Shown here in pieces: positions 1 to 64,000 of a stretch of DNA of 64,000 nucleotides. The stretch covers positions 62,001 to 126,000 of the forward strand of contig CANHVU010000004.1 in the NCBI GenBank assembly GCA_947464275.1, given 5' to 3'. Numbering within the stretch: the stretch's first letter is position 1; each line of letters opens with the position of its first letter. The position numbers and the translations under genes were made by a program. Below the pieces are notes generated by a model. It searched no databases. It saw only the letters and a list, made by a program, of their open reading frames with translations, and was not told the DNA's origin. The stretch is from Bacteroidota bacterium (GTDB taxonomy: Bacteria; Bacteroidota; Bacteroidia; UKL13-3).

Positions 1-556
1 TATTATAAGTAATAAGGTCGAATTGCTTTATGCTAAATTGTTAAAATTTAATTACCAATTACAGGGGGTTGAATTTGGGAGTAAAACCATGTTTTATGGT
101 AAACCGCATATAAGAATTTTAGCCAATACCCAAATCAAAATTGGCAATAATTGTAGGTTTAGGTCAGGCCATACCTCCAATTTAATTGGTATTAATAGGC
201 CATGTATATTATCTACTCATGGTGGTAACAATAATAAAATTATAATAGGCAATGATTGTGGCTTTAGTGGAACAGTTATTGGTGCATTTACTCAGATTAC
301 CATTGGTAATAATGTTAAATGCGGTGCCAATACCTTAATAACCGATTCTGATTGGCACCAAGAAGACCCTAGATCCGGCCCACCAAAACCTATTGTAATT
401 GGCGATAATGTTTGGTTAGGGGTAAATGCTGTTGTATTAAAAGGGGTTACCATTGGAGAAAATACAGTCATAGGAGCCAATAGTTTAGTAGTAAAGGATA
501 TTCCTGCCAATGTAATAGCTGCAGGAAATCCTTGTAAAGTAATTAAATCACTTTAA
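1..556 (+). CDS. Hexapeptide-repeat acyltransferase (5' end outside window)
   Basis: This is a left-handed beta-helix acyltransferase, probably O-acetylating a sugar of the locus glycan. Repeated [IV]-G-x-x triads (IKIGNNCRF, IIIGNDCGF, ITIGNNVKC, IVIGDNVWLG, VTIGENTVIGANS) and the closing segment VIAAGNPCKVIK are typical of the maltose/galactoside acetyltransferase-like group; the His in TDSDWH (about residue 113 from codon 23) is the likely catalytic base. The reading frame is open from base 2 to the window edge with no ATG, so the true start lies upstream; the first possible start inside the window, TTG at 23, is probably not real. It is followed after 3 bases by a glycosyltransferase, as in an operon. 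The family is confident; the substrate is unknown. Confidence 0.85.
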   Translation, partial: IISNKVELLYAKLLKFNYQLQGVEFGSKTMFYGKPHIRILANTQIKIGNNCRFRSGHTSNLIGINRPCILSTHGGNNNKIIIGNDCGFSGTVIGAFTQITIGNNVKCGANTLITDSDWHQEDPRSGPPKPIVIGDNVWLGVNAVVLKGVTIGENTVIGANSLVVKDIPANVIAAGNPCKVIKSL

Positions 557-559
557 TAA

Positions 560-1636
560 ATGACCAATCAAAAAGTAATTTTTTGGATTAGCGATACAGA
601 TACCTTACTTAAAGGAGAAAAGCCAGCATACGGAATTGGGGGTGCCAATGTACAGTTGGCATTTTGGGCAAACACCTTTGCCAATAAAGGTTTTAAAGTA
701 TATGCACTTACCCGTAGCTTCAAAAACAATGGAGCCATTATTCGTGGTGTTCAATATATTTGGCATCCTGTAATTAGATATATTGGTAAATTCGTCAATT
801 ACTTTACCATGATTACTTTACTATTGGTAATTCATCCTAAGTTGGTTTTTACAAGAGCCAAGGTCGGAGAATTGGCTTTTTTAAGTTTTTTAAGCAAGTT
901 GTTTAGTTTTAAATTGGTACACATGTTAGCTAGCGATGATGATGTATTGGTTAATAACAAAATTGGTAAAACCAAATTTCAAAATGCAATTGATAAAATT
1001 GACTACATCATTGCTCAAAATCAAATTCAAAAAGATTATTACAATCAATCGTTTAAAAAGGTCAATATTCCAATTATTCCAAATATATGGAACGAGAAAA
1101 TTGGCACCTCTAATTTAAATAAAACCAACTACGATTTTATTTGGGTAGCAAATATTGGCGATAACAAACGCCCCCTTTGGTTTGTTAATTTAGCAGCTCA
1201 ATTACCACAATATAAATTTGCGTTGGTAGGCTCACCTTTTAATCAATCTTTATTTAATGAGTGCAAAGCCAAAGCTGCCTTATTAACTAACCTAGAGATA
1301 TTAGGTTATAAATCATTATTTGAAGTAAATGAATTGGTAGCTTGCTCAAAAGTACTGGTTTGTACTTCTATTATCGAAGGATTTCCAAATACCTTTTTGC
1401 AGGCATTGAGTGTTAATGTGCCTTTACTTTCAACAGTTGACCCTAGTGATATCATTAAAAATTATCAAATAGGAAGAACTGTAGAAAACGAAGAAGAGTT
1501 AGCATTAAAAGCACTCCAATTAATGGAAAATAAAGAAATGTATGCCAACTATAAGTCCAACATCATTTCGTATTTTTCCAATACACATTCACCTGAAGTA
1601 AACTATCAAATTATTAAACAGTATATAGGAATTTAA
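560..1636 (+). CDS. Glycosyltransferase, GT4-like
   Basis: A GT-B fold glycosyltransferase of the GT4 kind, acting on the cytoplasmic face to extend the lipid-linked glycan. The N-terminus has a glycine-rich acceptor-side loop (GIGGANVQLAFWAN, about residues 26-39). The C-terminal half carries WVANIGDNKRPLWFVNLA and the donor-binding block SIIEGFPNTFLQALS (about residues 272-286). In that block the second Glu of the usual EX7E motif is Gln, a variant also met in other Bacteroidota members. The next gene starts directly after its stop codon, so the two are translationally coupled. Donor and acceptor cannot be read from sequence. Confidence 0.85.
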   Translation: MTNQKVIFWISDTDTLLKGEKPAYGIGGANVQLAFWANTFANKGFKVYALTRSFKNNGAIIRGVQYIWHPVIRYIGKFVNYFTMITLLLVIHPKLVFTRAKVGELAFLSFLSKLFSFKLVHMLASDDDVLVNNKIGKTKFQNAIDKIDYIIAQNQIQKDYYNQSFKKVNIPIIPNIWNEKIGTSNLNKTNYDFIWVANIGDNKRPLWFVNLAAQLPQYKFALVGSPFNQSLFNECKAKAALLTNLEILGYKSLFEVNELVACSKVLVCTSIIEGFPNTFLQALSVNVPLLSTVDPSDIIKNYQIGRTVENEEELALKALQLMENKEMYANYKSNIISYFSNTHSPEVNYQIIKQYIGI

Positions 1637-2839
1637 ATGAAAGTCATCATCTTATTTTCCGAAAGTTTACATTATGGATTAGCTGCTGCTAGTAGGGTAA
1701 TGGCCTATGCAAAAGGATTGCAAGAAAGTGGTGCAGAGGTAGAAATAGTAATGCCATATACTTTTGTTAAGAAAAATATAACACCATTTGAACAAGATGG
1801 ACAATTTAATGGGGTAAATTATAAATACCTCAGTTTTACGAATTATAATCCCTTCGAAAAATATCCTAAAGGCATTTCACACGCCATAGCCATATCAAAA
1901 ACTTACTTAAGCTATATCCTTTATTTTATTTATTTTTTAACCAATAAAAGCAATTACCAAGTACTTTTTATTTATAAATTTAGTTCATTCTTGACCTATT
2001 TATTTTTAAAATTTAATGCCAATAAGGTTAAAGTTTCTGAACTCTGCGAAATTCCTTATCATGACCAATTTGGAGAAAAAAAATTAAAAAATAGACGAAT
2101 AAGAGAAAAGTATGTATTTCCACTATTTGATTCATTTGTGGCCATATCTGAAAATTTACGAATTTATATAACTGAAAAAACAGGCAATAAAGCTGCTATT
2201 ATTAAAGTTCCAATTTTGTATCAACCAGCACAGCCGTTTATTACCAAAACCATCCCTCCTATTCCTTTTTTTATTCATTCAGGTAGTTTATCAGAATCAA
2301 AAGATGGCATAGTGTGTATGTTAGCTGCTTTTGGTAAAGCCAAAAATGAATTGAATATTCCTTTTCATTTTAACATAACAGGTTATTTAGAGAATTCGCC
2401 AGACAAAAACAATATTTTAGCAGTTATTGAAAAATACCGTATACAAGATAGTGTGTTTTTTAAAGGATTTGTATCAAAAGCAGAATTATTATCTCTTCAA
2501 TTAGGCGCTTCTTTGGCCATTATTAACAAGGCAGATAATGAAATGAACCACTATAATTTTCCCACCAAACTTTCAGAATATTTAACCAATCAAATAGCAG
2601 TAATTGCATCTGAAGTTGGTGAACTAAAAAATTACTTAACCAACAATGAAAATGTTTATTTTTATAAACCCAATGACATGGACGGTTTGGTAAATTGCAT
2701 TAAAGATGCGATGACAAATATTCAAAAAAGAGAGCAAATAGCAATCAATGGTAGAAAACTAGCAGAAGAAAGTTTTTCGCATACCATTCAAGGCAAACGA
2801 CTTAATATATTTTTTGAAAACTTAATTACAAAAAAATAG
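1637..2839 (+). CDS. Glycosyltransferase, GT4-like
   Basis: A 400-residue GT-B type glycosyltransferase. The N-terminus (KVIILFSESLHYGLAAASRVMAYAKGL) is a Rossmann strand and loop as in GT4 enzymes. The C-terminal domain has IHSGSLSESKDGIVCMLAAF, FKGFVSKAELLSLQLGASL and NHYNFPTKLSEYLTNQIAVIAS, where KLSEYL replaces the classical EX7E context. Its ATG immediately follows the preceding TAA, so it is in the same transcript as its neighbours. It presumably transfers one sugar of the repeat unit; specificity is unknown. Confidence 0.82.
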   Translation: MKVIILFSESLHYGLAAASRVMAYAKGLQESGAEVEIVMPYTFVKKNITPFEQDGQFNGVNYKYLSFTNYNPFEKYPKGISHAIAISKTYLSYILYFIYFLTNKSNYQVLFIYKFSSFLTYLFLKFNANKVKVSELCEIPYHDQFGEKKLKNRRIREKYVFPLFDSFVAISENLRIYITEKTGNKAAIIKVPILYQPAQPFITKTIPPIPFFIHSGSLSESKDGIVCMLAAFGKAKNELNIPFHFNITGYLENSPDKNNILAVIEKYRIQDSVFFKGFVSKAELLSLQLGASLAIINKADNEMNHYNFPTKLSEYLTNQIAVIASEVGELKNYLTNNENVYFYKPNDMDGLVNCIKDAMTNIQKREQIAINGRKLAEESFSHTIQGKRLNIFFENLITKK

Positions 2840-2844
2840 TAACA

Positions 2845-3747
2845 ATGAATTTTAAAATAAAATGTCAAATTCAAAAAATAATGTCACTACTTCCCAAAAG
2901 TGAAAAAGTAGGTTATTATTTTTCGAGATACATTACTAAAAATTTAACACCTAACAACAATCGATTTTTATTAAAAGTAAATGAGGGTTTTAACCATTTA
3001 CAAAATTTCAACCAATTAAATCAATTAGAAAAAAACACTTATAATTATTTTGAATTTGGAGCAGGCTGGACACTAACCATACCCATAGTAATAAGCAGAA
3101 TGGGATACAAAGTAAATTGTATTGATATTAGAAAATTAGTAGTTCCCGAACTTATTTATGATAGCATCAATAAATTTAAGCTAAACGAAAATAACCTACC
3201 AACTTTTGTGAATGCTTTACCTAGCCATATTGATAAAAATAAAAACGTTTTAACCAATATCAATGAGCTTTTTAATATTCATTACCAAGCCCCAAAAGAT
3301 GCAAGAAATACTGGGTTTCCAGAAAATCATTTCGATTTTATTTCATCCACCCTTACATTATGCTTTATTCCTAAAAATGATTTAAAGAAAATATTAGAAG
3401 AGTGTTTTAAAATATTAAAAAAAGGAGCTGTTATGTCGGTTACTATTGACTACCAAGACAATTGGTCGTATATAGATGCCAAAATTAGTGGATATAATTA
3501 CCTGACATTTTCAGAGCAAGAATGGAAAAAATACAATCCATCCATTAATTACCAAAATAGATTAAGACACAAAGACTATTTATCCCTGTTTCAAGAAATA
3601 GGATTTACAATAGTAAAAGAAAAAACAAGAGACCCTGAAGCTAAAGATTTAGAAAAACTTAAATCTTTGCCTATTCATACTGATTTTAAAAATTACAGTT
3701 TAGAAGAACTAGGCATAAAAGATGGGGAAATTGTAGTAAGAAAATAA
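2845..3747 (+). CDS. Class I SAM-dependent methyltransferase
   Basis: A 300-residue protein with a Rossmann methyltransferase core. YFEFGAGWTLTIPIVISRMGYKVNCIDI (about residues 69-96) corresponds to motifs I and II of class I methyltransferases, with FDFISSTLTLCFIPKNDLKKILEECFKILKKGAVMSVTIDY (about residues 171-211) as the motif IV to VI region. Within a glycan operon the likely role is O-methylation of a sugar or modification of a chain end, but the substrate is not visible. It lies 5 bases after a glycosyltransferase and 4 bases before a deacetylase-like gene. Confidence 0.78.
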   Translation: MNFKIKCQIQKIMSLLPKSEKVGYYFSRYITKNLTPNNNRFLLKVNEGFNHLQNFNQLNQLEKNTYNYFEFGAGWTLTIPIVISRMGYKVNCIDIRKLVVPELIYDSINKFKLNENNLPTFVNALPSHIDKNKNVLTNINELFNIHYQAPKDARNTGFPENHFDFISSTLTLCFIPKNDLKKILEECFKILKKGAVMSVTIDYQDNWSYIDAKISGYNYLTFSEQEWKKYNPSINYQNRLRHKDYLSLFQEIGFTIVKEKTRDPEAKDLEKLKSLPIHTDFKNYSLEELGIKDGEIVVRK

Positions 3748-3751
3748 TAAC

Positions 3752-4864
3752 ATGATAGGAAGTACAATAAAAAACTTGTTAGGTTGGAAAACCAAACGAA
3801 AAATAGTAGTGATTGAATCAGACGATTGGGGAAGTATTCGCATGTCGTCAAATGAAGCAATAAAAAAATTAACCAGTTATGGAGCCAATTTAAGTTCTTC
3901 AAGATACGATTTATATGATTCGTTGGAATGTAATGAGGATTTGGAAGAGTTATTTAATGTATTAACCTCCTTTAAAGATGCTAATAACAAAAGTCCAGTA
4001 TTTACTGGAGTTAATGTAGTAGCCAACCCTGATTTTGATAAAATTAAAGAATCCAATTTCAAACAATATTATTACGAGCCATTTACTGAAACCTTAAAAA
4101 AATATCCGCAACACGATAAAGTTTATGATTTATGGAAAAAAGGTATCAACGAACGCTTAATTGTACCTCAATTTCATGGACGTGAGCATTTGAATGTAAA
4201 TAGATGGATGCGCGCACTACAAGCTGGAAGCAGCGGTGAGTTAAAAGCATTTGACTTAGGAGTTACCGGATTATCAAATTTTACTTTTCCTGAATTTAAA
4301 AGCGAGTACCAAGGAGCTTTTGAAGTAGAATTAACAAGCGATTTGATATCACAAGCCGAAGTATTGAGAACAGGAACACAACTATTTGAACAATTATTTG
4401 GCTATAAAGCTACTGCCTTTACGCCTACCAATGGTCCATTTAGCTCTACTTTAGAACCTGTATTAAATGAATGTGGCATTAACTTAATTCAAACTGCTAG
4501 GGTAATATATAAAGAACCACTAGGAAATGGAAAAATTAAGAAACGTTTCAGGTATATGGGTAAAAAAAATTATTTGGGACAACGTTATCTAACCAGAAAT
4601 TGTGTTTTTGAACCAAACGAAAATTTAGGATTTGATTGGTTCGACTTTTGTATGCCCCGAATAGAACAAGCATTTAAATACCATAATCCTGTAATCATAA
4701 CTACCCATAGGGTAAATTACACCGGTTTTTTAAATAAAGAAAATAGAGAAAAAAGTTTAACAGAATTAGCCCGTTTGTTAAAGGGAATTATAAGCAAATG
4801 GCCTGATGCAGAGTTTATGACTACCGCTGAATTAGGTGATTTAATGAATAAAAAGACCAAATGA
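3752..4864 (+). CDS. Polysaccharide (de)acetylase-like protein, copy 1
   Basis: A 370-residue soluble protein resembling the Bacteroidota proteins usually labelled polysaccharide (de)acetylase. Visible motifs are VVIESDDWGSIRM (about residues 19-31, an Asp pair on a strand end), PQFHGREHLNVNRWM (about residues 136-150, an HxxxH-like pair), TPTNGPFSSTLEPVLNECGI, and TTHRVNYTG near the C-terminus (His on the last strand). The Asp/His/His layout fits a NodB-like metal site, but the family is divergent and no activity is proven here. The stop overlaps the start of a paralogue by 4 bases (ATGA), so the two are coupled and probably arose by tandem duplication. A role in deacetylating or modifying the exported glycan is inferred. 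Confidence 0.7.
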   Translation: MIGSTIKNLLGWKTKRKIVVIESDDWGSIRMSSNEAIKKLTSYGANLSSSRYDLYDSLECNEDLEELFNVLTSFKDANNKSPVFTGVNVVANPDFDKIKESNFKQYYYEPFTETLKKYPQHDKVYDLWKKGINERLIVPQFHGREHLNVNRWMRALQAGSSGELKAFDLGVTGLSNFTFPEFKSEYQGAFEVELTSDLISQAEVLRTGTQLFEQLFGYKATAFTPTNGPFSSTLEPVLNECGINLIQTARVIYKEPLGNGKIKKRFRYMGKKNYLGQRYLTRNCVFEPNENLGFDWFDFCMPRIEQAFKYHNPVIITTHRVNYTGFLNKENREKSLTELARLLKGIISKWPDAEFMTTAELGDLMNKKTK

Positions 4865-5994
4865 AATTAGTTGATTTAAAAAGAAAACTAATTGGGTTAT
4901 ATTTAAATTCATTTGGTTGGCGAACCAATAGGAAAATTATCGTTATTGAATCTGATGATTGGGGTTGTATACGAATGCCTTCAAAAGAAGTTTACAATAG
5001 CCTAATTGTTAAAGGATATCCAGTTGATAAACTACCCTATTTAAAATATGATTCATTAGAAACTAAAAACGATTTTGATGCACTATTTGATGTTTTAAAA
5101 TCATTTAAAGATAAAAATGGCAATCATCCTATTATTACTGCCAATACCATTGTAACTAATCCCAATTTTGAAAAAATTAAGGCCTCTGGATTTAAAGAAT
5201 ATAGTTATGAGTTATTTACTGATACTTTAAAGAATGAATCAAATAATTATACCATCAATTATTACTTTGAAGGAATAAAAGAAAAAGTGTTTTTTCCTCA
5301 ACTACATGGTAGAGAACACCTCAATGTTAATAGGTGGATGAAGTCATTACAAAACAATACTGGATTATCCAGAGAAATGTTTGAAAACAAACTTTTTGAT
5401 TTGAGCGAATCCCAAACTGAAATTTCCGAAAATAGTTATGTTGATACATTAAGTCCATCTTCAGTTAGTGAACTTTCTTTTTTAGGAAATAATATTAAGG
5501 AGTCTGCACAAATATTTGAACAAATATTTGGCTTTAAATCCAAATCGTTTATCGCTCCATGTTATATTTGGAGGCCAGAAACTGAAGCTGCAATGAAAGA
5601 AGCAGGAATAACTTATATTCAGAGCGGTGCTTATCAATTGATACCCGAAATAGGTAAAAAAAATAGCTTTACTAAAAAGTTCCATTACACTGGACAAAGG
5701 AATAAAATCAATCAATTATATACTGTTAGAAATAGTATTTTTGAACCAAGTTTAACACCATTAAGTCAAACAATAACACATTGTTTATCTCAAATAGAAA
5801 AGGCATTTTTAAATAAAAAGCCTGCCATTATTAGCACACATAGAATTAACTTTATGGGCTCATTAGTTGAAGAAAATAGAACTAAAAACCTCGAGCTCTT
5901 TAAAACATTACTTCAATCAATATTAAACAAATGGCCTGATGCAGAGTTCATGCACACAGCACAATTAGGCGATATTATTTCAAAAAAGGGATAA
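4861..5994 (+). CDS. Polysaccharide (de)acetylase-like protein, copy 2
   Basis: A 377-residue tandem paralogue of the preceding gene. It shares VVIESDDWG/IVIESDDWGCIRMPS (about residues 26-41), FFPQLHGREHLNVNRWM (about residues 140-156), APCYIWRPETEAAMKEAGI and STHRINFMGSL. All candidate metal and catalytic residues (Asp pair, His-x3-His, C-terminal His) are kept in both copies, so neither looks like a decayed duplicate. The middle third, between the HGREH block and the APCYIW block, is the most different part and may set substrate preference. The two may act on different residues or work as a heteromer. Confidence 0.7.
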   Translation: MKLVDLKRKLIGLYLNSFGWRTNRKIIVIESDDWGCIRMPSKEVYNSLIVKGYPVDKLPYLKYDSLETKNDFDALFDVLKSFKDKNGNHPIITANTIVTNPNFEKIKASGFKEYSYELFTDTLKNESNNYTINYYFEGIKEKVFFPQLHGREHLNVNRWMKSLQNNTGLSREMFENKLFDLSESQTEISENSYVDTLSPSSVSELSFLGNNIKESAQIFEQIFGFKSKSFIAPCYIWRPETEAAMKEAGITYIQSGAYQLIPEIGKKNSFTKKFHYTGQRNKINQLYTVRNSIFEPSLTPLSQTITHCLSQIEKAFLNKKPAIISTHRINFMGSLVEENRTKNLELFKTLLQSILNKWPDAEFMHTAQLGDIISKKG

Positions 5995-6099
5995 TTCGTT
6001 TCTAATAGAATGCATTTAGACAAGCTCATTGTCCCGTGGTGGCCGAGTATGTCAAATCAAAAACGAAAAACAATACTTCAAGCAAAATAAAAAACATTA
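5995..6099 (+). other. Intergenic gap with an unexplained mini-ORF
   Basis: This 105-base gap is long for the operon. It contains an open frame of 26 codons (ATG at 6010, stop at 6088-6090) whose middle (LIVPWWPSM) is less AT-rich than its surroundings. No strong ribosome-binding site precedes it. It may be a remnant of a deleted gene or chance; no function is assigned. Confidence 0.2.
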
Positions 6100-6651
6100 A
6101 TGATTAAAGGTGATTTATATAGATATATTCCCCAAAAATATAATATCATAAATCTTTTAAAAGGATTTAGAGAGCCTGGTTTTTACTATACTTACTTAAT
6201 TCGTAAAGCAGCAAAGTATAAAAAAACAAGCTTATTAGGAATTTACTACCGATTACTTCATAGAAAATATTCTTATAAATTTGGTTATGATATACCTATT
6301 TCTACCAAAATTGGTAAAGGTTTTTATATTGGTCATTTTGGAAATGTGGTAATAAGCCCTAAGGCTGTAATTGGTAATTATTGTAATTTATCCCAAGGCG
6401 TTACCATTGGTCAAATATTTGTAGGATCAAAAAAAGGAGCACCCCAAATTGGCGATTATGTTTGGTTTGGAACAGGTTGTATAGTGGTAGGTGGTATTCA
6501 AATTGGCTCCAATGTTTTAATTGCTCCGGGTGCATTTGTTAATTTTGATGTACCTCCTCATTCAGTGGTTTTAGGAAACCCTGGTAAAATAATTCCTAAG
6601 GAAAACCCTACCGTAGGGTATATTGTAAATATTTTATTAGAAAACAAATAA
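6100..6651 (+). CDS. Serine acetyltransferase-like hexapeptide acyltransferase
   Basis: A 183-residue left-handed beta-helix transferase. The N-terminal helical part ends in GYDIPISTKIGKGFYIGHFGNVVISPKAVIGNYCNLSQGVTIG, the arrangement of CysE-like and colanic-acid-type acetyltransferases, with His-114-like chemistry expected from the YIGHFG His. The C-terminal coil has QIGDYVWFGTGCIVVGGIQIGSNVLIAPGAFVNFDVPPHSVVLGNPGKII. It lacks the full N-terminal domain of true CysE, and with glycan genes on both sides it more likely O- or N-acetylates a sugar than makes O-acetylserine. The ATG at 6100 gives a normal length. Confidence 0.82.
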   Translation: MIKGDLYRYIPQKYNIINLLKGFREPGFYYTYLIRKAAKYKKTSLLGIYYRLLHRKYSYKFGYDIPISTKIGKGFYIGHFGNVVISPKAVIGNYCNLSQGVTIGQIFVGSKKGAPQIGDYVWFGTGCIVVGGIQIGSNVLIAPGAFVNFDVPPHSVVLGNPGKIIPKENPTVGYIVNILLENK

Positions 6652-6653
6652 TT

Positions 6654-7442
6654 ATGAGATTTAGATTCGGGAAAAACTGGAAAAACTACTTAAAATCTGT
6701 AACAGAAAATAAAATTGATGTTGCACTTAATAGTCTTTCTAAAACAATAGGATTATCAGACTTTACAGGAAAAACGTTCTTAGATATTGGTTCAGGAAGT
6801 GGCCTCATGAGCCTAGCAGCTTTGAGATTAGGAGCCAAAGTACATTCTTTTGACTATGATATGGATAGTGTTGAGGCTACTCAATTCGTCAAAACAACTT
6901 TTACCAATGAAGATAAAAATTGGCATATTGAACAAGGCTCAATTCTAGATAATGATTATCTAAATAAACTAGGAAAGTTTAATATTGTATATTCTTGGGG
7001 TGTATTGCATCATACGGGAAATATGTGGAAAGCTATAGAAAATTCAATAAACCTTGTTGAAGACAATGGTATGTTATTTATTGCTTTATACAATGATCAA
7101 GGATTTTTTTCAAAATTTTGGAAAGCTGTAAAGTATCTATTTAATCTTAATTTCGTTACACGATTTTTAATTAAATTATTATTTTTACCTTATTTCTATT
7201 TATTTCAAATTTTATTTGATACTGTTTATGGTTTCAAACCATTTAAAACTATTTTCAATGCACAAAATAGAGGCATGAATTTTTATCATGATGTAATTGA
7301 TTGGATTGGAGGATATCCTTTTGAGGTAGCCTCACCTGGCAAAATATTCAATTATTTTAAGGAAAGAGGCTTTATTTTAATCAATATGACAACCACAACT
7401 TCTGTAGGTTGTAATGAATTTATTTTTCAAAAAATTTCATAA
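6654..7442 (+). CDS. Class I SAM-dependent methyltransferase
   Basis: A 262-residue methyltransferase. FLDIGSGSGLMSLAALRLGAKVHSFDYD (about residues 42-69) is a textbook motif I and II, and FNIVYSWGVLHHTGNMWKAIEN (about residues 106-127) is the motif IV region. It continues with a hydrophobic or aromatic insert (FFSKFWKAVKYLFNLNFVTRFLIKLLFLPYFYLFQILF) that could sit at the membrane surface near a lipid-linked glycan; this is inferred. It lies 2 bases after the acyltransferase and 6 bases before asnB. The target is unknown. Confidence 0.8.
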   Translation: MRFRFGKNWKNYLKSVTENKIDVALNSLSKTIGLSDFTGKTFLDIGSGSGLMSLAALRLGAKVHSFDYDMDSVEATQFVKTTFTNEDKNWHIEQGSILDNDYLNKLGKFNIVYSWGVLHHTGNMWKAIENSINLVEDNGMLFIALYNDQGFFSKFWKAVKYLFNLNFVTRFLIKLLFLPYFYLFQILFDTVYGFKPFKTIFNAQNRGMNFYHDVIDWIGGYPFEVASPGKIFNYFKERGFILINMTTTTSVGCNEFIFQKIS

Positions 7443-7448
7443 AAAAGT

Positions 7449-9344
7449 ATGTGTGGTATTTGTGGTTATATTACAGCTAAACCAACTGATTTAAACATTA
7501 TAAATAAAATGAACACCGCCATGAGCCATAGAGGCCCTGATGATTCTGGTGAACATTATATCCTCAATGCTAATGGCAATCAAATTGCCATGGGTCAAGC
7601 AAGGTTATCCATTATTGATTTATCGGCAGGTGGGCATCAACCCATGTTATTCAAACATTTAACCATTGTTTTTAATGGTGAAATATATAATTATAAAGAG
7701 ATAAAAGCTGAACTGACTAATTTAAACCATGAATTTAATTCAGGTTCAGATACAGAAGTTATTTTGCATGCATTTGATCAATGGGGAATGGATGCAGTAA
7801 ATAAATTCATTGGCATGTTTGCCTTTGCTATTTATAATGCTAAAACTAATAAACTTTACTGTTGCAGAGATCGCGCAGGTGCTAAACCATTTTATTATTA
7901 TTATAAAAATGGCACCTTTTTATTTGGTAGTGAACTTAAAGTTTTTCATGCTCACCCTCATTTTGAAAAAGAAATTAATAAAAAAGCGGTGGAAGTGTAT
8001 TTTAGATACAGGTATATTCCTGCCCCTTTCACCATTTTTAGCAATGCTCATAAATTAGAAGCAGGTAATTGGTTAATTTATGATTTAGAAACTAACCAAA
8101 TTGAAATAAAAAATTATTGGAACATAATTGATGTTTATACCAAACCTAAACTAAAAATAGACTACCAAGAAGCTAAATCAGAATTAAAGAAAATATTAGT
8201 TTCAGCATGTAATTACCGCATGGTAGCAGATGTTTCTGTAGGTATATTTTTAAGTGGAGGATTCGATAGTACTTTGGTTGCTTCGGTAGTACAAAATTCA
8301 TCACCCATTCCTTTAAAATCTTTTACTATTGGATTTGAAGAAGGGAATAATGAAGCTCCATACGCCAAAGAAACAGCAAAATATTTAGGCACTGATCATA
8401 CAGAATATTACTGCACACAAAAAGAATCGATTGAAATAATAAACGATTTACCATTTATTTTTGATGAACCATTTGCAGATAGCTCAGCCATACCAACAAT
8501 ATTGGTAAGTAGGTTAGCCGTTAAAGAAGTAAAAGTAGCATTATCGGCAGATGCAGGTGATGAAGTTTTTGTGGGGTATAATAGGTATGTAACATTACTT
8601 CAGAATAGTAATAAAGTTAAACAAGTTCCGAAGTACTTAAGAAAATTAAGTTCCAAATTTATTTCAACAGTTGAGAATTTTGTTCCTGATAACAAAATGT
8701 TTGAAAAACATAAACTAAAAGTCTTTTCAAATACAATATCACAAAATCAAATGTTTGATTCATTAAATTTGCTAGATGGTGCAATAAGCACTCCACCACA
8801 AATATTAAACAAATTAATTCTCAATAATAAATCGGATTATAACCTACTTATAGATAGAAATAACTTCGGTTTAATTGAGAGTTCTTATGATGCAGCGCTT
8901 GCCTACGACTATATGCTATACCTACAAAATGATATATTAACCAAAGTAGATAAAGCAGCCATGTCGGTTTCTCTTGAAGGACGAGAGCCTTTATTAGACC
9001 ATAGAATAGCCGAATATGCAGCAACTTTACCCCTAGCATTTAAATATGATGGCATCACTACCAAAAAAATTCTAAAAGATATCGTTTATGATTATGTGCC
9101 TAAAGAAATGATGGAAAGACCAAAGGCTGGATTTTCTATTCCAATTAATAAATGGCTTAAATCTAGCTTATCAGAGTTAATTGACAGGGAAATAAATTAT
9201 GACGAGATTAGAAAACAAGGTATTTTAAATGCTGAATTTGTAAAAGAAATGATCACACAATTTAGAGCAAATAATTTCTTTTATGAACTATTAATTTGGG
9301 AGGTTTTACAGTTTCAAATGTGGTACAACCGCTGGATGAAATAA
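7449..9344 (+). CDS. asnB: Asparagine synthase (glutamine-hydrolysing) family amidotransferase
   Basis: A 631-residue two-domain enzyme. The N-terminus MCGICGY places the nucleophile Cys2 of a class II glutamine amidotransferase. MSHRGPDDSGEHY and FNGEIYNYKEIKAEL follow as in AsnB. The synthase domain has the ATP-pyrophosphatase P-loop SGGFDS (residues 269-274), SADAGDEVFVGYNRY and KVDKAAMSVSLEGREPLLDHR. The biochemical class is sure: glutamine-dependent amide formation via an acyl-adenylate. Because it is buried in a glycan operon, its substrate may be a uronic acid rather than aspartate, as proposed for WbpS of Pseudomonas O-antigen loci. The gene symbol reflects family only. Confidence 0.9.
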   Translation: MCGICGYITAKPTDLNIINKMNTAMSHRGPDDSGEHYILNANGNQIAMGQARLSIIDLSAGGHQPMLFKHLTIVFNGEIYNYKEIKAELTNLNHEFNSGSDTEVILHAFDQWGMDAVNKFIGMFAFAIYNAKTNKLYCCRDRAGAKPFYYYYKNGTFLFGSELKVFHAHPHFEKEINKKAVEVYFRYRYIPAPFTIFSNAHKLEAGNWLIYDLETNQIEIKNYWNIIDVYTKPKLKIDYQEAKSELKKILVSACNYRMVADVSVGIFLSGGFDSTLVASVVQNSSPIPLKSFTIGFEEGNNEAPYAKETAKYLGTDHTEYYCTQKESIEIINDLPFIFDEPFADSSAIPTILVSRLAVKEVKVALSADAGDEVFVGYNRYVTLLQNSNKVKQVPKYLRKLSSKFISTVENFVPDNKMFEKHKLKVFSNTISQNQMFDSLNLLDGAISTPPQILNKLILNNKSDYNLLIDRNNFGLIESSYDAALAYDYMLYLQNDILTKVDKAAMSVSLEGREPLLDHRIAEYAATLPLAFKYDGITTKKILKDIVYDYVPKEMMERPKAGFSIPINKWLKSSLSELIDREINYDEIRKQGILNAEFVKEMITQFRANNFFYELLIWEVLQFQMWYNRWMK

Positions 9345-9351
9345 TACAGTT

Positions 9352-9936
9352 ATGATTCAATCAAAAAAAGATTATTTAGCTTATTTGGAGGCAGATAGAA
9401 TAGCCTTAGGAAAAAAGAAATTAACTTATAAAAGAAGTTTGATTCAATTAGTTTTCCCTGATTATATATGGAAATTCCAAAGATTGCTTCGAGAGTTTGA
9501 ATATTATAAAAATACAAAAAAAGATTTTCTAAGCAAAATTTATTTGTTAATTTTAAGAATTCGATTTAGAAAATTATCATTAAAATTAGGCTTTTCAATT
9601 CCCATAAATGTTTTTGGACCGGGATTGTCAATTGTTCATTATGGAACAATTGTTATAAATGGAAACACAAAAATTGGTGCCAATTGTAGAATACATGCTA
9701 GTACCAATATTGGCGCTTCAAATGGTTCAAGCAAGGCACCACAAATTGGTGATAATGTTTATATAGCTCCAGGCGTTATTATTTTTGGCGATATAACAAT
9801 TCCAAATAATACTTTAATTAGCGCTAATTCAACAGTTAATAAATCTTTTACTGAAGAAAATACCATGATAGCTGGCAGTCCTGCTAAGTTTATTAAGTTT
9901 ATTGATGTCAAAAATATAATTAAACATTTAAACTAA
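9352..9936 (+). CDS. Serine acetyltransferase-like hexapeptide acyltransferase
   Basis: A 194-residue relative of the protein at 6100. A basic N-terminal half (KKLTYKRSLIQLVFPDYIWKFQRLLREFEYYKN) precedes the beta-helix GFSIPINVFGPGLSIVHYGTIVINGNTKIGANCRIHASTNIGASNG and APQIGDNVYIAPGVIIFGDITIPNNTLISANS. VHYG holds the likely catalytic His. Similar proteins O-acetylate or acylate sugars in capsule and O-antigen loci. It is 7 bases after asnB and directly followed by a TTG-initiated glycosyltransferase. Confidence 0.82.
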   Translation: MIQSKKDYLAYLEADRIALGKKKLTYKRSLIQLVFPDYIWKFQRLLREFEYYKNTKKDFLSKIYLLILRIRFRKLSLKLGFSIPINVFGPGLSIVHYGTIVINGNTKIGANCRIHASTNIGASNGSSKAPQIGDNVYIAPGVIIFGDITIPNNTLISANSTVNKSFTEENTMIAGSPAKFIKFIDVKNIIKHLN

Positions 9937-11043
9937 TTGAATTCAAAAAAGATACTTTGTGTAATTGATGATTTAGGCTCGGGAGGTGCTCAACGACAAT
10001 TAGTCAATATTGCATTGGGTTTAAAAGAACGCGGACACACCATACAATTTGTAACCTATTTTAAAAAAACATTTTATTATCAACTGTTAACTGAAAATGA
10101 AGTAAAAATTACTCAAATTGATGAACAAAACCCCATAAAAAGACTTTTTAAGTTTAGAAAATTTATACGTTCCAATCAATTTGATATTGTTATTTCATTC
10201 CTAGGAGTACCATCTTTATTGGCAAGTTTTGCAGCATTTCCATCCAAGAAATTTAAACTACTAGTTGGTGAAAGAAGTTGCAATCCAGCGATGAAAAATT
10301 CGTTAAAAAGTAGGTTGTTGCGCTTTTTTTATTTTAAGGCCGATTATATAGTTGCTAATTCACATGCCAATATTAATATGGTAAAATACATGTTGCCATG
10401 GATTAATAAAGAAAAATACAAGGTAATTTATAATGTTATTGATTTAGAAATTTATAAACCCATAAATAATTTTGAGTTTAGACAAAATAATAAATTTAAA
10501 ATAGTAATTCCAGCGAGTTATAGACGTTTAAAAAATTTACTGGGTTTGATTGAGGCAGTTAACCTCCTTACTGATGATCAAAAAAGTGTGCTTCAAATAG
10601 ATTGGTATGGAGATAAAAACAAAAAAAATCAACCTGATAGCATTTTACAAGAAGCCGAAGCCTTGATAAGTAAATATCAATTGGAAAGTGTGATCAACTT
10701 AAATGATGTTACCCATCAAATAAACGAAAAATTAAGTGGGGCGGATGCTGTTGGTTTATTTAGTTTTTTTGAGGGGTTACCCAACGCGGTGTGTGAAGGA
10801 ATGGCTAGCGGTAAACCTATTGTTGCTACATCAGTTTCTGATGTGCCGCAATTAGTCATAAATAACCAAAATGGTTTTTTGTGCCAAGCAAACGATATAA
10901 AATCAATAAGTAACTCGTTAAAACAACTTTTAGAACTCACTAATACTGAGTTAACCCAAATGGGTATTGTAAGCCGTAATGAAGCGGAAAACTTATTTGA
11001 AAAAGCTAAAATAATTAACCAATACGAAAGTTTATTTAAATAA
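9937..11043 (+). CDS. Glycosyltransferase, GT4
   Basis: A 368-residue GT4 enzyme. The N-terminal acceptor loop DDLGSGGAQRQLVNIALGLKERGH (about residues 10-33) and the C-terminal EX7E block EGLPNAVCEGMASGKPIVATSVSD (about residues 280-303) are both classical. The start is the TTG at 9937, directly after the previous TAA: no ATG precedes the GSGGAQ loop in frame, and starting later would remove the first beta strand (KKILCVIDDLG). Donor sugar is unknown. Confidence 0.88.
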   Translation: MNSKKILCVIDDLGSGGAQRQLVNIALGLKERGHTIQFVTYFKKTFYYQLLTENEVKITQIDEQNPIKRLFKFRKFIRSNQFDIVISFLGVPSLLASFAAFPSKKFKLLVGERSCNPAMKNSLKSRLLRFFYFKADYIVANSHANINMVKYMLPWINKEKYKVIYNVIDLEIYKPINNFEFRQNNKFKIVIPASYRRLKNLLGLIEAVNLLTDDQKSVLQIDWYGDKNKKNQPDSILQEAEALISKYQLESVINLNDVTHQINEKLSGADAVGLFSFFEGLPNAVCEGMASGKPIVATSVSDVPQLVINNQNGFLCQANDIKSISNSLKQLLELTNTELTQMGIVSRNEAENLFEKAKIINQYESLFK

Positions 11044-11049
11044 TAAAAC

Positions 11050-12081
11050 ATGAAAGGTAATATTAGTATAATTGGAAATTTTGGGTTTTTAGAAAACAAA
11101 ATAAATGGACAAACTGTGAAAACAAGAAATTTGCTCGATTTATTAAACATAAAATCACAAAAAAACATTACCTATTTTGATACTAGCTCAACAAAATCGA
11201 ACAAGTTAACATTGATATCCTTACTTAAAACACTTTTTACAGCAAGTAAGATAATATATATGCCTGCCCACAGCAACCTAAAGTTTTTGTTCCCAATATT
11301 ATATTTAATTTGCAAAATAAGAAATGTGGATATTGTTTATGTAGTGATTGGTGGGTGGTTACCTGAATTTATTAAAACTAAATGGTTTCATAAATGGGCG
11401 CTTAAAAATATTAAAGTTATTTTTTGCGAAACAAATCAGATGAAATCTAAACTTGAAAATTGGTACAATTATAAAAATGTTAAACTTCTACCAAATTTTA
11501 GGCTAAATAACAACAATCCTATATTTTTAGATAATGGAAATCAATTGAAAATAGTATTTATGTCGAGAATAATTATTGAAAAAGGCTTAGATGTTATTTT
11601 TAGATTTTTAGATAATAATAATAATTTAGAATCTCCTGCCAATATTGAAGTAACATTTTATGGCCCAATAGCGAATGAAAGTTTAGATTATTTCAATTCT
11701 CAAATAGCTAAATTTGACAATGCTAAATACCTAGGCATTTTAGAACCAAGCGAAATAAATAATACACTTAATAGTTACGATGTTTTAGTGCTACCTACAA
11801 GGTATCCCGGTGAAGGTTTTCCAGGTGCAATTTTAGATGCATACATTTCAGGAATTCCAGTAGTTGTCTCTAACTGGAAAGACATAGCCGAGTTTGTTGA
11901 GAAGGAAAAAACAGGTTTTGTGTTTGAACTTAACCAAGAAGAAAATTTTGGCAAGTCAATTTATAAAATTTATAATAATAAAGACCTTTTAAAGGAAATG
12001 AAGTTAAATTCATTTGAAAAAAGTAAAGAATATTCAAGTGAAAGTTGTTGGAATAAATTATCACCATATTTAACCAACTAG
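11050..12081 (+). CDS. Glycosyltransferase, GT4-like
   Basis: A 343-residue GT-B glycosyltransferase. The N-terminal IIGNFGFLENKINGQTVKTRNLLDLL is the NGQ-T acceptor-side loop of this branch. The C-terminal domain has VFMSRIIIEKGLDVIFRFLD and LPTRYPGEGFPGAILDAYISGIPVVVSNW; here the second Glu of EX7E is Asp. It is 6 bases after another GT4 gene and 2 bases before a deacetylase-like gene, so the three probably act on successive residues of the same repeat unit. Confidence 0.83.
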   Translation: MKGNISIIGNFGFLENKINGQTVKTRNLLDLLNIKSQKNITYFDTSSTKSNKLTLISLLKTLFTASKIIYMPAHSNLKFLFPILYLICKIRNVDIVYVVIGGWLPEFIKTKWFHKWALKNIKVIFCETNQMKSKLENWYNYKNVKLLPNFRLNNNNPIFLDNGNQLKIVFMSRIIIEKGLDVIFRFLDNNNNLESPANIEVTFYGPIANESLDYFNSQIAKFDNAKYLGILEPSEINNTLNSYDVLVLPTRYPGEGFPGAILDAYISGIPVVVSNWKDIAEFVEKEKTGFVFELNQEENFGKSIYKIYNNKDLLKEMKLNSFEKSKEYSSESCWNKLSPYLTN

Positions 12082-12083
12082 CA

Positions 12084-13007
12084 ATGAAAAAAGAAGTATA
12101 CTTAACATTTGATATTGAAATAGTTACTGCAAAGTTTAGTAAAAACTCAAACTATCTTTCTGCACTTTTTATTGCCCCATTGCTTATTGCAAAACTGCTA
12201 AAAGATAGAAATTTAAAAGCTACTTTTTTTGTTAGTCTTTCGCCTAAAATGCATGAATATTCTTTTGATTTTTATGAATATTATTTAGATTTATTATTTA
12301 CCAGTCTAAAGGGGTTTGAAAATATCAAAATAGCGCCCCATATTCATGGTAGAAATTTGCCAATGGATTTTAGTACAAAGGAAGATAGATTTGATAAATA
12401 CAATGATGAACAGCAAATTGCTTTATTAAATTGGGCAAAACAATATTTTAAGAAATATGGAATTGAGACTAATACTTTCAGGTCTGGTGGTTATTTTCAC
12501 TCAGAAAATTATTATAAAAATTTAACAGAAGCTAACTTTAGTAAAAGCTCTCTACTTTTCAGACAAAACATACCAAACATTGATTTAGTTAACAAGGAAG
12601 TAAATATTTCAAACCCATACACTGTTAATTCAATTACTGAATATCCTGTAACATCCGTTAAAATTAAATCAATTAAAAGGAAAATCGAAATAATTAACTT
12701 ATCACCCGAATTTCTCACTTTAGAATCGGTTAAACCATACTTAGAAAAATTACCGTATATCAATATGGTTTTTCACAGCTTTAGCCTTCAAACACCTAAG
12801 TTAATAAGGGAAAATCATTCTAATTTAATTTGGGAAAATTTAAAATACATACTATTTGAGAGAACGTTAAACATTATTTTAAACTCTCTGAATATTTATC
12901 CAATTTATAAAAATACTATTCTAAAAAAAGAACTAGTTAAATACCTTAACTATTTTAAGGAAAATAACGATATTTTTGAAACTAAATTCTTTGAAGAAAA
13001 GAATTAA
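12084..13007 (+). CDS. Polysaccharide deacetylase-like (NodB-fold) protein
   Basis: A 307-residue protein with a divergent NodB-type outline. VYLTFDIEIVTAKF (about residues 5-18) sits where the catalytic Asp strand lies, KATFFVSLSPKMHEY follows, then IAPHIHGRNLPMDF (His-x-His, about residues 85-98), TFRSGGYFHSENYYKNL (the R-x-G-G-Y substrate motif, about residues 132-148) and INMVFHSFSLQTP (the final His strand). The usual Asp-Asp pair is changed to Asp-Ile-Glu. It may deacetylate an N-acetyl sugar or be a related hydrolase; it is not close to the tandem pair at 3752-5994. It is the last gene before a 228-base gap. Confidence 0.65.
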   Translation: MKKEVYLTFDIEIVTAKFSKNSNYLSALFIAPLLIAKLLKDRNLKATFFVSLSPKMHEYSFDFYEYYLDLLFTSLKGFENIKIAPHIHGRNLPMDFSTKEDRFDKYNDEQQIALLNWAKQYFKKYGIETNTFRSGGYFHSENYYKNLTEANFSKSSLLFRQNIPNIDLVNKEVNISNPYTVNSITEYPVTSVKIKSIKRKIEIINLSPEFLTLESVKPYLEKLPYINMVFHSFSLQTPKLIRENHSNLIWENLKYILFERTLNIILNSLNIYPIYKNTILKKELVKYLNYFKENNDIFETKFFEEKN

Positions 13008-13017
13008 TATAATCATT

Positions 13018-13190
13018 TTGGGGTATTCATTTTGTCGATGTTTAATCAATAAAACCTTATTTAATTGATGTTGGTGTTTCTGCCAAGCCTCAAATTTAAT
13101 AAAAAGTAATCCATCGTTGCCAAATAAATGGCACTACTATATTCTGAATTGGTGCCCAAACCAAAACGAGAATGTAAATTAAAAGTATTC
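13018..13190 (-). pseudogene. Possible decayed coding remnant (frameshifted), unknown family
   Basis: The 228-base gap between 13007 and 13236 reads on the minus strand as two adjoining open segments in different frames. One gives FGLGTNSEYSSAIYLATMDY and the other FEAWQKHQHQLNKVLLIKH; they meet near 13095 and would join by a one-base shift. Composition is more coding-like than typical spacers here. No start is visible and the family is not recognised. It could be chance. Confidence 0.25.
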
Positions 13191-13235
13191 TAAAAAACTA
13201 ATAAATCAACTGTTAACAACTTAATTAATCAATTA

Positions 13236-14321
13236 ATGCACATAACTATAATTGCTGGAACCAGACCTAATTTTATTAAAGTAGGCCCAATTATTCATGC
13301 TATTAACCGAGCAAAACAAGATAATAATATATCTTATCGATTGGTTCACACAGGACAACATTATGATAAAAAAATGAGTGATTCATTTTTTATTGATTTG
13401 AAAATTCCTCATCCCGATGTAAATTTATCATGTGGAGGTGGTACTCAGGCAGAGCAAACAGCAGCTATTATGATTGCTTTTGAGAAAGAATTAACTGAAA
13501 ATCCATGCGATTTTGTGTTGGTTGTAGGGGATGTTACTTCTACCATGGCTTGTACCATTGTAGCAAAAAAAATGAACACCAAAGTAATTCATGTTGAATC
13601 AGGAATACGCTCTTTTGATATGAGCATGCCAGAAGAAATAAACAGATTAGTAACCGATAGTTTAACTGATGTATTTTTTACAACCAGTGAATTTGCAAAT
13701 ACTAATTTACGAAACGAAGGTGTTCCAGATCATAAAGTTCATTTTGTTGGCAATGTAATGATTGACTCATTGATGGATAATATTGATAATTTTACTAAGC
13801 CTCTATTAGTAACAGAAAATAATTTATTAGAAAAAGCATACTTTGTTTTAACCCTGCATCGCCCTTCTAATGTTGACAATCCTGAAAATTTAAGAAACTT
13901 ACTTACTACCATACTCCAAAATGTAGGTAACAATAAAGTATTATTCCCCATCCATCCAAGAACCTTAAAAGTATTCAATACACTTAACCTTCATTTTGAT
14001 AATTTAATTATAGTAGAACCATTAGGCTATTTAGAATTTAATTGGTTAGTTAAAAATGCAAAAGGTGTAATAACAGATTCGGGAGGAATAACGGAGGAAA
14101 CAACGGTTTTGGGGGTACCTTGTATGACTTTAAGAGAAAATACCGAAAGGCCAGAAACATGTTCAGTAGGAACCAATGAATTAGTTGGATTGAATACAAC
14201 AGATATTATCAATGCTTTAGACAAAATAGTGTCGGGTAACTGGAAAAAAGGAGCAATTCCTGAAAAATGGGATGGCAAAACTTCTGATAGAATTGTAAAA
14301 ATACTTTTAGAAAATTACTAA
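13236..14321 (+). CDS. wecB: UDP-N-acetylglucosamine 2-epimerase (non-hydrolysing)
   Basis: A 361-residue GT-B-like epimerase that interconverts UDP-GlcNAc and UDP-ManNAc, or a di-N-acetylated analogue as WbpI does. Motifs: IIAGTRPNFIKVGPII at the N-terminus, VHTGQHYDKKMSDSFF (about residues 37-52), VVGDVTSTMACTIVAKK with Asp99, VIHVESGIRSFDMSMPEEINRLVTD with Glu121 and Glu134, LTLHRPSNVDN, and ITDSGGITEETTVLGVPCMTLRENTERPE. Length is normal. The WbpB/D/E-like genes at 22,845-25,607 make the WbpI alternative plausible. ATG at 13236 begins directly at the first strand. Confidence 0.9.
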   Translation: MHITIIAGTRPNFIKVGPIIHAINRAKQDNNISYRLVHTGQHYDKKMSDSFFIDLKIPHPDVNLSCGGGTQAEQTAAIMIAFEKELTENPCDFVLVVGDVTSTMACTIVAKKMNTKVIHVESGIRSFDMSMPEEINRLVTDSLTDVFFTTSEFANTNLRNEGVPDHKVHFVGNVMIDSLMDNIDNFTKPLLVTENNLLEKAYFVLTLHRPSNVDNPENLRNLLTTILQNVGNNKVLFPIHPRTLKVFNTLNLHFDNLIIVEPLGYLEFNWLVKNAKGVITDSGGITEETTVLGVPCMTLRENTERPETCSVGTNELVGLNTTDIINALDKIVSGNWKKGAIPEKWDGKTSDRIVKILLENY

Positions 14322-14323
14322 AA

Positions 14324-15559
14324 ATGAGAATTTTATTACTACATCAATATTTTTTGGAGGAAGATGGAGCTGGTGGTTCCCGATTTAATGAATTTACCAG
14401 ACTTTGGTCGGAAGCAGGTTATGAAATAGATGTAATTGCAGGCATGATGCCGGACCATACCCTAAAAAAAAGACCAGAATATAAGGGTAAATACTTCATG
14501 TGGAAAAAACATGGTTTGGTAAATATACTTCGTTGCCATGTTTCAGAAGCATATAACAAGAACTTTATCGGACGAATTTGGGGTTATTTTTCATTCATGG
14601 TTTCGTCACTTTATGCAGGTTTGTTTAAATTAAAAAACAAGCCTGATATCATTTTAGTAACCTCTCCCCCATTATTTATTGGCATTTCGGCTATTATACT
14701 TTCCAAGTTTTTAAAAGTTCCTTTTGTTTTTGAAATCAGAGATTTATGGCCAGAATCGGCCGTTGATACTGGAATTATCAGTAATAAATTTATCATTAAA
14801 TGGCTTTACAAACTAGAAGCATCAATATACAAAAAAGCCAGTTTAATAAATGTGCTAACACCCGCTTTTCAGCAAAATTTAGTTAATAAGAAAAACATTG
14901 ATAAAAATAAAGTAATATTTATTCCTAACTCAGCCGATTTTGACTTATCGGACGACTTGCTGCATAATTTCGATCCTATATCTTTTAGAAAACAGCATCA
15001 AGTAGAAGATAAATTTGTTATTACTTATGTTGGAGCACATGGCAAAGCAAATGGTTTACATCAAATATTAGAAACTGCCAAATCATTGGAAGATACCAAT
15101 GTTGTTTTTTGGTTAATAGGCAAAGGAATGTATAAGCCGCAATTAGTAGAGCAGGCAAAGAAAATGGATTTGAAAAATGTTGTTTTTTTTGACCCTGTTC
15201 CTAAAAAAGAGGTCTTTAAATTTATTTTAGCATCCGATATTGGCGCTTCAGTATTATTAAAAAATGATACTTTTAAAACTGTTTATTCAAATAAAACATT
15301 TGACTATATGGCTTGCAAAAAACCAATACTCATGGCAATTGATGGTATATCGAGAGATTTAGTGGAAGAAGCAAATGCGGGTGTTTTTGTTGAACCAGAA
15401 AATCCAATTGATTTTGATAATAAAATTAGGACGTATTTGCAAAATAAAGAACTTTTAAAATTGCAAGGCGAAGCTGGATATCAATTTGCGAAAGCAAATT
15501 TTGACAGAACGGTTTTATCACATAAATACATTTCTGAAATAGTTAAAATAAAGAAGTAA
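14324..15559 (+). CDS. Glycosyltransferase, GT4 (WbuB/WcaI-like)
   Basis: A 411-residue GT4 enzyme of the WbuB/WcaI type. The N-terminus HQYFLEEDGAGGSRFNEFTRLWSEAGYEIDVIAGM, the central EIRDLWPESAVDTGIISNK (about residues 144-162) and YVGAHGKANGLHQILETAKSL are characteristic. WbuB-like enzymes often add the second sugar (for example FucNAc) after the initiating phosphoglycosyl transferase, and the next gene is exactly such a transferase, 2 bases away. The donor is inferred only. Confidence 0.87.
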   Translation: MRILLLHQYFLEEDGAGGSRFNEFTRLWSEAGYEIDVIAGMMPDHTLKKRPEYKGKYFMWKKHGLVNILRCHVSEAYNKNFIGRIWGYFSFMVSSLYAGLFKLKNKPDIILVTSPPLFIGISAIILSKFLKVPFVFEIRDLWPESAVDTGIISNKFIIKWLYKLEASIYKKASLINVLTPAFQQNLVNKKNIDKNKVIFIPNSADFDLSDDLLHNFDPISFRKQHQVEDKFVITYVGAHGKANGLHQILETAKSLEDTNVVFWLIGKGMYKPQLVEQAKKMDLKNVVFFDPVPKKEVFKFILASDIGASVLLKNDTFKTVYSNKTFDYMACKKPILMAIDGISRDLVEEANAGVFVEPENPIDFDNKIRTYLQNKELLKLQGEAGYQFAKANFDRTVLSHKYISEIVKIKK

Positions 15560-15561
15560 AC

Positions 15562-16167
15562 ATGTACAAATTTTTCTTTAAAAGATTAATTGATTTCATT
15601 TTATCACTAATTGGCTTTGTAGTATTACTGCCCATATTTTTATTGTTAACCATTTTATTAATAATTGCTAACAAAGGAACTCCATTTTTCTTTCAAAAAA
15701 GGCCAGGTAAAAACGAAAAAATATTTTCTGTTATAAAGTTCAAAACCATGAACGATAAGAAAGATAAAACAGGAAAGCTTTTACCAGATGCTGATAGAAT
15801 TACTTTAGTAGGAAAGTTTATCCGCTCTTCATCACTCGATGAAATACCTCAATTATTAAATGTAATAAAAGGTGACATGAGCTTAATTGGACCTCGCCCA
15901 CTATTAGTTAGTTATTTAGAAGTATATAATGATAAACACAAAAAACGCCATGATATTAGGCCAGGAATAACAGGTTGGGCTCAAGTAAATGGACGTAATG
16001 CCATTGAATGGCAACAAAAATTTGACCTTGATATTTACTACTTAGAAAACATGAACTTTTTATTAGATTTGAAAATAATATTAATAACTTTAAAAAGAGT
16101 TTTTAAAAGAGAAGGTATCAATTTTGAATCGACTCAAAAAAATAAATATTTCACTGGATACAACTAA
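15562..16167 (+). CDS. Phosphoglycosyl transferase, PglC-like initiating sugar transferase
   Basis: A 201-residue monotopic phosphoglycosyl transferase that moves a sugar-1-phosphate from a UDP-sugar to undecaprenyl phosphate, the first membrane step of glycan assembly. It has one N-terminal hydrophobic re-entrant helix (about residues 11-36), the KF-K-T-M-N motif at residues 59-64, the catalytic Asp93-Glu94 dyad in SSSLDEIPQLLN, MSLIGPRPLL and the C-terminal RPGITGWAQVNGRN. The short form with no extra N-terminal helices is like PglC rather than WcaJ. With two PglD-type proteins downstream, a 4-amino or bacillosamine-like first sugar is plausible. Confidence 0.92.
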   Translation: MYKFFFKRLIDFILSLIGFVVLLPIFLLLTILLIIANKGTPFFFQKRPGKNEKIFSVIKFKTMNDKKDKTGKLLPDADRITLVGKFIRSSSLDEIPQLLNVIKGDMSLIGPRPLLVSYLEVYNDKHKKRHDIRPGITGWAQVNGRNAIEWQQKFDLDIYYLENMNFLLDLKIILITLKRVFKREGINFESTQKNKYFTGYN

Positions 16168-16228
16168 TAGATTAAAATAAAATAGTTTTTCTGTTAGTCA
16201 AATAAATTGGCACAAATCATAGTCTAAG

Positions 16229-16245
16229 TTGACTTTTCAAGTCAA
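16229..16245. other. Short perfect hairpin in a 137-base intergenic gap
   Basis: TTGACTT-TTC-AAGTCAA forms a 7-base-pair stem with a 3-base loop between the sugar transferase and the PglD-like gene. It has no U-tract, so it is not a convincing terminator; it may stabilise or process the transcript before the acyl cassette. Confidence 0.35.
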
Positions 16246-16304
16246 TCCATTGGACTTGTGAACCTCAGAAGAACTTAATAATTAATACTCAAAAAAGATT
16301 TACC

Positions 16305-16946
16305 ATGAAAAAGATTGCAATATTTGGAGCAGGAGGATTTGGAAAAGAGATTGCTTGCCTAATAAATAGTATTAATAAACTGAATAATACTTGGGAATTT
16401 ATTGGTTTTTTTGATGATGGCCTGGAAATAGGCACTACCAATAAATACGGAAAAGTATTAGGTGGAATAAATGAATTAAACTCATTTAGCGAAGAACTAA
16501 ACATAGTTATTGCCATTGCTAATCCTTCCATTCTAAAAAAAATATATGCCTCTATTACCAATAGTTTAATAGAATTTCCTAATTTAGTAGCACCAAATGT
16601 CAACTTTTTTGATGAAGAAACATTGACTATTGGAAAAGGAAACTTATTGTTTTGGGGCTGCAGGATAAGCCTTGATTGTGTCATTGGGGATTTTAATTTA
16701 TTCAACGGATTTGTATCTTTAGGACACGATGTAACACTTGGGAGTTATAATGTTTTGAATCCATCTGTGCGCATATCAGGTGATTGCAATATAGGTGATG
16801 AGAATTTTTTTGGCGTGCAAAGTGTAGTATTGCAAGGCAATAAAATTGGAACAAAAACTAGAATTGGAGCAAACAGTGTAATTATGAGAAAAACACAAGA
16901 TGGACAACTATATATAGGCAATCCAGCAAAAAAAATTACGATATAA
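16305..16946 (+). CDS. PglD-like sugar N-acyltransferase
   Basis: A 213-residue two-domain transferase. The N-terminal Rossmann domain (IAIFGAGGFGKEIACLINS) binds the UDP-sugar in PglD, and a left-handed beta-helix follows from about residue 107. His141 in VSLGHDVTLGSYNVL matches the catalytic base of PglD. The end, DGQLYIGNPAKKI, is typical. It presumably N-acylates a 4-amino sugar nucleotide. The KAS III and ACP genes directly after it (no gap to 16947) suggest the donor may be acyl-ACP made by the cassette rather than acetyl-CoA; this is inference. Confidence 0.85.
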   Translation: MKKIAIFGAGGFGKEIACLINSINKLNNTWEFIGFFDDGLEIGTTNKYGKVLGGINELNSFSEELNIVIAIANPSILKKIYASITNSLIEFPNLVAPNVNFFDEETLTIGKGNLLFWGCRISLDCVIGDFNLFNGFVSLGHDVTLGSYNVLNPSVRISGDCNIGDENFFGVQSVVLQGNKIGTKTRIGANSVIMRKTQDGQLYIGNPAKKITI

Positions 16947-18008
16947 ATGGCATTTCAAGAAATTAAAAATATTCAAATTAAAGGTATTGCCGCTTGCGTA
17001 CCTGAACACATAGAAAACAATAGAACATCAAAAGTTTTTGAAGAAACTATTGATGCAGATAAATTTGTTGAAACAACAGGAATTGAAAAACGACACACTG
17101 TAAATGGTGAGGTAATATGTACTTCCGACTTGTGCCTAAAAGCTGCAGAAACACTTATTGCAAGTCTTAATTGGGACAAATCAGAAATTGATTGCTTGGT
17201 ATTCGTTACTCAAACTCCTGACTATATATTGCCTGCCACTTCATGCATTTTGCAAAATAGATTAGGATTATCAACTGAATGTTTTGCCATTGATATTTCC
17301 TTAGGTTGTTCTGGGTGGGTTTATGGCTTATCTACCATTGGTAGTTTATTAAGCAGTGGAAATTTTAAAAAAGGTTTACTTTTAGTGGGTGATACCGTAA
17401 CAGTTACTAAATCTAACCTCGACAAAAGTACTTACCCATTATTTGGAGATGCTGGAACTGCTACCGCACTAGAGTTTAAAGAAGGTGCAGATGGATTAAA
17501 AATACATACCGCAACTGATGGTAAAGGCTTTGAATCCATTATCATTAAAGATGGAGGTTTTAGGCATTTTTTCAATGAAAACTCTTTGAAAGTTGAAAAA
17601 CAATCTGATGGTGCCATTAGAAACAATCTTCAAAGCTATTTAAATGGACAAGATGTTTTTATTTTTGGTATTTCAAAAGCACCAAAAAGCATTTTAGGTT
17701 TGATTGAAAAATACAATATAAATAAGGAGGAAATTGACTATTTATTACTTCATCAAGCTAATTTCATGATGAATGATAAAATTAGAAAAAAAGTTAATAT
17801 TGAAGAAAATAAAGTACCCTATTCGTTAAATGAATTTGGTAATACATCATCAGCATCAATTCCGTTAACCTTGGTTACGAGATTAAGTAATGAGATGAAA
17901 TCAGGTAATAACAAAATAATGGCATGTGGATTTGGAGTTGGTTTATCGTGGGGTAGCGCTTATTTTGAAACCGAAAACTTATGTTGCCCTGAATTGATAA
18001 TATATTAA
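16947..18008 (+). CDS. Beta-ketoacyl-ACP synthase III family protein, copy 1
   Basis: A 353-residue thiolase-fold condensing enzyme of the FabH type. The Cys-His-Asn triad is complete: Cys121 in SLGCSGWVYGL, His269 in LLLHQANFMM and Asn299 in FGNTSSASIP. FabH enzymes condense an acyl-CoA with malonyl-ACP. The gene begins at the base after the PglD-like stop and is followed 19 bases later by an ACP. A second, clearly homologous copy follows, so this is unlikely to be the housekeeping fabH. The likely role is making a short 3-oxoacyl-ACP for decorating an amino sugar. Confidence 0.88.
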   Translation: MAFQEIKNIQIKGIAACVPEHIENNRTSKVFEETIDADKFVETTGIEKRHTVNGEVICTSDLCLKAAETLIASLNWDKSEIDCLVFVTQTPDYILPATSCILQNRLGLSTECFAIDISLGCSGWVYGLSTIGSLLSSGNFKKGLLLVGDTVTVTKSNLDKSTYPLFGDAGTATALEFKEGADGLKIHTATDGKGFESIIIKDGGFRHFFNENSLKVEKQSDGAIRNNLQSYLNGQDVFIFGISKAPKSILGLIEKYNINKEEIDYLLLHQANFMMNDKIRKKVNIEENKVPYSLNEFGNTSSASIPLTLVTRLSNEMKSGNNKIMACGFGVGLSWGSAYFETENLCCPELIIY

Positions 18009-18027
18009 AAAAATAAAAATAAAAATT

Positions 18028-18252
18028 ATGAAAGAACAATTTTTGAATCAAGTAAAAGAAACTTTAGAAATTACAGATCGTGAAATCAATTTTGAAGATA
18101 ATTTTAAAGAATACGATGAATGGGACTCTTTGAATTTATTATCAATAATTGCAATGATTGACGAGGAATATGGTGTTACAATTGATAGCAATACCATGTC
18201 GAAAATCACTACGATTGAAGAGCTATATAATATTATTGAAAGCAATAAATAA
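18028..18252 (+). CDS. Acyl carrier protein (glycan-locus specific)
   Basis: A 74-residue acidic helical protein with the phosphopantetheine attachment motif: Ser34 in YDEWDSLNLLSIIAMIDEEYG. This is shorter than, and different from, the usual DSLD(T/S)VE housekeeping AcpP motif, as in dedicated ACPs of secondary acyl pathways. It sits between two KAS III genes, so it most likely carries the growing acyl chain that they and the downstream reductase process. Confidence 0.9.
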   Translation: MKEQFLNQVKETLEITDREINFEDNFKEYDEWDSLNLLSIIAMIDEEYGVTIDSNTMSKITTIEELYNIIESNK

Positions 18253-18261
18253 ATAAAATAA

Positions 18262-19323
18262 GTGGGGCTACTTAAATTTTCGGATATTGGAATTACGGGA
18301 ATGGCTGCTGCTGTTCCTGCTAATACAATTGATAACTACAATTATACGATGCATTTTCCAACAGAAGATGTTAAAGATATAGTTGATAAAGTTGGTATTA
18401 AAGAAAGGCGCTTTGCTCCTGAGGGAATGTGTTCGTCTGACCTTTGCTTTGCAGCTGCAGAAAAACTCATATCTGATATGAAAATAGACAAATCAGAAAT
18501 TGATTTATTAGTTTTTATATCTCAAACCCCTGATTATAGAATGCCCGCAACATCTGTTTTATTGCAAAATAGATTAGGGTTATCTAAAAATACAGCAGCA
18601 TTCGATTTGACTTTAGGTTGTTCCGCATTTGTTTATGGGCTTTCAGTAGTTTTTAGTTTAGTTCAATCGGGGTTCATTAAAAAGGCCTTATTGTTAGATG
18701 GAGAAACACGTTCAAGAATTTACTCTCCTAAAGATAGAAAAACAGCTTTTTTATTTGGAGATGGCGGCATTGCTGCTATCATAGAAAAAAATTCAAAATT
18801 TGGCGATAGCTATTTTTCTCTTAACTCTGATGGTTCCAAAGAAAATTATATTAAAATAGATGGCGGTGGATACCGTAATCCAAGTTCTGAAGATTCTGTA
18901 AAAGAGAAAATAGTTGATGAACATGGAAATATAAGAACAGATGAACATGGCTACATGAATGGCGCTGATGTTTTTAATTTTGTTATTTCTGAAATACCAA
19001 CAGACTTAAAAAACTTATATGAGTTTGCAAATGAAACAAAAGATAACATGGATTATTATGTTTTTCACCAAGCCAATAGTTATATGAATAACTACCTTGC
19101 CAAAAAACTTAAATTGGATACTTCTAAAGTACCAACTTGTATCGAATCGTTTGGTAACACTTCATCTGTCTCCATTCCATTGACAATTGTAAGTCAATTA
19201 CAAAATGAATTAAAAGGTAAGAAAAACAAACTATTATTATCTGGTTTTGGTGTTGGTATGAGTTGGGCCTCTTCAATTTTAAATTTTGATGATTGCCATA
19301 TTTCAGATCTTATAGAGTTATAA
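18262..19323 (+). CDS. Beta-ketoacyl-ACP synthase III family protein, copy 2
   Basis: A 353-residue paralogue of the KAS III at 16947, identical in length and with an intact triad: Cys120 in TLGCSAFVYGL, His269 in YVFHQANSYM and Asn299 in FGNTSSVSIP. The start is the GTG at 18262; it aligns the N-terminal SDIGITGMAAAVPANTID with ..IQIKGIAACVPEHIEN of copy 1, and an in-frame ATG only occurs inside this strand. Regions between the triad residues differ considerably, as expected if the two copies take different primers. One may start the chain and the other extend it. Confidence 0.87.
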   Translation: MGLLKFSDIGITGMAAAVPANTIDNYNYTMHFPTEDVKDIVDKVGIKERRFAPEGMCSSDLCFAAAEKLISDMKIDKSEIDLLVFISQTPDYRMPATSVLLQNRLGLSKNTAAFDLTLGCSAFVYGLSVVFSLVQSGFIKKALLLDGETRSRIYSPKDRKTAFLFGDGGIAAIIEKNSKFGDSYFSLNSDGSKENYIKIDGGGYRNPSSEDSVKEKIVDEHGNIRTDEHGYMNGADVFNFVISEIPTDLKNLYEFANETKDNMDYYVFHQANSYMNNYLAKKLKLDTSKVPTCIESFGNTSSVSIPLTIVSQLQNELKGKKNKLLLSGFGVGMSWASSILNFDDCHISDLIEL

Positions 19324-19327
19324 ACTT

Positions 19328-20071
19328 ATGATAGAAAACAATCCATTTTCACTTAATGAAAAAACGGTACTTGTAACAGGTGCATCATCAGGTATTGGTA
19401 AAGCCATTGCACAGGAATGTGCTAAAATGGGCGCTAAACTTATCATTACCGCACGAAATGAGGAACGTTTAAAAGATACATTACAATCACTTGTTGGTAA
19501 TGGGCATCAATATATTATTGCAGACTTTTCTAGTGATGATGGCATAAATGATTTAGTTAAATCGTTACCCATTTTAGATGGCATGGTTCATTGTGCTGGA
19601 CTAATTAAACGTTTACCCCTAAAGTTTGTAAATGAATCGCATTTAACAGAAATAATGCAAACAAACTTCTTTGCACCAGCATTAATTACCCAAAAGATTT
19701 ATAAAGCAAAAAAAATACAACAAGAAGGTTCGGTTGTTTTCATATCATCTGTTGCAACAGGTTTTGCATCATTTGGAAATATAATGTACATGGCCTCCAA
19801 AGGGGCAATAAATTCACTTTCAAAAGGAATAGCTTTTGAATTAGCCACTCAAAAAATAAGGGTAAATTGCATTGAACCTGGAATGATAGTTACCAACTTA
19901 ACTAAAGCTATTTCGGATGAAGAACTAGCTGAAGATGTAAAAAGATATCCTTTAGGTAGGTTTGGAAAGCCCGAAGAAATTGGATATGCAGCTGTTTATT
20001 TACTTTCTAATGCCAGTAAATGGATCACAGGAAGTGTTATTAAAATAGATGGTGGTTTAACTTTAAGGTAA
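19328..20071 (+). CDS. 3-oxoacyl-ACP reductase-like short-chain dehydrogenase
   Basis: A 247-residue classical SDR. TGASSGIG (residues 17-24) is the NAD(P) loop, HCAG (88-91) the structural motif, and the catalytic set is Ser140 or Ser141, Tyr154 and Lys158 (YMASK). The C-terminus RFGKPEEIGYAAVYLLSNASKWITGSVIKIDGGLTLR is FabG-like. In this cassette it would reduce the 3-oxoacyl-ACP from the KAS III enzymes to a 3-hydroxyacyl-ACP. No dehydratase or enoyl reductase follows, which favours a hydroxy-acyl end product. Confidence 0.88.
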   Translation: MIENNPFSLNEKTVLVTGASSGIGKAIAQECAKMGAKLIITARNEERLKDTLQSLVGNGHQYIIADFSSDDGINDLVKSLPILDGMVHCAGLIKRLPLKFVNESHLTEIMQTNFFAPALITQKIYKAKKIQQEGSVVFISSVATGFASFGNIMYMASKGAINSLSKGIAFELATQKIRVNCIEPGMIVTNLTKAISDEELAEDVKRYPLGRFGKPEEIGYAAVYLLSNASKWITGSVIKIDGGLTLR

Positions 20072-20090
20072 TTAATAAAAGATACAAATT

Positions 20091-20558
20091 TTGGAAAATG
20101 ATTTTGAATTAGTTTTTTCTGCCTTTATTAATAAAAGTTACTTAGATGATTTGCAGGAAATCTTATTTTTCAATCCTCATCAAAAAAAGTATAAAAATAA
20201 AATAGTAGATGCCATAAATTTATGTGGCAAACCAGAAGTAATTGAGGAAAACAACTTGATTACAATCCAATTAGACAAAAATCAACTTCAACAAACACTT
20301 TTTGTATTAGACAAAAGTGAAGATAAAAGATTATTAGCATTAATTATTTTTAAAAAAGAAAGCGATGTAGTTGAAGTTATTCATTTAGCTTTTGCACCAT
20401 TTTGTAAGGATATATTTATAAATGAAAATATTTCTATTTTTAACCAAACTATCATTCAATTTTCAAAAATGCTAAGCCATTTTAAAGAAATTAAATTTAT
20501 TAAATTTCATTATAAAAATTTGAAAATAAATATTGATAAGGTTAGAAATTGGAAATAA
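20091..20558 (+). CDS. Conserved-looking protein of unknown function in the acyl cassette
   Basis: A 155-residue protein that I do not recognise. It starts with TTG at 20091; a stop lies 15 bases upstream and no in-frame ATG precedes the structured region. The segment LLALIIFKKESDVVEVIHLAFAPFCKD (about residues 83-109) resembles the central beta-bulge strand of GNAT acyltransferases, but a clear acyl-CoA loop (Q/RxxGxG/A) is absent. Its place between the ketoreductase and a second PglD-like transferase suggests it helps in acyl transfer or chain handling. Function is left open. Confidence 0.6.
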   Translation: MENDFELVFSAFINKSYLDDLQEILFFNPHQKKYKNKIVDAINLCGKPEVIEENNLITIQLDKNQLQQTLFVLDKSEDKRLLALIIFKKESDVVEVIHLAFAPFCKDIFINENISIFNQTIIQFSKMLSHFKEIKFIKFHYKNLKINIDKVRNWK

Positions 20559-20579
20559 CATATTATAATTGAAATTGTA

Positions 20580-21176
20580 ATGAATAAAAGTATTTGGATA
20601 TATGGTGCAGGTGGAATGGGCAAAGAAACACTTTGGCTTATTGAGGAAATGTTAGCTAACGAAATTAATGTATTAGGCTTTGTTGATGATTTTAAACTTG
20701 ATACCCAATTTAAAAATTTACCTTTATTAAATAAAATTGAACCCAATAGCAATGTTATCATTGCAGTAGCTGATTCTAAGATTAGAAAACAAATTAAAGA
20801 AAGTAATGAATTCAATTTTGTAAATATCATTCATCCAAATATCAATATTCATAAGAGTACTAGTATTGGAACTGGTAATATTATTTGTAAAGGAGTTGAA
20901 TTAACAGTTGATATCAAAATTGGAGACCATGTAATCATAAATATCAATAGTACAATTGGTCATGATGCAATAATTGAAAATTTCGTTTCAATCATGTTTG
21001 GAGTGCACATTTCGGGTAATGTAAAAATTGGTGAAGGAACATTAATTGGTTCTGGAGCAGTGATTTTACCTAATTTAACAATTGGAAAATGGTGTAAAAT
21101 TGGTGCTGGGGCAGTGGTTACCAAAAACATTCCTGATAATAGCACCGTTATTGGTGTTCCGGGTAGAATAATATAG
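20580..21176 (+). CDS. PglD-like sugar N-acyltransferase, second copy
   Basis: A 198-residue relative of the protein at 16305. It has the Rossmann N-terminus [20 protein letters not shown] and a beta-helix with His128 in [15 protein letters not shown], the PglD catalytic base. It ends ...[15 protein letters not shown]. Two PglD-type enzymes bracket the KAS III/ACP/reductase block, so one may use acetyl-CoA and the other the cassette's acyl-ACP. Which does which cannot be told from sequence. A 475-base non-coding gap follows. Confidence 0.85.
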
Positions 21177-21651
21177 CTTTCATAAAGTTAATTAAATAAA
21201 AAAATTCTATTTCTTTTAATTGAATATTTGGTGATTAACAATGTGTAGTTAAAAACATTTAAATTGCCCATTTGCGTATGATTGATTACACATTATGCAC
21301 TAGAAAACTATTTTACGAATTATCATTACATTGTTGGTAAAAATCATTTCACCCTTTTTTATTTAATACTACCAACATTTTAGCACAAAGCTAACTTTTG
21401 AGCTATTTTTATTTTTAATAGACTCTTGCTTTTTTTCGCTATTTTCCCCAATAAAATTTCCCTCATGTATTATGCAGTTATTTCTTGTTAGATATTCTTA
21501 AGAATAAAATATTTGAATACTTAAAATTAAAAAATTAAATACTAAGTAAATTAACTATACAAATACTTATTTTACTTAACAAGATAACTTTAGCATATTT
21601 GTAATATGACCAATTGTTATTAATATTGTACGTTAAAATTAAAAAATCTAA
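21177..21651 (+). other. Long AT-rich intergenic region, probable new transcription start
   Basis: A 475-base spacer, the longest in the glycan locus. It holds an 8-base inverted repeat (TGTTGGTA at 21332-21339 and TACCAACA at 21370-21377), a palindrome TTCTTAAGAA near 21490-21505, and many A/T tracts. No open frame, tRNA or clean terminator was seen. A TAACTTTA box near 21586 resembles the -7 consensus TAnnTTTG but lacks a matched TTG at -33. It probably carries the promoter for the aminotransferase-to-YdcF operon. Confidence 0.4.
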
Positions 21652-22788
21652 ATGACAAAACCTAAAATTTGGCTTTCATCGCCACATATGTGTGGAAAAG
21701 AGTTTGAGTATGTAAAAGATGCTTTTGATACCAATTGGATTGCGCCATTAGGCCCCCATGTTGATGGTTTTGAAAAAGATTTATGTAACTTTACTCAATC
21801 AGAAAATGCAGCAGCGTTAAGTGCAGGTACAGCAGCTATTCATTTAGCATTAATATTATTAGATGTAAAAGCAGGCGATGAGGTAATTTGTCAAAGTTTT
21901 ACCTTTTCAGCATCTGCAAATCCAATAGTTTATCAAGGTGCAATACCTGTTTTTGTTGATTCGGAAGAAGAAACATGGAATATGTGTCCAATTCAATTAA
22001 GAAAAGCAATTGAGGATAGAATAAGTAAAGGTAAAAAGCCAAAAGCCATTATACCTGTTCATTTATATGGTATGCCAGCTAAAATGAACGAAATATTAGC
22101 AATTGCTGCTGAATTTGGAATTCCAATTATAGAAGATGCTGCAGAAGGATTAGGCTCAAAAATAAACGAGAAAGCATGTGGTACTTTTGGCAATTTGGGT
22201 GTGTTATCATTTAATGGAAACAAAATTATTACCACTAGTGGTGGTGGCGCCTTAATTTCGAATAACGAAGAATATATAAATAAGGCTCGTTTTTTAGCTA
22301 CACAAGCGCGAGATTCAGCACCTCATTACCAACACTCTCATATTGGATATAATTACAGAATGAGTAATGTTTGTGCTGCAATTGGACGAGGACAAATGAC
22401 TGTTTTGCAAGATAGGATAAACCAAAGACGGTTGAATTTTGAATTATATGAAAAACATTTGGAGGGAATTAGTGGAATTACTTTTTTAAAGGAACCTGCT
22501 GGTTATTACAGCAATCGTTGGTTAAGTACAATACTAGTTGACCCATTACATACTAATGGTATTACAAGAGATGATATTAGGTTAGCCCTTGAAAAAGAAA
22601 ATATAGAAAGCCGTCCATTATGGAAACCTATGCATATGCAACCTATTTTTGAACAATATCCATACTATGGAACCAATGTATCAGAAAAACTTTTTGACCA
22701 AGGATTATGCTTACCATCTGGAAGTAATTTATCTACTTCTGAACATCAATTGGTAATCAATATAATAAAAGAATTACTGGGTAAGTAA
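21652..22788 (+). CDS. DegT/DnrJ/EryC1 aminotransferase (PglE-like)
   Basis: A 378-residue PLP-dependent sugar aminotransferase. IWLSSPHMCGKEFEYVKDAFDTNWIAPLGPHVDGFEKDL at the N-terminus is the signature of the PglE/perosamine-synthase branch, which aminates C4 of UDP-4-keto sugars. PLP contacts: Asp162 in IIEDAAEGLGS and the Schiff-base Lys191 in SFNGNKIITTSGGG. Its product would be the 4-amino sugar that the PglD-like enzymes acylate. The matching 4,6-dehydratase (PglF type) is not in the window. Confidence 0.9.
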   Translation: MTKPKIWLSSPHMCGKEFEYVKDAFDTNWIAPLGPHVDGFEKDLCNFTQSENAAALSAGTAAIHLALILLDVKAGDEVICQSFTFSASANPIVYQGAIPVFVDSEEETWNMCPIQLRKAIEDRISKGKKPKAIIPVHLYGMPAKMNEILAIAAEFGIPIIEDAAEGLGSKINEKACGTFGNLGVLSFNGNKIITTSGGGALISNNEEYINKARFLATQARDSAPHYQHSHIGYNYRMSNVCAAIGRGQMTVLQDRINQRRLNFELYEKHLEGISGITFLKEPAGYYSNRWLSTILVDPLHTNGITRDDIRLALEKENIESRPLWKPMHMQPIFEQYPYYGTNVSEKLFDQGLCLPSGSNLSTSEHQLVINIIKELLGK

Positions 22789-22844
22789 AAATCTTCACAT
22801 ACTTAATAAAAGGAAAATAGTAAATTCCTTTTTTTAACAAATCA

Positions 22845-23861
22845 ATGTCAAAAATAAAATTTGCAATCATAGGTTTAGGACATATTGGTAAACGCCATGC
22901 TGATATTATATTATCTAATACAGATGCAGAACTGATTGCTTTCATTGAAATTAATCCTAGCAATGAAATCAAGGAATATAATCTACCGATATTTGATAGT
23001 TTAAGTGATTTTATTGCTAGCAATATGGAGGTAGATGTTATGTGTATAGCAACTCCTAATTATTTGCATTGCCAACAAGCAATCAAATGCTTAGAAAATA
23101 ACATGCATGTGGTAATTGAGAAGCCCTTGGGATTAACTACCGAAGAATGCAATTCTGTTATTGAAAAATCAAAACAAGTCAATAAAAATGTATTTTGTGT
23201 AATGCAAAATAGGTACTCTCCCCCATCGATTTGGTTAAAAGAAATTGTTTCAAGTAATATACTTGGCCAAATATTCAACGTTCAAATAAATTGTATTTGG
23301 AATAGGGATGAAAACTATTATAAACTCAATGGTTGGAAGGGTAAACTTAATTTAGATGGTGGAACATTGTTCACTCAGTTTAGCCATTTTGTTGATACAT
23401 TGTATTGGATATTTGGTGATATACATAATATTGCTGCCAATTTTTATAATTTTAACCACAAAAACACCATAGAATTTGAAGATAGTGGAAACATTAGTTT
23501 TTCGTTATTAAATGGTGGAGTTGGTTCCATTAATTATAGTACTTCTGCTTACAATAAAAACATAGAAAGTAGCATAACCATTTTAGCCGAATTTGGCAGT
23601 ATCAAAATAGGTGGGCAATACATGGAAAAGGTACTCCATTGTGAAATAAAAGATTACGAAATGCCAGCTATGAATCCAACCAATCCACCAAATGATTATG
23701 GAAAATATAAAGGCAGTGCAGCTAATCACGAGTACGTTATCAAAAATGTAATCAATACCATCAATAAAAAAGAAGAAATTAAAACCACTGCAATAGAGGG
23801 AATGAAAGTAGTTCAAATGATAGAACAAATATATCTTCTAAGAAACATAAATAACTTATAA
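22845..23861 (+). CDS. Gfo/Idh/MocA oxidoreductase (WbpB/WlbA-like)
   Basis: A 338-residue NAD(P)-dependent oxidoreductase. The Rossmann loop is FAIIGLGHIGKRHADIIL (residues 5-22), EKPLGLTTEEC (about residues 92-102) carries the conserved Lys of the EKP motif, and GGTLFTQFSHFVDTLYWIFGD (about residues 173-193) contains the catalytic-region His. With the next two genes it matches the WbpB/WbpD/WbpE order, in which it would oxidise C3 of UDP-GlcNAcA. It could also act on another sugar nucleotide. Confidence 0.87.
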   Translation: MSKIKFAIIGLGHIGKRHADIILSNTDAELIAFIEINPSNEIKEYNLPIFDSLSDFIASNMEVDVMCIATPNYLHCQQAIKCLENNMHVVIEKPLGLTTEECNSVIEKSKQVNKNVFCVMQNRYSPPSIWLKEIVSSNILGQIFNVQINCIWNRDENYYKLNGWKGKLNLDGGTLFTQFSHFVDTLYWIFGDIHNIAANFYNFNHKNTIEFEDSGNISFSLLNGGVGSINYSTSAYNKNIESSITILAEFGSIKIGGQYMEKVLHCEIKDYEMPAMNPTNPPNDYGKYKGSAANHEYVIKNVINTINKKEEIKTTAIEGMKVVQMIEQIYLLRNINNL

Positions 23862-23871
23862 AAAAGAAAAT

Positions 23872-24447
23872 ATGGATTCCTATTTTGCACATGAAACTGC
23901 CGTAATTGATGATAACTGTTCTATCGGAAATGGTGTCAAGATTTGGCATTTTTCTCATATCATGTCAAATTCAATTATAGGTGATAAATGTAATATTGGG
24001 CAAAATGTTGTTATATCGCCAAATGTAGTTCTTGGTAAAAATGTAAAAGTTCAAAATAATGTTTCGATATATACAGGTGTTACCTGCGAAGATGATGTAT
24101 TTTTGGGCCCATCAATGGTATTTACCAATGTAATAAATCCGAGAAGTGCGGTAGTAAGAAAAAACGAGTACCTTCAAACAATAGTAAAAAAAGGTGCTTC
24201 TATTGGAGCCAATGCCACCATTATTTGTGGAAATACAATTAATGAATACGCCTTAATTGGTGCAGGAACTGTAGTTACAAAATCAGTTAAAGCATTTGCA
24301 TTGGTTATTGGTAACCCTGCAAAACAAATTGGATGGGTTAGTGAAAATGGCCACCGCCTTCATTTTGATAACAATGGACTTGGCATTTGCAAAGAAACCA
24401 AACAAGAATACGAACTAAAAGAAGGAATTGTTAAACGAGTAAAATAA
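23872..24447 (+). CDS. UDP-sugar N-acetyltransferase (WbpD/WlbB-like)
   Basis: A 191-residue beta-helix acetyltransferase. VKIWHFSHIMSNSIIGDKCNIGQNVVIS, NNVSIYTGVTCEDDVFLGPSMVFTNVINPRS and the tail GNPAKQIGWVSENGHRLHF are highly typical of WbpD/WlbB, which acetylates the 3-amino group of UDP-GlcNAc3NA. It stands between the oxidoreductase and the second aminotransferase, as in the wbp and wlb clusters. Assignment to this family is strong; the exact sugar is inferred. Confidence 0.9.
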   Translation: MDSYFAHETAVIDDNCSIGNGVKIWHFSHIMSNSIIGDKCNIGQNVVISPNVVLGKNVKVQNNVSIYTGVTCEDDVFLGPSMVFTNVINPRSAVVRKNEYLQTIVKKGASIGANATIICGNTINEYALIGAGTVVTKSVKAFALVIGNPAKQIGWVSENGHRLHFDNNGLGICKETKQEYELKEGIVKRVK

Positions 24448-24482
24448 TAATTTTACCTAGCATAACACCGATAGATAATTAT

Positions 24483-25607
24483 ATGTTAAAAATTCAAATG
24501 GTAGATCTTAAAGGGCAATATGATAAAATAAAGCCTCTTATAGATAACGCTATACAAGATGTTATTGACAAATCGAGTTTTATTAAAGGAACTCAGGTGC
24601 AACTATTTGAAAAAAATTTAGCTTCCTACTTAAATGTAAAACATGTAATTTCTTGTGCAAATGGAACAGATGCTTTACAAATTGCAATGATGGCATTAAA
24701 TTTAAAACCAGGTGACGAAATTATGGTACCTGCTTTTACTTATGTTGCTACTGCGGAAGTAATTTCATTGTTAGGCTTAACCCCTATTTTGATTGATGTA
24801 GACAACGAAACATTTTGCATTGACACAAAACTTATAGAAGAAAAAATAACTATTAATACCAAAGCAATTGTACCTGTTCATTTATTTGGTCAATGTGCTA
24901 ACATGGATGAAATTGAATTATTAGCACAAAAATACAATTTATTTATTATTGAGGATAATGCGCAAGCATTAGGTTCACAATACACTTTTAGAAATAATAT
25001 TACCAAAAAAGCGGGTACCATTGGTACCATAGGTATCACCTCCTTTTTTCCTTCAAAAAACTTAGGTTGCTTTGGTGATGGTGGTGCATTGATGACTAAT
25101 GATGATAATTTAGCCAAAAAAATTACCATGATTTGTAACCATGGTCAATCTCAAAAATATGTCCATGATATTATAGGAGTGAACTCACGACTTGATACCA
25201 TTCAAGCAGCTGTATTGAATGTAAAATTAAATGAATTATCAAATTACGAAAAAGCAAGAAACCAAGTAGCTGATTTGTATGATAAACTATTAGGAAATAA
25301 TCCTAAAATAAAAATACCTAAAAGAAGTTCAAGTAGTACGCACGTTTTCCATCAATATACTATTCAAATTAATGCTACTGAAAGAGATAACTTAAAAAGT
25401 GAATTATTGAAACTTAATATACCTACAATGGTTTATTATCCAATAGCATTACATATGCAAAAAGCATTTAATTTAGATCATAAAATTGGTAGTTTACCTG
25501 TTTCAGAAGTATTATGCAAAACTGTTATATCACTTCCAATTCATACCGAAATGAATAAAAATCAAATTGAATATATTGCGCAAAGTATAAATACTATTTT
25601 ACAATAA
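24483..25607 (+). CDS. DegT/DnrJ/EryC1 aminotransferase (WbpE/WlbC-like)
   Basis: A 374-residue PLP aminotransferase. DKSSFIKGTQVQLFEKNLASYLNVKHVISCANGTDALQIAMMAL (about residues 29-72) matches the C3-aminotransferase branch. PLP residues are Asp158 in IIEDNAQALGSQY and Lys192 in FFPSKNLGCFGDGG. It would convert UDP-3-keto-GlcNAcA to the 3-amino sugar using glutamate. It differs from the DegT at 21652 in branch signature, so the two most likely serve two different sugars. Confidence 0.9.
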   Translation: MLKIQMVDLKGQYDKIKPLIDNAIQDVIDKSSFIKGTQVQLFEKNLASYLNVKHVISCANGTDALQIAMMALNLKPGDEIMVPAFTYVATAEVISLLGLTPILIDVDNETFCIDTKLIEEKITINTKAIVPVHLFGQCANMDEIELLAQKYNLFIIEDNAQALGSQYTFRNNITKKAGTIGTIGITSFFPSKNLGCFGDGGALMTNDDNLAKKITMICNHGQSQKYVHDIIGVNSRLDTIQAAVLNVKLNELSNYEKARNQVADLYDKLLGNNPKIKIPKRSSSSTHVFHQYTIQINATERDNLKSELLKLNIPTMVYYPIALHMQKAFNLDHKIGSLPVSEVLCKTVISLPIHTEMNKNQIEYIAQSINTILQ

Positions 25608-25611
25608 TAAA

Positions 25612-26127
25612 ATGCAAAATAAGAAAGCAATTCAATTTATTTTACTTTTCACATTAAGTTATATATTACTTAATGGAATATACCAATGGGTACTTTGGCT
25701 TTATGCTCCAAAACCCGATTTTATTACTTTATATACTTCAATTATTTTTTGTAAGATTTTTACAAAATTTAACTTATCAATATTATTATTTAAGCCAGCA
25801 GTATTAATTAGTTTGAAGGAAAAAGGGTTGGTTAATATTGCAGAAGGATGTAATGGAATTGCTGTTTTCAATACGCTACTAAGTTTTATAATTGCATTTA
25901 AAAGTGACTTATCAAAATACTTAAAATTCATTCCAATATCATTAGCCATTCTTTTTATTATTAACATTATAAGGCTATATATTTTAGTTGAAATAAAAAT
26001 TAGTACCCCTCAATTTTTCGACTTATTTCACACTTATATTTTTCCAATAATATTATATTTTATAACATTCATATTAATGATTGTTTGGGTTAAATTTTTT
26101 AATAAAAAAGAGGATGTTAGCCAATAA
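25612..26127 (+). CDS. Exosortase family protein, XrtF-like
   Basis: A 171-residue polytopic membrane protein (about five or six helices). It has the exosortase triad: Cys80 in NIAEGCNGIAVFNTLL, Arg121 in INIIRLYILV and His140 in FDLFHTYIFPIILY. The small size, lack of a C-terminal extra domain and overlap with a small membrane partner fit the Bacteroidota XrtF type. Exosortases cleave and relocate proteins bearing a C-terminal sorting signal, often in organisms making exopolysaccharide. It begins 4 bases after the WbpE-like gene. No protein in this window shows an evident sorting signal, so its targets lie elsewhere. Confidence 0.82.
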   Translation: MQNKKAIQFILLFTLSYILLNGIYQWVLWLYAPKPDFITLYTSIIFCKIFTKFNLSILLFKPAVLISLKEKGLVNIAEGCNGIAVFNTLLSFIIAFKSDLSKYLKFIPISLAILFIINIIRLYILVEIKISTPQFFDLFHTYIFPIILYFITFILMIVWVKFFNKKEDVSQ

Positions 26128-26542
26128 AAAAATCATTTGGGGTGGTAAAATAATTCCCATATTCGTAATTTTTATTCTTGATTTTTTGTTTCAAAACTTC
26201 AATATACTCACATTTAAATTTAGTGCATGTAGTTTTTATACTTTCAACCCTGATTGTGTTGAATTTAATGCATTTGCACTGAGTAAATTATTCAGGCTTG
26301 CCCTTAATTTATTATCAGTTAATTTGATAATTAAACTTTACAAAATAAATATTGCCAATAAATTGATTTATATATTCACTGCATTACTAATTTATATAAT
26401 AGATATGGTTATGTGCTATTCTCAACATTCACTGTTATTAAATTGGCATAAGGTATTAAATCCTTTTCTATTTAGTCCATTAATTGGAATTGCATTATTG
26501 GCTTGGTTAATCACAATCAGAAAAACAACATTAAATGATTAG
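26114..26542 (+). CDS. Exosortase F system-associated membrane protein
   Basis: A 142-residue membrane protein starting at the ATG at 26114, preceded by AAAAGAGG, so it overlaps the exosortase by 14 bases. A longer TTG-initiated form from 26081 would overlap more and adds a non-homologous-looking stretch. There are four or so hydrophobic helices (about residues 9-25, 50-70, 76-97, 120-138) and a conserved-looking motif MCYSQHSLLLNWHKVLNPFLFSP. Position and topology match the small partner that accompanies XrtF. Its mechanistic role is not known. Confidence 0.72.
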   Translation: MLANKKIIWGGKIIPIFVIFILDFLFQNFNILTFKFSACSFYTFNPDCVEFNAFALSKLFRLALNLLSVNLIIKLYKINIANKLIYIFTALLIYIIDMVMCYSQHSLLLNWHKVLNPFLFSPLIGIALLAWLITIRKTTLND

Positions 26543-28211
26543 CATTATTATTAATTGGTTAATTATAATTTTTAATTGTTACACCATTGGTTGGCTAAGT
26601 AATAAATTGTTTAAGATAAAGCACTCATTCAGTCTTGTAACTATTTTGGGTATTATTGTTATTACAAGCTTAACTAGCATAGCTTCATTTTTTTTACCTA
26701 TAAAATATTTTTACTTCATATTACTACAAATCATCTCAGTAATAGTATTAGTATATTACAGGAAAGAAATTACAAGTAATAATGATGTATTTAGTAACTC
26801 AAAAAACAACATTATTTTAAGTTTAAGTGTAATTGTTTTTTCTTATTTTTCAAGTGGATTTTCAAATATTAATGATGATGGTTTGTATTATATTCAAACC
26901 ATAAAATGGCTTCAGCAATATGGTTTTATACATGGAATTTCCAATTTACACTTATCACTTGGTTTAAGCTCTTCTTGGCACATATTTCAAGCATTATATA
27001 GTATATCAAACACCATTAATTTAAATGATATCAATGGTTTATTACTTTTAGTATTTACAATATTTATGTTAGAAACTAAAAATAATAAACCAATAAATAT
27101 ATTGTTTTACACTCAATATTTATTAGCTCTAATAATTAGCTTACCTTTTTATAGTGCACCCAACCCTGATTTTGCTATCATCATTTTCACCATAATTGCA
27201 TTTCAATTATTTATATCAAATAGTAATAACAAACAGTATTATGCATTTATTATTGTGATAGCAGCATTTTGTTATTCTATAAAAATATCGGCAATTGCCA
27301 TTTCCATATTAGCACTTTTTGCTATTTTTCAAAAAAATGTGATTAAGCAAAATAAGCATCTTATAATATTGGCTATTTCAATTATTGGTATTTGCTTAAT
27401 TAAAAATGTTTATCAAACAGGATATCCTTTCTATCCCTATAAAATATTTGCATTTAATGTTGATTGGAGAACACCTGAAAGTATTATTGGTTTCTTTACC
27501 AATGGGGTAAAAAGCTGGTCCTTTTCAAATAGTTTAAATCCAAATGAAATCAATCAATTACAAAATATTTCTCAATGGGATTTACTTAAAACATTACTAA
27601 CACGACCAAGTAGTAAAGGTTTCATTAATCAAATTATAGGGTTAACTTTTATTGTTAGTACTTTCGTTGTAATCTATTTATTTGTTAAAAATAAAATTCA
27701 AAAAAATATTTTTATCTTACAAGTAATAATTAGTTTAAGCCTTATCTTCTGGTTTTTATTTGCTCCGCAATATCGATTTGCATTGCCAATGTTATTATAC
27801 TTTTTGGCATTAATTATTTACTTAATTCATAAATATTGGTTAGTAAAATTTGTTAAACTTAAATTGTATTATTTTCATGTAATTATTCTATTAATCATGC
27901 TAATTCCAGCTTTTTGGAGTATCAATATAAAAGTAAATTCAACAAGTAATCAATTAGGTCAATTTAACAAAATAGATAGTAAGCAACTTGTTATACCAAA
28001 ACCTCAATATACTTTTGAAAAAATAGATACTATTACGATTAATGGAAACCAATATTTTCATCCGCAAAATAACATGTATTGTTGGAATGTTTCATTGCCT
28101 TGCCTCTCACAAGGCTACGATGAAATTATTTACAAAAACTATGGGTATAGAATTAGTTTAAGAACTAATTCTATAAATGATGGTTTCAAATTTATTCATT
28201 ATAATAAATAG
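26535..28211 (+). CDS. Large polytopic membrane protein, LIC_10190-like; candidate polymerase or glycosyltransferase
   Basis: A 558-residue protein with about 12 to 13 hydrophobic helices and a soluble C-terminal tail of about 80 residues. The periplasmic-looking loop NINDDGLYYIQTIKWLQQYGFIHGISNLHLSLGLSSSWHIFQ (about residues 114-155) has the Asp/His pattern common in GT-C or ligase-like proteins, and SLNPNEINQL lies in another loop. It resembles the family called LIC_10190 in Bacteroidota and Leptospira glycan loci. It overlaps the preceding gene by 8 bases. It is the only candidate here for a Wzy-like polymerase; this is inference. Confidence 0.65.
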   Translation: MISIIINWLIIIFNCYTIGWLSNKLFKIKHSFSLVTILGIIVITSLTSIASFFLPIKYFYFILLQIISVIVLVYYRKEITSNNDVFSNSKNNIILSLSVIVFSYFSSGFSNINDDGLYYIQTIKWLQQYGFIHGISNLHLSLGLSSSWHIFQALYSISNTINLNDINGLLLLVFTIFMLETKNNKPINILFYTQYLLALIISLPFYSAPNPDFAIIIFTIIAFQLFISNSNNKQYYAFIIVIAAFCYSIKISAIAISILALFAIFQKNVIKQNKHLIILAISIIGICLIKNVYQTGYPFYPYKIFAFNVDWRTPESIIGFFTNGVKSWSFSNSLNPNEINQLQNISQWDLLKTLLTRPSSKGFINQIIGLTFIVSTFVVIYLFVKNKIQKNIFILQVIISLSLIFWFLFAPQYRFALPMLLYFLALIIYLIHKYWLVKFVKLKLYYFHVIILLIMLIPAFWSINIKVNSTSNQLGQFNKIDSKQLVIPKPQYTFEKIDTITINGNQYFHPQNNMYCWNVSLPCLSQGYDEIIYKNYGYRISLRTNSINDGFKFIHYNK

Positions 28212-28969
28212 TGCAGTTGAAAGTATCCATAATTACAGTTGTATTAAATAATGTAGCTACCATTGAAAGAACGATTCAATCAGTAATCAATCAATCTTAT
28301 CAAAACATTGAATATATAATTATTGATGCAAAATCGACTGATGGAACATTAGATATAATAAAAAAATACAACTCAAATATTCAATTGGTTTTATCTGAAT
28401 CTGATAATGGGTTTTATGATGGATTAAATAAAGGAATAAAATTAGCAACTGGTGATATTATTGGTAGTTTAAATGCAGATGATAGATTTGCTAGTAATTT
28501 TATTATTGAAAAAATAGTTAAAGAATTTGATAAAGACACAGATTTAGACTGTATTATTGGAGATATAGCATTTGCTAATCATGATGATAAGATATCACGG
28601 TATTACTCCTCTTCAAATTTCAAAATAAGCCTATTCAAATGGGGTGTAATGCCACCACATCCTTCATTTTATTGTAAAAAAAAGTTGTTTCACCAATTAG
28701 GGTTTTATGATGCTAGTTTTAAAATTGCTGGAGACTTTGAACTAATGTTAAGGTTCTTGTGGAAACACAAAATTAAATTTAAATATATGCCTCTATTAAT
28801 GGTTTATATGAAAAAAGGAGGCAAAAGTACTAGTAGTATTTTCACCAATTTATTCATTATTAATCCGGAAGTAATTAAGGCATGTAAATTAAATGGATTA
28901 AAAAGTAACATGCTCAAAATTGCTGCAAAATACATTTTAAAATTAAACCAATTCATTACTTTAAAATAG
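28211..28969 (+). CDS. Glycosyltransferase family 2
   Basis: A 252-residue GT-A enzyme. VSIITVVLNNVATIERTIQSVINQSYQNIEYIIIDAKSTDGTLDII is the nucleotide-binding half, ESDNGFYDGLNKGIKLATGDIIGSLNADDRF (about residues 59-90) supplies the DxD-like NADD metal site, and MPPHPSFYCKKKLFHQLGFYDASFKIAGDFELMLR is the acceptor half. The GTG at 28211 shares one base with the previous TAG stop, giving tight coupling. Donor is unknown; this branch often adds GlcNAc-, Gal- or Fuc-type sugars. Confidence 0.88.
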   Translation: MQLKVSIITVVLNNVATIERTIQSVINQSYQNIEYIIIDAKSTDGTLDIIKKYNSNIQLVLSESDNGFYDGLNKGIKLATGDIIGSLNADDRFASNFIIEKIVKEFDKDTDLDCIIGDIAFANHDDKISRYYSSSNFKISLFKWGVMPPHPSFYCKKKLFHQLGFYDASFKIAGDFELMLRFLWKHKIKFKYMPLLMVYMKKGGKSTSSIFTNLFIINPEVIKACKLNGLKSNMLKIAAKYILKLNQFITLK

Positions 28970-28974
28970 TTGTT

Positions 28975-29736
28975 ATGCTTAAAAAAATTATTTTAAAAAA
29001 AATATTAACTGCACTCATTTTTCCATTATCTATATTAACCTTAATAAGCAGTTGGTTTGTTTTTCATTTATTAAAAAATACAGTTACAACTAAAATTAAA
29101 TATATTTTCATAGGTGTTTTTATCTTCTTTGTATTAATAACAATGCAACCAATTGCAGGAATTTTTGTTAATAGTTTAGAAAATGATTTTGTTTGCTTAA
29201 CAGATACAAGTAAAATTAATGAAGCTGAGTACATCATTATACTTGGTGGTGGATACAATGATGCTGAAAATATGCCAACAACAAGTCAACTAGGTGCATC
29301 ATCATTATTAAGATTAGTAGAAGGAATTAGGCTAAAAAAAATAAATCCAAATGCCAAATTGATATTTTCTGGAGGTAAGCCATTTAGTGAAAATTATAGC
29401 GAAGCAAGTATTTATGAAAGTGCTTATAAAAGTTTAACTTATGATACAACAAAACAAATTTTAAGTGAAATACCACATAATACAAAATCGGAAGCTGATG
29501 AGACTTACAAACTAATTGGTAATAAAAAACTCATATTAGTAACCAGCGCAAATCACATGAAACGAGCAGTGTACCTATTCGAAAAAATGGGTTGTAATGT
29601 AATTCCTGCACCTTGCGATTTTCTGGTTAAAAATTTAAAATATTACCCTGCTTTGCCAAGTTGGAGTAGCATCAAACAAACAGAATTTGCCATTCATGAA
29701 TATATTGGTATTTTAAGATATAAAATAATAATTTAA
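28975..29736 (+). CDS. YdcF/ElyC family (DUF218) membrane protein
   Basis: A 253-residue protein with two N-terminal membrane helices (about residues 10-33 and 40-58) and a periplasmic DUF218 domain. That domain shows EYIIILGGGYNDAENMPTTSQLGASSLLRLVEGIRL (about residues 82-117), NAKLIFSGGKPF, HNTKSEADETYKLI and LVTSANHMKRAVYLFEKMG. ElyC in E. coli affects use of the undecaprenyl phosphate carrier. Its place at the end of the glycan operon fits a role in carrier or envelope homeostasis, but no activity is established for this subgroup. Confidence 0.85.
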   Translation: MLKKIILKKILTALIFPLSILTLISSWFVFHLLKNTVTTKIKYIFIGVFIFFVLITMQPIAGIFVNSLENDFVCLTDTSKINEAEYIIILGGGYNDAENMPTTSQLGASSLLRLVEGIRLKKINPNAKLIFSGGKPFSENYSEASIYESAYKSLTYDTTKQILSEIPHNTKSEADETYKLIGNKKLILVTSANHMKRAVYLFEKMGCNVIPAPCDFLVKNLKYYPALPSWSSIKQTEFAIHEYIGILRYKIII

Positions 29737-29738
29737 AA

Positions 29739-31517
29739 TTGAAAGAACTAAGCACTTTAAATAAGTATTTTGTAAAATATAAATGGCGTTTATTAGCTGG
29801 AATTATTTCGGTTATCATAGCTAGTATTTTTCAAATTTTCCCTGCTAAATACATTCGCGAGGCCACTAATTTGGTAGCAGATGCGTTAAAGCAGGTTAAT
29901 AGCACCTCCGAAAATCAGAGTTTATATGATAAGCTTTTTTATTTTTCCATATTAATACTTGGCTTTTCTCTTTTACGTGGTTTATTCATGTATTTTATGC
30001 GCCAAACATTGGTTGTAATGAGTAGGTTAATTGAGTATGATTTAAAAAACGAAATTTATGAAAAATACCAAACCCTTGACATGGAATTTTACCGTAAAAA
30101 TCAAACAGGTGATTTAATGAACAGAATAAGTGAAGATGTTAGTAGAGTGCGCATGTATATTGGTCCTGCACTTATGTACACGGTAAACTTAATTGTAACT
30201 TGTAGCATAACCATTTATGCCATGTTCCAAACAAACGCAATGTTAACTTGGTACACCTTAATTCCATTACCTATACTTTCAATTACCATATTTTATGTAA
30301 ATAATTTAATTGAAAAACGCAGTGATGCTATTCAATCAAAATTAAGCGATTTAACCAGTTTTGTTCAGCAAAGCTTTTCAGGCATTCGAGTGATTAAATC
30401 ATTTGGAATTGAAAAACAATTTGAGGAAGATTTATTATCACAATCGCTCGATTATAAAGAAAAACAATTAAAACTTGCAAAAGTTGAATCCTTGTTTTTT
30501 CCAACACTTTTCTTTTTAACAGGATTAAGCACCTTAATTGTAATTTTTGTAGGGGGATTATTAGTAGCAGAAGGTAAAGAACAAATCGGTATTATTCCCG
30601 AATTTATTATGTACGTAGGTATGCTTACTTGGCCAGTAACGTCTTTAGGTTGGGTAAGTTCATTAGTTCAAAGAGCATCAGCAAGCCAGGCAAGAATAAA
30701 CCAATTTTTAAATACTGAAGCTACTATAAAAAATAGCAATTTAAATCCATTTACATTTGAAGAATCATTAGAATTTAAAGATGTAAGTTTTACTTATTTC
30801 GAAAAAAATTATCCTGCTTTAAACCATGTTACCTTTAAAATAAATAAAGGTCAAACATTAGCCATTTTAGGAAATACGGGAAGCGGTAAAACCACCATTA
30901 CCCAATTATTATTGCGAATGATAGACGCTAATAGCGGAGAGATTTTAATTGACAATATAAATATTAAAAATTTAAATATCAATGCATACCGAGATCAGGT
31001 AGGTTATGTACCTCAGGACGTATTTTTATTTAGCGATTCTATAAAAAATAACATAGAATTTGGTCTGAAAAAAAATGCTTTGAAAACAAAAGAGCACGTT
31101 GAACAAGCGAGTGATAAAGCTAGTTTAACAGAAAATATATTACGAATGCCAAATCAATTTGAAACAATAATTGGTGAACGAGGTGTTACACTATCGGGTG
31201 GTCAAAAACAAAGAACAGCCATCGCAAGAGCTTTTATAAAGAATCCAGAAATATTAATTTTTGACGATAGTTTGAGTGCATTAGATACCAAAACAGAAAC
31301 AAGCATTTTAGAAAATATTTACAAAGAAAAACAAAACAAAACCATCATTATTATTAGTCAAAGGGTATCAAGTGCTAAAAATGCCGACCATATTTTGTTT
31401 TTTGAAAACGGTAATTTAGTAGAACAAGGTAATCACAATGAGTTAATAACACTCAATAAAAAATATAATGAACTCTATAAAAATCAGTTGAATACAAATA
31501 GTATTGTAAAAGATTAA
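29739..31517 (+). CDS. ABC transporter, fused permease and ATPase (exporter type)
   Basis: A 592-residue half-transporter. Residues 1-320 carry six transmembrane helices of the type IV exporter fold, and the C-terminal ATPase has Walker A LGNTGSGKTTI (about residues 378-388), Q-loop VGYVPQDVFLF and signature LSGGQKQR. Walker B is ILIFDDSLSALD, where the usual catalytic Glu is Asp, as in the degenerate site of some heterodimeric exporters. The TTG at 29739 follows the previous TAA by 2 bases; no in-frame ATG precedes the first helix. It may export lipid, glycan or drug; the N-termini are not Wzm/Wzt-like. It may require a partner half. Confidence 0.88.
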   Translation: MKELSTLNKYFVKYKWRLLAGIISVIIASIFQIFPAKYIREATNLVADALKQVNSTSENQSLYDKLFYFSILILGFSLLRGLFMYFMRQTLVVMSRLIEYDLKNEIYEKYQTLDMEFYRKNQTGDLMNRISEDVSRVRMYIGPALMYTVNLIVTCSITIYAMFQTNAMLTWYTLIPLPILSITIFYVNNLIEKRSDAIQSKLSDLTSFVQQSFSGIRVIKSFGIEKQFEEDLLSQSLDYKEKQLKLAKVESLFFPTLFFLTGLSTLIVIFVGGLLVAEGKEQIGIIPEFIMYVGMLTWPVTSLGWVSSLVQRASASQARINQFLNTEATIKNSNLNPFTFEESLEFKDVSFTYFEKNYPALNHVTFKINKGQTLAILGNTGSGKTTITQLLLRMIDANSGEILIDNINIKNLNINAYRDQVGYVPQDVFLFSDSIKNNIEFGLKKNALKTKEHVEQASDKASLTENILRMPNQFETIIGERGVTLSGGQKQRTAIARAFIKNPEILIFDDSLSALDTKTETSILENIYKEKQNKTIIIISQRVSSAKNADHILFFENGNLVEQGNHNELITLNKKYNELYKNQLNTNSIVKD

Positions 31518-31612
31518 AAAATGAGTAAAAAGTGTTAACAAAAATTTTTGCAAACTATACTTGTGTGGCTATTTTGCGAAAGATTTAAAACGAGTAAAAA
31601 TTAAAGAATAAT

Positions 31613-31915
31613 ATGGACGATTTCGAGAAAAGAGATAACCAAGAAATATACTCAAAAAAAATTAGAGCTGGAAAAAGAACCTATTTTTTTGATGTAAAAT
31701 CTACTAAAGCAAATGATTATTTTATCACAATAACTGAAAGTAAAAAACGCTTTGAAGACGGGTCATTTATTAAGCATAAAATATTTTTGTACAAAGAAGA
31801 TTTTAATAAATTTACTGAAGCATTAGTTGATACAGTGGATTATGTTAAAACCGAACTAATGCCAGAATATAATTTTGATGAATTTACAAGAGACGATTAT
31901 AGAAGCGAAAACTAA
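31613..31915 (+). CDS. DUF3276 family protein (PUR-like nucleic-acid-binding fold)
   Basis: A 100-residue charged protein. IYSKKIRAGKRTYFFDVKSTKANDYFITITESKKRFEDGSFIKHKIFLYKEDFNKFTEAL is the beta-beta-beta-beta-alpha PUR repeat of DUF3276, a Bacteroidota family related to spirochaete and eukaryotic Pur-alpha, which bind single-stranded nucleic acid. The acidic tail MPEYNFDEF is typical. It is monocistronic here, between an ABC exporter and a lipoprotein. The physiological target is not known. Confidence 0.88.
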   Translation: MDDFEKRDNQEIYSKKIRAGKRTYFFDVKSTKANDYFITITESKKRFEDGSFIKHKIFLYKEDFNKFTEALVDTVDYVKTELMPEYNFDEFTRDDYRSEN

Positions 31916-31934
31916 TATAATAACAAAAAATTAC

Positions 31935-31965
31935 TTGTAACAGTTATCAATAAACCTTTTATTTG
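31935..31965 (+). promoter_or_regulatory. Candidate Bacteroidota sigma-ABfr type promoter
   Basis: TTG at 31935-31937 is followed after 20 bases by TTTATTTG at 31958-31965, one mismatch from the -7 consensus TAnnTTTG. It lies 28 bases before the lipoprotein start codon at 31994. Confidence 0.4.
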
Positions 31966-31993
31966 CAATAAACTAAAAAACAATAATATAAGA

Positions 31994-32980
31994 ATGAAAA
32001 ATTTATTTAAATCAATAGCAGCTTTAGCATTAGTAGCTACTATATTTACTTCATGCTCAAAAGATGGAGGTGATCCTCAAACTTCAGACCCAGGTGCACC
32101 TTCATTAACAGTTACAGCGCCTACTGCAGATCTAAACTTAAGATTCAAAGATGTGGTAACCATTTCTTTTACCTCTTCTCCTGCCAGTGGAGCTAAATTG
32201 AAATCGGTTTTGTTAACAAGAACAAATTTAACCTCTAACATTATGGTTAAACTTTATGGAGATTCTTCGACAATTGCAGATTCAGCTTCTATAACCAAAT
32301 CAGTAAGTGATAGTGTTTTATCAACTAATGGAAATGTGAATGATAAATTTGCTTACACTGTTATTATTACTGATGACAAAGGTAAAACAGCAACAAAAAC
32401 AATTAATGTAACTGTAAAAGATTTATATGCAACAGGTCAATTTACATTAGGTGCTCAAAGTAATTCAAATAAAGGTATTCAAGAATTTAAATTCTTTGGT
32501 TTAGATGAAAATGCTCCTAACAGTATTAATCTTTTCAAGGCAGGAATTCCAATTCTTCCTGATATGCCAACTACTGCAGATTCAGCATTAAGAGCAAGAT
32601 ATAATTCATCAAAAATTGATATGGGTGTATACTATGGTACTGCTAACTTAACCACTATCTTTTCACCATCTTTAACAGGTACTGATGTTGCTCCTTGGTC
32701 TACTGAATTAGGTGTTTGGGCAACTAGAAATAAAACTTATTTTATTAGAACAAATATTCAAGCTTCTGTATTTTCAGGTACTAATTTTACTGTTGAACAA
32801 GAAATAGATAAATTAGATTTCACAATCCCTGCAAATCAAAACGAACTAGCCAAATCTTTAATTAAAGATAATGTTATTGGTTTTAAAACTGCTAGTGGTG
32901 CAAAAGGATTAATATTAGTTGCTACAACTGCAAATGGAGCTACTAGCTTCGTAGTTTTAGACATTAAATGGAAAAAATAA
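31994..32980 (+). CDS. Predicted lipoprotein of unknown function
   Basis: A 328-residue protein with a lipoprotein signal peptide: basic start MKNLFKS, hydrophobic core, and lipobox Cys at about residue 22 in TIFTSCSKDGG. The mature N-terminus is flexible (GGDPQTSDPGAPSLTV). About residues 37-145 look like an Ig-like or cadherin-like beta domain (FKDVVTISFTSSPASGAKLKSVLLT... KGKTATKTINVTVKD), followed by a mostly beta C-terminal domain with repeated Asn/Thr-rich strands. It is surface- or periplasm-anchored. I do not recognise the family. It has its own promoter and a strong terminator directly after it. Confidence 0.75.
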   Translation: MKNLFKSIAALALVATIFTSCSKDGGDPQTSDPGAPSLTVTAPTADLNLRFKDVVTISFTSSPASGAKLKSVLLTRTNLTSNIMVKLYGDSSTIADSASITKSVSDSVLSTNGNVNDKFAYTVIITDDKGKTATKTINVTVKDLYATGQFTLGAQSNSNKGIQEFKFFGLDENAPNSINLFKAGIPILPDMPTTADSALRARYNSSKIDMGVYYGTANLTTIFSPSLTGTDVAPWSTELGVWATRNKTYFIRTNIQASVFSGTNFTVEQEIDKLDFTIPANQNELAKSLIKDNVIGFKTASGAKGLILVATTANGATSFVVLDIKWKK

Positions 32981-32994
32981 TTTTCATAAAATCA

Positions 32995-33033
32995 AAAAAA
33001 AAACCGCTTCAAAATTTGAAGCGGTTTTTTTTT
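32995..33033 (+). terminator. Strong intrinsic terminator after the lipoprotein gene
   Basis: CCGCTTCAAA at 33004-33013 pairs with TTTGAAGCGG at 33015-33024, flanked by an A-run and a run of nine T. The A- and T-runs on both sides would let it work in both directions. Confidence 0.9.
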
Positions 33034-33061
33034 GATTTAGCCAAATAGATTGATAAATTTA
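33032..33061 (+). promoter_or_regulatory. Candidate pfkA promoter
   Basis: TTG at 33032-33034, a 19-base spacer and TAAATTTA at 33054-33061 resemble the TTG/TAnnTTTG consensus (last base differs). It begins at the end of the terminator and lies 42 bases before the pfkA start. Confidence 0.4.
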
Positions 33062-33103
33062 CAAGCTGTAATAACAACAAAACAATTAGTAAAAAATTAA
33101 TAA

Positions 33104-34081
33104 ATGAAAAAAATAGCTGTTTTTACCTCAGGTGGCGATTCTCCTGGAATGAATGCATGTATCAGAGCTGTAGTTAGAACAGCCATTTTTAAAAATGTAG
33201 AAGTAGTTGGAATAATGCAAGGCTATAAAGGAATGATTGAAGGTGGTGAAAACTTTGTTCCTTTAACATCTCGTTCAGTTGGAAATATTATTCAAAGAGG
33301 TGGTACTATTTTAAAAACATCGCGTAGCAAAGAATTCATGACCCCCGAAGGTCGTAAAAAAGCTTATGATAACTTGGTTGCCAATGGTATTGAAGGCATT
33401 GTTTGTATTGGTGGAAATGGCACTTTTACTGGTGCGGAAATTTTTTATAATGAATATAAAATCCCTTCAATTGGATGCCCGGGTACCATAGATAATGATT
33501 TATTTGGAACTGATTTAACCATTGGTTTTGATACTGCTATTAACACCGCGGTGGATGCAATTGATAAAATAAGAGATACTGCAGACTCGCATGGTCGTAT
33601 ATTTTTTGTAGAGGTAATGGGAAGAGAAGCAGGTTTTATTGCTTTGGCATCGAGCATAGCTGGTGGTGCTGAAATAGCACTTTTACCTGAAGTAAGAGAA
33701 GATTATACAGCACTTGTTGACTTTTTTAAAGGCAGAACTAATAGTAAAAAATCATTTACAATTGCCATTGTAGCAGAAGGAAACTCAGAAGGAGGTTCAA
33801 CTGCAATTGTTGAGAATATTAAGAAACAAATCCCTGATTTTGATCCAAGAATTGTAATTTTAGGGCATATTCAACGTGGTGGTTCTCCAACAGCTTACGA
33901 TAGAGTGTTGGCTTCTAGAATTGGTAATGGTGCGGTAGAGGCCTTACTTGAGGGTAGAAAAAACGAAATGACAGGCTTAATTAATAACCAAATTGCTTTC
34001 ACAAGTTTTCATGAAGCAATATTTAGCAAAAAAGAATTGAACCCTGGTTTATTAAAATTAATTGATGTGTTTAATTGCTAA
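33104..34081 (+). CDS. pfkA: 6-phosphofructokinase
   Basis: A 325-residue group A phosphofructokinase that phosphorylates fructose 6-phosphate in glycolysis. Motifs: FTSGGDSPGMNACIRAVVRTA (residues 7-27), IIQRGGTILKTSR, PGTIDNDLFGTDLTIGFDTAINTA with the catalytic Asp130 and Asp132, EVMGREAGFIAL and ILGHIQRGGSPTAYDR. Gly127 (not Lys) in PGTIDND indicates ATP rather than pyrophosphate as donor. Odd point: the usual GGDG loop reads GGNG, with Asn105 at the Asp that helps bind Mg-ATP. Length is normal and no other lesion is seen. It is flanked by intrinsic terminators, so it is transcribed alone. Confidence 0.93.
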   Translation: MKKIAVFTSGGDSPGMNACIRAVVRTAIFKNVEVVGIMQGYKGMIEGGENFVPLTSRSVGNIIQRGGTILKTSRSKEFMTPEGRKKAYDNLVANGIEGIVCIGGNGTFTGAEIFYNEYKIPSIGCPGTIDNDLFGTDLTIGFDTAINTAVDAIDKIRDTADSHGRIFFVEVMGREAGFIALASSIAGGAEIALLPEVREDYTALVDFFKGRTNSKKSFTIAIVAEGNSEGGSTAIVENIKKQIPDFDPRIVILGHIQRGGSPTAYDRVLASRIGNGAVEALLEGRKNEMTGLINNQIAFTSFHEAIFSKKELNPGLLKLIDVFNC

Positions 34082-34120
34082 ACAATTCAATTGAAAAATA
34101 AAACTACTAAAGAAACACCT

Positions 34121-34149
34121 TAAAAACCTAGTAACAACTAGGTTTTTTT
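34121..34149 (+). terminator. Intrinsic terminator after pfkA
   Basis: AAAAACCTAGT at 34122-34132 pairs with ACTAGGTTTTT at 34137-34147 around an AACA loop, followed by more T. The next gene converges on it from the other strand, and the A-run on the left may let it serve both. Confidence 0.88.
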
Positions 34150-34211
34150 GTTTTTATACCTACTAAAATATTCAACAACCTCACCAAAATAAACTTAAAA
34201 GGTTAATTTTT

Positions 34212-35171
34212 TTACTCTTGAATACTTGCTCGCTTTAACCTATCGTTTATAGCATAACCCAATCCATGATTAGGGAATTTTTCAGCATAAATTTCATCAA
34301 TATCTAACTCATCAATATTGCGCATAACGGCAAATAAATTACTAGCAGCTTCGTTTAAGTCTTTATTTTTTGATAGTATAAACTGGTTCGTAGCCGGTAT
34401 ATCTAGTATTGAATTAGAAAAAGTAATAACTCCTACCCTATCCCTATTTTTTCCTTCTAAAGCTTTAACAATGTCATCCACTAAAAACATTGGATGATTT
34501 GGGGCATAATGTTTAGTTAGCATTCCTGGTGCTACTATTTTTTCTGAAGTGGTATTTACTAATAATTGATGACCTATAACCTCCTCAATCACCTCAATTG
34601 CTAAACCTCCGAAACGTAATATTTTTGGTTCATTCTCTAAAAAGGAAATAATTGTTGACTCCACGCCAACATTACAAATTCCTCCATCTAGAATATAATC
34701 AATTTTATTACCCAATTGCTTATATACATGTAAAGCCGAAGTTGGGCTAATGAATCCACTTGGATTAGCACTTGGTGCTGCAAGCGGAAAACTTAGCTTT
34801 GAAAGCAATTCTAATGTAAGCGGATGATTTGGAACACGAATAGCCACAGCACCAGTACCAGCTGTTACGATATCAGGAACTTTATTATTGGCAGGAATAA
34901 TAAATGTCAATGGCCCTGGCCAAAACTTATCCGCAAGTAACCTAACATCATTTGGTATTTCTAACCCCCATTGCTCAAATCTTTCAATGCTATTACTATG
35001 AATAATAAGAGGATTAAATTGGGGTCTATTTTTAGTTTTATAAATACTTAAAACAGCATTTTCGTTAAAAGCATTAGCTGCCAAACCGTAAACAGTTTCG
35101 GTTGGAATGGCAACTAATTTATTGCTATTTAAAAGCTCAATTGCAAGCTGTATATCTACTCCTATTGACAA
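34212..35171 (-). CDS. L-threonylcarbamoyladenylate synthase (TsaC/Sua5 type)
   Basis: A 319-residue long-form Sua5. The N-terminal YrdC domain has VAIPTETVYGLAANAF, IYKTKNRPQFNPLIIH (the K-x-R pair), FWPGPLTFI and PLAAPSANPSGFISPTSA with the SxN motif. The C-terminal Sua5 domain contains ILRFGGLAIEVIEEVI and MLTKHYAPNHPMFLVD. It makes threonylcarbamoyl-AMP for the t6A37 modification of ANN-reading tRNAs. The start is the TTG at 35171, 6 bases after the upstream gene's stop; no in-frame ATG lies before the first helix. Confidence 0.93.
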   Translation of the reverse strand: MSIGVDIQLAIELLNSNKLVAIPTETVYGLAANAFNENAVLSIYKTKNRPQFNPLIIHSNSIERFEQWGLEIPNDVRLLADKFWPGPLTFIIPANNKVPDIVTAGTGAVAIRVPNHPLTLELLSKLSFPLAAPSANPSGFISPTSALHVYKQLGNKIDYILDGGICNVGVESTIISFLENEPKILRFGGLAIEVIEEVIGHQLLVNTTSEKIVAPGMLTKHYAPNHPMFLVDDIVKALEGKNRDRVGVITFSNSILDIPATNQFILSKNKDLNEAASNLFAVMRNIDELDIDEIYAEKFPNHGLGYAINDRLKRASIQE

Positions 35172-35177
35172 TTTTGA

Positions 35178-35789
35178 CTAAAATAAACCGTTAAGTTCTG
35201 TTTGAATCCTGTCAATTACTTTACCTAAATCTTCAGGACGTTCAGCATAGTTTAAATCATCTACCTCAATTATTATGTGGCGATGTTTGTATGAACTTAT
35301 CCATGCTTCATAGCGTTCGTTTAAGCGTTTTAAATAATCTAAACGGATGCTATCTTCATAATCCCTTCCACGTTTTTGAATATTATTAACTAAAGTTGGA
35401 ATAGAAGCGCGTAAGTATATCATTAAATCAGGTGCTTTAATTGTTTGGTTCAACGACTCAAACATTTTTTGATAAGTATCAAAATCGCGCGTACTCATTA
35501 AACCCATAGAATGAAGATTAGGTGCAAAAATATTCGCATCTTCATAAATTGTTCTATCCTGAATTATACTTTTTTTATTTTTTTGAAATTGTAAAATAGA
35601 ATTATAGCGGCTATTTAAAAAATAGATTTGCAGATTAAAACTCCAACGTTGCATATCTTCATAAAAATCAGATATATAAGGATTATCTTCAACATCTTCG
35701 TAATGAGGTTCAAAATTATAATGTTTACTTAAAAGAGTAGTTAATGTAGTTTTGCCCGACCCAATATTTCCTGCTATTGCTAAATGCAT
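35178..35789 (-). CDS. Deoxynucleoside kinase
   Basis: A 203-residue P-loop kinase of the dNK/dGK/dAK family, salvaging deoxynucleosides to dNMPs. Motifs: P-loop AGNIGSGKTTLT (residues 6-17), the Glu of HYEDVEDNPYI, IIQDRTIYEDANIFA with the DR(S/T) motif, and the LID region IQKRGRDYE. It is upstream of, and co-transcribed with, the Sua5 gene (6-base gap). Substrate preference is not readable from sequence. Confidence 0.92.
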   Translation of the reverse strand: MHLAIAGNIGSGKTTLTTLLSKHYNFEPHYEDVEDNPYISDFYEDMQRWSFNLQIYFLNSRYNSILQFQKNKKSIIQDRTIYEDANIFAPNLHSMGLMSTRDFDTYQKMFESLNQTIKAPDLMIYLRASIPTLVNNIQKRGRDYEDSIRLDYLKRLNERYEAWISSYKHRHIIIEVDDLNYAERPEDLGKVIDRIQTELNGLF

Positions 35790-35939
35790 ATTATTCTATT
35801 ATTATTATTGTACGATTTTAGCACTTTAAAGACAAACGATTTAAACACTGTTTCAACAAAATAAATGATTAATTGGTATAGTTATTGAAAAGTAAGATAC
35901 AACATCATAAAATTTATTAACTTGCGCAATCATTTTAAA

Positions 35940-37373
35940 ATGAAGAAACTTCATCAACTAATTATAGGCAGCTTTTTTAGAACATTTTTACCTACCATCG
36001 TGGTAGTAATGTTTATCTTATTAATGCAATTTATTTGGCTTTATGTAGATGAGCTTATTGGAAAAGGACTAGAATGGCAAGTAATTGCCGAATTACTTTT
36101 TTATTGGTCGGCATCATTAATTCCACAAGCCATGCCTTTAGCTGTTTTGTTAGCCTCCATTATGACATTTGGGAATTTAGGTGAAACCTATGAATTAGTA
36201 GCGGCCAAAGCAGCAGGAATTTCCATTTGGAAAATGTTTAAACCTATGTACTTGGTGATGTTAGGTATTTCAATATTTGGAATTTTTGTATCTAATATTC
36301 TCATACCTGTTGCAAATTTAAAAAGCAGGGCTTTATTGTACGATGTACGCGAAAAAAAACCAGCCTTAGCCATAACCGAAGGTGTTTTTTATAGTGGTAT
36401 TCAAGGAATAACGCTTAGAGTTGGTAAAAAAAATAAAACTACCCAAGAAATGCAGGATATCATTATTTATGATAAACGCGCCAACACTTCTCACTCAACC
36501 GTTATTTCTGCAAAAAAAGGTACCATGACATTAAGTAATGATGGAAGGTTTCTATTTTTCACCTTGTTTGATGGCGCCAGATATGAAGAAATGGAAACCC
36601 AACGAAATTACTATAACACCTTTCCTCATTCTAGTACCTATTTTAGCGAAGAAAAAATTATGTTTGACTTATCTGTTTTAAATTTTAATAGAACAGATGA
36701 AGATTTGTTTAAACATAATTATGAAATGTTAAATGTGTTTCAATTGCAATTTTACAGCGATTCCATGAAAGTGGTTAAGTACAAAAAAGCATTAGAATTA
36801 AAAGGATACGTAAAACCATACTATTTCTTTTTAAGAAAAGACTCGAGCCTGAAAAATACAGCTAATTTAATGGTGAGTGATACTGTTAAAAACGTCATCA
36901 ATTTATTCAATTCGCAATACAAAGATGTAATTTTAAGCAATGCTGAAAGTAATACAAGAACCGTAAAAAATGTTATTTCTTATGCCATTACAGAACGATA
37001 TGATATAAAGAAAAGTGGAGCTAGATATGATATTGAATGGCACAAAAAATTTGTACTGGCCGTTGCATGTATTATTATGTTCTTTATTGGAGCTCCACTA
37101 GGTTCCATTATAAGAAAAGGTGGATTTGGTTTGCCTGTTGTTGTTTCAATTTTACTTTACTTAATATATCATATTATTTCGCTATCAGGCGAAAAGGCAG
37201 CAAAAACAATGGCATGGTCACCTATGTTTGGTATTTGGATTGGTGTTTTGGTGCTTACCCCGCTTGGCTTTTTCTTAACTTATCAAGCTAGTAACGATAG
37301 TTCCTTATTTAACAAGACCGCTTGGACCAATATTTTCAAAAAAATAATTCCGAAAAATAAAACTACAAAATGA
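35940..37373 (+). CDS. LptF/LptG family permease
   Basis: A 477-residue YjgP/YjgQ permease of the LPS transport system. There are three N-terminal helices (about 12-35, 49-70, 96-118), a large periplasmic beta-jellyroll-like region and three C-terminal helices (about 375-395, 402-420, 432-455). The N-terminus MKKLHQLIIGSFFRTFLPTIVVVMF and the following ELVAAKAAGISIWKMFKPM loop, which touches LptB, are characteristic. I chose the ATG at 35940; an in-frame TTG at 35922 would add six residues with no benefit. It overlaps the next gene by 4 bases. Confidence 0.9.
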   Translation: MKKLHQLIIGSFFRTFLPTIVVVMFILLMQFIWLYVDELIGKGLEWQVIAELLFYWSASLIPQAMPLAVLLASIMTFGNLGETYELVAAKAAGISIWKMFKPMYLVMLGISIFGIFVSNILIPVANLKSRALLYDVREKKPALAITEGVFYSGIQGITLRVGKKNKTTQEMQDIIIYDKRANTSHSTVISAKKGTMTLSNDGRFLFFTLFDGARYEEMETQRNYYNTFPHSSTYFSEEKIMFDLSVLNFNRTDEDLFKHNYEMLNVFQLQFYSDSMKVVKYKKALELKGYVKPYYFFLRKDSSLKNTANLMVSDTVKNVINLFNSQYKDVILSNAESNTRTVKNVISYAITERYDIKKSGARYDIEWHKKFVLAVACIIMFFIGAPLGSIIRKGGFGLPVVVSILLYLIYHIISLSGEKAAKTMAWSPMFGIWIGVLVLTPLGFFLTYQASNDSSLFNKTAWTNIFKKIIPKNKTTK

Positions 37374-38566
37374 ATATTTTACAAATAACACCACGTTTTC
37401 CTTGGCCACTAAAAGATGGAGGAGCGCTTTGCTACTTTAATTATGCAAAAGGTTATGGCGATGCTGGTTGTGCGTTAACTATTGCTTCCTTAAACACCTC
37501 TAAGCACTTTATAGATTACCAAGAATTGCCAAATCATGTGAAAGCCCTTGGTGATATACATTTAACATTTATTGATAACCATATTAAACCAATTGACGCC
37601 TTTTTAAATTTATTTTCTGATGAATCATACCATGTAAAACGATTCATCAATAAAAATTTTGAACAGCAGTTAACTGATATTTGCAATGAAAAACAATTTG
37701 ATGTGGTTGTATTTGAAACTGTTTTTGTAGCCCCATATTTAGACATTATCAGAAAACATAGCAAAGCAAAGTGTATTTTAAGACAGCATAATGTAGAATA
37801 TCAAATATGGGAAACATTGGCTTGTAATGAAGGAAATCCCTTAAAAAAATGGTATTTAAATTTATTGGCTAAACGTTTAAAAAAATTTGAAAAACAACAA
37901 TTAAATAATTTTGACGGAATAGCTGCCATTACTAAAAATGATGCATTAGCTTTTAAGGAAAGTGGTTGTGTTAAACCAATACATGTATCACCATTTGGTA
38001 TAAATTTAGAAAAACTAATTGTTGATAATACTAATTTAGAAATGCCTAGTTTATTTCATATAGGTTCAATGGATTGGATGCCAAATCAAGAGGCAATGAA
38101 ATGGTTTATTCAAAATGTTTGGTACGATATGAACTATGAATTTCCTGAACTAAAATTTTATTTGGCTGGTAGGAATATTCCGACATCATTTTTTGACTAT
38201 AATAATCAAAACCATATAGGTGTTTTGGGCGAAATAGATGATGCCATTAGGTTTATGAATGAAAAGGCAATAATGGTTGTACCGTTATTTTCAGGCAGTG
38301 GCATTAGAGTAAAAATTCTGGAAGGAATGGGATTAGGAAAGTGTATCATTTCCACCTCTTTAGGTGCTCAAGGAATTGATGCTAAAAACGGAGAACATAT
38401 TATCATAGCTGAAACAGCTGAAGAGTTTAAAAATGAAATTAGAAACCTAATAAATAACCCAAGTGAAATAATTAGAATTGGGAAAAATGCACTTAGGTTA
38501 GTAAAAGACAAATACGATAATAAAAAGATAGTGGCTGATACTATAGATTTTTACAATAAACTGTAA
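37370..38566 (+). CDS. Glycosyltransferase, GT4-like
   Basis: A 398-residue GT-B enzyme. The N-terminus ITPRFPWPLKDGGALCYFNYAKGYGDAGC and the block RQHNVEYQIWETLACNEGN (about residues 139-157) are typical of a GT4 group in which the donor block reads PLFSGSGIRVKILEGMGLGKCIISTSLGAQGI (about residues 305-336). The ATGA overlap with the LptF/G gene suggests a link to LPS assembly. It lies away from the main glycan locus, so it may modify lipid A or core rather than the repeat unit. Confidence 0.85.
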   Translation: MNILQITPRFPWPLKDGGALCYFNYAKGYGDAGCALTIASLNTSKHFIDYQELPNHVKALGDIHLTFIDNHIKPIDAFLNLFSDESYHVKRFINKNFEQQLTDICNEKQFDVVVFETVFVAPYLDIIRKHSKAKCILRQHNVEYQIWETLACNEGNPLKKWYLNLLAKRLKKFEKQQLNNFDGIAAITKNDALAFKESGCVKPIHVSPFGINLEKLIVDNTNLEMPSLFHIGSMDWMPNQEAMKWFIQNVWYDMNYEFPELKFYLAGRNIPTSFFDYNNQNHIGVLGEIDDAIRFMNEKAIMVVPLFSGSGIRVKILEGMGLGKCIISTSLGAQGIDAKNGEHIIIAETAEEFKNEIRNLINNPSEIIRIGKNALRLVKDKYDNKKIVADTIDFYNKL

Positions 38567-38577
38567 AAATCAAATCA

Positions 38578-38844
38578 TTAATTATTATTATTATCGGAGT
38601 TGAAAACAAAATACATATTCCAGCATTTTAAGCATTTAAACTTTTTCACATCTCTACCAGAAAATAACATTTGAGTGATAAATCCCTTAGGAACCCTTTC
38701 CGCATCTGTAGCTTGGCATTTGGGACATTCGTTTTTTCTTGTTAATTTTGAGATGAAAGATTTTACAATAAAAAATGTTATTAAAAGTACTAAACCAATT
38801 AAAATATAATTATATCTTGCCATGGCTTGATCTAAAATTCTCAT
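38578..38844 (-). CDS. Small membrane protein with a zinc-ribbon-like domain
   Basis: An 88-residue protein: one transmembrane helix (about residues 14-32), then NECPKCQATDAERVPKGFITQMLFSGRDVKKFKCLKCWNMYFVF, where two CxxC pairs (about residues 40/43 and 71/74) look like a zinc ribbon on the cytoplasmic side. It converges with the glycosyltransferase gene at 11 bases distance. No function is known to me. Confidence 0.7.
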   Translation of the reverse strand: MRILDQAMARYNYILIGLVLLITFFIVKSFISKLTRKNECPKCQATDAERVPKGFITQMLFSGRDVKKFKCLKCWNMYFVFNSDNNNN

Positions 38845-38972
38845 AATGATAATTTAACTTATTAAATATTGCGCAAATAAACTCTTAAAGTTTATTTAAA
38901 CAATATTATATTTTTGTAACCTTTATAATTGACTCAATATTTCATAATTAAAAACAATTGAATACTTATTAA

Positions 38973-40103
38973 ATGAAAAAATACATACTGTTATCAAGTA
39001 TTCTTATTGCAAATTTTAATAACTTATTTTCTCAAATTAACTTTTCAAATATTGGCCTTAATGTTAATTATATAAATGGCTACAGCTTTGCACCAAATAA
39101 AATAGAAAAAACACATCAAAGTATGGATGGGTGGGTGCATGGATTTAGCATTGGCATCCACAAACAAGTAAACGGAAATAAAGATTGGCATCAAACATAT
39201 GGAAATCCTAGAATTGGGTTAAATTTACAAACCATCTTCATGAATAAACCCTATACTTTTGGGTTTCATGTTTCATTGATTCCTTTTATTCAAATAAATA
39301 TATTAAAATCAAAAAACTCAAACATTAGTGGCAAAATTGGAATTGGTGGTGCATATGCATCACAGTCATTTAAATTTAGCAGTAATTTTGATAACCGGGC
39401 GGTTAGTTTACCTTTAAATTTTGCATTAGAAGTTGGGGCAGTTTTAAATAAAAAAATAACAAACAAATTAGAATTCAATTTTGAATTGGGTTATTTTCAT
39501 TTATCGAACGGAAGTTTTCAAATGCCTAATGGAGGATTCAATATTTATTATTCCAAAACAGGACTTTCCTATTTTTTTACCCAAACACCACTCAATAAAT
39601 CATTCAAAAATAACTTTACCCTAAAAGATAAAACTCCTTATTATACAACTTATATTGCTGGGGCATATAGAGAGCAAGGTACATTTGCCTATAGACGACA
39701 ATTTCCAATTTTCATATTTCACAATGCCATCATGAAACCATTTAATAAAGTATACAATTATGGTTTAGGATTTGACTTATTTTATGATGCCACGCAACGA
39801 TTAATTGATGAGCCTGATTTATTGGTAAGTGATGTAAAAGAGAGTGACAAATGGAATGCAGCATTAGGTTTCTGCAATGAATTAAATATTGGAAAACTAG
39901 CTATTCCATTAGATTTTTATCATTATGTATATGATTTAAATGTGGTGAAGCAAAAATACTATATCCGTTTTGGGCTTACCTATTACCCTTATAAAAAATT
40001 GTTTGTAGGATGTTATTTTAAAGGGAGTATAAATAAGTATAAATCTTTAGAATCTGATTTTATGGAATTTGCCTTAGGATGGAGATTTAGGAAATCAAAT
40101 TAA
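38973..40103 (+). CDS. PagL-like acyloxyacyl hydrolase / lipid A deacylase family protein
   Basis: A 376-residue protein with a signal peptide (MKKYILLSSILIANFNNLFSQ) and a beta-barrel pattern throughout, ending with aromatic-rich strands (FMEFALGWRFRKSN). The block FNFELGYFHLSNGSFQMPNGGFN holds His176 and Ser178, matching the catalytic HxSN motif of the lipid A 3-O-deacylase PagL. It is longer than E. coli-type PagL (about 185 residues), as Bacteroidota versions with an extra barrel-like C-terminal part are. It should sit in the outer membrane and trim lipid A or related acyl lipids; substrate is inferred. Confidence 0.75.
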   Translation: MKKYILLSSILIANFNNLFSQINFSNIGLNVNYINGYSFAPNKIEKTHQSMDGWVHGFSIGIHKQVNGNKDWHQTYGNPRIGLNLQTIFMNKPYTFGFHVSLIPFIQINILKSKNSNISGKIGIGGAYASQSFKFSSNFDNRAVSLPLNFALEVGAVLNKKITNKLEFNFELGYFHLSNGSFQMPNGGFNIYYSKTGLSYFFTQTPLNKSFKNNFTLKDKTPYYTTYIAGAYREQGTFAYRRQFPIFIFHNAIMKPFNKVYNYGLGFDLFYDATQRLIDEPDLLVSDVKESDKWNAALGFCNELNIGKLAIPLDFYHYVYDLNVVKQKYYIRFGLTYYPYKKLFVGCYFKGSINKYKSLESDFMEFALGWRFRKSN

Positions 40104-40139
40104 CAAAGTTATTGGTTAATTAAGTTGATAAGCAGCAAC

Positions 40140-40179
40140 AACAAACGTCACTGCGAGGAACGAAGCAGTCTCAAGTGAT
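40140..40179 (+). repeat. 40-base dispersed repeat (CACTGCGAGGAACGAAGC type), copy 1
   Basis: This 40-base segment is identical to 41301-41340, and a near copy is at 45075-45111 (GTAGC for GAAGC). The core is CACTGCGAGGAACGAAGCAG. It marks the outer limits of the larger composite repeat units. Confidence 0.85.
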
Positions 40180-40230
40180 AGAAGACATAGGTTAATTAGT
40201 TAATGTAGTTGATAAGTATTTTATAACTTT

Positions 40231-40618
40231 ACCTTTGGTCAGTGTTTACAAAGACCATTTTATGTAAGTCTTATTAATAGCAATATTTATAACAAAAAAA
40301 ATCAAGTCATTCTGGAGGAATCTCCTTTGTATGGCAACCAAGTTAGCTAATGGATAAGTCATTTCTTTTTTTTGCTTTCTTTTTTTCTTCATACTTTTTG
40401 CATTGCCCAAAAAGTATGCAAAAACGCTAGACAACACTTCGTCCGATAGCTATCGAACTTTACTAAGTGACCGAAACTACCCACCCGCATCCCGAAAGCT
40501 TTCGGGATTGAAGCACGGCCCTCCCGAAAGCATTCGGGATTATTGTCTGCCCTACGCTCGCCTACTTTTGATATTTTTGGTAAATTTTTGGCATTTAACA
40601 ACCATGTTTAGGTTCATT
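40231..40618 (+). repeat. Composite dispersed repeat unit A (divergent, rich in palindromes)
   Basis: It begins with the degraded hairpin GGTCAGTG...AAAGACC, followed by the shared blocks ATTTTATGTAAGTCTTATTA, GTCATTC(TGG)GAGGAATCTCC and GGCAACCAAGTTAGCTAATG. Its second half differs from the other units and holds perfect palindromes: CGATAGCTATCG at 40444-40455 and ATCCCGAAAGCTTTCGGGAT at 40489-40508, then an imperfect one at 40522-40540. No convincing gene is encoded. Confidence 0.75.
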
Positions 40619-40947
40619 GCCTTTGGTCGGTGTTTTCACCGACCATTTTATGTAAGTCTTATTAATAGCAATATTTGTAACAAAAAAGTCAAGTCATTCC
40701 GTAGGAATCTCCTTTGTTTGGCAACCAAGTTAGCTAAGGGATAAGTCACTTCTTTTTACTTTTTGTTTGGGCAAAAAGTAAAGCAAAAAGCCCACCACTA
40801 AATCCAAATTTCAATTTTTCTCTCGCACTTCCCAACGCCACTCGGGCCGAAAAATTAAAATTTCGCGCATTTAGTGGACATCCACCCACACCACTTTTCC
40901 GCTCCTTTTTTTTGAGTTGATTTGAAATCCACAACATACGTCACTTT
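40613..40947 (+). repeat. Composite dispersed repeat unit B
   Basis: A 330-base unit. It starts with a perfect hairpin GGTCGGTG-TTTT-CACCGACC (40625-40644), then the ATTTTATGTAAGTCTTATTA block, GTCATTCCGTAGGAATCTCC, a T-rich stretch ending GGGCAAAAAGTAAAGC, and a long inverted arm pair around 40790-40880 (CCACTAAATCCAAATTTCAA and its near complement ending GCATTTAGTGG). It is directly followed by unit C, so the two are in tandem. Confidence 0.85.
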
Positions 40948-41340
40948 GCCTTTGGTCGGTGTTTTCACCGACCATTTTATGTAAGTCTTATTAATAGCAA
41001 TATTTGTAACAAAAAAAAGTCAAGTCCATTCCCTAGGAATCTACCTTGTATGGCAACCATGTTAGCTAATGGTTAAATCATTTTTTTTCTCCTTTCTTTT
41101 ACTTTTTGTTTGGGCAAAAAGTAAAGCAAAAAGCCCACCACTAAATCCAAATTTCAATTTTTTTTCGCGCTTCCCAACGCCACTCGAGCCGAAAAATTGA
41201 AATTTCGCGCATTTAGTGGACATCCACCCACACCGCTTTTTCCGCTCCTTTTGTTGAGTTGATAAGGTTGATTGGCTATTTGAATTGATTTGAAATCAAC
41301 AACAAACGTCACTGCGAGGAACGAAGCAGTCTCAAGTGAT
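40943..41340 (+). repeat. Composite dispersed repeat unit C
   Basis: The same order as unit B: hairpin GGTCGGTG-TTTT-CACCGACC (40954-40973), ATTTTATGTAAGTCTTATTA, a diverged ATTCCCTAGGAAT block, GGGCAAAAAGTAAAGC, and the inverted arms (about 41138-41163 and 41193-41222). It ends with the 40-base CACTGCGAGGAACGAAGC element (41301-41340), identical to the copy at 40140. Confidence 0.85.
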
Positions 41341-41399
41341 ACGAGGTTTAGGTTGATTGTTAATGGAGTTTATGGAGTAAATAAGTATCTCATAATTTT

Positions 41400-41440
41400 G
41401 TCTTTGGTCGGTGTTTTCACCTACCATTTTAACTAAGTAT
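41400..41440 (+). repeat. Truncated repeat unit D
   Basis: Only the first part of the unit remains: CTTTGGTCGGTGTTTTCACC followed by TACCATTTTAACTAAG. It stops just before the 3' end of the membrane-protein gene at 41450, and the hairpin may serve as that gene's transcript end. Confidence 0.7.
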
Positions 41441-41449
41441 AATAATCAA

Positions 41450-42154
41450 TTACTTCAGTTCATACCATCCAATTTCTAACAACCCATTGTAATAATCTAT
41501 ATCTACATAATCGCCAATATTTTTCGAGTCGTAATACTTCTGTTTGACATTTTCGGTTTCATTTTTAGTTTGAGTATGCCATCTTTCGAGTATCAAAACA
41601 TTGCTACTATTTTTTCCTTTGGTTTCATATTTTTCTATAATTCTAGCTGAAAAGTAATTAGATGGCGAACTGTTAAAGGCGCAGTTTATAAAAATTACTA
41701 TTGCAAAGCTGTAAAAAAAGCCATAAAAACTATTAATTACCATTCGCAATACCAATGAATCTTTTGGCATTTGGGATATTTTTTCAAATATTATAATAAA
41801 TAATACTGTTAAGACAATGCTGTAAATCCATACTAACGTATAGCTAAAAATAGTATAATCAGAACCAATTTTTATAACCATACCGCAAACAGCTATCACG
41901 CAAGCTAAACCTATATTGGGCTTATTGCCATCTTCATGGTCATAAATAATAATGCCTTTGTATTCGCGTAATAAATACATACACGCAAATGGAACCAAAG
42001 CCATTATAACAAAGGCTAATTGAGTAGCTGTTGATGTAAATGTTAGCCATGCAAATAAAGCAAAAACTATTATGTTAAAAGCCCTAACTGTGTTTTTAGC
42101 TTGCCTATAACTTATAGGCGGTTGGTTTTGGTTGGTTCTTTTTTTTCGCATCAC
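41450..42154 (-). CDS. Membrane protein of unknown function
   Basis: A 234-residue protein with five or six hydrophobic helices between about residues 20 and 165, preceded by a basic Asn/Gln-rich start (MMRKKRTNQNQPPISYRQAKN). The C-terminal 70 residues are soluble and probably periplasmic (YFSARIIEKYETKGKNSSNVLILERWHTQTKNETENVKQKYYDSKN). I do not recognise the family. It lies 3 bases downstream of the TonB receptor gene on the same strand, so the two are probably co-transcribed. Confidence 0.7.
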   Translation of the reverse strand: MMRKKRTNQNQPPISYRQAKNTVRAFNIIVFALFAWLTFTSTATQLAFVIMALVPFACMYLLREYKGIIIYDHEDGNKPNIGLACVIAVCGMVIKIGSDYTIFSYTLVWIYSIVLTVLFIIIFEKISQMPKDSLVLRMVINSFYGFFYSFAIVIFINCAFNSSPSNYFSARIIEKYETKGKNSSNVLILERWHTQTKNETENVKQKYYDSKNIGDYVDIDYYNGLLEIGWYELK

Positions 42155-42157
42155 TTT

Positions 42158-44539
42158 TTACATTCTTAATCTTAAACAAGCCCAAATATTTCTGCCTGCT
42201 GCACTCATTCCTGATGCAAATACACGGTATTGTGTATCAGTTATATTGTCAATTCCAGATTGTAATTGAATTTTACCTTTTGTACCTAAACTGTATTGCG
42301 CTTTTAGGTTTAAAGTGTACCAAGCTGGAGAACCTTGTGGAGTGGCATAAATGGCATTGTCTTCACCTGTTAAATTAAAATCGGTTATGCGTTTCCAACC
42401 ATTGTAAACAGAGCAAAATTCAACCATTAATTTGTTTTTGTGAAACTGAATAGCACTTCTTCCAAACATAGGTGGGATATGGTCTAATGGCGTTTCGTTA
42501 TCTCCATTTTTTATTCTTCCATACGTATAATTTATAGATGAGAAAGCCATAAAATTAGAGGTAATATCCACTGCCAACTGCGCGTTATACCCAAAAATAT
42601 AGGCTTGTTGCGCATTTTGATTGCTAAAAACTTTGGTGTTAACACCATTGTAAAGAGCAGAATCACTACCATTTAAGGTAGTGGCTTTTATTATAATGGC
42701 GTTGTCAATTTGAGTAAAATAAACATTGCCTTCTAATTTTATTTTTTTATGTGCTACAGCGCTAAAGCCTAGCTCATAATTATAAGTGTATTCAGGTTTT
42801 AGTTCAGGATTTGGAATAATCATAGCCTCGCCCGATTTGCTATCAAACACTTTGTTTACATCATCTAAATTGGGTGCTCTAAAAGCGGTAGATATATTGG
42901 TATATAATTTTATGGCTTTAATAGGCAAATAAACCAAACCAATATTTCCGTTTATAGCCGAATTTTGTTGCGTTAAATTATTATCTAAAAATGGAAAAAA
43001 CGATTTGTTGTTAAAGGTTGAATTTAACTCTACATAATTTACACGTAAACCATCACTTACAATAAATTTTTTACCTATTTCTAACGAGTGGCTAAAGTAT
43101 GCAGCTAAATAACTCATAGTACTTCCACCATCAGGATAACGAGTAGAATTGCTAGTGGTTTTGCCCGTTATTACATTTTTAGCATTGGCATTGGAAGCTA
43201 TGTAATTAAACTGTCCATCAAAACCATATCTAAACTCGTGTTTCATATTTGGGCTATGTTTAATTTGTTTGGTGGCATCTATATTTAACGATGCTACATG
43301 CAAAAATTCATTTCGTTGGTTGAGGTTAGCAGCTTGCCAATTTCTATCGTACCTGCTTTCTTCAATATATTGGTAGGCCACATTCATTTTATAATAATCA
43401 ACAAAAGCGCTCTTAGTAATTCTGCGGTATTGATAAGAAGCCAAGGTGCGTAATTCAGGGCCATAATACCACTCTGCACTGCGGTAATTTTTAGTTCCTT
43501 TCCATTCGTTTAACCTATCGTAACGAGGTACATTGTTGGTATTACTTAACTGAAAATTGAATACATGTTGTTCGGTAGAACGTTTGGCATACAAAACTTT
43601 ATAGACTATATCGTATTGGTTGTAAGCAGTTCCTAGTTGTAAACTTGGGTCACTGTTTTTAAGCATGGTATCGCGGTTATTGATTCTGCCTGCGTAATAG
43701 TTGCGTTGATAAATACTATCGCCATCAATACTTTCCTTATTGGTTCCTTGTCGTAAATCGCCAAAATTACTATTAGTAAAACTGATTAAGTGTGCCCATT
43801 TTTTCTTACCAATATTTACATCAAAATGAACCGTTGATTCATTGTTCACACTGCCAAAACGATAATAGGCATTGTAGTTAATGGTTTTTATTTTGGGTAA
43901 AATGGTTTCAAAATACAATACACCTCCTAATGCATCGCTGCCATAAATGGTACTTCCACCTCCAAATAAAACTTCAGCTCGGTTTAAAATATTTTGGTCA
44001 ATGCGTAATACATTTTGCAAATGTCCACCACGGTAAATGGCATTGTTCATGCGCACCCCATCAATCACCATCAAAATTCTGTTTGACTCAAATCCGCGTA
44101 AAACAGGACTGCCTCCACCTTGTTGACTTTTTTGCATAAATACATTTCCTGTATTTTCTATTAAATCGGCAGTGTTTTGTCTGTTTTGAAATTGAATTTG
44201 TCCTTTGGAAATACTTTGAATTTGCCTAGGTATATCTTTTTTATCTTCTTGGAATTTATTGGCTGAAATCACTACCTCTTCTATTTTTAAAGCTGAAGGA
44301 ACCAAAAATATACGAATGGTGTCTTTATAATTTGTATTTACAATTTGGTTATAGGGTTTGTAGTCGGGGTGTTTTATAGAAATAGCAGCTTCGTTATCAT
44401 AATATTCTTGTACAATATTGATATTAGCATCGTTAATGGCTAATTGGGTATTTTTATCAAAAACCAAAACTGTTTGGGCTTGGCTTGAGTTAAATTTTAC
44501 AAATAATAACAAAATAAGGGCAGGTAATAGTTTATTCAT
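42158..44539 (-). CDS. TonB-dependent outer membrane receptor (heme/hemoglobin-receptor-like)
   Basis: A 793-residue receptor. I chose the ATG at 44539 because it starts a signal peptide (MNKLLPALILLLFVKFNSSQAQ); the longer frame to 44593 would put 18 polar residues before it. The plug domain shows IEEVVISANKFQEDKKDIP (TonB box region), NTADLIENTGNVFMQKSQQGGGSPVLRGFESNRILMVIDGVRMNNAIYRGGHLQNV and the GSDALGGVLYF block; the last strand ends in ACLRLRM. The RGGHLQ context resembles heme/hemoglobin receptors, but siderophore or vitamin uptake is possible. There is only a short beta-strand N-terminal extension and no full carboxypeptidase-like domain. Confidence 0.88.
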   Translation of the reverse strand: MNKLLPALILLLFVKFNSSQAQTVLVFDKNTQLAINDANINIVQEYYDNEAAISIKHPDYKPYNQIVNTNYKDTIRIFLVPSALKIEEVVISANKFQEDKKDIPRQIQSISKGQIQFQNRQNTADLIENTGNVFMQKSQQGGGSPVLRGFESNRILMVIDGVRMNNAIYRGGHLQNVLRIDQNILNRAEVLFGGGSTIYGSDALGGVLYFETILPKIKTINYNAYYRFGSVNNESTVHFDVNIGKKKWAHLISFTNSNFGDLRQGTNKESIDGDSIYQRNYYAGRINNRDTMLKNSDPSLQLGTAYNQYDIVYKVLYAKRSTEQHVFNFQLSNTNNVPRYDRLNEWKGTKNYRSAEWYYGPELRTLASYQYRRITKSAFVDYYKMNVAYQYIEESRYDRNWQAANLNQRNEFLHVASLNIDATKQIKHSPNMKHEFRYGFDGQFNYIASNANAKNVITGKTTSNSTRYPDGGSTMSYLAAYFSHSLEIGKKFIVSDGLRVNYVELNSTFNNKSFFPFLDNNLTQQNSAINGNIGLVYLPIKAIKLYTNISTAFRAPNLDDVNKVFDSKSGEAMIIPNPELKPEYTYNYELGFSAVAHKKIKLEGNVYFTQIDNAIIIKATTLNGSDSALYNGVNTKVFSNQNAQQAYIFGYNAQLAVDITSNFMAFSSINYTYGRIKNGDNETPLDHIPPMFGRSAIQFHKNKLMVEFCSVYNGWKRITDFNLTGEDNAIYATPQGSPAWYTLNLKAQYSLGTKGKIQLQSGIDNITDTQYRVFASGMSAAGRNIWACLRLRM

Positions 44540-44711
44540 ACTTATATTATTGCAAATTTGTATAAATAAATGGAATTGAGAAGTAATGGACAATTTATTT
44601 TGAAATTTGGTTCTTTGCTGCTGACTGCTAGCCTCTGGCTGTTAGGGTTTCGAGAATGTAGTTTACTTAATATTTATGTGGCTAAAGCCAAATTGCTTGT
44701 ATTAATTTTAT

Positions 44712-44731
44712 CAGTTGCTTAAAAGCAACTG
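44712..44731. repeat. Palindromic element
   Basis: CAGTTGCTTAAAAGCAACTG folds as a 9-base stem with a 2-base centre. It follows the shorter palindrome TGGCTAAAGCCA (about 44680). Both lie in the 217-base stretch between the receptor gene's 5' side and the repeat cluster, where nothing coding is seen. Confidence 0.55.
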
Positions 44732-44756
44732 CAATAGATAGTGAATAAACTATCTT

Positions 44757-45111
44757 TGCCTTTAATGTTTTTTTTCACAGACCATTTTATGTAAGTCTTA
44801 CTAATAACAACATTTATTATAAAAAAAGTCAAGTCATTCCGTAGGAATCTCCTTTGTATGGCAAACAAGTTAGCTAATGGATTAGTCACTTCTTTTTCTA
44901 CTTTCTTTTTACTTTTTGTTTGGGCAAAAAGCCCACCACTATATCCAAATTTCAATTTTTCTTTCGCACTATCCAATGCCACTCGGGCCGAAAAATTAAA
45001 ATTTCGCGCATTTAGTGGACATCCACCCACACCACTTTTTCCGCTCATTTTTTTTGTGTTGATTTGAAATCCACATCAAACGTCACTGCGAGGAACGTAG
45101 CAGTCTCAAGT
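44757..45111 (+). repeat. Composite dispersed repeat unit E
   Basis: It has a degraded first hairpin (…TTTTTTTTCACAGACC), then ATTTTATGTAAGTCTTACTA, GTCATTCCGTAGGAATCTCC, GGCAAACAAGTTAGCTAATG and GGGCAAAAAGCCCACCACTA. The inverted arms (about 44935-44960 and 44990-45021) are well kept. It ends with the CACTGCGAGGAACGTAGCAG element (45075-45111). It is the second-locus counterpart of units B and C, about 4 kb away, with the receptor operon between. Confidence 0.85.
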
Positions 45112-45170
45112 TAACAAAGTTTACCGCACTTAGTCTGAACTATGATTTATTTGATTTTAATGATTTATTT

Positions 45171-45290
45171 GCCTTTGGTCAGTGTTTTCACCAACCATTT
45201 TATGTAAGTCTTATTAATACCAAAATTTATAACAAAAAAAGTTAAGTCATTCCTTAGGAATCTCCCTGGTATTAACTAGTTGCATTCCAT
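45171..45290 (+). repeat. Partial composite repeat unit F
   Basis: It begins with the hairpin GGTCAGTG-TTTT-CACCAACC, followed by ATTTTATGTAAGTCTTATTA and GTCATTCCTTAGGAATCTCC. The later part of the unit is missing. Confidence 0.75.
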
Positions 45291-45339
45291 TAACTTTTAT
45301 CACAGAACCCTAAAGAGAAAGTAATTTCATTTTATAAAC

Positions 45340-45470
45340 AGTCATTCCGAAGGAATCTCCTTTGTATGGCAACCAAGTTAGCTAATAGATAAGTCATTTT
45401 TTTCTACTTTCTTTTTACTTTTTGTTTGGGCAAAAAGTAAAGCAAAAAGCCCACCACTAAATCCGCACAT
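45340..45470 (+). repeat. Partial composite repeat unit G, cut off near the HIT-fusion gene
   Basis: It contains GTCATTCCGAAGGAATCTCC, GGCAACCAAGTTAGCTAATA, GGGCAAAAAGTAAAGC and CCCACCACTAAATCC, then breaks off where unit B/C would continue with AAATTTCAATTTTT. The methyltransferase-HIT gene ends 53 bases later, so the break marks a junction between repeat and accessory genes. Confidence 0.75.
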
Positions 45471-45522
45471 TATTATATTGATAGCTGCTGGCATTTTGGG
45501 AATTTTGAAATTGTATTCATTA

Positions 45523-46383
45523 TCAATATTTCTGTTTTTCAGGTATAACGCCTCTTACTCCGCCTCTTGGTTCTTTTACATCACCTTCATATCTTGGAAT
45601 TAAATGGATGTGAACATGAGGAACGGTTTGTCCTGCTGCTTCGCTGATATTTATTCCAATATTGAATCCATCAGGATTAAATTGTTTTGTCAAAATTTCT
45701 TTTGCTTTGTTTAACATCAACCAACAAGCAGCTTGTTCTTTAAATGACAGTTCAAAATAATCTGAACAATGTTTTTTGGGAATAATTAAAGTGTGACCAT
45801 TATTAACAGGAAACTTATCAAAAATAGCATAAGCTGTAGCCGATTCTAAAATCAATTCTCTTTCCGAATCTGGATTGCAAAACGGGCAATCAAGATGATT
45901 TATTTTGCTTACTTGGTTGAAATGCTGGTATTCATATATTTCACAATTTTCGTTTTTGAAAATTGAGTGGTAATTCAAAACTACATTACATTGATAAGTT
46001 GGTTTTTGATGAACTTTATGGGTTCTGAAACCTTCAAATTGTAAATCTCTTCTTACTGCAAAATAGGCTTTTCCAGTTGGCTTTAGGAGTTGTGAAATTT
46101 CCATCAATACATTTGCTTGTTCTTCTTGCATCAAAACATTAAGTACGTAAAAACAAATGATGGTATCAAACTTTTTTGTAGGATAAGTTGGAAAATAATG
46201 TTTGTCGTACCCTACAACATTTATTCCTTTCGCATTCAATAACTCTACATCTTTACCAAAGCCGCAACCGAAATCTAATACATCGCCTATCAATAAACTT
46301 CTATTCAATAAAAGTTTTGCTGGAAAGGAAAGTGTTTCTCTTTCTTTTGCTGTTAAATGATTGTATTGATTAGATTGTATCAT
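45523..46383 (-). CDS. Methyltransferase-HIT fusion protein
   Basis: A 286-residue fusion. Residues 1-160 form a class I SAM methyltransferase: VLDFGCGFGKDVELLNAKGINVVGYD (motif I Gly residues at 39-43), KFDTIICFYVLNVLM and LLKPTGKAYFAVRRDL. Residues 164-286 form a HIT domain with the CPFC zinc pair (Cys166, Cys169), NNGHTLIIPKKH and the H-x-H-x-H nucleotidyl-hydrolase motif VPHVHIHLIPRYEGD (His256, 258, 260). HIT proteins hydrolyse or transfer nucleotides from NMP-linked substrates. The gene overlaps the upstream HNH gene by 4 bases (ATGA). Together they look like a nucleic-acid-processing or defence unit; function is inferred. Confidence 0.85.
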   Translation of the reverse strand: MIQSNQYNHLTAKERETLSFPAKLLLNRSLLIGDVLDFGCGFGKDVELLNAKGINVVGYDKHYFPTYPTKKFDTIICFYVLNVLMQEEQANVLMEISQLLKPTGKAYFAVRRDLQFEGFRTHKVHQKPTYQCNVVLNYHSIFKNENCEIYEYQHFNQVSKINHLDCPFCNPDSERELILESATAYAIFDKFPVNNGHTLIIPKKHCSDYFELSFKEQAACWLMLNKAKEILTKQFNPDGFNIGINISEAAGQTVPHVHIHLIPRYEGDVKEPRGGVRGVIPEKQKY

Positions 46384-47435
46384 TTTAAAAACTCAAAGCC
46401 ATTGTTTGATGCAATAGTAATTAGAGGTTGAATCCTTTCTTTAAACTTTTCTTTAGAAAAATTCTTGTCTAAGTCAGGAAATATCGTCAAGTAATCTTCA
46501 AGAAATTTGTTCTTAGGGTTTTTATCCATCACAATTTTAATGGCTGTTTTTTGCATATCAAAAAACGAATTGAAATACTTTTCAAGTGGTGGAAGTTTAT
46601 CACTCTTAGAACTATTGAATGATTTGTCAGCAGGAATTAAATTCCAAATCAAATCGTGAGAAACAAAATTATAAGGAATAAAATGTTCAACAGCATAATT
46701 TCCAATTGTGAGTTTCTCTCCAGTATAAATACATTTTACCGAACCAAGTTCATTTAATACCAAATCCCAAAATCCTTTTCGTTGTGTTATTAAACCACTT
46801 CTTTGTGCTGGCTTAATCAACTTGTTAGGAATATCTGGAACATTTGGATTTTTTGATTGCAAAAACAAAGCTAAATTCCAATAACAAAAATCTTTAAGTA
46901 CTCTTGCGTTTGAAGTCAAATAATTTGTCCAATTGGGATTGATTGCAATACTGGTATCATGTAAGGCATACAAGCAATTTTCTTTGAAATTTTTGGAATC
47001 AGAATAAATTCTTTTCTGTTGTTGACTATCGGTTTCGTTTGTTATTTTGGGAAACCATGGACTTAAAAACCAGTGAGGAACATTTTTATTAAAATGCCAA
47101 AGTTGTCTTTCAGTTTCTCTGTTTGTTGTTGCACAGAGTTTTTGAAAAACTAAATGTTGTTTTTCATCAATTGATATTTTTTCAATTTGATTTAATGCTT
47201 CAATTACTTGTTGAATTAAATCTTGCTTGCCAAATGAAATACGAAAATAATTTACCGTGTACCATGCATTAGATATCATTCTAGCAAATAAATTTCTTTT
47301 GGAAACATTTAAGTTCCCTTTTTCAACTTCTTGCAAAATGGATAGAAGCCAATAATACTTGTAAGTTGCAGAAGTATTATTGAAACAAGCTGCTAAAAGA
47401 TTAACAGGTAAACTATTTGAATTAGGCAGTTGCAT
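46380..47435 (-). CDS. HNH endonuclease domain protein
   Basis: A 351-residue protein with a C-terminal HNH nuclease domain: VKCIYTGEKLTIGNYAVEHFIPYNFVSHDLIWNLIPADKSFNSSKSDKLP. Cys235 begins the zinc or structural knuckle, His251 is the general base candidate, and Asn274 and Asp279 follow in the N-x-S-K-x-D block common in defence-type HNH proteins. The first 225 residues are helical with several aromatic patches (WYTVNYFRISFG, WHFNKNVPHWFLSPWFP) and match no domain I know. It is the first gene of a two-gene unit with the methyltransferase-HIT fusion. It begins at the ATG at 47435 after a 377-base AT-rich spacer. Confidence 0.8.
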   Translation of the reverse strand: MQLPNSNSLPVNLLAACFNNTSATYKYYWLLSILQEVEKGNLNVSKRNLFARMISNAWYTVNYFRISFGKQDLIQQVIEALNQIEKISIDEKQHLVFQKLCATTNRETERQLWHFNKNVPHWFLSPWFPKITNETDSQQQKRIYSDSKNFKENCLYALHDTSIAINPNWTNYLTSNARVLKDFCYWNLALFLQSKNPNVPDIPNKLIKPAQRSGLITQRKGFWDLVLNELGSVKCIYTGEKLTIGNYAVEHFIPYNFVSHDLIWNLIPADKSFNSSKSDKLPPLEKYFNSFFDMQKTAIKIVMDKNPKNKFLEDYLTIFPDLDKNFSKEKFKERIQPLITIASNNGFEFLK

Positions 47436-47812
47436 TTAAATCTTTAATTTTATATTATAAATTTCTCTATTAGTTTTTCCTTAAGTTGTCGAAACATCTT
47501 TTCTAATGAAAAGTCTTATTTTTTACAAATTAATTCAATTTTTATTTCTTATTGACACCATCTAGATTTTATTTATTAACCTTTTATGCAATTAGTTCTT
47601 AGTTCGAAGTTTTTAGTTCAAAGTCCTGAGTTTTTTATGGATTATGTCCCTCCTATCCAGCTTAAGGTTTTAGTTTTATGGAAGCTAAAAACAATATGCG
47701 TGAAAGTCTGCATTAATATGCGGCATCTGCGTGAAAGCTTTCCAACCCAAACCATTCAAAATTTTTTACTTTAACAATACCTTTTAAAGTTTAAATTCGC
47801 TCCAACTGAAAT
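47436..47812 (+). other. Intergenic region with AGTTCTTAGTT-like simple repeats
   Basis: A 377-base divergent spacer between the HNH gene and the DUF4175 gene. It holds short degenerate repeats of the AGTTCTTAGTTCGAAGTTTT type (47591-47630) and two copies of TGCGTGAAAG (about 47697 and 47728). No believable gene or RNA was found. Promoters for both flanking genes must lie here but no box is clear. Confidence 0.45.
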
Positions 47813-50800
47813 ATGCAAAGCAATTACGAAGTATTAATTCAAAAATTAGAAGCGTTTATTCGCAAGTATTATAAAAACCAACTGATAAAAGGAGCTATTT
47901 TTTTTATAACAGCCTTTGTGTCGAGCTATATATTAATTGCCACTTTAGAATATTTTGGTAGGTATAACTCCACCATTAGAGCGGTAATATTTTTTACCTT
48001 TTTAGCTTTTACTACTTTTTGTTTGGTAAAATATATTTTAGTGCCCATAGCAGGTATTTTTAAGCTGCGTAAAACCATTAATTATGAACAAGCATCGCTT
48101 ATTATTGGAACCCATTTTTCTAATGTGAGCGATAGTTTATTAAATACTTTACAGCTTAAAAATACTGCCAATAATCAAGTTGATAATAGTTTGTTGATTG
48201 CAGCTATTGAGCAAAAAACCAGTCAGTTAAATCCTGTTCCTTTTCAAAAAGCCATTAACTTTAAAGCCAATCTAAAATATGTAAAATTTGCTTTGGTGCC
48301 TTTGGCAATTATAGTGTTACTTAGTTTTGTAAAACCCGATATTTTAAGCGATGGCGGTAAACGCATTTTGCAATACAATACTGCATTTGCACCTGTGGCA
48401 CCTTTTACTTTTACCATTGAAAATACTGACTTAAATGCTGAACAGTTTACCGATTTTGATTTACAAGTAAAAGTAAGTGGAAAGCAAATTCCTGATGAGG
48501 TTTTTATTGCCATAGACGGTAATAGTTATAAGTTACAAAAGGCAGATAAAACCCATTTTACTTATAGTTTTAAAAATATTCAAAAAACCACTGTTTTTAA
48601 CTTACAAGCCGATGAGTTTAGCAGTAAAGATTATACACTTGATGTGGTGGCTAAACCCATTATTTTAGGTTATCAAGTTAAATGTACTTATCCGGTTTAT
48701 GTGGGTAAGCGCAGCGAAGTATTGAATAATCCTACTGATTTTACAGTACCTGCGGGAACTGTGTTAACATGGTTATTTACCAGCAAACAAACCAGTAAAA
48801 TAGAGTTAGGTTTTGACAATAAAATAGCTGACGCAAAAATGGAAGATGATGGACATTTTTCGTTTAATAAAAAAGTGTTTTTAAGCCAAAATTATTTTAT
48901 AAAAAACAGCAATTTAACCAAGGCCAAAGGCGATTCGATGAATTATAATTTAACCGTAATTCCTGATGCATATCCAACAATAAGTATTGATGAAAAAAGT
49001 GATTCGGTTACTGGTAAACAAATATATTTTATTGGCGATGGCAGCGATGATTATGGATTAACCAAACTTACTTTTAACTACCATTTTATTAATAGCGAAA
49101 ACAAAGAAAAGGTTAATAAAACGGTGGTAAAACCTATTGCCATTGATAAAACCCAAAATCCAATTAGGTTTAATTATTATGTTAATTTAAGCGAAATAGG
49201 TTTGGAACCTGGAGATGAATTGGAATATTATTTTGAGCTTTGGGATAATGATGGTGTATTTGGTGCTAAATCAATCAAATCGAAAACAGTGGTTTTTAAA
49301 GCTGCAAGCAATAAGGAAATGAAAGAGCAAAGTAGTAAAAATGCAGAAGCCATGAAGGATAAAATGGAAGATGCTTTGAAAGAGGCCAAAGAATTGCAAA
49401 AAGATTTGAAGCAATTGCAACAAAAAATGCTTGAAAAGCGAGAGCTGACTTGGGAGGAAAAACGCAAAGCAGAAAGTATTTTAAAGCAACAACAAGAATT
49501 ACAAAAGAAAATTGAGGACTTAAATAAAGAGTTTAAGTTAAACAATCAGCGCGAGCAAGAGTATAAAAAAGAGGCAGAGAATATTTTACAAAAGCAGCAA
49601 CAAATTGAAAAAATGTACAATGAGTTGATGAACGATGAAATGAAACAATTGATTAAAAAAGTGGAAGATATGATGAAACTTCAAAACAAAGATCAATTGA
49701 AACAGCAAATGGAAAATATGCAGTTGAATAACAAAGATGTGGAGAAGGAATTGGATAAAATGCTGGAAATGTACAAGGAGTTAGAGTTGGAGAAAAAAAT
49801 GGATGAAGCTACCAAAAACTTGGAAGATTTAGCCAAAAAGCAAGAAGATTTGGAACAAAAAACCGATGATAAAAATAGCAATGCTGAAGATTTAAAAAAG
49901 CAGCAAGATGAATTGAACAAACAATTTGATGAAATAAAAAAAGACCTGAAAGACATTGAAAAACAAAACAATGAATTAGAAGATAAACAAGAATTAGCCG
50001 ATACCAAAGAGGAAGAAAAAAGCATAGAAAAAGACATGCAAGAAAGCAGCGAGGATTTGAAAAGTGGCAAACAAAAACAAGCCAAAAAGAAACAAAAACA
50101 AGCTGCTGATAAGATGAAGGAAATGGCTGAAAAAATAAAGCAAAAGAAAAGTGATCAAGAAGCTGAACAAGCCGAAATTGACATCAATGCTTTGCGCGAA
50201 ATTATTGAAAACTTAGTAGAATTAAGTAAGCAACAAGAAGCTTTAATGGTTAAGTTTAAAGATATAAATGGTTATAATCCGCAGTTTGTGCAATTGGGGC
50301 AAGACCAAAGAAATTTAAAAGAGAATGCCAAAATTATAGAAGATAGTTTAACAGCCTTGAGTAAACGTGTAGCTGAAATTAGTTCATTTATTGATAAAGA
50401 AGTTACCAAAATGAATTTCCAAATGGATAAAGCTACTACTAATTTTGGAACGCGCAATATTCCTCAAATAAGAACAAGTCAACAAACTGCCATGACCCAC
50501 ATGAATAACTTAGCTGTGATGCTGAGTGATGTGTTAAAACAAATGCAGCAAGAACAGGAAGGAAAAGAACAAGAAGGAAAAGGCCAAAAAAGCGGTAAGA
50601 AAAAAGGGAAAGGCCAAGGCAAGGGAAAAGGAGAAGGCAGTGGCAAAAAAAGCATGAGTCAACTTAAAAAAATGCAAGAAGAGTTGAACAAACAATTGCG
50701 CGTAGGCATGAATAAAAATGGCAACGATAAAGGCAATAAACCTGGGCAAAAACCCGGGGAAGGACAAGGAATGGGAAGTGAAGGTTTTGCTAGAATGGCT

Positions 50801-51208
50801 GCGCAACAAATGGCTATTAGACAACAATTACAAAAAATGCTAAGCCAAATGGATGCTAAAGAAAAAGAAGGTTTGGGAGGTAGTGGTAAATTGCAAGAAA
50901 TGCAAAAACAAATGGAACAAACCGAAAAAGAATTGTTCAATAAAAGACTGACCCAAGAAACTATCAATAGACAGCAAGATATTTTAACTCGTTTGTTAGA
51001 AAGCGAAAAGGCTGAAAAGAAACAAGAACAAGATAAAAAACGTGAGGCTGAACAAAGCAAAGAAAAAGACCGTAACGCACCTCCGCCTGTTTTTAATAAT
51101 TATATTAATAAAAAGAACAAGGAAGCAGAAATTTTAAAAACTGTTCCTTCCGAACTAAAACCGTATTATAAAAATAAAGCTAATCAATATTTGAAGAAGG
51201 CAAGTTGA
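47813..51208 (+). CDS. DUF4175 family membrane protein with a very long coiled coil
   Basis: An 1131-residue protein. It has two N-terminal helices (about residues 22-45 and 53-73), a third at about 152-172, then a beta-rich region to about 490 (FTIENTDLNAEQFTDFDLQVKVSGKQIPDE, DYTLDVVAKPIILGYQVKCTYPVYVG). A very long Lys/Glu/Gln coiled coil spans about 500-800. The C-terminus has low-complexity Gly/Lys segments (KGKGQGKGKGEGSGKK near 925-945 and PGQKPGEGQGMGSEG near 980). This layout is typical of Bacteroidota DUF4175 proteins, whose role is unknown; an envelope scaffold is plausible. It is monocistronic here. Confidence 0.87.
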   Translation: MQSNYEVLIQKLEAFIRKYYKNQLIKGAIFFITAFVSSYILIATLEYFGRYNSTIRAVIFFTFLAFTTFCLVKYILVPIAGIFKLRKTINYEQASLIIGTHFSNVSDSLLNTLQLKNTANNQVDNSLLIAAIEQKTSQLNPVPFQKAINFKANLKYVKFALVPLAIIVLLSFVKPDILSDGGKRILQYNTAFAPVAPFTFTIENTDLNAEQFTDFDLQVKVSGKQIPDEVFIAIDGNSYKLQKADKTHFTYSFKNIQKTTVFNLQADEFSSKDYTLDVVAKPIILGYQVKCTYPVYVGKRSEVLNNPTDFTVPAGTVLTWLFTSKQTSKIELGFDNKIADAKMEDDGHFSFNKKVFLSQNYFIKNSNLTKAKGDSMNYNLTVIPDAYPTISIDEKSDSVTGKQIYFIGDGSDDYGLTKLTFNYHFINSENKEKVNKTVVKPIAIDKTQNPIRFNYYVNLSEIGLEPGDELEYYFELWDNDGVFGAKSIKSKTVVFKAASNKEMKEQSSKNAEAMKDKMEDALKEAKELQKDLKQLQQKMLEKRELTWEEKRKAESILKQQQELQKKIEDLNKEFKLNNQREQEYKKEAENILQKQQQIEKMYNELMNDEMKQLIKKVEDMMKLQNKDQLKQQMENMQLNNKDVEKELDKMLEMYKELELEKKMDEATKNLEDLAKKQEDLEQKTDDKNSNAEDLKKQQDELNKQFDEIKKDLKDIEKQNNELEDKQELADTKEEEKSIEKDMQESSEDLKSGKQKQAKKKQKQAADKMKEMAEKIKQKKSDQEAEQAEIDINALREIIENLVELSKQQEALMVKFKDINGYNPQFVQLGQDQRNLKENAKIIEDSLTALSKRVAEISSFIDKEVTKMNFQMDKATTNFGTRNIPQIRTSQQTAMTHMNNLAVMLSDVLKQMQQEQEGKEQEGKGQKSGKKKGKGQGKGKGEGSGKKSMSQLKKMQEELNKQLRVGMNKNGNDKGNKPGQKPGEGQGMGSEGFARMAAQQMAIRQQLQKMLSQMDAKEKEGLGGSGKLQEMQKQMEQTEKELFNKRLTQETINRQQDILTRLLESEKAEKKQEQDKKREAEQSKEKDRNAPPPVFNNYINKKNKEAEILKTVPSELKPYYKNKANQYLKKAS

Positions 51209-51457
51209 TTTGTGAGGTGTGAATTGTGATTTGTGAGATGGGATGTGTGAAAGGTGAGATGGGATTTGTGATTTGTGAATTATGGCTTTTGATTAAAAAT
51301 TCAATGTTATTTAATTGAGCATTTTATTTAAATTGAAACTCGTTTTGTCCAAAGGCTTTCAGACGAAACGAATTTCTATCAATTAAACAAGCATCAATAA
51401 CCAATAAACTAAGTACTAAGTACTATGAACTAAGTACTTTAAACTAAAAACTATGAA
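51209..51457 (+). repeat. Low-complexity simple repeats in a 249-base spacer
   Basis: Two unlike simple repeats. The stretch 51209-51290 is a degenerate array of GATTTGTGAG/GATGGGATTT words. The stretch 51400-51457 repeats AACTAAGTACTATGAACTAA-like words. Neither encodes a protein. The spacer is between two convergent genes, so these may be relics of slippage in unselected sequence. Confidence 0.7.
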
Positions 51458-52288
51458 CTAAATTGTCAAAATTTCATTTACCCTCACCCCTTTTTCTGTT
51501 TGATGTACCGAGCACATTTCGTTAAAAGGATCGTGTTCAAAATACAATAAATAATTGTTTTCAGCAGCAGTATTTAGTATAGAAACTTTTTCTTTCATGG
51601 TATCTAACGGACGCACATCGTAACCCATTACGTAAGGTGTAGGTATATGCGCCATAGTTGGAATTACATCTGCTAAATAAATTAGTTTGGTATCTTTATA
51701 TGGCACAATTGGGTGCATCATATTATTGGTATGGCCAATGGTATAAAGTAAATCAATGTCGTTATGAAATTTTTCGCCTGCTTTGAGTAGTTTTAATTGA
51801 CCGCTTTCTTCAATTGGTAAAATATTTTCCTTTAAAAAACTGGCTTTTTCGCGCGGATTTGGAGCAATGGCTTCTTGCCAATGCGCATCAGCAATCCAAT
51901 AAGTTGCATTTTTAAAAGTAGTTTCGTACTTGGTTCTATCGTTATTCCATTTGATACTTCCACCGCAATGATCAAAATGAAGATGTGTTAAAACCATATC
52001 GGTAATATCGTTTACACTAAAACCATGAGCAGCCAACGATTTTTCTAAAGTAAAATCGCCATGCATATAATAATGACCAAAGAATTTATCATCCTGTTTA
52101 TTGCCCATTCCATTATCAATTAAAATAAGCCTATTGCCATCTTCAATTAATAAGCAGCGCATGGCTAAACTAATCATATTGTTTTCATCGGCAGGGTTTA
52201 GTTTATTCCAAATTGATTTAGGAACAACGCCAAACATGGCTCCTCCATCTAATTTAAATCGGCCGGTTTCTATGCTGTATAAGTTCAT
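51458..52288 (-). CDS. MBL-fold metallo-hydrolase
   Basis: A 276-residue metallo-beta-lactamase-fold enzyme. VLTHLHFDHCGGSIKWN is the HxHxDH metal motif (about residues 100-116); LLYTIGHTNNMMHPIV supplies the next His, LIYLADVIPTMAHIP the bridging Asp and LYFEHDPFNEM the final His. The N-terminal GAMFGVVPKSIWNKL is seen in members acting on lactones or small thioesters, such as quorum-quenching-type and AHL-lactonase-like proteins, but this is not enough to name a substrate. Full metal ligand set is present, so it should be active. Confidence 0.88.
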   Translation of the reverse strand: MNLYSIETGRFKLDGGAMFGVVPKSIWNKLNPADENNMISLAMRCLLIEDGNRLILIDNGMGNKQDDKFFGHYYMHGDFTLEKSLAAHGFSVNDITDMVLTHLHFDHCGGSIKWNNDRTKYETTFKNATYWIADAHWQEAIAPNPREKASFLKENILPIEESGQLKLLKAGEKFHNDIDLLYTIGHTNNMMHPIVPYKDTKLIYLADVIPTMAHIPTPYVMGYDVRPLDTMKEKVSILNTAAENNYLLYFEHDPFNEMCSVHQTEKGVRVNEILTI

Positions 52289-52367
52289 TTTGAGTGTTAA
52301 AGTGTTGAAGTTGTGAAGTGTTTATGTTTGGAAAGTGTTGAAGTGTTAATGTTGGATGGTTGGATTG
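52289..52367 (+). repeat. GTGTTGAAGTGTTAATGTTG-type simple repeat
   Basis: A 79-base spacer made of degenerate GTGTT(G/A)AAGTG words ending in TTGTTATATTGTTATATTGTT (52365-52385, running into the truB 3' end). It is non-coding slippage-prone sequence of the same sort as 51209-51290. Confidence 0.6.
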
Positions 52368-53114
52368 TTATATTGTTATATTGTTTTCATTATTATTTTC
52401 TAAAAATTCTTCGATGGTAACTGAATTTTGCAAATTATAATCTCCGCTTGCTGTTCGGCAAAGTGAATTTAAATGTGCGCCATTATTTAGTTTTTTGCCA
52501 AAGTCATAAGCAATACTACGAATATAAGTTCCTTTACTACAATTTATTTTAAAGTAAACCAAAGGCAATTCAATGGCAGTTATTTCAAAATTATGAATGG
52601 TAATTGGCCTTGGATTTAATTCTATTTCCTGGCCTTTTCTTGCAGCATCATAAGCTCTTTGTCCGTCTTTTTTTATAGCAGAAAATACAGGAGGTAATTG
52701 CAATTGTTCGCCAACAAAACTTTTAGCTGTAGCTTCAATCATTTCATTGGTAATTCCGCTAATATCATAGGTTTCGTTTACTTCTGTTTCCTTATCGTAA
52801 CTAGGTGTGGTTGCTCCTAAAAATATGCTGCCTGTATATTCCTTTTCAGTAGCCATGTATTGGTCAATATTTTTGGTTTCCTTTCCAATACAAATAATTA
52901 ATAAGCCGGTAGCCAACGGATCTAAGGTGCCTGCATGACCTACTTTTATTTTCTTTTTGCCAACATTATTAGCTTTTAAAGTTTCTATATGAAACTTGGT
53001 AATGGCGTACCTTAATTTATTAACTACCTGAAAACTTGTCCAACCTAATGGTTTGTTTACCAACACTACATCTTGTAATGGATTAATAGAAACAATTGTT
53101 TTACTTTTTTGCAT
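52368..53114 (-). CDS. truB: tRNA pseudouridine(55) synthase TruB
   Basis: A 248-residue TruB. The catalytic Asp65 is in VGHAGTLDPLATGLLIICIG; VNKPLGWTSFQVVNKLRY, PPVFSAIKKDGQRAYDAARKG and INCSKGTYIRSIAYDFG are the other family blocks. It makes pseudouridine 55 in the T-loop of tRNAs. I chose the ATG at 53114; an in-frame TTG one codon earlier is less likely. It lies 14 bases downstream of ftsK. The C-terminal PUA part is reduced, as in many Bacteroidota. Confidence 0.95.
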   Translation of the reverse strand: MQKSKTIVSINPLQDVVLVNKPLGWTSFQVVNKLRYAITKFHIETLKANNVGKKKIKVGHAGTLDPLATGLLIICIGKETKNIDQYMATEKEYTGSIFLGATTPSYDKETEVNETYDISGITNEMIEATAKSFVGEQLQLPPVFSAIKKDGQRAYDAARKGQEIELNPRPITIHNFEITAIELPLVYFKINCSKGTYIRSIAYDFGKKLNNGAHLNSLCRTASGDYNLQNSVTIEEFLENNNENNITI

Positions 53115-53128
53115 CAAATATTTTTATT

Positions 53129-55678
53129 TTATAAATGTTTCAATCTTTCCTCTAATTCAATAATATCAACTATTAAAACTTCACGAGCTTTACTACCTTT
53201 AAACGGACCAACAATTCCTGCTTTTTCTAATTGATCAATTAATCTTCCTGCACGGTTATAGCCTAAGTTTAGTTTACGTTGTAATAATGATGTTGACCCT
53301 TGTTGACTTGAAACAATTAAGTGAGCTGCTTCATTAAAAAGTTCATCTTTATCTTTGCTATCAAACATTTCACCTCCACCAAAATCTTCACCTTCTACGC
53401 TGTACAAAGGCAATAAGTATGGCTCATTTCCATTTTGACTACCAATAAAATCTGCAATTCTTTCCACTTCAGGTGTATCAACAAAAGCACATTGAATACG
53501 CACCAAATCGTTTCCATTGCTAAATAACATATCACCTTTTCCTATTAATTGATCTGCACCATTTGCATCTAAAATAGTTCTTGAGTCAATTTTTTGAGAA
53601 ACCCTAAATGCTAACCTTGCAGGGAAATTGGCCTTAATAGTACCAGTAATAATATTTACCGAAGGGCGTTGAGTAGCTAAAATTAAATGAATACCAATAG
53701 CACGCGCTAACTGTGCCAAACGAGCAATTGGTAACTCTACTTCCTTACCTGCTGTCATCATCAAATCAGCTAACTCATCAATAACCACAACTATATAAGG
53801 TAAAAAACGATGTGCCAACTTATCGGTTGGAACCAAACGCCTGCTTAAAAACTTGGCATTGTATTCTTTTAAGTTTCTAACTTGCGCATCTTTTAATAAA
53901 TCGTAACGCTCATCCATTTCTTTACATAATGAATTTAATGTATTTACTACCAATTTAGTATCAGTAATAATTGCATCAGCATCACCAGGAATTTTAGCTA
54001 AGAAATGGCGTTCGATGGTTTTATATATATTTAACTCTACCTTTTTAGGATCTACCAATACAAACTTAATTTGAGATGGATGTTTTTTATACAATAACGA
54101 AACCAAAATAGCATTTAAACCAACCGACTTACCCTGACCTGTAGCACCTGCCATTAATAAATGTGGCATTTTAGCTAAATCAGCTACAAACACTTCGTTC
54201 GAAATGGTTTTTCCAAAAGCTATTGGTAAATCCATATCAGAGTTAATAAACTTAGCCGATGAAATTAAACTACGCATAGGCACCATAGCAGGATTAGAAT
54301 TTGGCACTTCAATACCAATAGTTCCTTTACCTGGAATTGGTGCAATAATCCTAATTCCTAAAGCCGCTAAACTTAAGGCAATATCATCTTCTAAGTTTTT
54401 AATTTTGGCAATTCTAACACCATCTTGCGGTATAATTTCATATAAAGTAACAGTTGGACCAACGGTTGCCGATATTTTTTTAATTCCAATGCTATAATTT
54501 TTAAGTGTTTCCTCAATCATTCGAGTTTTTTCACTCAACTCGTTGGTATCCATTTTCGATTTATTTTCACCATAATCGGTTAATAAATCAATGGTTGGAA
54601 ACTTGTATCCACTAAATTCTAAAGTTGGATCATAAGCTTCATCTATACCAAAATGTTTTTTATGAGCGGGCAAAACTTCCTCTTCTTCTTCCGGTAAATC
54701 TTTTACTTCTAAAATTAAACCACTATCAGTTTTTAAAGGTTGTTCTACAGGTTCTGCCTGCTTTGCAATAATTGGAGGGTCAATAAATGCAGGAATTTCA
54801 GGAGCTTGTTCATCTGTAGGAAATTCTTCAATTACAGTATTTTTCAAATCTTCCATTGGACGTTCAACCAATATAAAATCTTCCTCTTTTAAAGGAGGTA
54901 AATCCAAATTATCGGCAATGGTTATGGCTCCTTCAACTATATTGGTTTTAACTTTTTCTTCCTCCTTTTCAGATTGATTTGCGGCTAAACCGTTTTCAAA
55001 AATATGTTCTGATTTTAACTTCACACCGGGGTGATAAAACTCTATATTAAATATTGCAACTGCGAAAACTAAAATATAGGCTAATAAAAATAAAGTGGTC
55101 CCAATATTTCCTAACAAATTTTGCAAATAGATTATTCCAAAATGTCCAAATACGCCTCCTAAAATTTGGTATGATTGATTAAATACAAAACCCAATAACA
55201 ACGAAAGCCAAATAACAGCAAAAAAGGAATACCTTAAAGTTTTAAAAATAGGTATAGGCTGAAGTTTGGTTAGTAAATAAATGCCAATAGATGTAAAAAT
55301 TAAACAAAAAGCAAAAGAGGCTATTCCAAATCCTTTGTAAAAAAATACAAACCCAAGCCAAGCGCCCAACATGCCCAATGCATTTTGTGCTGCTTGTTCA
55401 TCAGCTAATTGAAAAAAACCAAATGTCATGGTTTTAACCAAGCTTTGGTCGGCTTGCCAAGTAAGCAAAAATGATAAACCAGCAATCAATAAAAACAATG
55501 AAAACAAAATCATGGTAATACCCAACGATTTTAAAAAACGTTCATCATTTAAAAACGAAAACAACTTTAAAGTACCTTTATTAGGGCTCTTAGTTGGTTT
55601 TTCCTTTTGTTCATCAGGCTCAGTAAAGTCATTTACATCGCCAAATAATATTTTATTTTCCTTAATTTTTTTTGCCAT
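53129..55678 (-). CDS. ftsK: DNA translocase FtsK/SpoIIIE
   Basis: An 849-residue septal DNA translocase. A cytoplasmic start (MAKKIKENKILFGDVNDF) precedes four membrane helices (about residues 48-210), then an acidic Pro/Glu linker (about 230-345). The motor has Walker A AGATGQGKSVGLNAIL (about 505-520), the Walker B stretch LPYIVVVIDELADLMM and HLILATQRPSVNIITG. The C-terminal gamma winged helix is LLQRKLNLGYNRAGRLIDQLEKAGIVG. It pumps chromosomal DNA across the closing septum and should engage polar motifs (KOPS). Length and order are normal. It is followed by truB. Confidence 0.95.
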   Translation of the reverse strand: MAKKIKENKILFGDVNDFTEPDEQKEKPTKSPNKGTLKLFSFLNDERFLKSLGITMILFSLFLLIAGLSFLLTWQADQSLVKTMTFGFFQLADEQAAQNALGMLGAWLGFVFFYKGFGIASFAFCLIFTSIGIYLLTKLQPIPIFKTLRYSFFAVIWLSLLLGFVFNQSYQILGGVFGHFGIIYLQNLLGNIGTTLFLLAYILVFAVAIFNIEFYHPGVKLKSEHIFENGLAANQSEKEEEKVKTNIVEGAITIADNLDLPPLKEEDFILVERPMEDLKNTVIEEFPTDEQAPEIPAFIDPPIIAKQAEPVEQPLKTDSGLILEVKDLPEEEEEVLPAHKKHFGIDEAYDPTLEFSGYKFPTIDLLTDYGENKSKMDTNELSEKTRMIEETLKNYSIGIKKISATVGPTVTLYEIIPQDGVRIAKIKNLEDDIALSLAALGIRIIAPIPGKGTIGIEVPNSNPAMVPMRSLISSAKFINSDMDLPIAFGKTISNEVFVADLAKMPHLLMAGATGQGKSVGLNAILVSLLYKKHPSQIKFVLVDPKKVELNIYKTIERHFLAKIPGDADAIITDTKLVVNTLNSLCKEMDERYDLLKDAQVRNLKEYNAKFLSRRLVPTDKLAHRFLPYIVVVIDELADLMMTAGKEVELPIARLAQLARAIGIHLILATQRPSVNIITGTIKANFPARLAFRVSQKIDSRTILDANGADQLIGKGDMLFSNGNDLVRIQCAFVDTPEVERIADFIGSQNGNEPYLLPLYSVEGEDFGGGEMFDSKDKDELFNEAAHLIVSSQQGSTSLLQRKLNLGYNRAGRLIDQLEKAGIVGPFKGSKAREVLIVDIIELEERLKHL

Positions 55679-56100
55679 TTTAACTAAACGAAAATAAGAT
55701 TATACGTGGTAACTTTTAGATGTTTTTTCTAAACAAAATCTATTTGTTGTATAATAATTGTATCAATTTTTTGATACAGTTGGCTAAATATTGGTTTGTG
55801 GTTTTATTATTATAAAATAGCTATTATATAGTTGATAGTTTTACACATGGAGGTTTTAATTTATTTTTACTAAAAGGTTGGTGAAAACAACAATAATAGT
55901 CAAGATTGAGTCATTCCGAAGGAATCTTCCTTCCTAACTTTTACCATTGAATTCAATAATAAATTTTGAATAAATCAATGTTTGTTTAAGTTCAAGGAGG
56001 ATTCCTACGGAATGACAATTTATTTTTGTTTTTAAAATTGCCTATTATTTGTGTTTTTACCAACGAGTTTGAACTTACTCTAATTCGGTTCGTGTGGACT
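55679..56100. other. Intergenic region upstream of ftsK
   Basis: A 422-base spacer, AT-rich, holding the large inverted repeat at 55910-56016 described separately and a TTGATACA-like imperfect palindrome near 55760. Nothing coding was found. The ftsK promoter should be in 55680-55800 but no clear box was identified. Confidence 0.5.
55910..56016. repeat. Long inverted repeat built from the GTCATTCCGNAGGAATC element
   Basis: Arm 1 at 55910-55932 (GTCATTCCGAAGGAATCTTC..) and arm 2 at 55994-56016 (..AGGATTCCTACGGAATGAC) are complementary over 23 bases with three mismatches, around a 61-base loop. Each arm is a copy of the element found within the composite repeats at 40.3-41.1 kb and 44.8-45.4 kb, here facing each other. 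A transcript would form a long stem. Confidence 0.8.
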
Positions 56101-56391
56101 CTATCGAGATAAAAAGTAAAGTGTTTCAGTTGCCAATTCTATTAATGAGGTGAAATACAGTTTCTCTTTTTTGTCTAATTGAGTAACTATTTTTTTTAAG
56201 TCCGCAGAACAATGCTCAAGCATTATAATTCTTTCAACTGTTAATAATCCTTTGTTAGTAATAAACTGCGAAACTAATCCCATTGTGTCTGAATCGAGTA
56301 AAACTAGGTCAATACCGAGAACTTCTTTTCCTTCTTCAGAAGGAAAAGGTTCTTCGTAAATTCTGTCAAACATATTTTTTATATGTTCCAA
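56101..56391 (-). CDS. Small protein of unknown function
   Basis: A 96-residue acidic helical protein (MEHIKNMFDRIYEEPFPSEEGKEVLGIDLVLLDSDTMGLVSQFI...). It has a clear start and no frameshift. The middle (GLLTVERIIMLEHCSADLKKIVTQL) is amphipathic, suggesting a helical bundle. I do not recognise a family. It stands alone between the inverted repeat and the gyrA terminator; coding composition supports a real gene, but a chance frame cannot be excluded. Confidence 0.6.
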   Translation of the reverse strand: MEHIKNMFDRIYEEPFPSEEGKEVLGIDLVLLDSDTMGLVSQFITNKGLLTVERIIMLEHCSADLKKIVTQLDKKEKLYFTSLIELATETLYFLSR

Positions 56392-56589
56392 TTTTGGTTG
56401 TCTATATTTAATTTGTTTATTAAAAATGCAATTAACTATCTTAACAAAAGTATTCTTTTATGTTACAAATACAATTTACTTTATATAGTGAATATTTCTA
56501 TCAAAAACGGTTTCAATGGAAAGGAGATGCCTTCTGCATGACGAATTTTGGAGACTACAAATCAAATATCCTAAACCAAATTTTTCCTA

Positions 56590-56626
56590 TAAAAAAACCT
56601 CCAAGGTTTTAGACTTGGAGGTTTTA
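56590..56626 (-). terminator. Intrinsic terminator of gyrA
   Basis: AAAACCTCCAAG at 56594-56605 pairs with CTTGGAGGTTTT at 56614-56625. On the minus strand the stem is followed by a run of T (A-run at 56591-56597 on +). It lies 19 bases past the gyrA stop. Confidence 0.9.
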
Positions 56627-56644
56627 ATTTATTGCACTTCCTAA

Positions 56645-59287
56645 TTATTCAGTAGGTGGTATTTCTTCTTCTTTAGAGCTTTCTTCTGCATTTGGATTTA
56701 TTTCCATATCATCCATTGCTCTATCGATAATAGTATTCATTAACTCTGAACCTTCGCTTGGTGGAATAACAGCTATAGGATTTCCGTTTTCATCTAACTC
56801 AACAGTTATAATTGGATTTCCATTTTCATCTAATTCCTCTTCATCGCCAGGTATGTAATTAATTTTAGCTACCGATGCTATTTCATCTTTATCGCCTATA
56901 TTAATTAAGCGTACTCCTTGAGTTACACGTCCTAATACACGTAAATCCTTCATGCTTAAACGTATGGTAATACCACTTTTGTTAATAATCATCACATCCA
57001 TGGTATCATCTACATCTTTAATAGCTACCAGTTTACCTGTTTTATCGGTAACATTCATAGCCATTACACCTTTTCCACCACGGTTAGTAATACGGTAATC
57101 TTCTACTTCACTGCGTTTACCCATTCCATTTTCAGAAACAACTAACACATTGGTTATTTTAGGATCTTCAATAGAAACCATTCCAACAACTTCATCACCA
57201 TCAGCCAAACGAATTGCCCTAACTCCTGTAGCACTTCTTCCCATTGGGCGAACTGTACTTTCATTAAAACGGATGGCTTTTCCTTCTCTACTTGCAATAA
57301 TAATTTCACAAGTACCATTGGTTAATCTAGCTTCTACTAAATGATCACCTTCGCGCACGTTCATTGAGTTAATACCATTTGCTCTAGGGCGACTATAAGC
57401 TTCTAAAGTTGTTTTCTTAATAGTTCCTTGTTGAGTTACCATAATTACATTCATTTGATTGATGTAATCAGGATCGCTTAAACTCTTAACATTTAAGAAT
57501 GCTTTTACTTTATCGTCAACTGGGATATTAATTAAATTTTGAATAGCACGTCCTTTGGTAGCTTTTTCGCCTTCGGGAATTTCGTAAACACGTAACCAGA
57601 AACAACGACCTTGCTCAGTAAATAACAATAAATAATTATGGTTAGTAGCCATAAATATGTGCTCTACAAAATCTTCTTGTCGTTTGGCTACTCCCCTACT
57701 TCCACGTCCACCGCGGGCTTGGGTGCGGTATTCGCTTAACGAAGTACGTTTAACATAACCCAAATGCGAAATAGTAATTACCACTTCTTCATCCGGAATT
57801 AAATCTTCCATACTCATTTCATTACCAACCATTTCAATTACACTACGTCTGTCATCGCCATATTTATCGCGCATTTCAGCTAGTTCATCTTTAATAATTT
57901 GGTAACGTAAAGTTTCGTTATTCAAAATTTCATTTAAATGAGCAATGGTTTTCATTAACTCATCGTACTCAGCTTTTATTTTATCGCGTTCAAGTCCTGT
58001 TAAACGTTGCAAACGCATATCTAAAATAGCTTTTGCTTGAATTTCAGAAAGCTTAAATGTTTCAATTAAACCATTTTTAGCTTCATCAGGAGTTTGCGAG
58101 TCGCGAATTAATTTTATTACTTGGTCTAAATGATCTAAAGCTATTAATAAACCTTCTAAAATATGTGCACGTTTTTCGGCTTCAGCTAATTCGTATTGTG
58201 TTCTACGAACAACCACATCATGTCTATGGGCCACAAAATGTTCAATTAAACCTTTTAGGTTTAACATTTCTGGGCGACCTTTAACCAAACAAACATTATT
58301 TACACTAAATGAAGTTTGTAATTGAGTAAATTTAAATAATTTATTTAAAACTACATTTGGAACTGCATCGCGTTTTAAGTCGTAAACAATGCGCATTCCA
58401 TCTCTATCACTCTCATCGCGCACATCGCTGATGCCTTCAATAACTTTTTCGTTAACTAAATCAGCAGTTTGTTTAATTAAAGTTGATTTATTTACTTGAT
58501 AAGGAATTTCATTAACTACTATTTGGTCTTTACCAGTTTTGCTAGTTTCAAAAACCGCTTTAGCACGCATTACAATTCTACCACGTCCAGTTTCAAAAGC
58601 ATCTTTTACACCTTCGTAACCATAAATGATACCGCCTGTAGGAAAATCTGGTGCTTTAATAAATTTCATTAACTCAGGAATGGTAATTTCCCTATTGTCA
58701 ATATAGGCAATAATTCCATTAATTGCTTCAGTTAAATTATGAGGAGCCATGTTAGTAGCCATACCTACTGCAATTCCCGATGCACCATTTACTAGCAAAT
58801 GAGGAATTTTAGCAGGCAATACGGTTGGTTCTTGCAAACTATCATCAAAGTTTGGACGGAAATCAACTGTATCTTTTTCAATATCATTTAAAAGCTCTTC
58901 AGCTATTTTCTTTAAGCGTGCTTCGGTATAACGCATAGCAGCAGGTGGATCTCCATCTACTGAACCAAAGTTACCTTGTCCATCCACTAAAGTGTAACGC
59001 ATGCTCCAATCTTGTGCCATACGCACCATGGTATCGTAAACCGATGAATCACCATGTGGATGGTATTTACCTAAAACCTCACCCACAATACGCGCTGATT
59101 TTTTGTGCGGACGATTAGAGGCTAAACCTAAATCGGTCATTCCGTACAAAACCCTGCGGTGTACTGGTTTTAATCCATCGCGCACATCAGGTAATGCGCG
59201 GCTAACAATAACCGACATCGAATAATCGATGTAAGCGGTTTTCATTTCATCTTCAATGTTAATGGGTATAATTCTGTCTTCTGCCAT
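56645..59287 (-). CDS. gyrA: DNA gyrase subunit A
   Basis: An 880-residue GyrA. The breakage-reunion domain has the catalytic Tyr120 in [10 protein letters not shown], and [19 protein letters not shown] (76-94) is the quinolone-determining region. Ser81 and Asp85 there match the sensitive-type Ser83 and Asp87 of E. coli. The C-terminal beta-pinwheel starts after about residue 500 and has [11 protein letters not shown], a GyrA-box variant, and repeated GDxxxG strands. The acidic tail contains a tandem peptide, ELDENGNPI, twice (about residues 825-847). It introduces negative supercoils with GyrB. Transcription runs from its own upstream region to the terminator at 56590. Confidence 0.97.
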
Positions 59288-59314
59288 TTTATATTGTTTA
59301 AAACTACCTGTTTT

Positions 59315-59350
59315 GTAATTATTTAATACTAAATACTATTTAATAATTAC
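59315..59350. promoter_or_regulatory. Imperfect palindrome in the gyrA leader
   Basis: GTAATTATTTAA (59315-59326) and TTTAATAATTAC (59339-59350) are complementary except at one position, around a 12-base centre. It lies 28 to 63 bases upstream of the gyrA start, between promoter and gene. It may be an operator or a supercoiling-sensitive element; AT-richness makes chance possible. Confidence 0.35.
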
Positions 59351-59366
59351 AAAAACCGATAACATT

Positions 59367-59396
59367 CAAATATATATTATTTTACATTGTTTACAG
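59367..59396 (-). promoter_or_regulatory. Candidate gyrA promoter
   Basis: On the minus strand, CTG (59396-59394), a 19-base spacer and a perfect TATATTTG -7 box (59374-59367) match the Bacteroidota consensus apart from C for T at -33. Transcription would start about 75 bases before the gyrA ATG. Confidence 0.5.
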
Positions 59397-59446
59397 CTAT
59401 AAAATACCCACAATTTTTAGCTAAAATGTGGATTGTTTTAACTCAT

Positions 59447-59488
59447 CAAAAAAGCCCCTTAAAACATCAGTTTTAAGGGGCTTTTTAA
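59447..59488 (-). terminator. Strong intrinsic terminator after the M16 peptidase gene
   Basis: AAAAAGCCCCTTAAAAC (59449-59465) pairs with GTTTTAAGGGGCTTTTT (59470-59486) around ATCA, a perfect 17-base stem. It ends the minus-strand transcript 52 bases past the peptidase stop and separates it from the gyrA promoter. Its A/T flanks allow action in both directions. Confidence 0.93.
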
Positions 59489-59537
59489 ATCTAGAAATCC
59501 GGAAATCAATCAATCTCCAAATCTCTAAATAAATAAA

Positions 59538-62399
59538 CTAGTCGTTTGCTTTTACCTCAGTAACTTTATAACCTAATTTTTTCAATGGTTCAGTTACTTT
59601 ATCTCTATCACCTACTACTACTATTACTAACTTATCAGGGTTAATTATTTCGTTAGCCAATTGCTTAACTTCTTCTTTAGTTAAAGCGTTTAGAATAGCT
59701 TTTTGACGAGCTTGGTAATCTGCTGGTAGGTTTCTATCAGCAATTCCACTTAAGAATCCAGCTTTATCGCCATTAGATTCGTATTTCAAAGCATCACTTT
59801 GACCAATTGAAGATTTGATAAATGCTAATTCATCATCATCAATTCCTCTTTCGCGTAATAATTTTATTTCTTTAATAATTTCACGAACAGAACTATCGGT
59901 AGAACTAGCACGAACACCAGCCGAAGTAGCCCAAATACCATTAAAATCATTTCCACTTACACGACTGTAAATACCATAAGTAAAACCTTTGTCTTCGCGT
60001 AAATTTAAATTTAAACGACTATTAAAGTTACCACCTAATACAAAGTTCATTAAGTTTGATTTGTAGAATTTACCTTCCCAATCGTAAGGTAATGCTGGAG
60101 TTCCAACAAATATTTGCGATTGAGGAGCTTTGTATTTATCAACTAAATAAATTTGTGTTTGTTCTACAGCTGGAGGAGCAGGTAATGTAGGTAATACTAC
60201 ATTTTTTTTGCCCCAAGTTTTTAAGAAACTTAATTTTGACAATACTTCTTCTTGACTTAAATCGCCAATAACCACTACTGTAGCAAAATCAGGTGCATAA
60301 TATTTGTCGTAATAATTTTGAACATCTTTAATACTAAAACTTTTAATTGATTTGGTAGTTCCACCAGCAGGTACTCCTTGAATAGAGTTTTTACCATACA
60401 TTAATCTTGCAAAAACTACATTACCAGCAAATGAAGCACTTTGTAAACTTTGTTCAACATTTTGATAGGTTTGGTTTGAGATACGTTTGTAGTCATCTGC
60501 ATTAAATTTAGGATGCAATAAAGCATCTTCAAAAATTTTCAACATAGCATCTAAATCTTTCTTTTGACAACCTAAGCTTGCAAATGTAGCATCAAAACCA
60601 GCACTAAATCCGAAACCACCACCTAATTTTTTAGTTGCCGCATCTAATTGTTCACCAGTCATACTTTGTGTTGCTTCACCCATCATACTAGCAGTTAAAC
60701 TAGCTAATCCAGTTTTACTTGGCTCTAATACCATATTACCACCTTTCATTTTTATGGTAATATCAATATTAGGAGTTTCAGTAGAGCGAGTTCCTATAAC
60801 TTTAATACCGTTAGGTAAGGTTGTTTGCCAATAAGTTGGTACAGTTACGTTTTTAGCAGTGGTTGGTTCAGGGTGTATGCTTCTATCAAAATTATCTTTT
60901 GGTTTATTATAGCTTAATCCTTTATACTCTAAATCGTTACTACCTTTTTCCATTTCAGGATCCTTGTGTACATACTCCTGTTTGTTGGCAGCATTTAAAT
61001 CTTTAGGGAACACGCGTACTTTTACAAAGTTTTGGCTAGTTTTTGAATTCACATTATAAATGTATTTTCTAAACACACGCATTACATCTTCTTTAGTTAC
61101 TTTTTTGTAACGAGCCAATTCTTCTGTTAAATTATATGATTTACCATAGTGAATATATTGAAAAAACATTAACAATGAAGAACGACCTTGAACACTTTCC
61201 ATTGCTCCGATTAAAGAGTTTTCAATTTGTGCGTAGGCAGCAGTAATTTCTTCGTCTGTAACACCTTTAGCGTTAAATTCAGAAAAAGTTTCCATCAATA
61301 ATTTTTCTTCATTGTCTTCACTTCCAGGGAAAGTATATAAATCAACAACAAATTCACCAGCTAATTCAGAACCAGAGTTATAAGAAATTGCTTGAGCTAC
61401 TTTTTCTGGCTTTTCGAAATTACGGTAGAAAATAGAATTTTTTCCTTGGCTTAATATTCCACCTAAAAAATCCAATGCAGGCTCATCAGGATGATATTGA
61501 GCTACAGTAGGCCAAGTATATTCGTTTAAAGGAAAAAATACTTTATCAGGATAGTTAACGTATTTATTATCCGCTAATCTAAATGGCTCTACACGTTGTT
61601 TGCGCACTTCTGGACCTTTTGGAATTGGTCCAAAATATTTTTCTACCAATTTAATTGCTTCTTGTGGATTAACATCTCCACTGATAATTAATGAAGCATT
61701 ATTAGGTGCATACCAACGCATAAAGAAATTTTTCACATCATCAATAGTCGCATTATCCAAATCGCGCAAGTAACCAATTACTGGCCAACTGTATGGATGC
61801 TCCATTGGATACATATTTTGATCACGAATTTCGCTTACTTTACCATAAGGCACATTATCTACATTTTGACCTTTTTCATTTTTTACTGTTGAGCGTTGTA
61901 CTTCAAATTTTTTGCTAGTTAATGAGTCTAATAAAAAACCCATTCTATCAGATTCTAACCAAAGTGCTTGCTCTAAGTAGTTTGATGGAACTGTTTCAAA
62001 ATAAGTAGTCCTATCGCGTGTAGTATTACCATTCATTTGCCCACCAGCTGCAGACACCATTTTAAAATGTTCTTCATCTTTTACATGTTCTGAACCTTGA
62101 AATAACATGTGCTCAAATAAATGGGCAAATCCTGACTTTCCTGCTGCCTCACGAGCAGAACCTACGTGGTAAGTAACCTCAACGTGAACCAAAGGATCAG
62201 AATGATCTTCGTGAATAATTAGCGTTAAACCATTAGGAAGCTTATATTTTTCGTAAGCTATTTTTAATTCGCCTGGTTTGGCTTCAACCTTTTCAACCAA
62301 AACTGTTCCTGTTGTGGTTGCAGGCTGAGTTTGGGCAATTAAGTTGGTGTTTAATCCTAAACTAATTGCTAATCCAGCTAGTAAAAAGTGTTTTTTCAT
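59538..62399 (-). CDS. M16 family zinc metallopeptidase, two-domain periplasmic form
   Basis: A 953-residue pitrilysin-type peptidase with a signal peptide (MKKHFLLAGLAISLGLNTNLIAQ); the ATG at 62399 is preferred because a longer frame to 62447 would mask it. The first half has the inverted zinc motif HLFEH (residues 93-97) in KSGFAHLFEHMLFQGSEH and the distal Glu in TVKNEKGQ. The second half (from about 540) repeats the fold but has no HxxEH, so it is the inactive partner domain. The whole forms the usual clam-shell peptidase, probably degrading peptides in the periplasm. It is monocistronic with a strong terminator. Confidence 0.92.
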   Translation of the reverse strand: MKKHFLLAGLAISLGLNTNLIAQTQPATTTGTVLVEKVEAKPGELKIAYEKYKLPNGLTLIIHEDHSDPLVHVEVTYHVGSAREAAGKSGFAHLFEHMLFQGSEHVKDEEHFKMVSAAGGQMNGNTTRDRTTYFETVPSNYLEQALWLESDRMGFLLDSLTSKKFEVQRSTVKNEKGQNVDNVPYGKVSEIRDQNMYPMEHPYSWPVIGYLRDLDNATIDDVKNFFMRWYAPNNASLIISGDVNPQEAIKLVEKYFGPIPKGPEVRKQRVEPFRLADNKYVNYPDKVFFPLNEYTWPTVAQYHPDEPALDFLGGILSQGKNSIFYRNFEKPEKVAQAISYNSGSELAGEFVVDLYTFPGSEDNEEKLLMETFSEFNAKGVTDEEITAAYAQIENSLIGAMESVQGRSSLLMFFQYIHYGKSYNLTEELARYKKVTKEDVMRVFRKYIYNVNSKTSQNFVKVRVFPKDLNAANKQEYVHKDPEMEKGSNDLEYKGLSYNKPKDNFDRSIHPEPTTAKNVTVPTYWQTTLPNGIKVIGTRSTETPNIDITIKMKGGNMVLEPSKTGLASLTASMMGEATQSMTGEQLDAATKKLGGGFGFSAGFDATFASLGCQKKDLDAMLKIFEDALLHPKFNADDYKRISNQTYQNVEQSLQSASFAGNVVFARLMYGKNSIQGVPAGGTTKSIKSFSIKDVQNYYDKYYAPDFATVVVIGDLSQEEVLSKLSFLKTWGKKNVVLPTLPAPPAVEQTQIYLVDKYKAPQSQIFVGTPALPYDWEGKFYKSNLMNFVLGGNFNSRLNLNLREDKGFTYGIYSRVSGNDFNGIWATSAGVRASSTDSSVREIIKEIKLLRERGIDDDELAFIKSSIGQSDALKYESNGDKAGFLSGIADRNLPADYQARQKAILNALTKEEVKQLANEIINPDKLVIVVVGDRDKVTEPLKKLGYKVTEVKAND

Positions 62400-62614
62400 G
62401 TTTGTATTAAAATAATTTGTTTGCAATATGAATAATTTACTAAACAATTAAACAACAAAAATTGCTCAATGGCTTAATTACTAATTAAACGGCTGATTAC
62501 TACAATCAATTCAAAATACACACCTTGTGGATGAATTACTAAATTTATGTTTTTGTTTTTTAAGTATATGGTTTACTTTCGCACACTTTAAAACTAATAA
62601 TTGCACTTTAAAAA

Positions 62615-63139
62615 ATGAATAAAAAATTTATAACCATTGTAGCTTTAGTAGCTTTAGCAGCAGCTAGTCGTTTTTTACCTTTTGCTCCTAATTTTTCGCC
62701 AATGGGCGCAGTAGCTTTGTTTGCAGGTGCATTTATAGCAAATAGATATTTGGCAGTGGCATTGCCATTGATTGCCTTATTTATCAGCGATTTTTTTATT
62801 GGTTTTTATGGCGCAGGAATGATTCCTGTATATATTGCAACAGCTTTATTTAGTGTGATTGGAATGCTAGTTACCAATAAGAATAATCCTGTTTCAATTA
62901 TTGGTTCATCATTATTAGGTTCAATATTATTTTTCTTAATTACCAATTTTGTATTTGTTTATACTGCTGATAATACACTATACCCTCATACATTTGCTGG
63001 AGTATTAGAAAGTTATTTTGGAGCAATTCCTTTTTTCAAAAACTCGGTTAAAGGTGATTTATTGTATACAACAGTATTATTTGGTTCGTTTTACTTATTA
63101 AGTATTAACGTTCCTTTCTTAAAAGAAGAAAAAGCATAA
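62615..63139 (+). CDS. DUF6580 family membrane protein
   Basis: A 174-residue protein with about five helices. The N-terminal helix AALAAASRFLPFAPNFSPMGAVALFAGAF contains the RFLP-x-x-PNFSP-x-GA motif of DUF6580, relatives of substrate-specific ECF/energy-coupling S components. NSVKGDLLYTTVLFGSFYLL is the C-terminal family block. A transport role is suspected from the S-component resemblance, but ligand and partner are unknown. It has a 215-base divergent leader shared with the M16 gene and its own terminator. Confidence 0.85.
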   Translation: MNKKFITIVALVALAAASRFLPFAPNFSPMGAVALFAGAFIANRYLAVALPLIALFISDFFIGFYGAGMIPVYIATALFSVIGMLVTNKNNPVSIIGSSLLGSILFFLITNFVFVYTADNTLYPHTFAGVLESYFGAIPFFKNSVKGDLLYTTVLFGSFYLLSINVPFLKEEKA

Positions 63140-63166
63140 TAAAATATTACCAAAAGCCTATAATTA

Positions 63167-63202
63167 TCAAATCCTGCCCATAATAGGGCAGGATTTTTTT
63201 TT
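63167..63202 (+). terminator. Intrinsic terminator after the DUF6580 gene
   Basis: AAATCCTGCCC (63169-63179) pairs with GGGCAGGATTT (63186-63196) around ATAATA, followed by a run of T. Confidence 0.93.
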
Positions 63203-63347
63203 GCAGCTACATTAATAAATTATTATCATCACATCTTGTTTATTATACATTTTAACCTTTTTTGTTTCTTTGTTGTTTAAATGATAGTAAAAAAACCAAC
63301 AATTATTATTGTTTATTTGAACTAAACAAAACTTATCAAAGTTTTAT

Positions 63348-64000
63348 ATGATAAAATCTTACAAAGGCTATTTATTTAAAGACAGAGAAATTAGTTGGCT
63401 ATACTTTAACGAACGTGTATTGCAGGAAGCCGAAAATCCGGCAACCCCGTTAATGGAAAGACTAAAGTTTTTAGCAATTTTTTCATCAAACTTAGATGAA
63501 TTTTTCAGGGTGCGGGTGGCACAATTAAGAAGAGTACAGAGAGTAAATGGCAAAAAGCCAATTAGTGATGTGCAAAATAGTCCAGACGAAATTCTGGAAG
63601 CCATTCAATTAAAAGTTCAAACATTACAAGACCGTTTTAATAAAAATTATCAAAACAGTATTTTGCCTAGCTTGGCTAGTAAAAAAATATTTTTAGTAAA
63701 TGATGATCAAATAAGTGACGACCAAAAACAACAAGTAAAAGAGTATTTTAAAGCCAATATTATCAATTTACTTTTTCCAATAATTATTGATGATTTAAGG
63801 CATACTCCACACTTAAGAGACCGCTCCATATATTTAGCCGTAAGACTAAGTGATAGTAGAAATATTTTAAACCCAAAGCACGCCATTATTGAAGTTCCTG
63901 TTGGTATTTTAAATCGTTTTTATCAATTACCAACCAACGAAAATGGGAACTTTATTATTTGCCTTGAAGATATTATAAAATTAAACCTTAGTCGAATTTT
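63348..64000 (+). CDS. ppk1: Polyphosphate kinase 1 (3' end outside window)
   Basis: The first 217 codons of a PPK1, running off the right edge. ATG at 63348 gives MIKSYKGYLFKDREISWLYFNERVLQEAENPATPLMERLKFLAIFSSNLDEFFRVRVAQLRRV, the N-domain hallmark (ISWLxFNxRVLxEAxD and SNLDEFFxVR). About residues 108-217 enter the head domain (PNVHFRPI-like IIDDLRHTPHLRDRSIYLAV). PPK1 reversibly makes polyphosphate from ATP. The autophosphorylated His lies in the missing part. A 145-base gap with a terminator separates it from the DUF6580 gene. Confidence 0.95.
   Translation, partial: MIKSYKGYLFKDREISWLYFNERVLQEAENPATPLMERLKFLAIFSSNLDEFFRVRVAQLRRVQRVNGKKPISDVQNSPDEILEAIQLKVQTLQDRFNKNYQNSILPSLASKKIFLVNDDQISDDQKQQVKEYFKANIINLLFPIIIDDLRHTPHLRDRSIYLAVRLSDSRNILNPKHAIIEVPVGILNRFYQLPTNENGNFIICLEDIIKLNLSRI

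Follow-up and report, generated by a model that had tools for sequence, protein, structure and literature searches.

The window, a stretch of 64,000 nucleotides from a Bacteroidota genome (contig C4), contains a compact acyl-synthesis cassette at positions 16305-21176, embedded in a glycan locus whose genes, as described here, all lie on the forward strand. The block begins with a PglC-like monotopic phosphoglycosyl transferase, the equivalent of wfpB (15562-16167; Bac_transf PF02397, 6.9e-62). Downstream lie a PglD-type N-acyltransferase (PglD-A, 16305-16946, 213 aa; PglD_N and Hexapep), a first KAS III (KAS III-A, 16947-18008, 353 aa), a dedicated acyl carrier protein (ACP, 18028-18252, 74 aa), a second KAS III (KAS III-B, 18262-19323, 353 aa, GTG start), an SDR ketoreductase (KR, 19328-20071, 247 aa), a 155-aa protein of unknown function (20091-20558, TTG start) and a second PglD-type transferase (PglD-B, 20580-21176, 198 aa; PglD_N). 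From PglD-A to PglD-B the intergenic gaps measure 0, 19, 9, 4, 19 and 21 bases, counting the 155-aa frame. Apart from that frame, all six genes match Pfam families above the curated cut-offs: PglD_N in the two PglD-type transferases (2.5e-14 and 6.3e-09), ACP_syn_III and ACP_syn_III_C in the two KAS III (4.2e-25 and 2.3e-21 for the latter family), PP-binding in the ACP (3.5e-10) and adh_short_C2 in the KR (1e-51). Open reading frames and Pfam thus agree with the original prediction of two KAS III, an ACP and one ketoreductase between two PglD-type transferases; its six genes stand where it placed them, but it missed the 155-aa frame between KR and PglD-B. It had also reported the absence of a dehydratase and an enoyl reductase. 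Among the nine proteins scanned in 15562-22788, no dehydratase family matched at E ≤ 0.01, and no enoyl reductase was matched in the cassette; "Enoyl-(ACP) reductase" is simply the Pfam title of SDR family PF13561. The housekeeping FabH, FabG and AcpP share folds, triads and partial reactions with these proteins, and the cassette differs in having neither of the two missing activities.

The catalytic residues are complete, as had been claimed for both KAS III, the ACP and the SDR. The Cys-His-Asn triad, which we take to correspond in numbering and residue roles to C112, H244 and N274 of E. coli FabH, is present in both window KAS III and in every aligned member of their clades (109/109 for KAS-A, 39/39 for KAS-B). 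The DSL serine of the ACP aligns with that of E. coli AcpP, and the KR has the Ser...YxxxK motif. In the tree, the two KAS III fall into two separate clades, each with a support of 99 and each also occurring without the other; neither contains E. coli FabH or the genome's own FabH. At FabH positions 32, 36, 151 and 249, presumably the sites of the Trp32/Arg36/Arg151/Arg249-type contacts with CoA and ACP, the genome's own FabH carries W/R/R/R, KAS-A carries K/T/K/M and KAS-B carries D/K/R/Y. The equivalents of Trp32, Arg36 and Arg249 are thus altered in both window enzymes and that of Arg151 is kept in KAS-B, a pattern on which housekeeping FabH was rejected as their identity.

The surrounding genes point to amino-sugar synthesis. 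A PglE/LegC-like 4-aminotransferase (21652-22788; DegT, 3.1e-97; best NCBIfam match LegC-like at 402 bits, short of the 420-bit cut-off) probably supplies a 4-amino group, and has counterparts in six of ten genomes of the genus, its own included. Next to it, flanking the slot, are resident genes assigned by family to a GFO oxidoreductase, a hexapeptide transferase and an aminotransferase (22845-25607), here called WbpB/WbpD/WbpE-like. The same locus encodes a non-hydrolysing UDP-GlcNAc 2-epimerase (WecB/WbpI-like, 13236-14321; TIGR00236, 305 bits, cut-off 210). A long PglF-like 4,6-dehydratase is encoded outside the window, on contig C34 of the same genome.

Within the genus of the window, genomes differ in the cassette that they carry between PglC and the aminotransferase. 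Homology at the DNA level with the corresponding locus (L110) of a relative, G001, begins abruptly at 20593 (left edge 20580-20593, by blastn and inspection of the sequence) and covers 6,510 bp at 93.0% identity, as far as the G001 stretch compared extends. To the right of this edge, PglD-B is 89% identical to its counterpart and the resident genes at 22845-25607 are 96-97% identical; the window genes compared to the left of PglD-B remain below 55%. The module appears to have been acquired as a unit, ready-made, and slotted in where close relatives carry others.

The PglC-PglD-KAS-ACP-KAS-KR block recurs in Flavobacterium, Ferruginibacter and Chlorobiaceae. Across the ten block loci compared (L001-L008, L011 and L133), PglD-A adjoins KAS-A upstream in every case (58-64% identity), and the order PglC-PglD-A-KAS-A-ACP-KAS-B-KR is intact in seven (L002-L007 and L133). 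The ACP is relocated in L001, and PglC is non-adjacent in L008 and L011; in the other eight it lies directly upstream of PglD-A (51-61% identity). Within the stretch covered per locus, six of the ten include a PglE-like gene and four a long PglF-like gene. Of all 54 complete KAS-A loci, 17 have PglC nearby and 11 a PglE-like gene. Secondary-metabolite clusters also contain KAS III, ACP and SDR proteins. This, together with the many KAS-A loci that have no PglC or PglE-like gene nearby, would suit a cassette making a free small molecule or lipid, placed in a glycan locus by chance. Such an origin is highly improbable given PglD-A in 10/10 and PglC in 8/10 of the block loci, and a position in the very slot that other cassettes fill in relatives.

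The two PglD-type transferases, which the original prediction treated as an equal bracket, are not equivalent. Both have PglD_N and a left-handed β-helix, and the His of their GHD motif, presumably the catalytic one of PglD/NeuD N-acyltransferases, aligns with a His of VioB and of the pilin glycosylation protein 4m98. A PglD-A-like gene (>170 bits, within 5 kb) accompanies 24 of the 54 complete KsA loci, against 0/54 for a strong counterpart of PglD-B (>200 bits, within 6 kb). Known acetyltransferases score higher with PglD-B (VioB 96, 4m98 95 and UDP-N-acetylbacillosamine N-acetyltransferase, PglD, 77 bits) than with PglD-A, which matches the solved PglD structure weakly (34 bits). These patterns suggest that the hydroxyacyl transferase belonging to the module is PglD-A, and that PglD-B belongs to the resident locus and is nearer to known acetyltransferases. 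The roles might be exchanged, with PglD-B transferring the chain and PglD-A using another acceptor or performing plain acetylation: PglD-B sits between KR and the aminotransferase, a place hinted at by Flavobacterium psychrophilum gene names and occupied by the PglD of Flavobacterium one-KAS (KsB) cassettes. This is unlikely in view of the counts and scores above, and of the 89% conservation of PglD-B in G001, where the cassette gene content is different. For PglD-A as the module's transferase, the trees provide further context. The window's KR clade (87 members, support 99) includes 84 KRs from KsA loci and one from a locus labelled KsB-only, which is cut off at KAS-B. KAS-B-only cassettes carry KR and PglD lineages different from those of the window, and none of their 18 PglDs falls in the PglD-A half of the tree. 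Conversely, 24/108 KRs near a KAS-A lie outside the window's KR clade and 19/53 PglDs near a KAS-A outside the PglD-A half, a one-sided association of KR and PglD-A with KAS-A.

Taken together, protein families, catalytic residues, co-conservation and the variety of cassettes that relatives carry in this slot suggest, with a probability of roughly two in three, that the PglC-PglD-A-KAS-A-ACP-KAS-B-KR module, acquired as a unit, builds a short hydroxyacyl group on its own ACP for attachment to a bacillosamine-type sugar at its 4-amino group. The substrates, KAS order, chain length, acyl chain, sugar and malonyl loading would be as follows. UDP-Qui2NAc4N would come from the PglE-like aminotransferase working with PglF, whose gene lies elsewhere. 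On the ACP, KAS-B would condense acetyl-CoA with malonyl-ACP, a housekeeping FabD-type enzyme presumably loading the malonyl group, and KR would reduce the product to 3-hydroxybutyryl-ACP. KAS-A would then add a second malonyl unit, and the same single KR would perform a second reduction to 3,5-dihydroxyhexanoyl-ACP. PglD-A would transfer this chain to UDP-Qui2NAc4N, and PglC the sugar phosphate to undecaprenyl phosphate.

KAS III normally uses acyl-CoA primers, and lengthening a hydroxyacyl-ACP would be unusual for such an enzyme. KAS-B probably can start a chain, because 16 of 20 complete KsB-anchored loci (10 of the 16 from one genus) have KAS-B with ACP, KR and PglD but lack KAS-A. KAS-A probably can prime as well, since in 9 of the 54 complete KsA loci no other KAS lies within 5 kb; three of the nine (L049, L067 and L069) have another KAS-A farther away. 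Primers other than acetyl-CoA are possible. The same module with the same target could also work in reverse, KAS-A starting from acetyl-CoA and KAS-B elongating; the nine loci with KAS-A alone and the position of its gene ahead of KAS-B in the block would fit. This order is the less likely one but keeps some weight: apart from the frequency of KAS-B without KAS-A, KAS-B keeps more CoA-contact residues (at FabH positions 151 and 36 it has R and K, KAS-A K and T), and the other KR and PglD lineages of KAS-B-only cassettes imply that the last-acting enzymes here go with KAS-A. KAS-B for the first condensation and KAS-A for the second is accordingly the likelier assignment.

The core of this scheme is likely but not new: the genes wfpC-wfpG of F. 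psychrophilum were proposed to make the 3,5-dihydroxyhexanoyl group of its O-antigen, and the O-PS of strains with wfpB-wfpG, pglE and pglF carries this group (Cisar et al., 2019, PMC6519341). The original prediction of a hydroxyacyl group passed from ACP to a 4-amino sugar fits that proposal as well as the families and residues, with chain and sugar putative; the F. psychrophilum sugar is Qui2NAc4N, 2-N-acetylated, rather than the Qui4N it had named. If the configuration is also that of F. psychrophilum, (3S,5S) (PMC3210612), the facial selectivity of KR must be opposite to that of FabG, possibly one reason for a dedicated KR. The gene-order comparison that had been suggested holds in part, as far as gene names and text go. 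Common to the window and wfp R1 are PglC, PglD and PglE homologues, two 3-ketoacyl-ACP synthases, an ACP and a 3-ketoacyl-ACP reductase, with KAS-ACP-KAS-KR adjacency in the window as in the order read from the names wfpC-wfpF. In contrast to wfp R1, PglF is not in the cluster, and PglD-A precedes KAS-A, whereas wfpG, by alphabetical naming, may follow KR (Cisar et al., 2019, PMC6519341). The window also has an extra PglD (B), the 155-aa gene and different flanking sugar genes (WbpB/D/E-like). The likeness is one of gene names and description: in the genome collections searched, which sample its genus partially, the wfp cluster was not identified, and the loci collected contain none of eight typing primers published for it.

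In Pseudomonas syringae, a viosamine island (vioA, vioB, acp, vioS, vioR) with one KAS III, VioS, goes with 3-hydroxybutyryl on Qui4N; deletion of vioA, vioB or vioR abolishes the modified sugar, mutant and MS evidence covers vioA, vioB, vioR, vioT and vioM, and vioS and acp were assigned by homology (PMC3927599). By description, an aminotransferase, a VioB-type transferase, an ACP, a KAS III and a KR likewise acylate a 4-amino sugar, there dTDP-Qui4N in a flagellin glycan with a C4 product; with two KAS III, the window was not assigned to this type. A single round giving 3-hydroxybutyryl, the two KAS III being redundant or a mixed dimer, would suit the single KR, the P. syringae precedent and a discussion passage that names 3-hydroxybutanoyl for more of its listed QuiNAc4N glycans than dihydroxyhexanoyl (PMC8074265). 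It is nevertheless decidedly unlikely, as the triad is full in both enzymes and in every aligned clade member, conservation of the KAS pair extends over Flavobacterium, Ferruginibacter and Chlorobiaceae, and the two-KAS, one-KR set of F. psychrophilum goes with a C6 dihydroxy group (PMC6519341). The dihydroxyhexanoyl route has two further relatives. With Acinetobacter qhbC/qhbB/gdr, which gives QuiNAc4NHb (PMC3628348, PMC9676051), it shares a 4-N-hydroxyacyl-QuiNAc4N; "acyl carrier" and "ketoacyl" are absent from the main texts of both papers, the module being listed with these three genes only. With Campylobacter jejuni Pgl it shares the sugar-side logic and transferase folds. That route uses acetyl-CoA as donor, without ACP or KAS. 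Its product, through PglF/PglE/PglD/PglC, is N,N'-diacetylbacillosamine (PMC6519341).

Added here are the recurring block with its upstream PglD-A, the slot exchange within the genus, the two KAS III clades and the location of PglF. Serotype is influenced by the N-acylation of amino sugars at the surface. In F. psychrophilum, strains have the locus in common apart from their R-group genes, and these genes are linked to LPS antigenicity (Cisar et al., PMC6519341). On a tentative reading, to which we give somewhat less than even odds, the PglC-PglE interval would be a plug-in slot of Bacteroidota surface-glycan loci in which whole N-acyl-building modules are swapped: KAS-A plus KAS-B, KAS-B alone, a KAS with an AMP ligase, two SDRs, an MBL-fold protein and the 155-aa protein, or an ATP-grasp ligase. 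KAS III type and number would set chain length, and one KAS III clade would elongate hydroxyacyl-ACP. Should the acyl group be predictable from gene content (C4 with one KAS, C6 with two, other groups with different tailoring genes), genome sequences could reveal the glycan decorations of many uncultured Bacteroidota, with the KAS-A/KAS-B pair as a test case for a KAS III elongating a hydroxyacyl chain.

At E ≤ 0.01 neither Pfam nor NCBIfam matches the 155-aa protein, which has no credible PDB relative either. It was matched in 8 other genomes among 62 searched in the window's family, one match being weak (E 0.007, internal stops), and its homologues recur beside acyl cassettes. In L109-L114 they adjoin a gene encoding roughly 201-217 aa, in L110 an MBL fold according to Pfam, and in L136 the homologue is placed between KsB and KR. 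Seven homologues have 11 identical columns, of which the window protein keeps 10, start Met included.

The module is real and intact. A PglC gene (15562–16167), PglD-A (16305–16946), the KAS III gene KAS-A (16947–18008), an acyl carrier protein gene (ACP, 18028–18252), the second KAS III gene KAS-B (18262–19323) and a ketoreductase gene (KR, 19328–20071) lie closely packed on the forward strand, with the genes from PglD-A onward where the original prediction placed them. Next along are an ORF of 155 aa (20091–20558), which the prediction had overlooked, PglD-B (20580–21176), a PglE-like aminotransferase gene (21652–22788) and WbpB/D/E-like genes (22845–25607). The predicted families are strongly matched (Pfam/NCBIfam), both KAS III enzymes have their catalytic residues, the ACP its serine and the SDR its motif, and the predicted absence of a dehydratase agrees with zero dehydratase-family matches among the nine genes scanned between 15562 and 22788. 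The general function of the module is well supported, and its product, a 3,5-dihydroxyhexanoyl group on a 4-amino sugar, is probable. New beyond the prediction are different cassettes at one place, a distinction between the two PglD genes, two KAS III lineages and a recurrent 155-aa protein.

This interpretation is a published proposal carried to another organism, because Cisar et al. (2019, PMC6519341) put forward the same route for Flavobacterium psychrophilum. There, wfpC and wfpE encode 3-ketoacyl-ACP synthases, wfpD an ACP, wfpF a reductase, wfpG a PglD homolog and wfpB a PglC homolog, pglE and pglF are also named, and the set is proposed to make a 3,5-dihydroxyhexanoyl group on UDP-Qui2NAc4N. 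Pseudomonas syringae has one KAS III and carries 3-hydroxybutyryl on Qui4N; deletion of vioR (reductase), vioA or vioB abolishes the modified sugar, and the assignment of vioS (KAS III) and acp is homology-based (PMC3927599). Outside PMC6519341, no two-KAS glycan cassette was found in the literature searched (titles and abstract starts, with few subscription papers). Orthologs of the F. psychrophilum genes were not identified among 299 and 398 genomes (overlapping samples) from the genus to which F. aciduliphilum and F. paronense belong, nor did the published typing primers identify an orthologous cluster in the collected loci.

FabG produces (R)-hydroxyacyl chains. C3 and C5 of 3,5-dihydroxyhexanoate should have the same CIP order as C3 of 3-hydroxybutyrate, so that (3S,5S), reasoning from the published assignment, would correspond to two reductions of like selectivity, opposite to that of FabG. 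A single dedicated KR serving both rounds fits. The (3S,5S) configuration is that given for the F. psychrophilum acyl group in PMC3210612, and (S)-3-hydroxybutanoyl on QuiNAc4N is described from other bacteria in PMC8074265 and PMC9676051. For Vibrio cholerae O3, one published passage gives (R) and another calls the configuration undetermined; other configurations may therefore exist.

Across the window's genus (10 genomes, its own included), the aminotransferase is found in 6 genomes (E <= 1e-120) and PglD-B in 4 (E <= 1e-50), and the slot between PglC and the aminotransferase holds different genes. The window carries the two-KAS module. In genome G001, GNAT, PIG-L and PglD-A-like genes precede a KAS of a third type, an AMP-binding enzyme, a GNAT, two SDRs, a small ACP, an MBL-fold protein, the 155-aa protein and PglD-B; G006 has a set of the same kind, its contig beginning in a PglD-A-like fragment. 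G005 contains ACP, KAS-B, KR, a PglD and PglD-B, and G003 (G002 more weakly) an ATP-grasp/PylC-like protein and neither KAS nor PglD in the slot. WbpB/D/E-like genes come next in G001, G002 and G003, and the G006 contig reaches just the beginning of the first. The 12,000 bases examined in G005 show none, so there the case for the same position depends on PglC, PglD-B and the aminotransferase. F. psychrophilum is reported to have strain alleles R1, R2 and R3 (PMC6519341), and the slot cassettes follow that principle in another family. In the G005 locus (L115:4231-5123), the stretch between ACP and KAS-B has no sizeable ORF and has frames with recurring peptide stretches, which suggests a repeat array.

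The two PglD genes can be told apart. PglD-B, the aminotransferase and the WbpB/D/E-like genes share 89, 93 and 96–97% identity, respectively, with their counterparts in the G001 locus (L110), and the DNA of 20593–27084 matches it at 93.0% over 6,510 bp, reaching the edge of the compared stretch. Identity is 52% for PglD-A, 37% for the KAS and 39% for the 155-aa protein, and left of 20593 the only DNA match to L110 at E <= 1e-10 is a 171-bp patch inside PglD-A. PglD-B is therefore a gene of the resident locus. No complete KAS-A locus (n = 54) has a PglD-B-like gene (>200 bits, within 6 kb), 24 have a PglD-A-like gene (>170 bits, within 5 kb), and PglD-A adjoins KAS-A in all 10 loci that share the block (L001–L008, L011 and L133). 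Against solved acetyltransferases, PglD-B scores 96 bits with VioB, 95 with the pilin glycosylation protein 4m98 and 77 with PglD; PglD-A scores lower (71, 68 and 34 bits). PglD-B as the module's transferase is disfavored, given its conservation in L110 and the lack of a strong counterpart in the 54 loci.

Another acyl cassette is present in the window's family (L109:3-8139, L110:6976-13683, L111:6788-14677, L113:811-8055 and L114:6859-14000). It comprises a KAS III, an AMP-binding enzyme, a middle protein (GNAT in L110), two SDRs and a 72-aa ACP, with an MBL-fold protein, the 155-aa protein and a PglD-A-like gene as further members; families were scanned in L110 and for one L111 ACP, and L109, L113, L114 and the rest of L111 were assigned by length and similarity. 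Homologs of the 155-aa protein occur in L109–L114 and L136, recurrently beside KAS/KR/MBL acyl cassettes. An alignment of 8 sequences has nine invariant columns in addition to the start Met. A decayed leftover is thought unlikely, because the window's ORF is open and retains 10 of the 11 columns identical in the seven homologs (start Met included), the exception being Leu25 for Phe. Its best Pfam and PDB matches are no better than E 0.04 each, which is chance level, and an AlphaFold model from the single sequence has a mean pLDDT of 45.

A KAS-A scan with one genome per species yielded 241 confirmed relatives, the best 80 of which gave 79 loci. The order PglC–PglD-A–KAS-A–ACP–KAS-B–KR recurs in L133 and in L002–L007, from two Flavobacterium, Ferruginibacter, two Chlorobiaceae MAGs and a Bacteroidetes MAG; two small ORFs separate ACP from KAS-B in L005, the ACP is relocated in L001, and an adjacent PglC is missing in L008 and L011. 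Named carriers include F. aciduliphilum DSM 25663 (L001) and F. paronense CECT 8460 (L002). Identity to the window across the 10 block loci is 58–64% for PglD-A, 59–71% for KAS-A, 58–76% for KAS-B, 46–65% for KR and 44–60% for ACP, and 51–61% for PglC in the 8 loci where it is adjacent. Within the stretches compared, 6 of the 10 have a PglE-like aminotransferase and 4 a long PglF-like gene. In the window's family, KAS-A reaches E <= 1e-100 only in the window's own genome (1/64); in the genus of F. aciduliphilum, 5 of 299 genomes have it at E <= 1e-110 (centre genome 71% identity, the other four 50–52%). Such sporadic spread is as expected of a transferred unit. KAS III matches occur in 342 of 72,556 plasmid records, every one below 60% identity; the nearest plasmid-borne KAS-A relatives, in the Parabacteroides distasonis records NZ_OY725812.1 (53%) and NZ_OY725780.1 (42%, where an annotated acyl carrier protein overlaps the match as well), are possibly mobile copies of such cassettes. 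A Brumimicrobium cassette with two KAS-A, an ACP and two KRs has its own phosphopantetheinyl transferase-like protein (L009:12709-13050, 113 aa, TIGR00556). Gut Bacteroidales loci (e.g., L030, L038, L053) are larger variants that extend a PglC/PglD-A/ACP/KAS-A/KR core by one more KAS, one more small ACP and a gene of roughly 524–529 aa.

The two KAS III enzymes belong to separate lineages. In a FastTree tree of 158 KAS sequences rooted on Escherichia coli FabH, the KAS-A (n = 108) and KAS-B (n = 31) clades each have support of 99, and their common node is weakly supported (41). The 79 KAS-A-anchored loci comprise 54 complete, 24 truncated and one without an intact ORF. Among the complete ones, KAS-B lies within 5 kb in 22, a second KAS-A is present in 17 (one of these with KAS-B too), another KAS type in 7 and no further KAS in 9, three of which have a more distant second KAS-A; 45 have an ACP at most 1.5 kb away and 53 a KR at most 3 kb away. 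As this set is biased by its query, KAS-B was searched separately, giving 12 of 395 genomes across the phylum (E <= 1e-100, own genome counted) and 12 of 398 in the genus of F. paronense (E <= 1e-120, centre genome counted, whose locus L002 has both KAS). The other 22 loci comprise 2 cut at KAS-B and 20 complete, of which 4 also have KAS-A (L133, L138, L140 and L142, the last three repeating L005, L007 and L020) and 16, 10 of them from one genus, lack it; neighbor counts took 19 of the 22, leaving out the repeats. PglE-like and long PglF-like genes are found in 9 of the 16 KAS-B-only loci. Each KAS type thus occurs alone, and the order of action cannot be read from one always accompanying the other.

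The window KR falls in a clade of 87 members (support 99) that takes in 30 of 31 KRs of both-KAS loci and 1 of 19 of KAS-B-only loci, the latter from L135, whose sequence breaks off at KAS-B; of the 108 KRs near a KAS-A, 24 are placed elsewhere. With the PglD tree split at its midpoint (weak support, 54), the PglD-A half contains 0 of 18 KAS-B-only PglDs, and 19 of 53 PglDs near a KAS-A, including PglD-B, lie outside. From these placements, the window cassette looks like a KAS-A-type cassette with KAS-B added. KAS III enzymes usually take acyl-CoA primers, and at the FabH CoA-contact positions, the window's KAS-A is more changed than its KAS-B. These two features favor KAS-B acting first and KAS-A second; the reverse order, with which the existence of KAS-A-only loci agrees, is less favored.

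On the sugar side, contig C34 of the window's genome encodes a long PglF-like dehydratase of 655 aa (PF02719 at 5e-120). The glycan locus of the window itself includes a WecB-type epimerase and the WbpB/D/E-like genes. The acylated sugar would most simply be UDP-Qui2NAc4NR, handed to PglC. A nucleotide-sugar dehydrogenase nearest TviB and a Gmd are encoded 5′ of the window, where NeuB-like synthase, PseF-like cytidylyltransferase and KDN-9-phosphate phosphatase-like genes (L166, G000:C4:43000-62600), each scoring under its own model's cut-off, point to a possible nonulosonic acid in the same glycan. Directly 3′ of the WbpE-like gene lies an exosortase-like protein (25612–26127), which falls below the cut-offs of XrtX (84 bits) and XrtF (79 bits) and exceeds that of the general exosortase signature; a small protein comes next (26081–26542), and L110 has proteins of equal lengths and very similar starts at the same place.

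Follow-up and report, generated by a model that had tools for sequence, protein, structure and literature searches.

In Bacteroidota and related bacteria, we identified a two-gene unit in which an HNH nuclease is encoded directly upstream of a methyltransferase-HIT fusion protein (MT-HIT), and found that the nuclease gene has been swapped for distant alleles while the MT-HIT partner was kept. In our judgement, there is an even chance that the pair constitutes a mobile restriction-type defence module, in which an exchangeable DNA-sensing nuclease would be combined with a constant nucleotide-processing partner. The analysis directly established that the two genes are almost always paired, that the unit is inserted, that defence genes neighbour it, that the nuclease gene alone is exchanged and that the catalytic residues are conserved; from this we infer a defence function of the pair. 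Our search of the openly searchable literature found no published description of an HNH and MT-HIT pair, so an entry in an existing list is possible; a word search of the Dnd and BREX surveys showed no mention of a HIT partner.

The window, the whole 64,000-nucleotide stretch of DNA analysed, contains both genes on the minus strand, with the HNH gene first and the MT-HIT gene second (Table 1). The earlier note had described them as a unit with overlapping stop and start codons and had named Cys235, His251 and Asn274 in the nuclease as well as motif I (residues 37-43) and HxHxH (256-260) in the fusion. Both reading frames indeed share an ATGA, and all of the named residues and motifs are present with the correct numbering.

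Table 1. Features of the HNH/MT-HIT unit and its surroundings, in window positions
Feature	Position	Strand	Basis or remark
HNH nuclease gene, type A, 351 aa	46380..47435	-	Pfam HNH_4 match; type A/B swapping; proposed role: exchangeable component
N-terminal helical domain of HNH protein, residues 9-209	46809..47411	-	AlphaFold2 model, fold/profile comparison, residue invariance
HNH_4 nuclease motif of HNH protein, residues 235-282	46590..46733	-	
Overlap ATGA, HNH stop/MT-HIT start	46380..46383	-	
MT-HIT fusion gene, 286 aa	45523..46383	-	Proposed role: constant component
Compact class I SAM methyltransferase domain, MT-HIT residues 9-155	45919..46359	-	TIGR04096 relation, VIA fold match
HIT domain, MT-HIT residues 173-266	45586..45867	-	HVHIH at 256-260; conserved PRGGVRGVIP tail after
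Approximate inserted segment (intergenic repeats and unit), between TonB-receptor gene and 1131-aa gene	44644..47737	.	~345 bp in relatives

The nuclease matches HNH_4 (PF13395) with a Pfam E-value of 4e-9, above the gathering cut-off. C235, H251 and N274 are invariant in all 42 homologues, as are N265 and K277, and position 250 is Asp or Glu throughout. H251 and N274 align with the DH...N residues of Cas9, whose HNH domains are the nearest relatives of the HNH_4 domain by profile and fold. Judged by its sequence, the protein is an HNH_4 family nuclease with the D/E-H ... N residues in place, and it presumably possesses nuclease activity.

The AlphaFold2 model of the nuclease (pLDDT 86) is mostly helical over residues 9-209, where T24-Y25-K26 and V119-P120 are invariant in the alignment of homologues. 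The top structural rows of VIA-align for this domain were Cdc6, in its winged-helix region (Z 6.5), and ScoMcrA, in its sulfur-binding domain (Z 6.1 over 116 residues), scores so low that they may arise by chance among helical folds. Using hhalign, a sulfur-binding-domain profile aligned its APHKPLLLL stretch to SATYKFYWLL of the HNH profile (E 0.0098, score 23.5); 41 controls for the HNH profile reached at most 20.5, although one control scored 27.9 against the sulfur-binding profile. The pocket residues of ScoMcrA are H116, R117 (Lys in most homologues), Y164 and P165 (PMC6224610), to which the invariant Y25, K26, V119 and P120 of the HNH protein may correspond one-to-one. Profile comparison of the HNH N-terminus with DUF4007/SspB gave no match, and the window protein had no NF045808 match at E<=1. 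The N-terminal domain probably senses DNA, in its backbone or modification state, a role to which the low similarity in the modelled fold and in the profiles points weakly.

The N-terminal part of MT-HIT matches Methyltransf_23 (E 7e-11), and its glycine-rich motif I (DFGCGFG) and modelled Rossmann-type fold identify it as a class I SAM methyltransferase. The fold resembles small-molecule methyltransferases (VIA Z about 12). The C-terminal part matches HIT (PF01230) with an E-value of 9.5e-22 and fold matches of Z about 14, and sequence and model alike assign it to the HIT family with the HxHxH triad kept. D37, G39, G41, G43, D60 and H260 are conserved in all 45 homologues, and H256 and H258 in 44 of the 45 each. 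HIT enzymes act on nucleoside monophosphate linkages. HINT1, a HIT protein, acts on dGMPS, a deoxynucleoside phosphorothioate (PMC8775712). AMP- or thio-nucleotide linkages would be our guess for the HIT substrate, and the substrate of the methyltransferase is equally a matter of guesswork. A stand-alone HIT protein with no HNH annotated nearby (L012:7001-7363), 54% identical to the HIT domain of MT-HIT, is encoded near an RtcB gene on a 603-kb Jeotgalibacillus plasmid.

A profile search with MT-HIT found 359 relatives among 84,980 species genomes, the best 80 of which, from named genomes, we examined as loci. The adjacency posited for the two genes recurs across genomes, and co-occurrence is far from rare: an HNH nuclease gene lies directly 5' of MT-HIT on the same strand in all of these 80 best loci. 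The upstream nucleases of 79 loci belong to one broad HNH set, the eightieth (L149) being an HNH_2 nuclease, and the two reading frames overlap in 76 of the 79 loci measured. The pairing is thus close to obligate and beyond chance. Seen from the nuclease, an HNH relative is present in 24 of 395 genomes of the phylum, and MT-HIT or HIT adjoins it in about 17 of these 24. A HIT protein lacking the methyltransferase is paired with HNH in four loci (G035, G329, Hymenobacter canadensis and Polaromonas), which indicates that the broader core consists of HNH and HIT. Partnerless HNH genes of the family also exist (L055, L061, L005, L006), and such genes adjoin Ssp genes on cyanobacterial and Hymenobacter plasmids. 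In L069, L070, L071 and L085, the HNH proteins comprise 555-590 residues, with an N-terminal class I methyltransferase preceding the HNH motif in the two that were scanned (L070 and L071); L071 also has an MT-HIT downstream of this type of HNH protein, its C-terminus damaged.

Two large HNH types occur at the MT-HIT loci, type A of about 353 residues, which includes the window protein, and type B of about 370 residues. Although less than 20% identical globally, the two types are recognised by hhalign as remote homologues along most of the sequence (probability 98%, E 2e-13), and the TYK motif near the N-terminus is invariant in both. MT-HIT proteins that are 92-94% identical are found with either type; the nearest MT-HIT to that of the window by tree path (L087, 87% identical) accompanies a type B nuclease. 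The exchange is most clearly seen between Algoriphagus limi (L132) and A. kandeliae (L144), whose DNA is 95.6% identical to just before the HNH start, unalignable in the HNH gene, and again 90% identical over 8.8 kb from the MT-HIT start. The pair L139/L136 repeats this one-gene pattern with flanks 95.4% and 94.9% identical. On the MT-HIT tree, parsimony counts about 20 changes of HNH type, at least 11 of which are forced by strongly supported branches of this quick tree, and HNH distances correlate only weakly with MT-HIT distances (r 0.30). In L149, the HNH slot is occupied by a full-length homologue of NF045808, the ScoMcrA family (2e-26, below the curated family cut-off), with an APHKP motif, a stronger hint of sulfur or DNA sensing than the fold or profile similarity. 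These one-gene exchanges are natural experiments, in which partner and flanks are constant and the nuclease differs, so that the role of the partner for any nuclease is separable from the target of each nuclease.

Within the genus, MT-HIT is present in 2 of 10 genomes, namely the window genome and one of its nine congeners, and at the order level in 3 of 64, one of them with HIT alone. In three congeners with an empty site (G039, G043 and G042), 344-351 bp (about 345) lie between the two genes that flank the insert, which encode the TonB receptor and the 1131-aa protein; in the window the distance is 3,495 bp. G037 was left out of this comparison, as its contig ends inside this interval. The insert is also present in G036 with about 88% nucleotide identity. 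The distribution is mobile and patchy, in keeping with the accessory cassette envisaged in the earlier note, rather than that of a single-copy core gene. Dispersed intergenic repeats (62-176 nt families) flank the TonB-receptor gene beside the insert at 40136-41468 and 44751-45464, and many copies occur at the same place in G036. In the phage and viral collections, an HNH relative turned up in one phage record and HNH in one viral contig, alongside two distant methyltransferases; given so few matches, a phage-borne system was ruled out for the collections searched.

The neighbourhoods, scored up to about 8 kb from each of the 80 MT-HIT loci, are enriched in defence genes over expectation, as the earlier note had anticipated for a defence module. 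In counts that include kindred loci and ignore their shared ancestry (L124 and L129, for instance, are from congeners), DUF4007/SspB lies near 7 of 80 loci versus 25 of 395 genomes (about 325-fold enrichment), JetA of Wadjet near 6 of 80 versus 57 of 395 (about 120-fold), and the full mREase_IV helicase near 2 of 80 versus 40 of 296 (about 43-fold). The tested defence families lie near a minority of the loci, about 24 of 80. A gene for SspA, SspB, SspC or SspD adjoins the pair in about ten, and SspA and SspD genes abut it in L165, L093, L102 and L145. PADLOC on 150 neighbours returned SspB, SspD, SspA/DndA and type II methyltransferases among its matches; RecQ/DpdF matches near the pair were discounted, since ordinary RecQ also scores there. 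Run on the two proteins themselves, PADLOC matched no model convincingly. No clear defence gene adjoins the copy in the window, whose surroundings are apparently housekeeping genes with few PADLOC matches among 29 neighbours. Just 5' of HNH, N-terminal DUF4007/SspB fragments of ~50-110 residues were seen in five loci (L095:2981-3403, L098:6256-6594, L100:6618-6890, L102:6717-6887 and L114:3136-3363), as if the pair had taken the place of the remaining Ssp operon. SspD-like proteins of 366-386 residues with an apparent insertion abut HNH/MT-HIT in three (L093:5797-6957, L102:8877-9983 and L145:8884-9984).

In the defence module that we propose, the N-terminal domain of the nuclease would sense DNA through its backbone or modification state, and the C-terminal HNH domain would cut the DNA so sensed. 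MT-HIT, as the constant partner, would act on nucleotides or nucleotidyl adducts that are produced by the nuclease or control it. It might process the products of cleavage, clear a signal or regulate the nuclease. Phages or other incoming DNA would favour nucleases that recognise new targets or evade inhibitors, and the nuclease gene would thereby be exchanged for distant alleles with the partner retained. We know of no established role for HIT hydrolases in restriction-type defence, and the pair ties a HIT enzyme to a nuclease in a widespread, mobile and testable case. A bolder extension, which we regard as possible though somewhat unlikely, would make the pair a novel type of immune module built from two genes. 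In it, the fixed MT-HIT would serve a range of interchangeable HNH nucleases, sensors of DNA backbone or modification, as the shared partner that processes or activates, and HIT chemistry, by removing nucleotidyl or thio groups, would be indispensable for restriction or for self-protection.

The tight overlapping operon and near-obligate pairing would also suit a toxin with an enzymatic antidote or switch, where the HNH protein is a toxic DNase kept inactive by MT-HIT, either through modifying or de-modifying the nuclease (e.g., nucleotidyl removal) or through destroying an activating nucleotide signal. A precedent is ThsC of type II Thoeris systems (PADLOC; PMC8565338), a HIT protein joined to some of these defence operons and proposed to act as an off-switch on a nucleotide signal. 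However, ThsC is similar at the family level only (37 bits), no ThsA/ThsB was seen with our pair, the partner here is a nuclease, and a methyltransferase is fused to the HIT domain. A single MT-HIT family serves nucleases less than 20% identical to each other and even an HNH_2 nuclease, which makes an antidote by specific binding unlikely, and the partnerless HNH genes also count against the toxin reading. We consider this reading unlikely.

Rather less likely still is an accessory to DNA phosphorothioation, in which HNH would sense or restrict by phosphorothioate and HIT would strip sulfur or AMP from (thio)nucleotides freed in modification or cleavage. The Ssp genes next to the pair and next to partnerless HNH genes on plasmids, the weak similarity to the sulfur-binding domain, the ScoMcrA-family homologue in L149 and the activity of HINT1 on dGMPS would all fit, and MT residues 9-93 are related to TIGR04096, a DNA phosphorothioation-associated putative methyltransferase (E 2.2e-15, 56 bits). 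This match covers model positions 5-92 of 478 only and falls far below the curated cut-off of 150 bits, so that the N-terminal 85 residues are related to, rather than a member of, the family. We know of no HIT fusion in TIGR04096. Against this reading, SspD was found in 2 and DndC in 1 of 21 genomes examined, and among the 19 with MT-HIT or HIT pairs SspD is absent from 18 and DndC from all. The window genome (G000) lacks SspD, DndC and DUF4007. With most host genomes devoid of DndC and SspD, phosphorothioation is not a general requirement. Moreover, several adjacent SspB genes are fragments, and the complete Ssp loci observed have HNH without MT-HIT. SspE and DndI, the HNH effectors of Ssp/Dnd systems (PMC11662687), have a DUF262-DUF1524 make-up, unlike our nuclease, and MT-HIT has not been described in those systems. 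ScoMcrA-type HNH endonucleases (NF045808; PMC6224610) share with our nuclease an N-terminal domain, DNA-sensing there and putatively so here, followed by a C-terminal HNH, and a weak alignment suggests that [YH]-K and Pro positions may be conserved in both. They differ in that type A HNH has no sequence match to the family, and types A and B have the HNH_4 rather than the HNH_2 motif, a longer helical N-terminal region and the MT-HIT partner.

The mechanism of the earlier note, in which HNH yields nicked or nucleotide-tagged ends that an aprataxin-like HIT deadenylates and the methyltransferase caps, draws on conserved catalytic histidines and on the established chemistry of aprataxin, which removes AMP from DNA ends; it is highly improbable, as the HIT domain is closest to Fhit/HinT/Ap4A-type enzymes rather than aprataxin in profile and fold searches, and the methyltransferase resembles the small-molecule type and is missing from the four HIT-only pairs. 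Ordinary restriction-modification, with the methyltransferase guarding host DNA and HNH cutting unmethylated DNA, has in its favour the shared operon and restriction-modification genes adjoining some loci, but is scarcely credible given the HIT-only pairs and a small-molecule-like domain of ~150 residues that ends at ~residue 155, has no target-recognition region and shows YVLNVL in place of [DNS]PP[YFW].

Two further elements recur near the pair. A giant helicase of 1350-1620 residues was observed in L074, L135, L138, L143, L149 and L151, with DEAD and UvrD helicase domains in L149. In L087 (8860-9337), L088, L096 and L097, two small reading frames of ~80 residues each follow 3' of MT-HIT and possibly represent a toxin-antitoxin pair.
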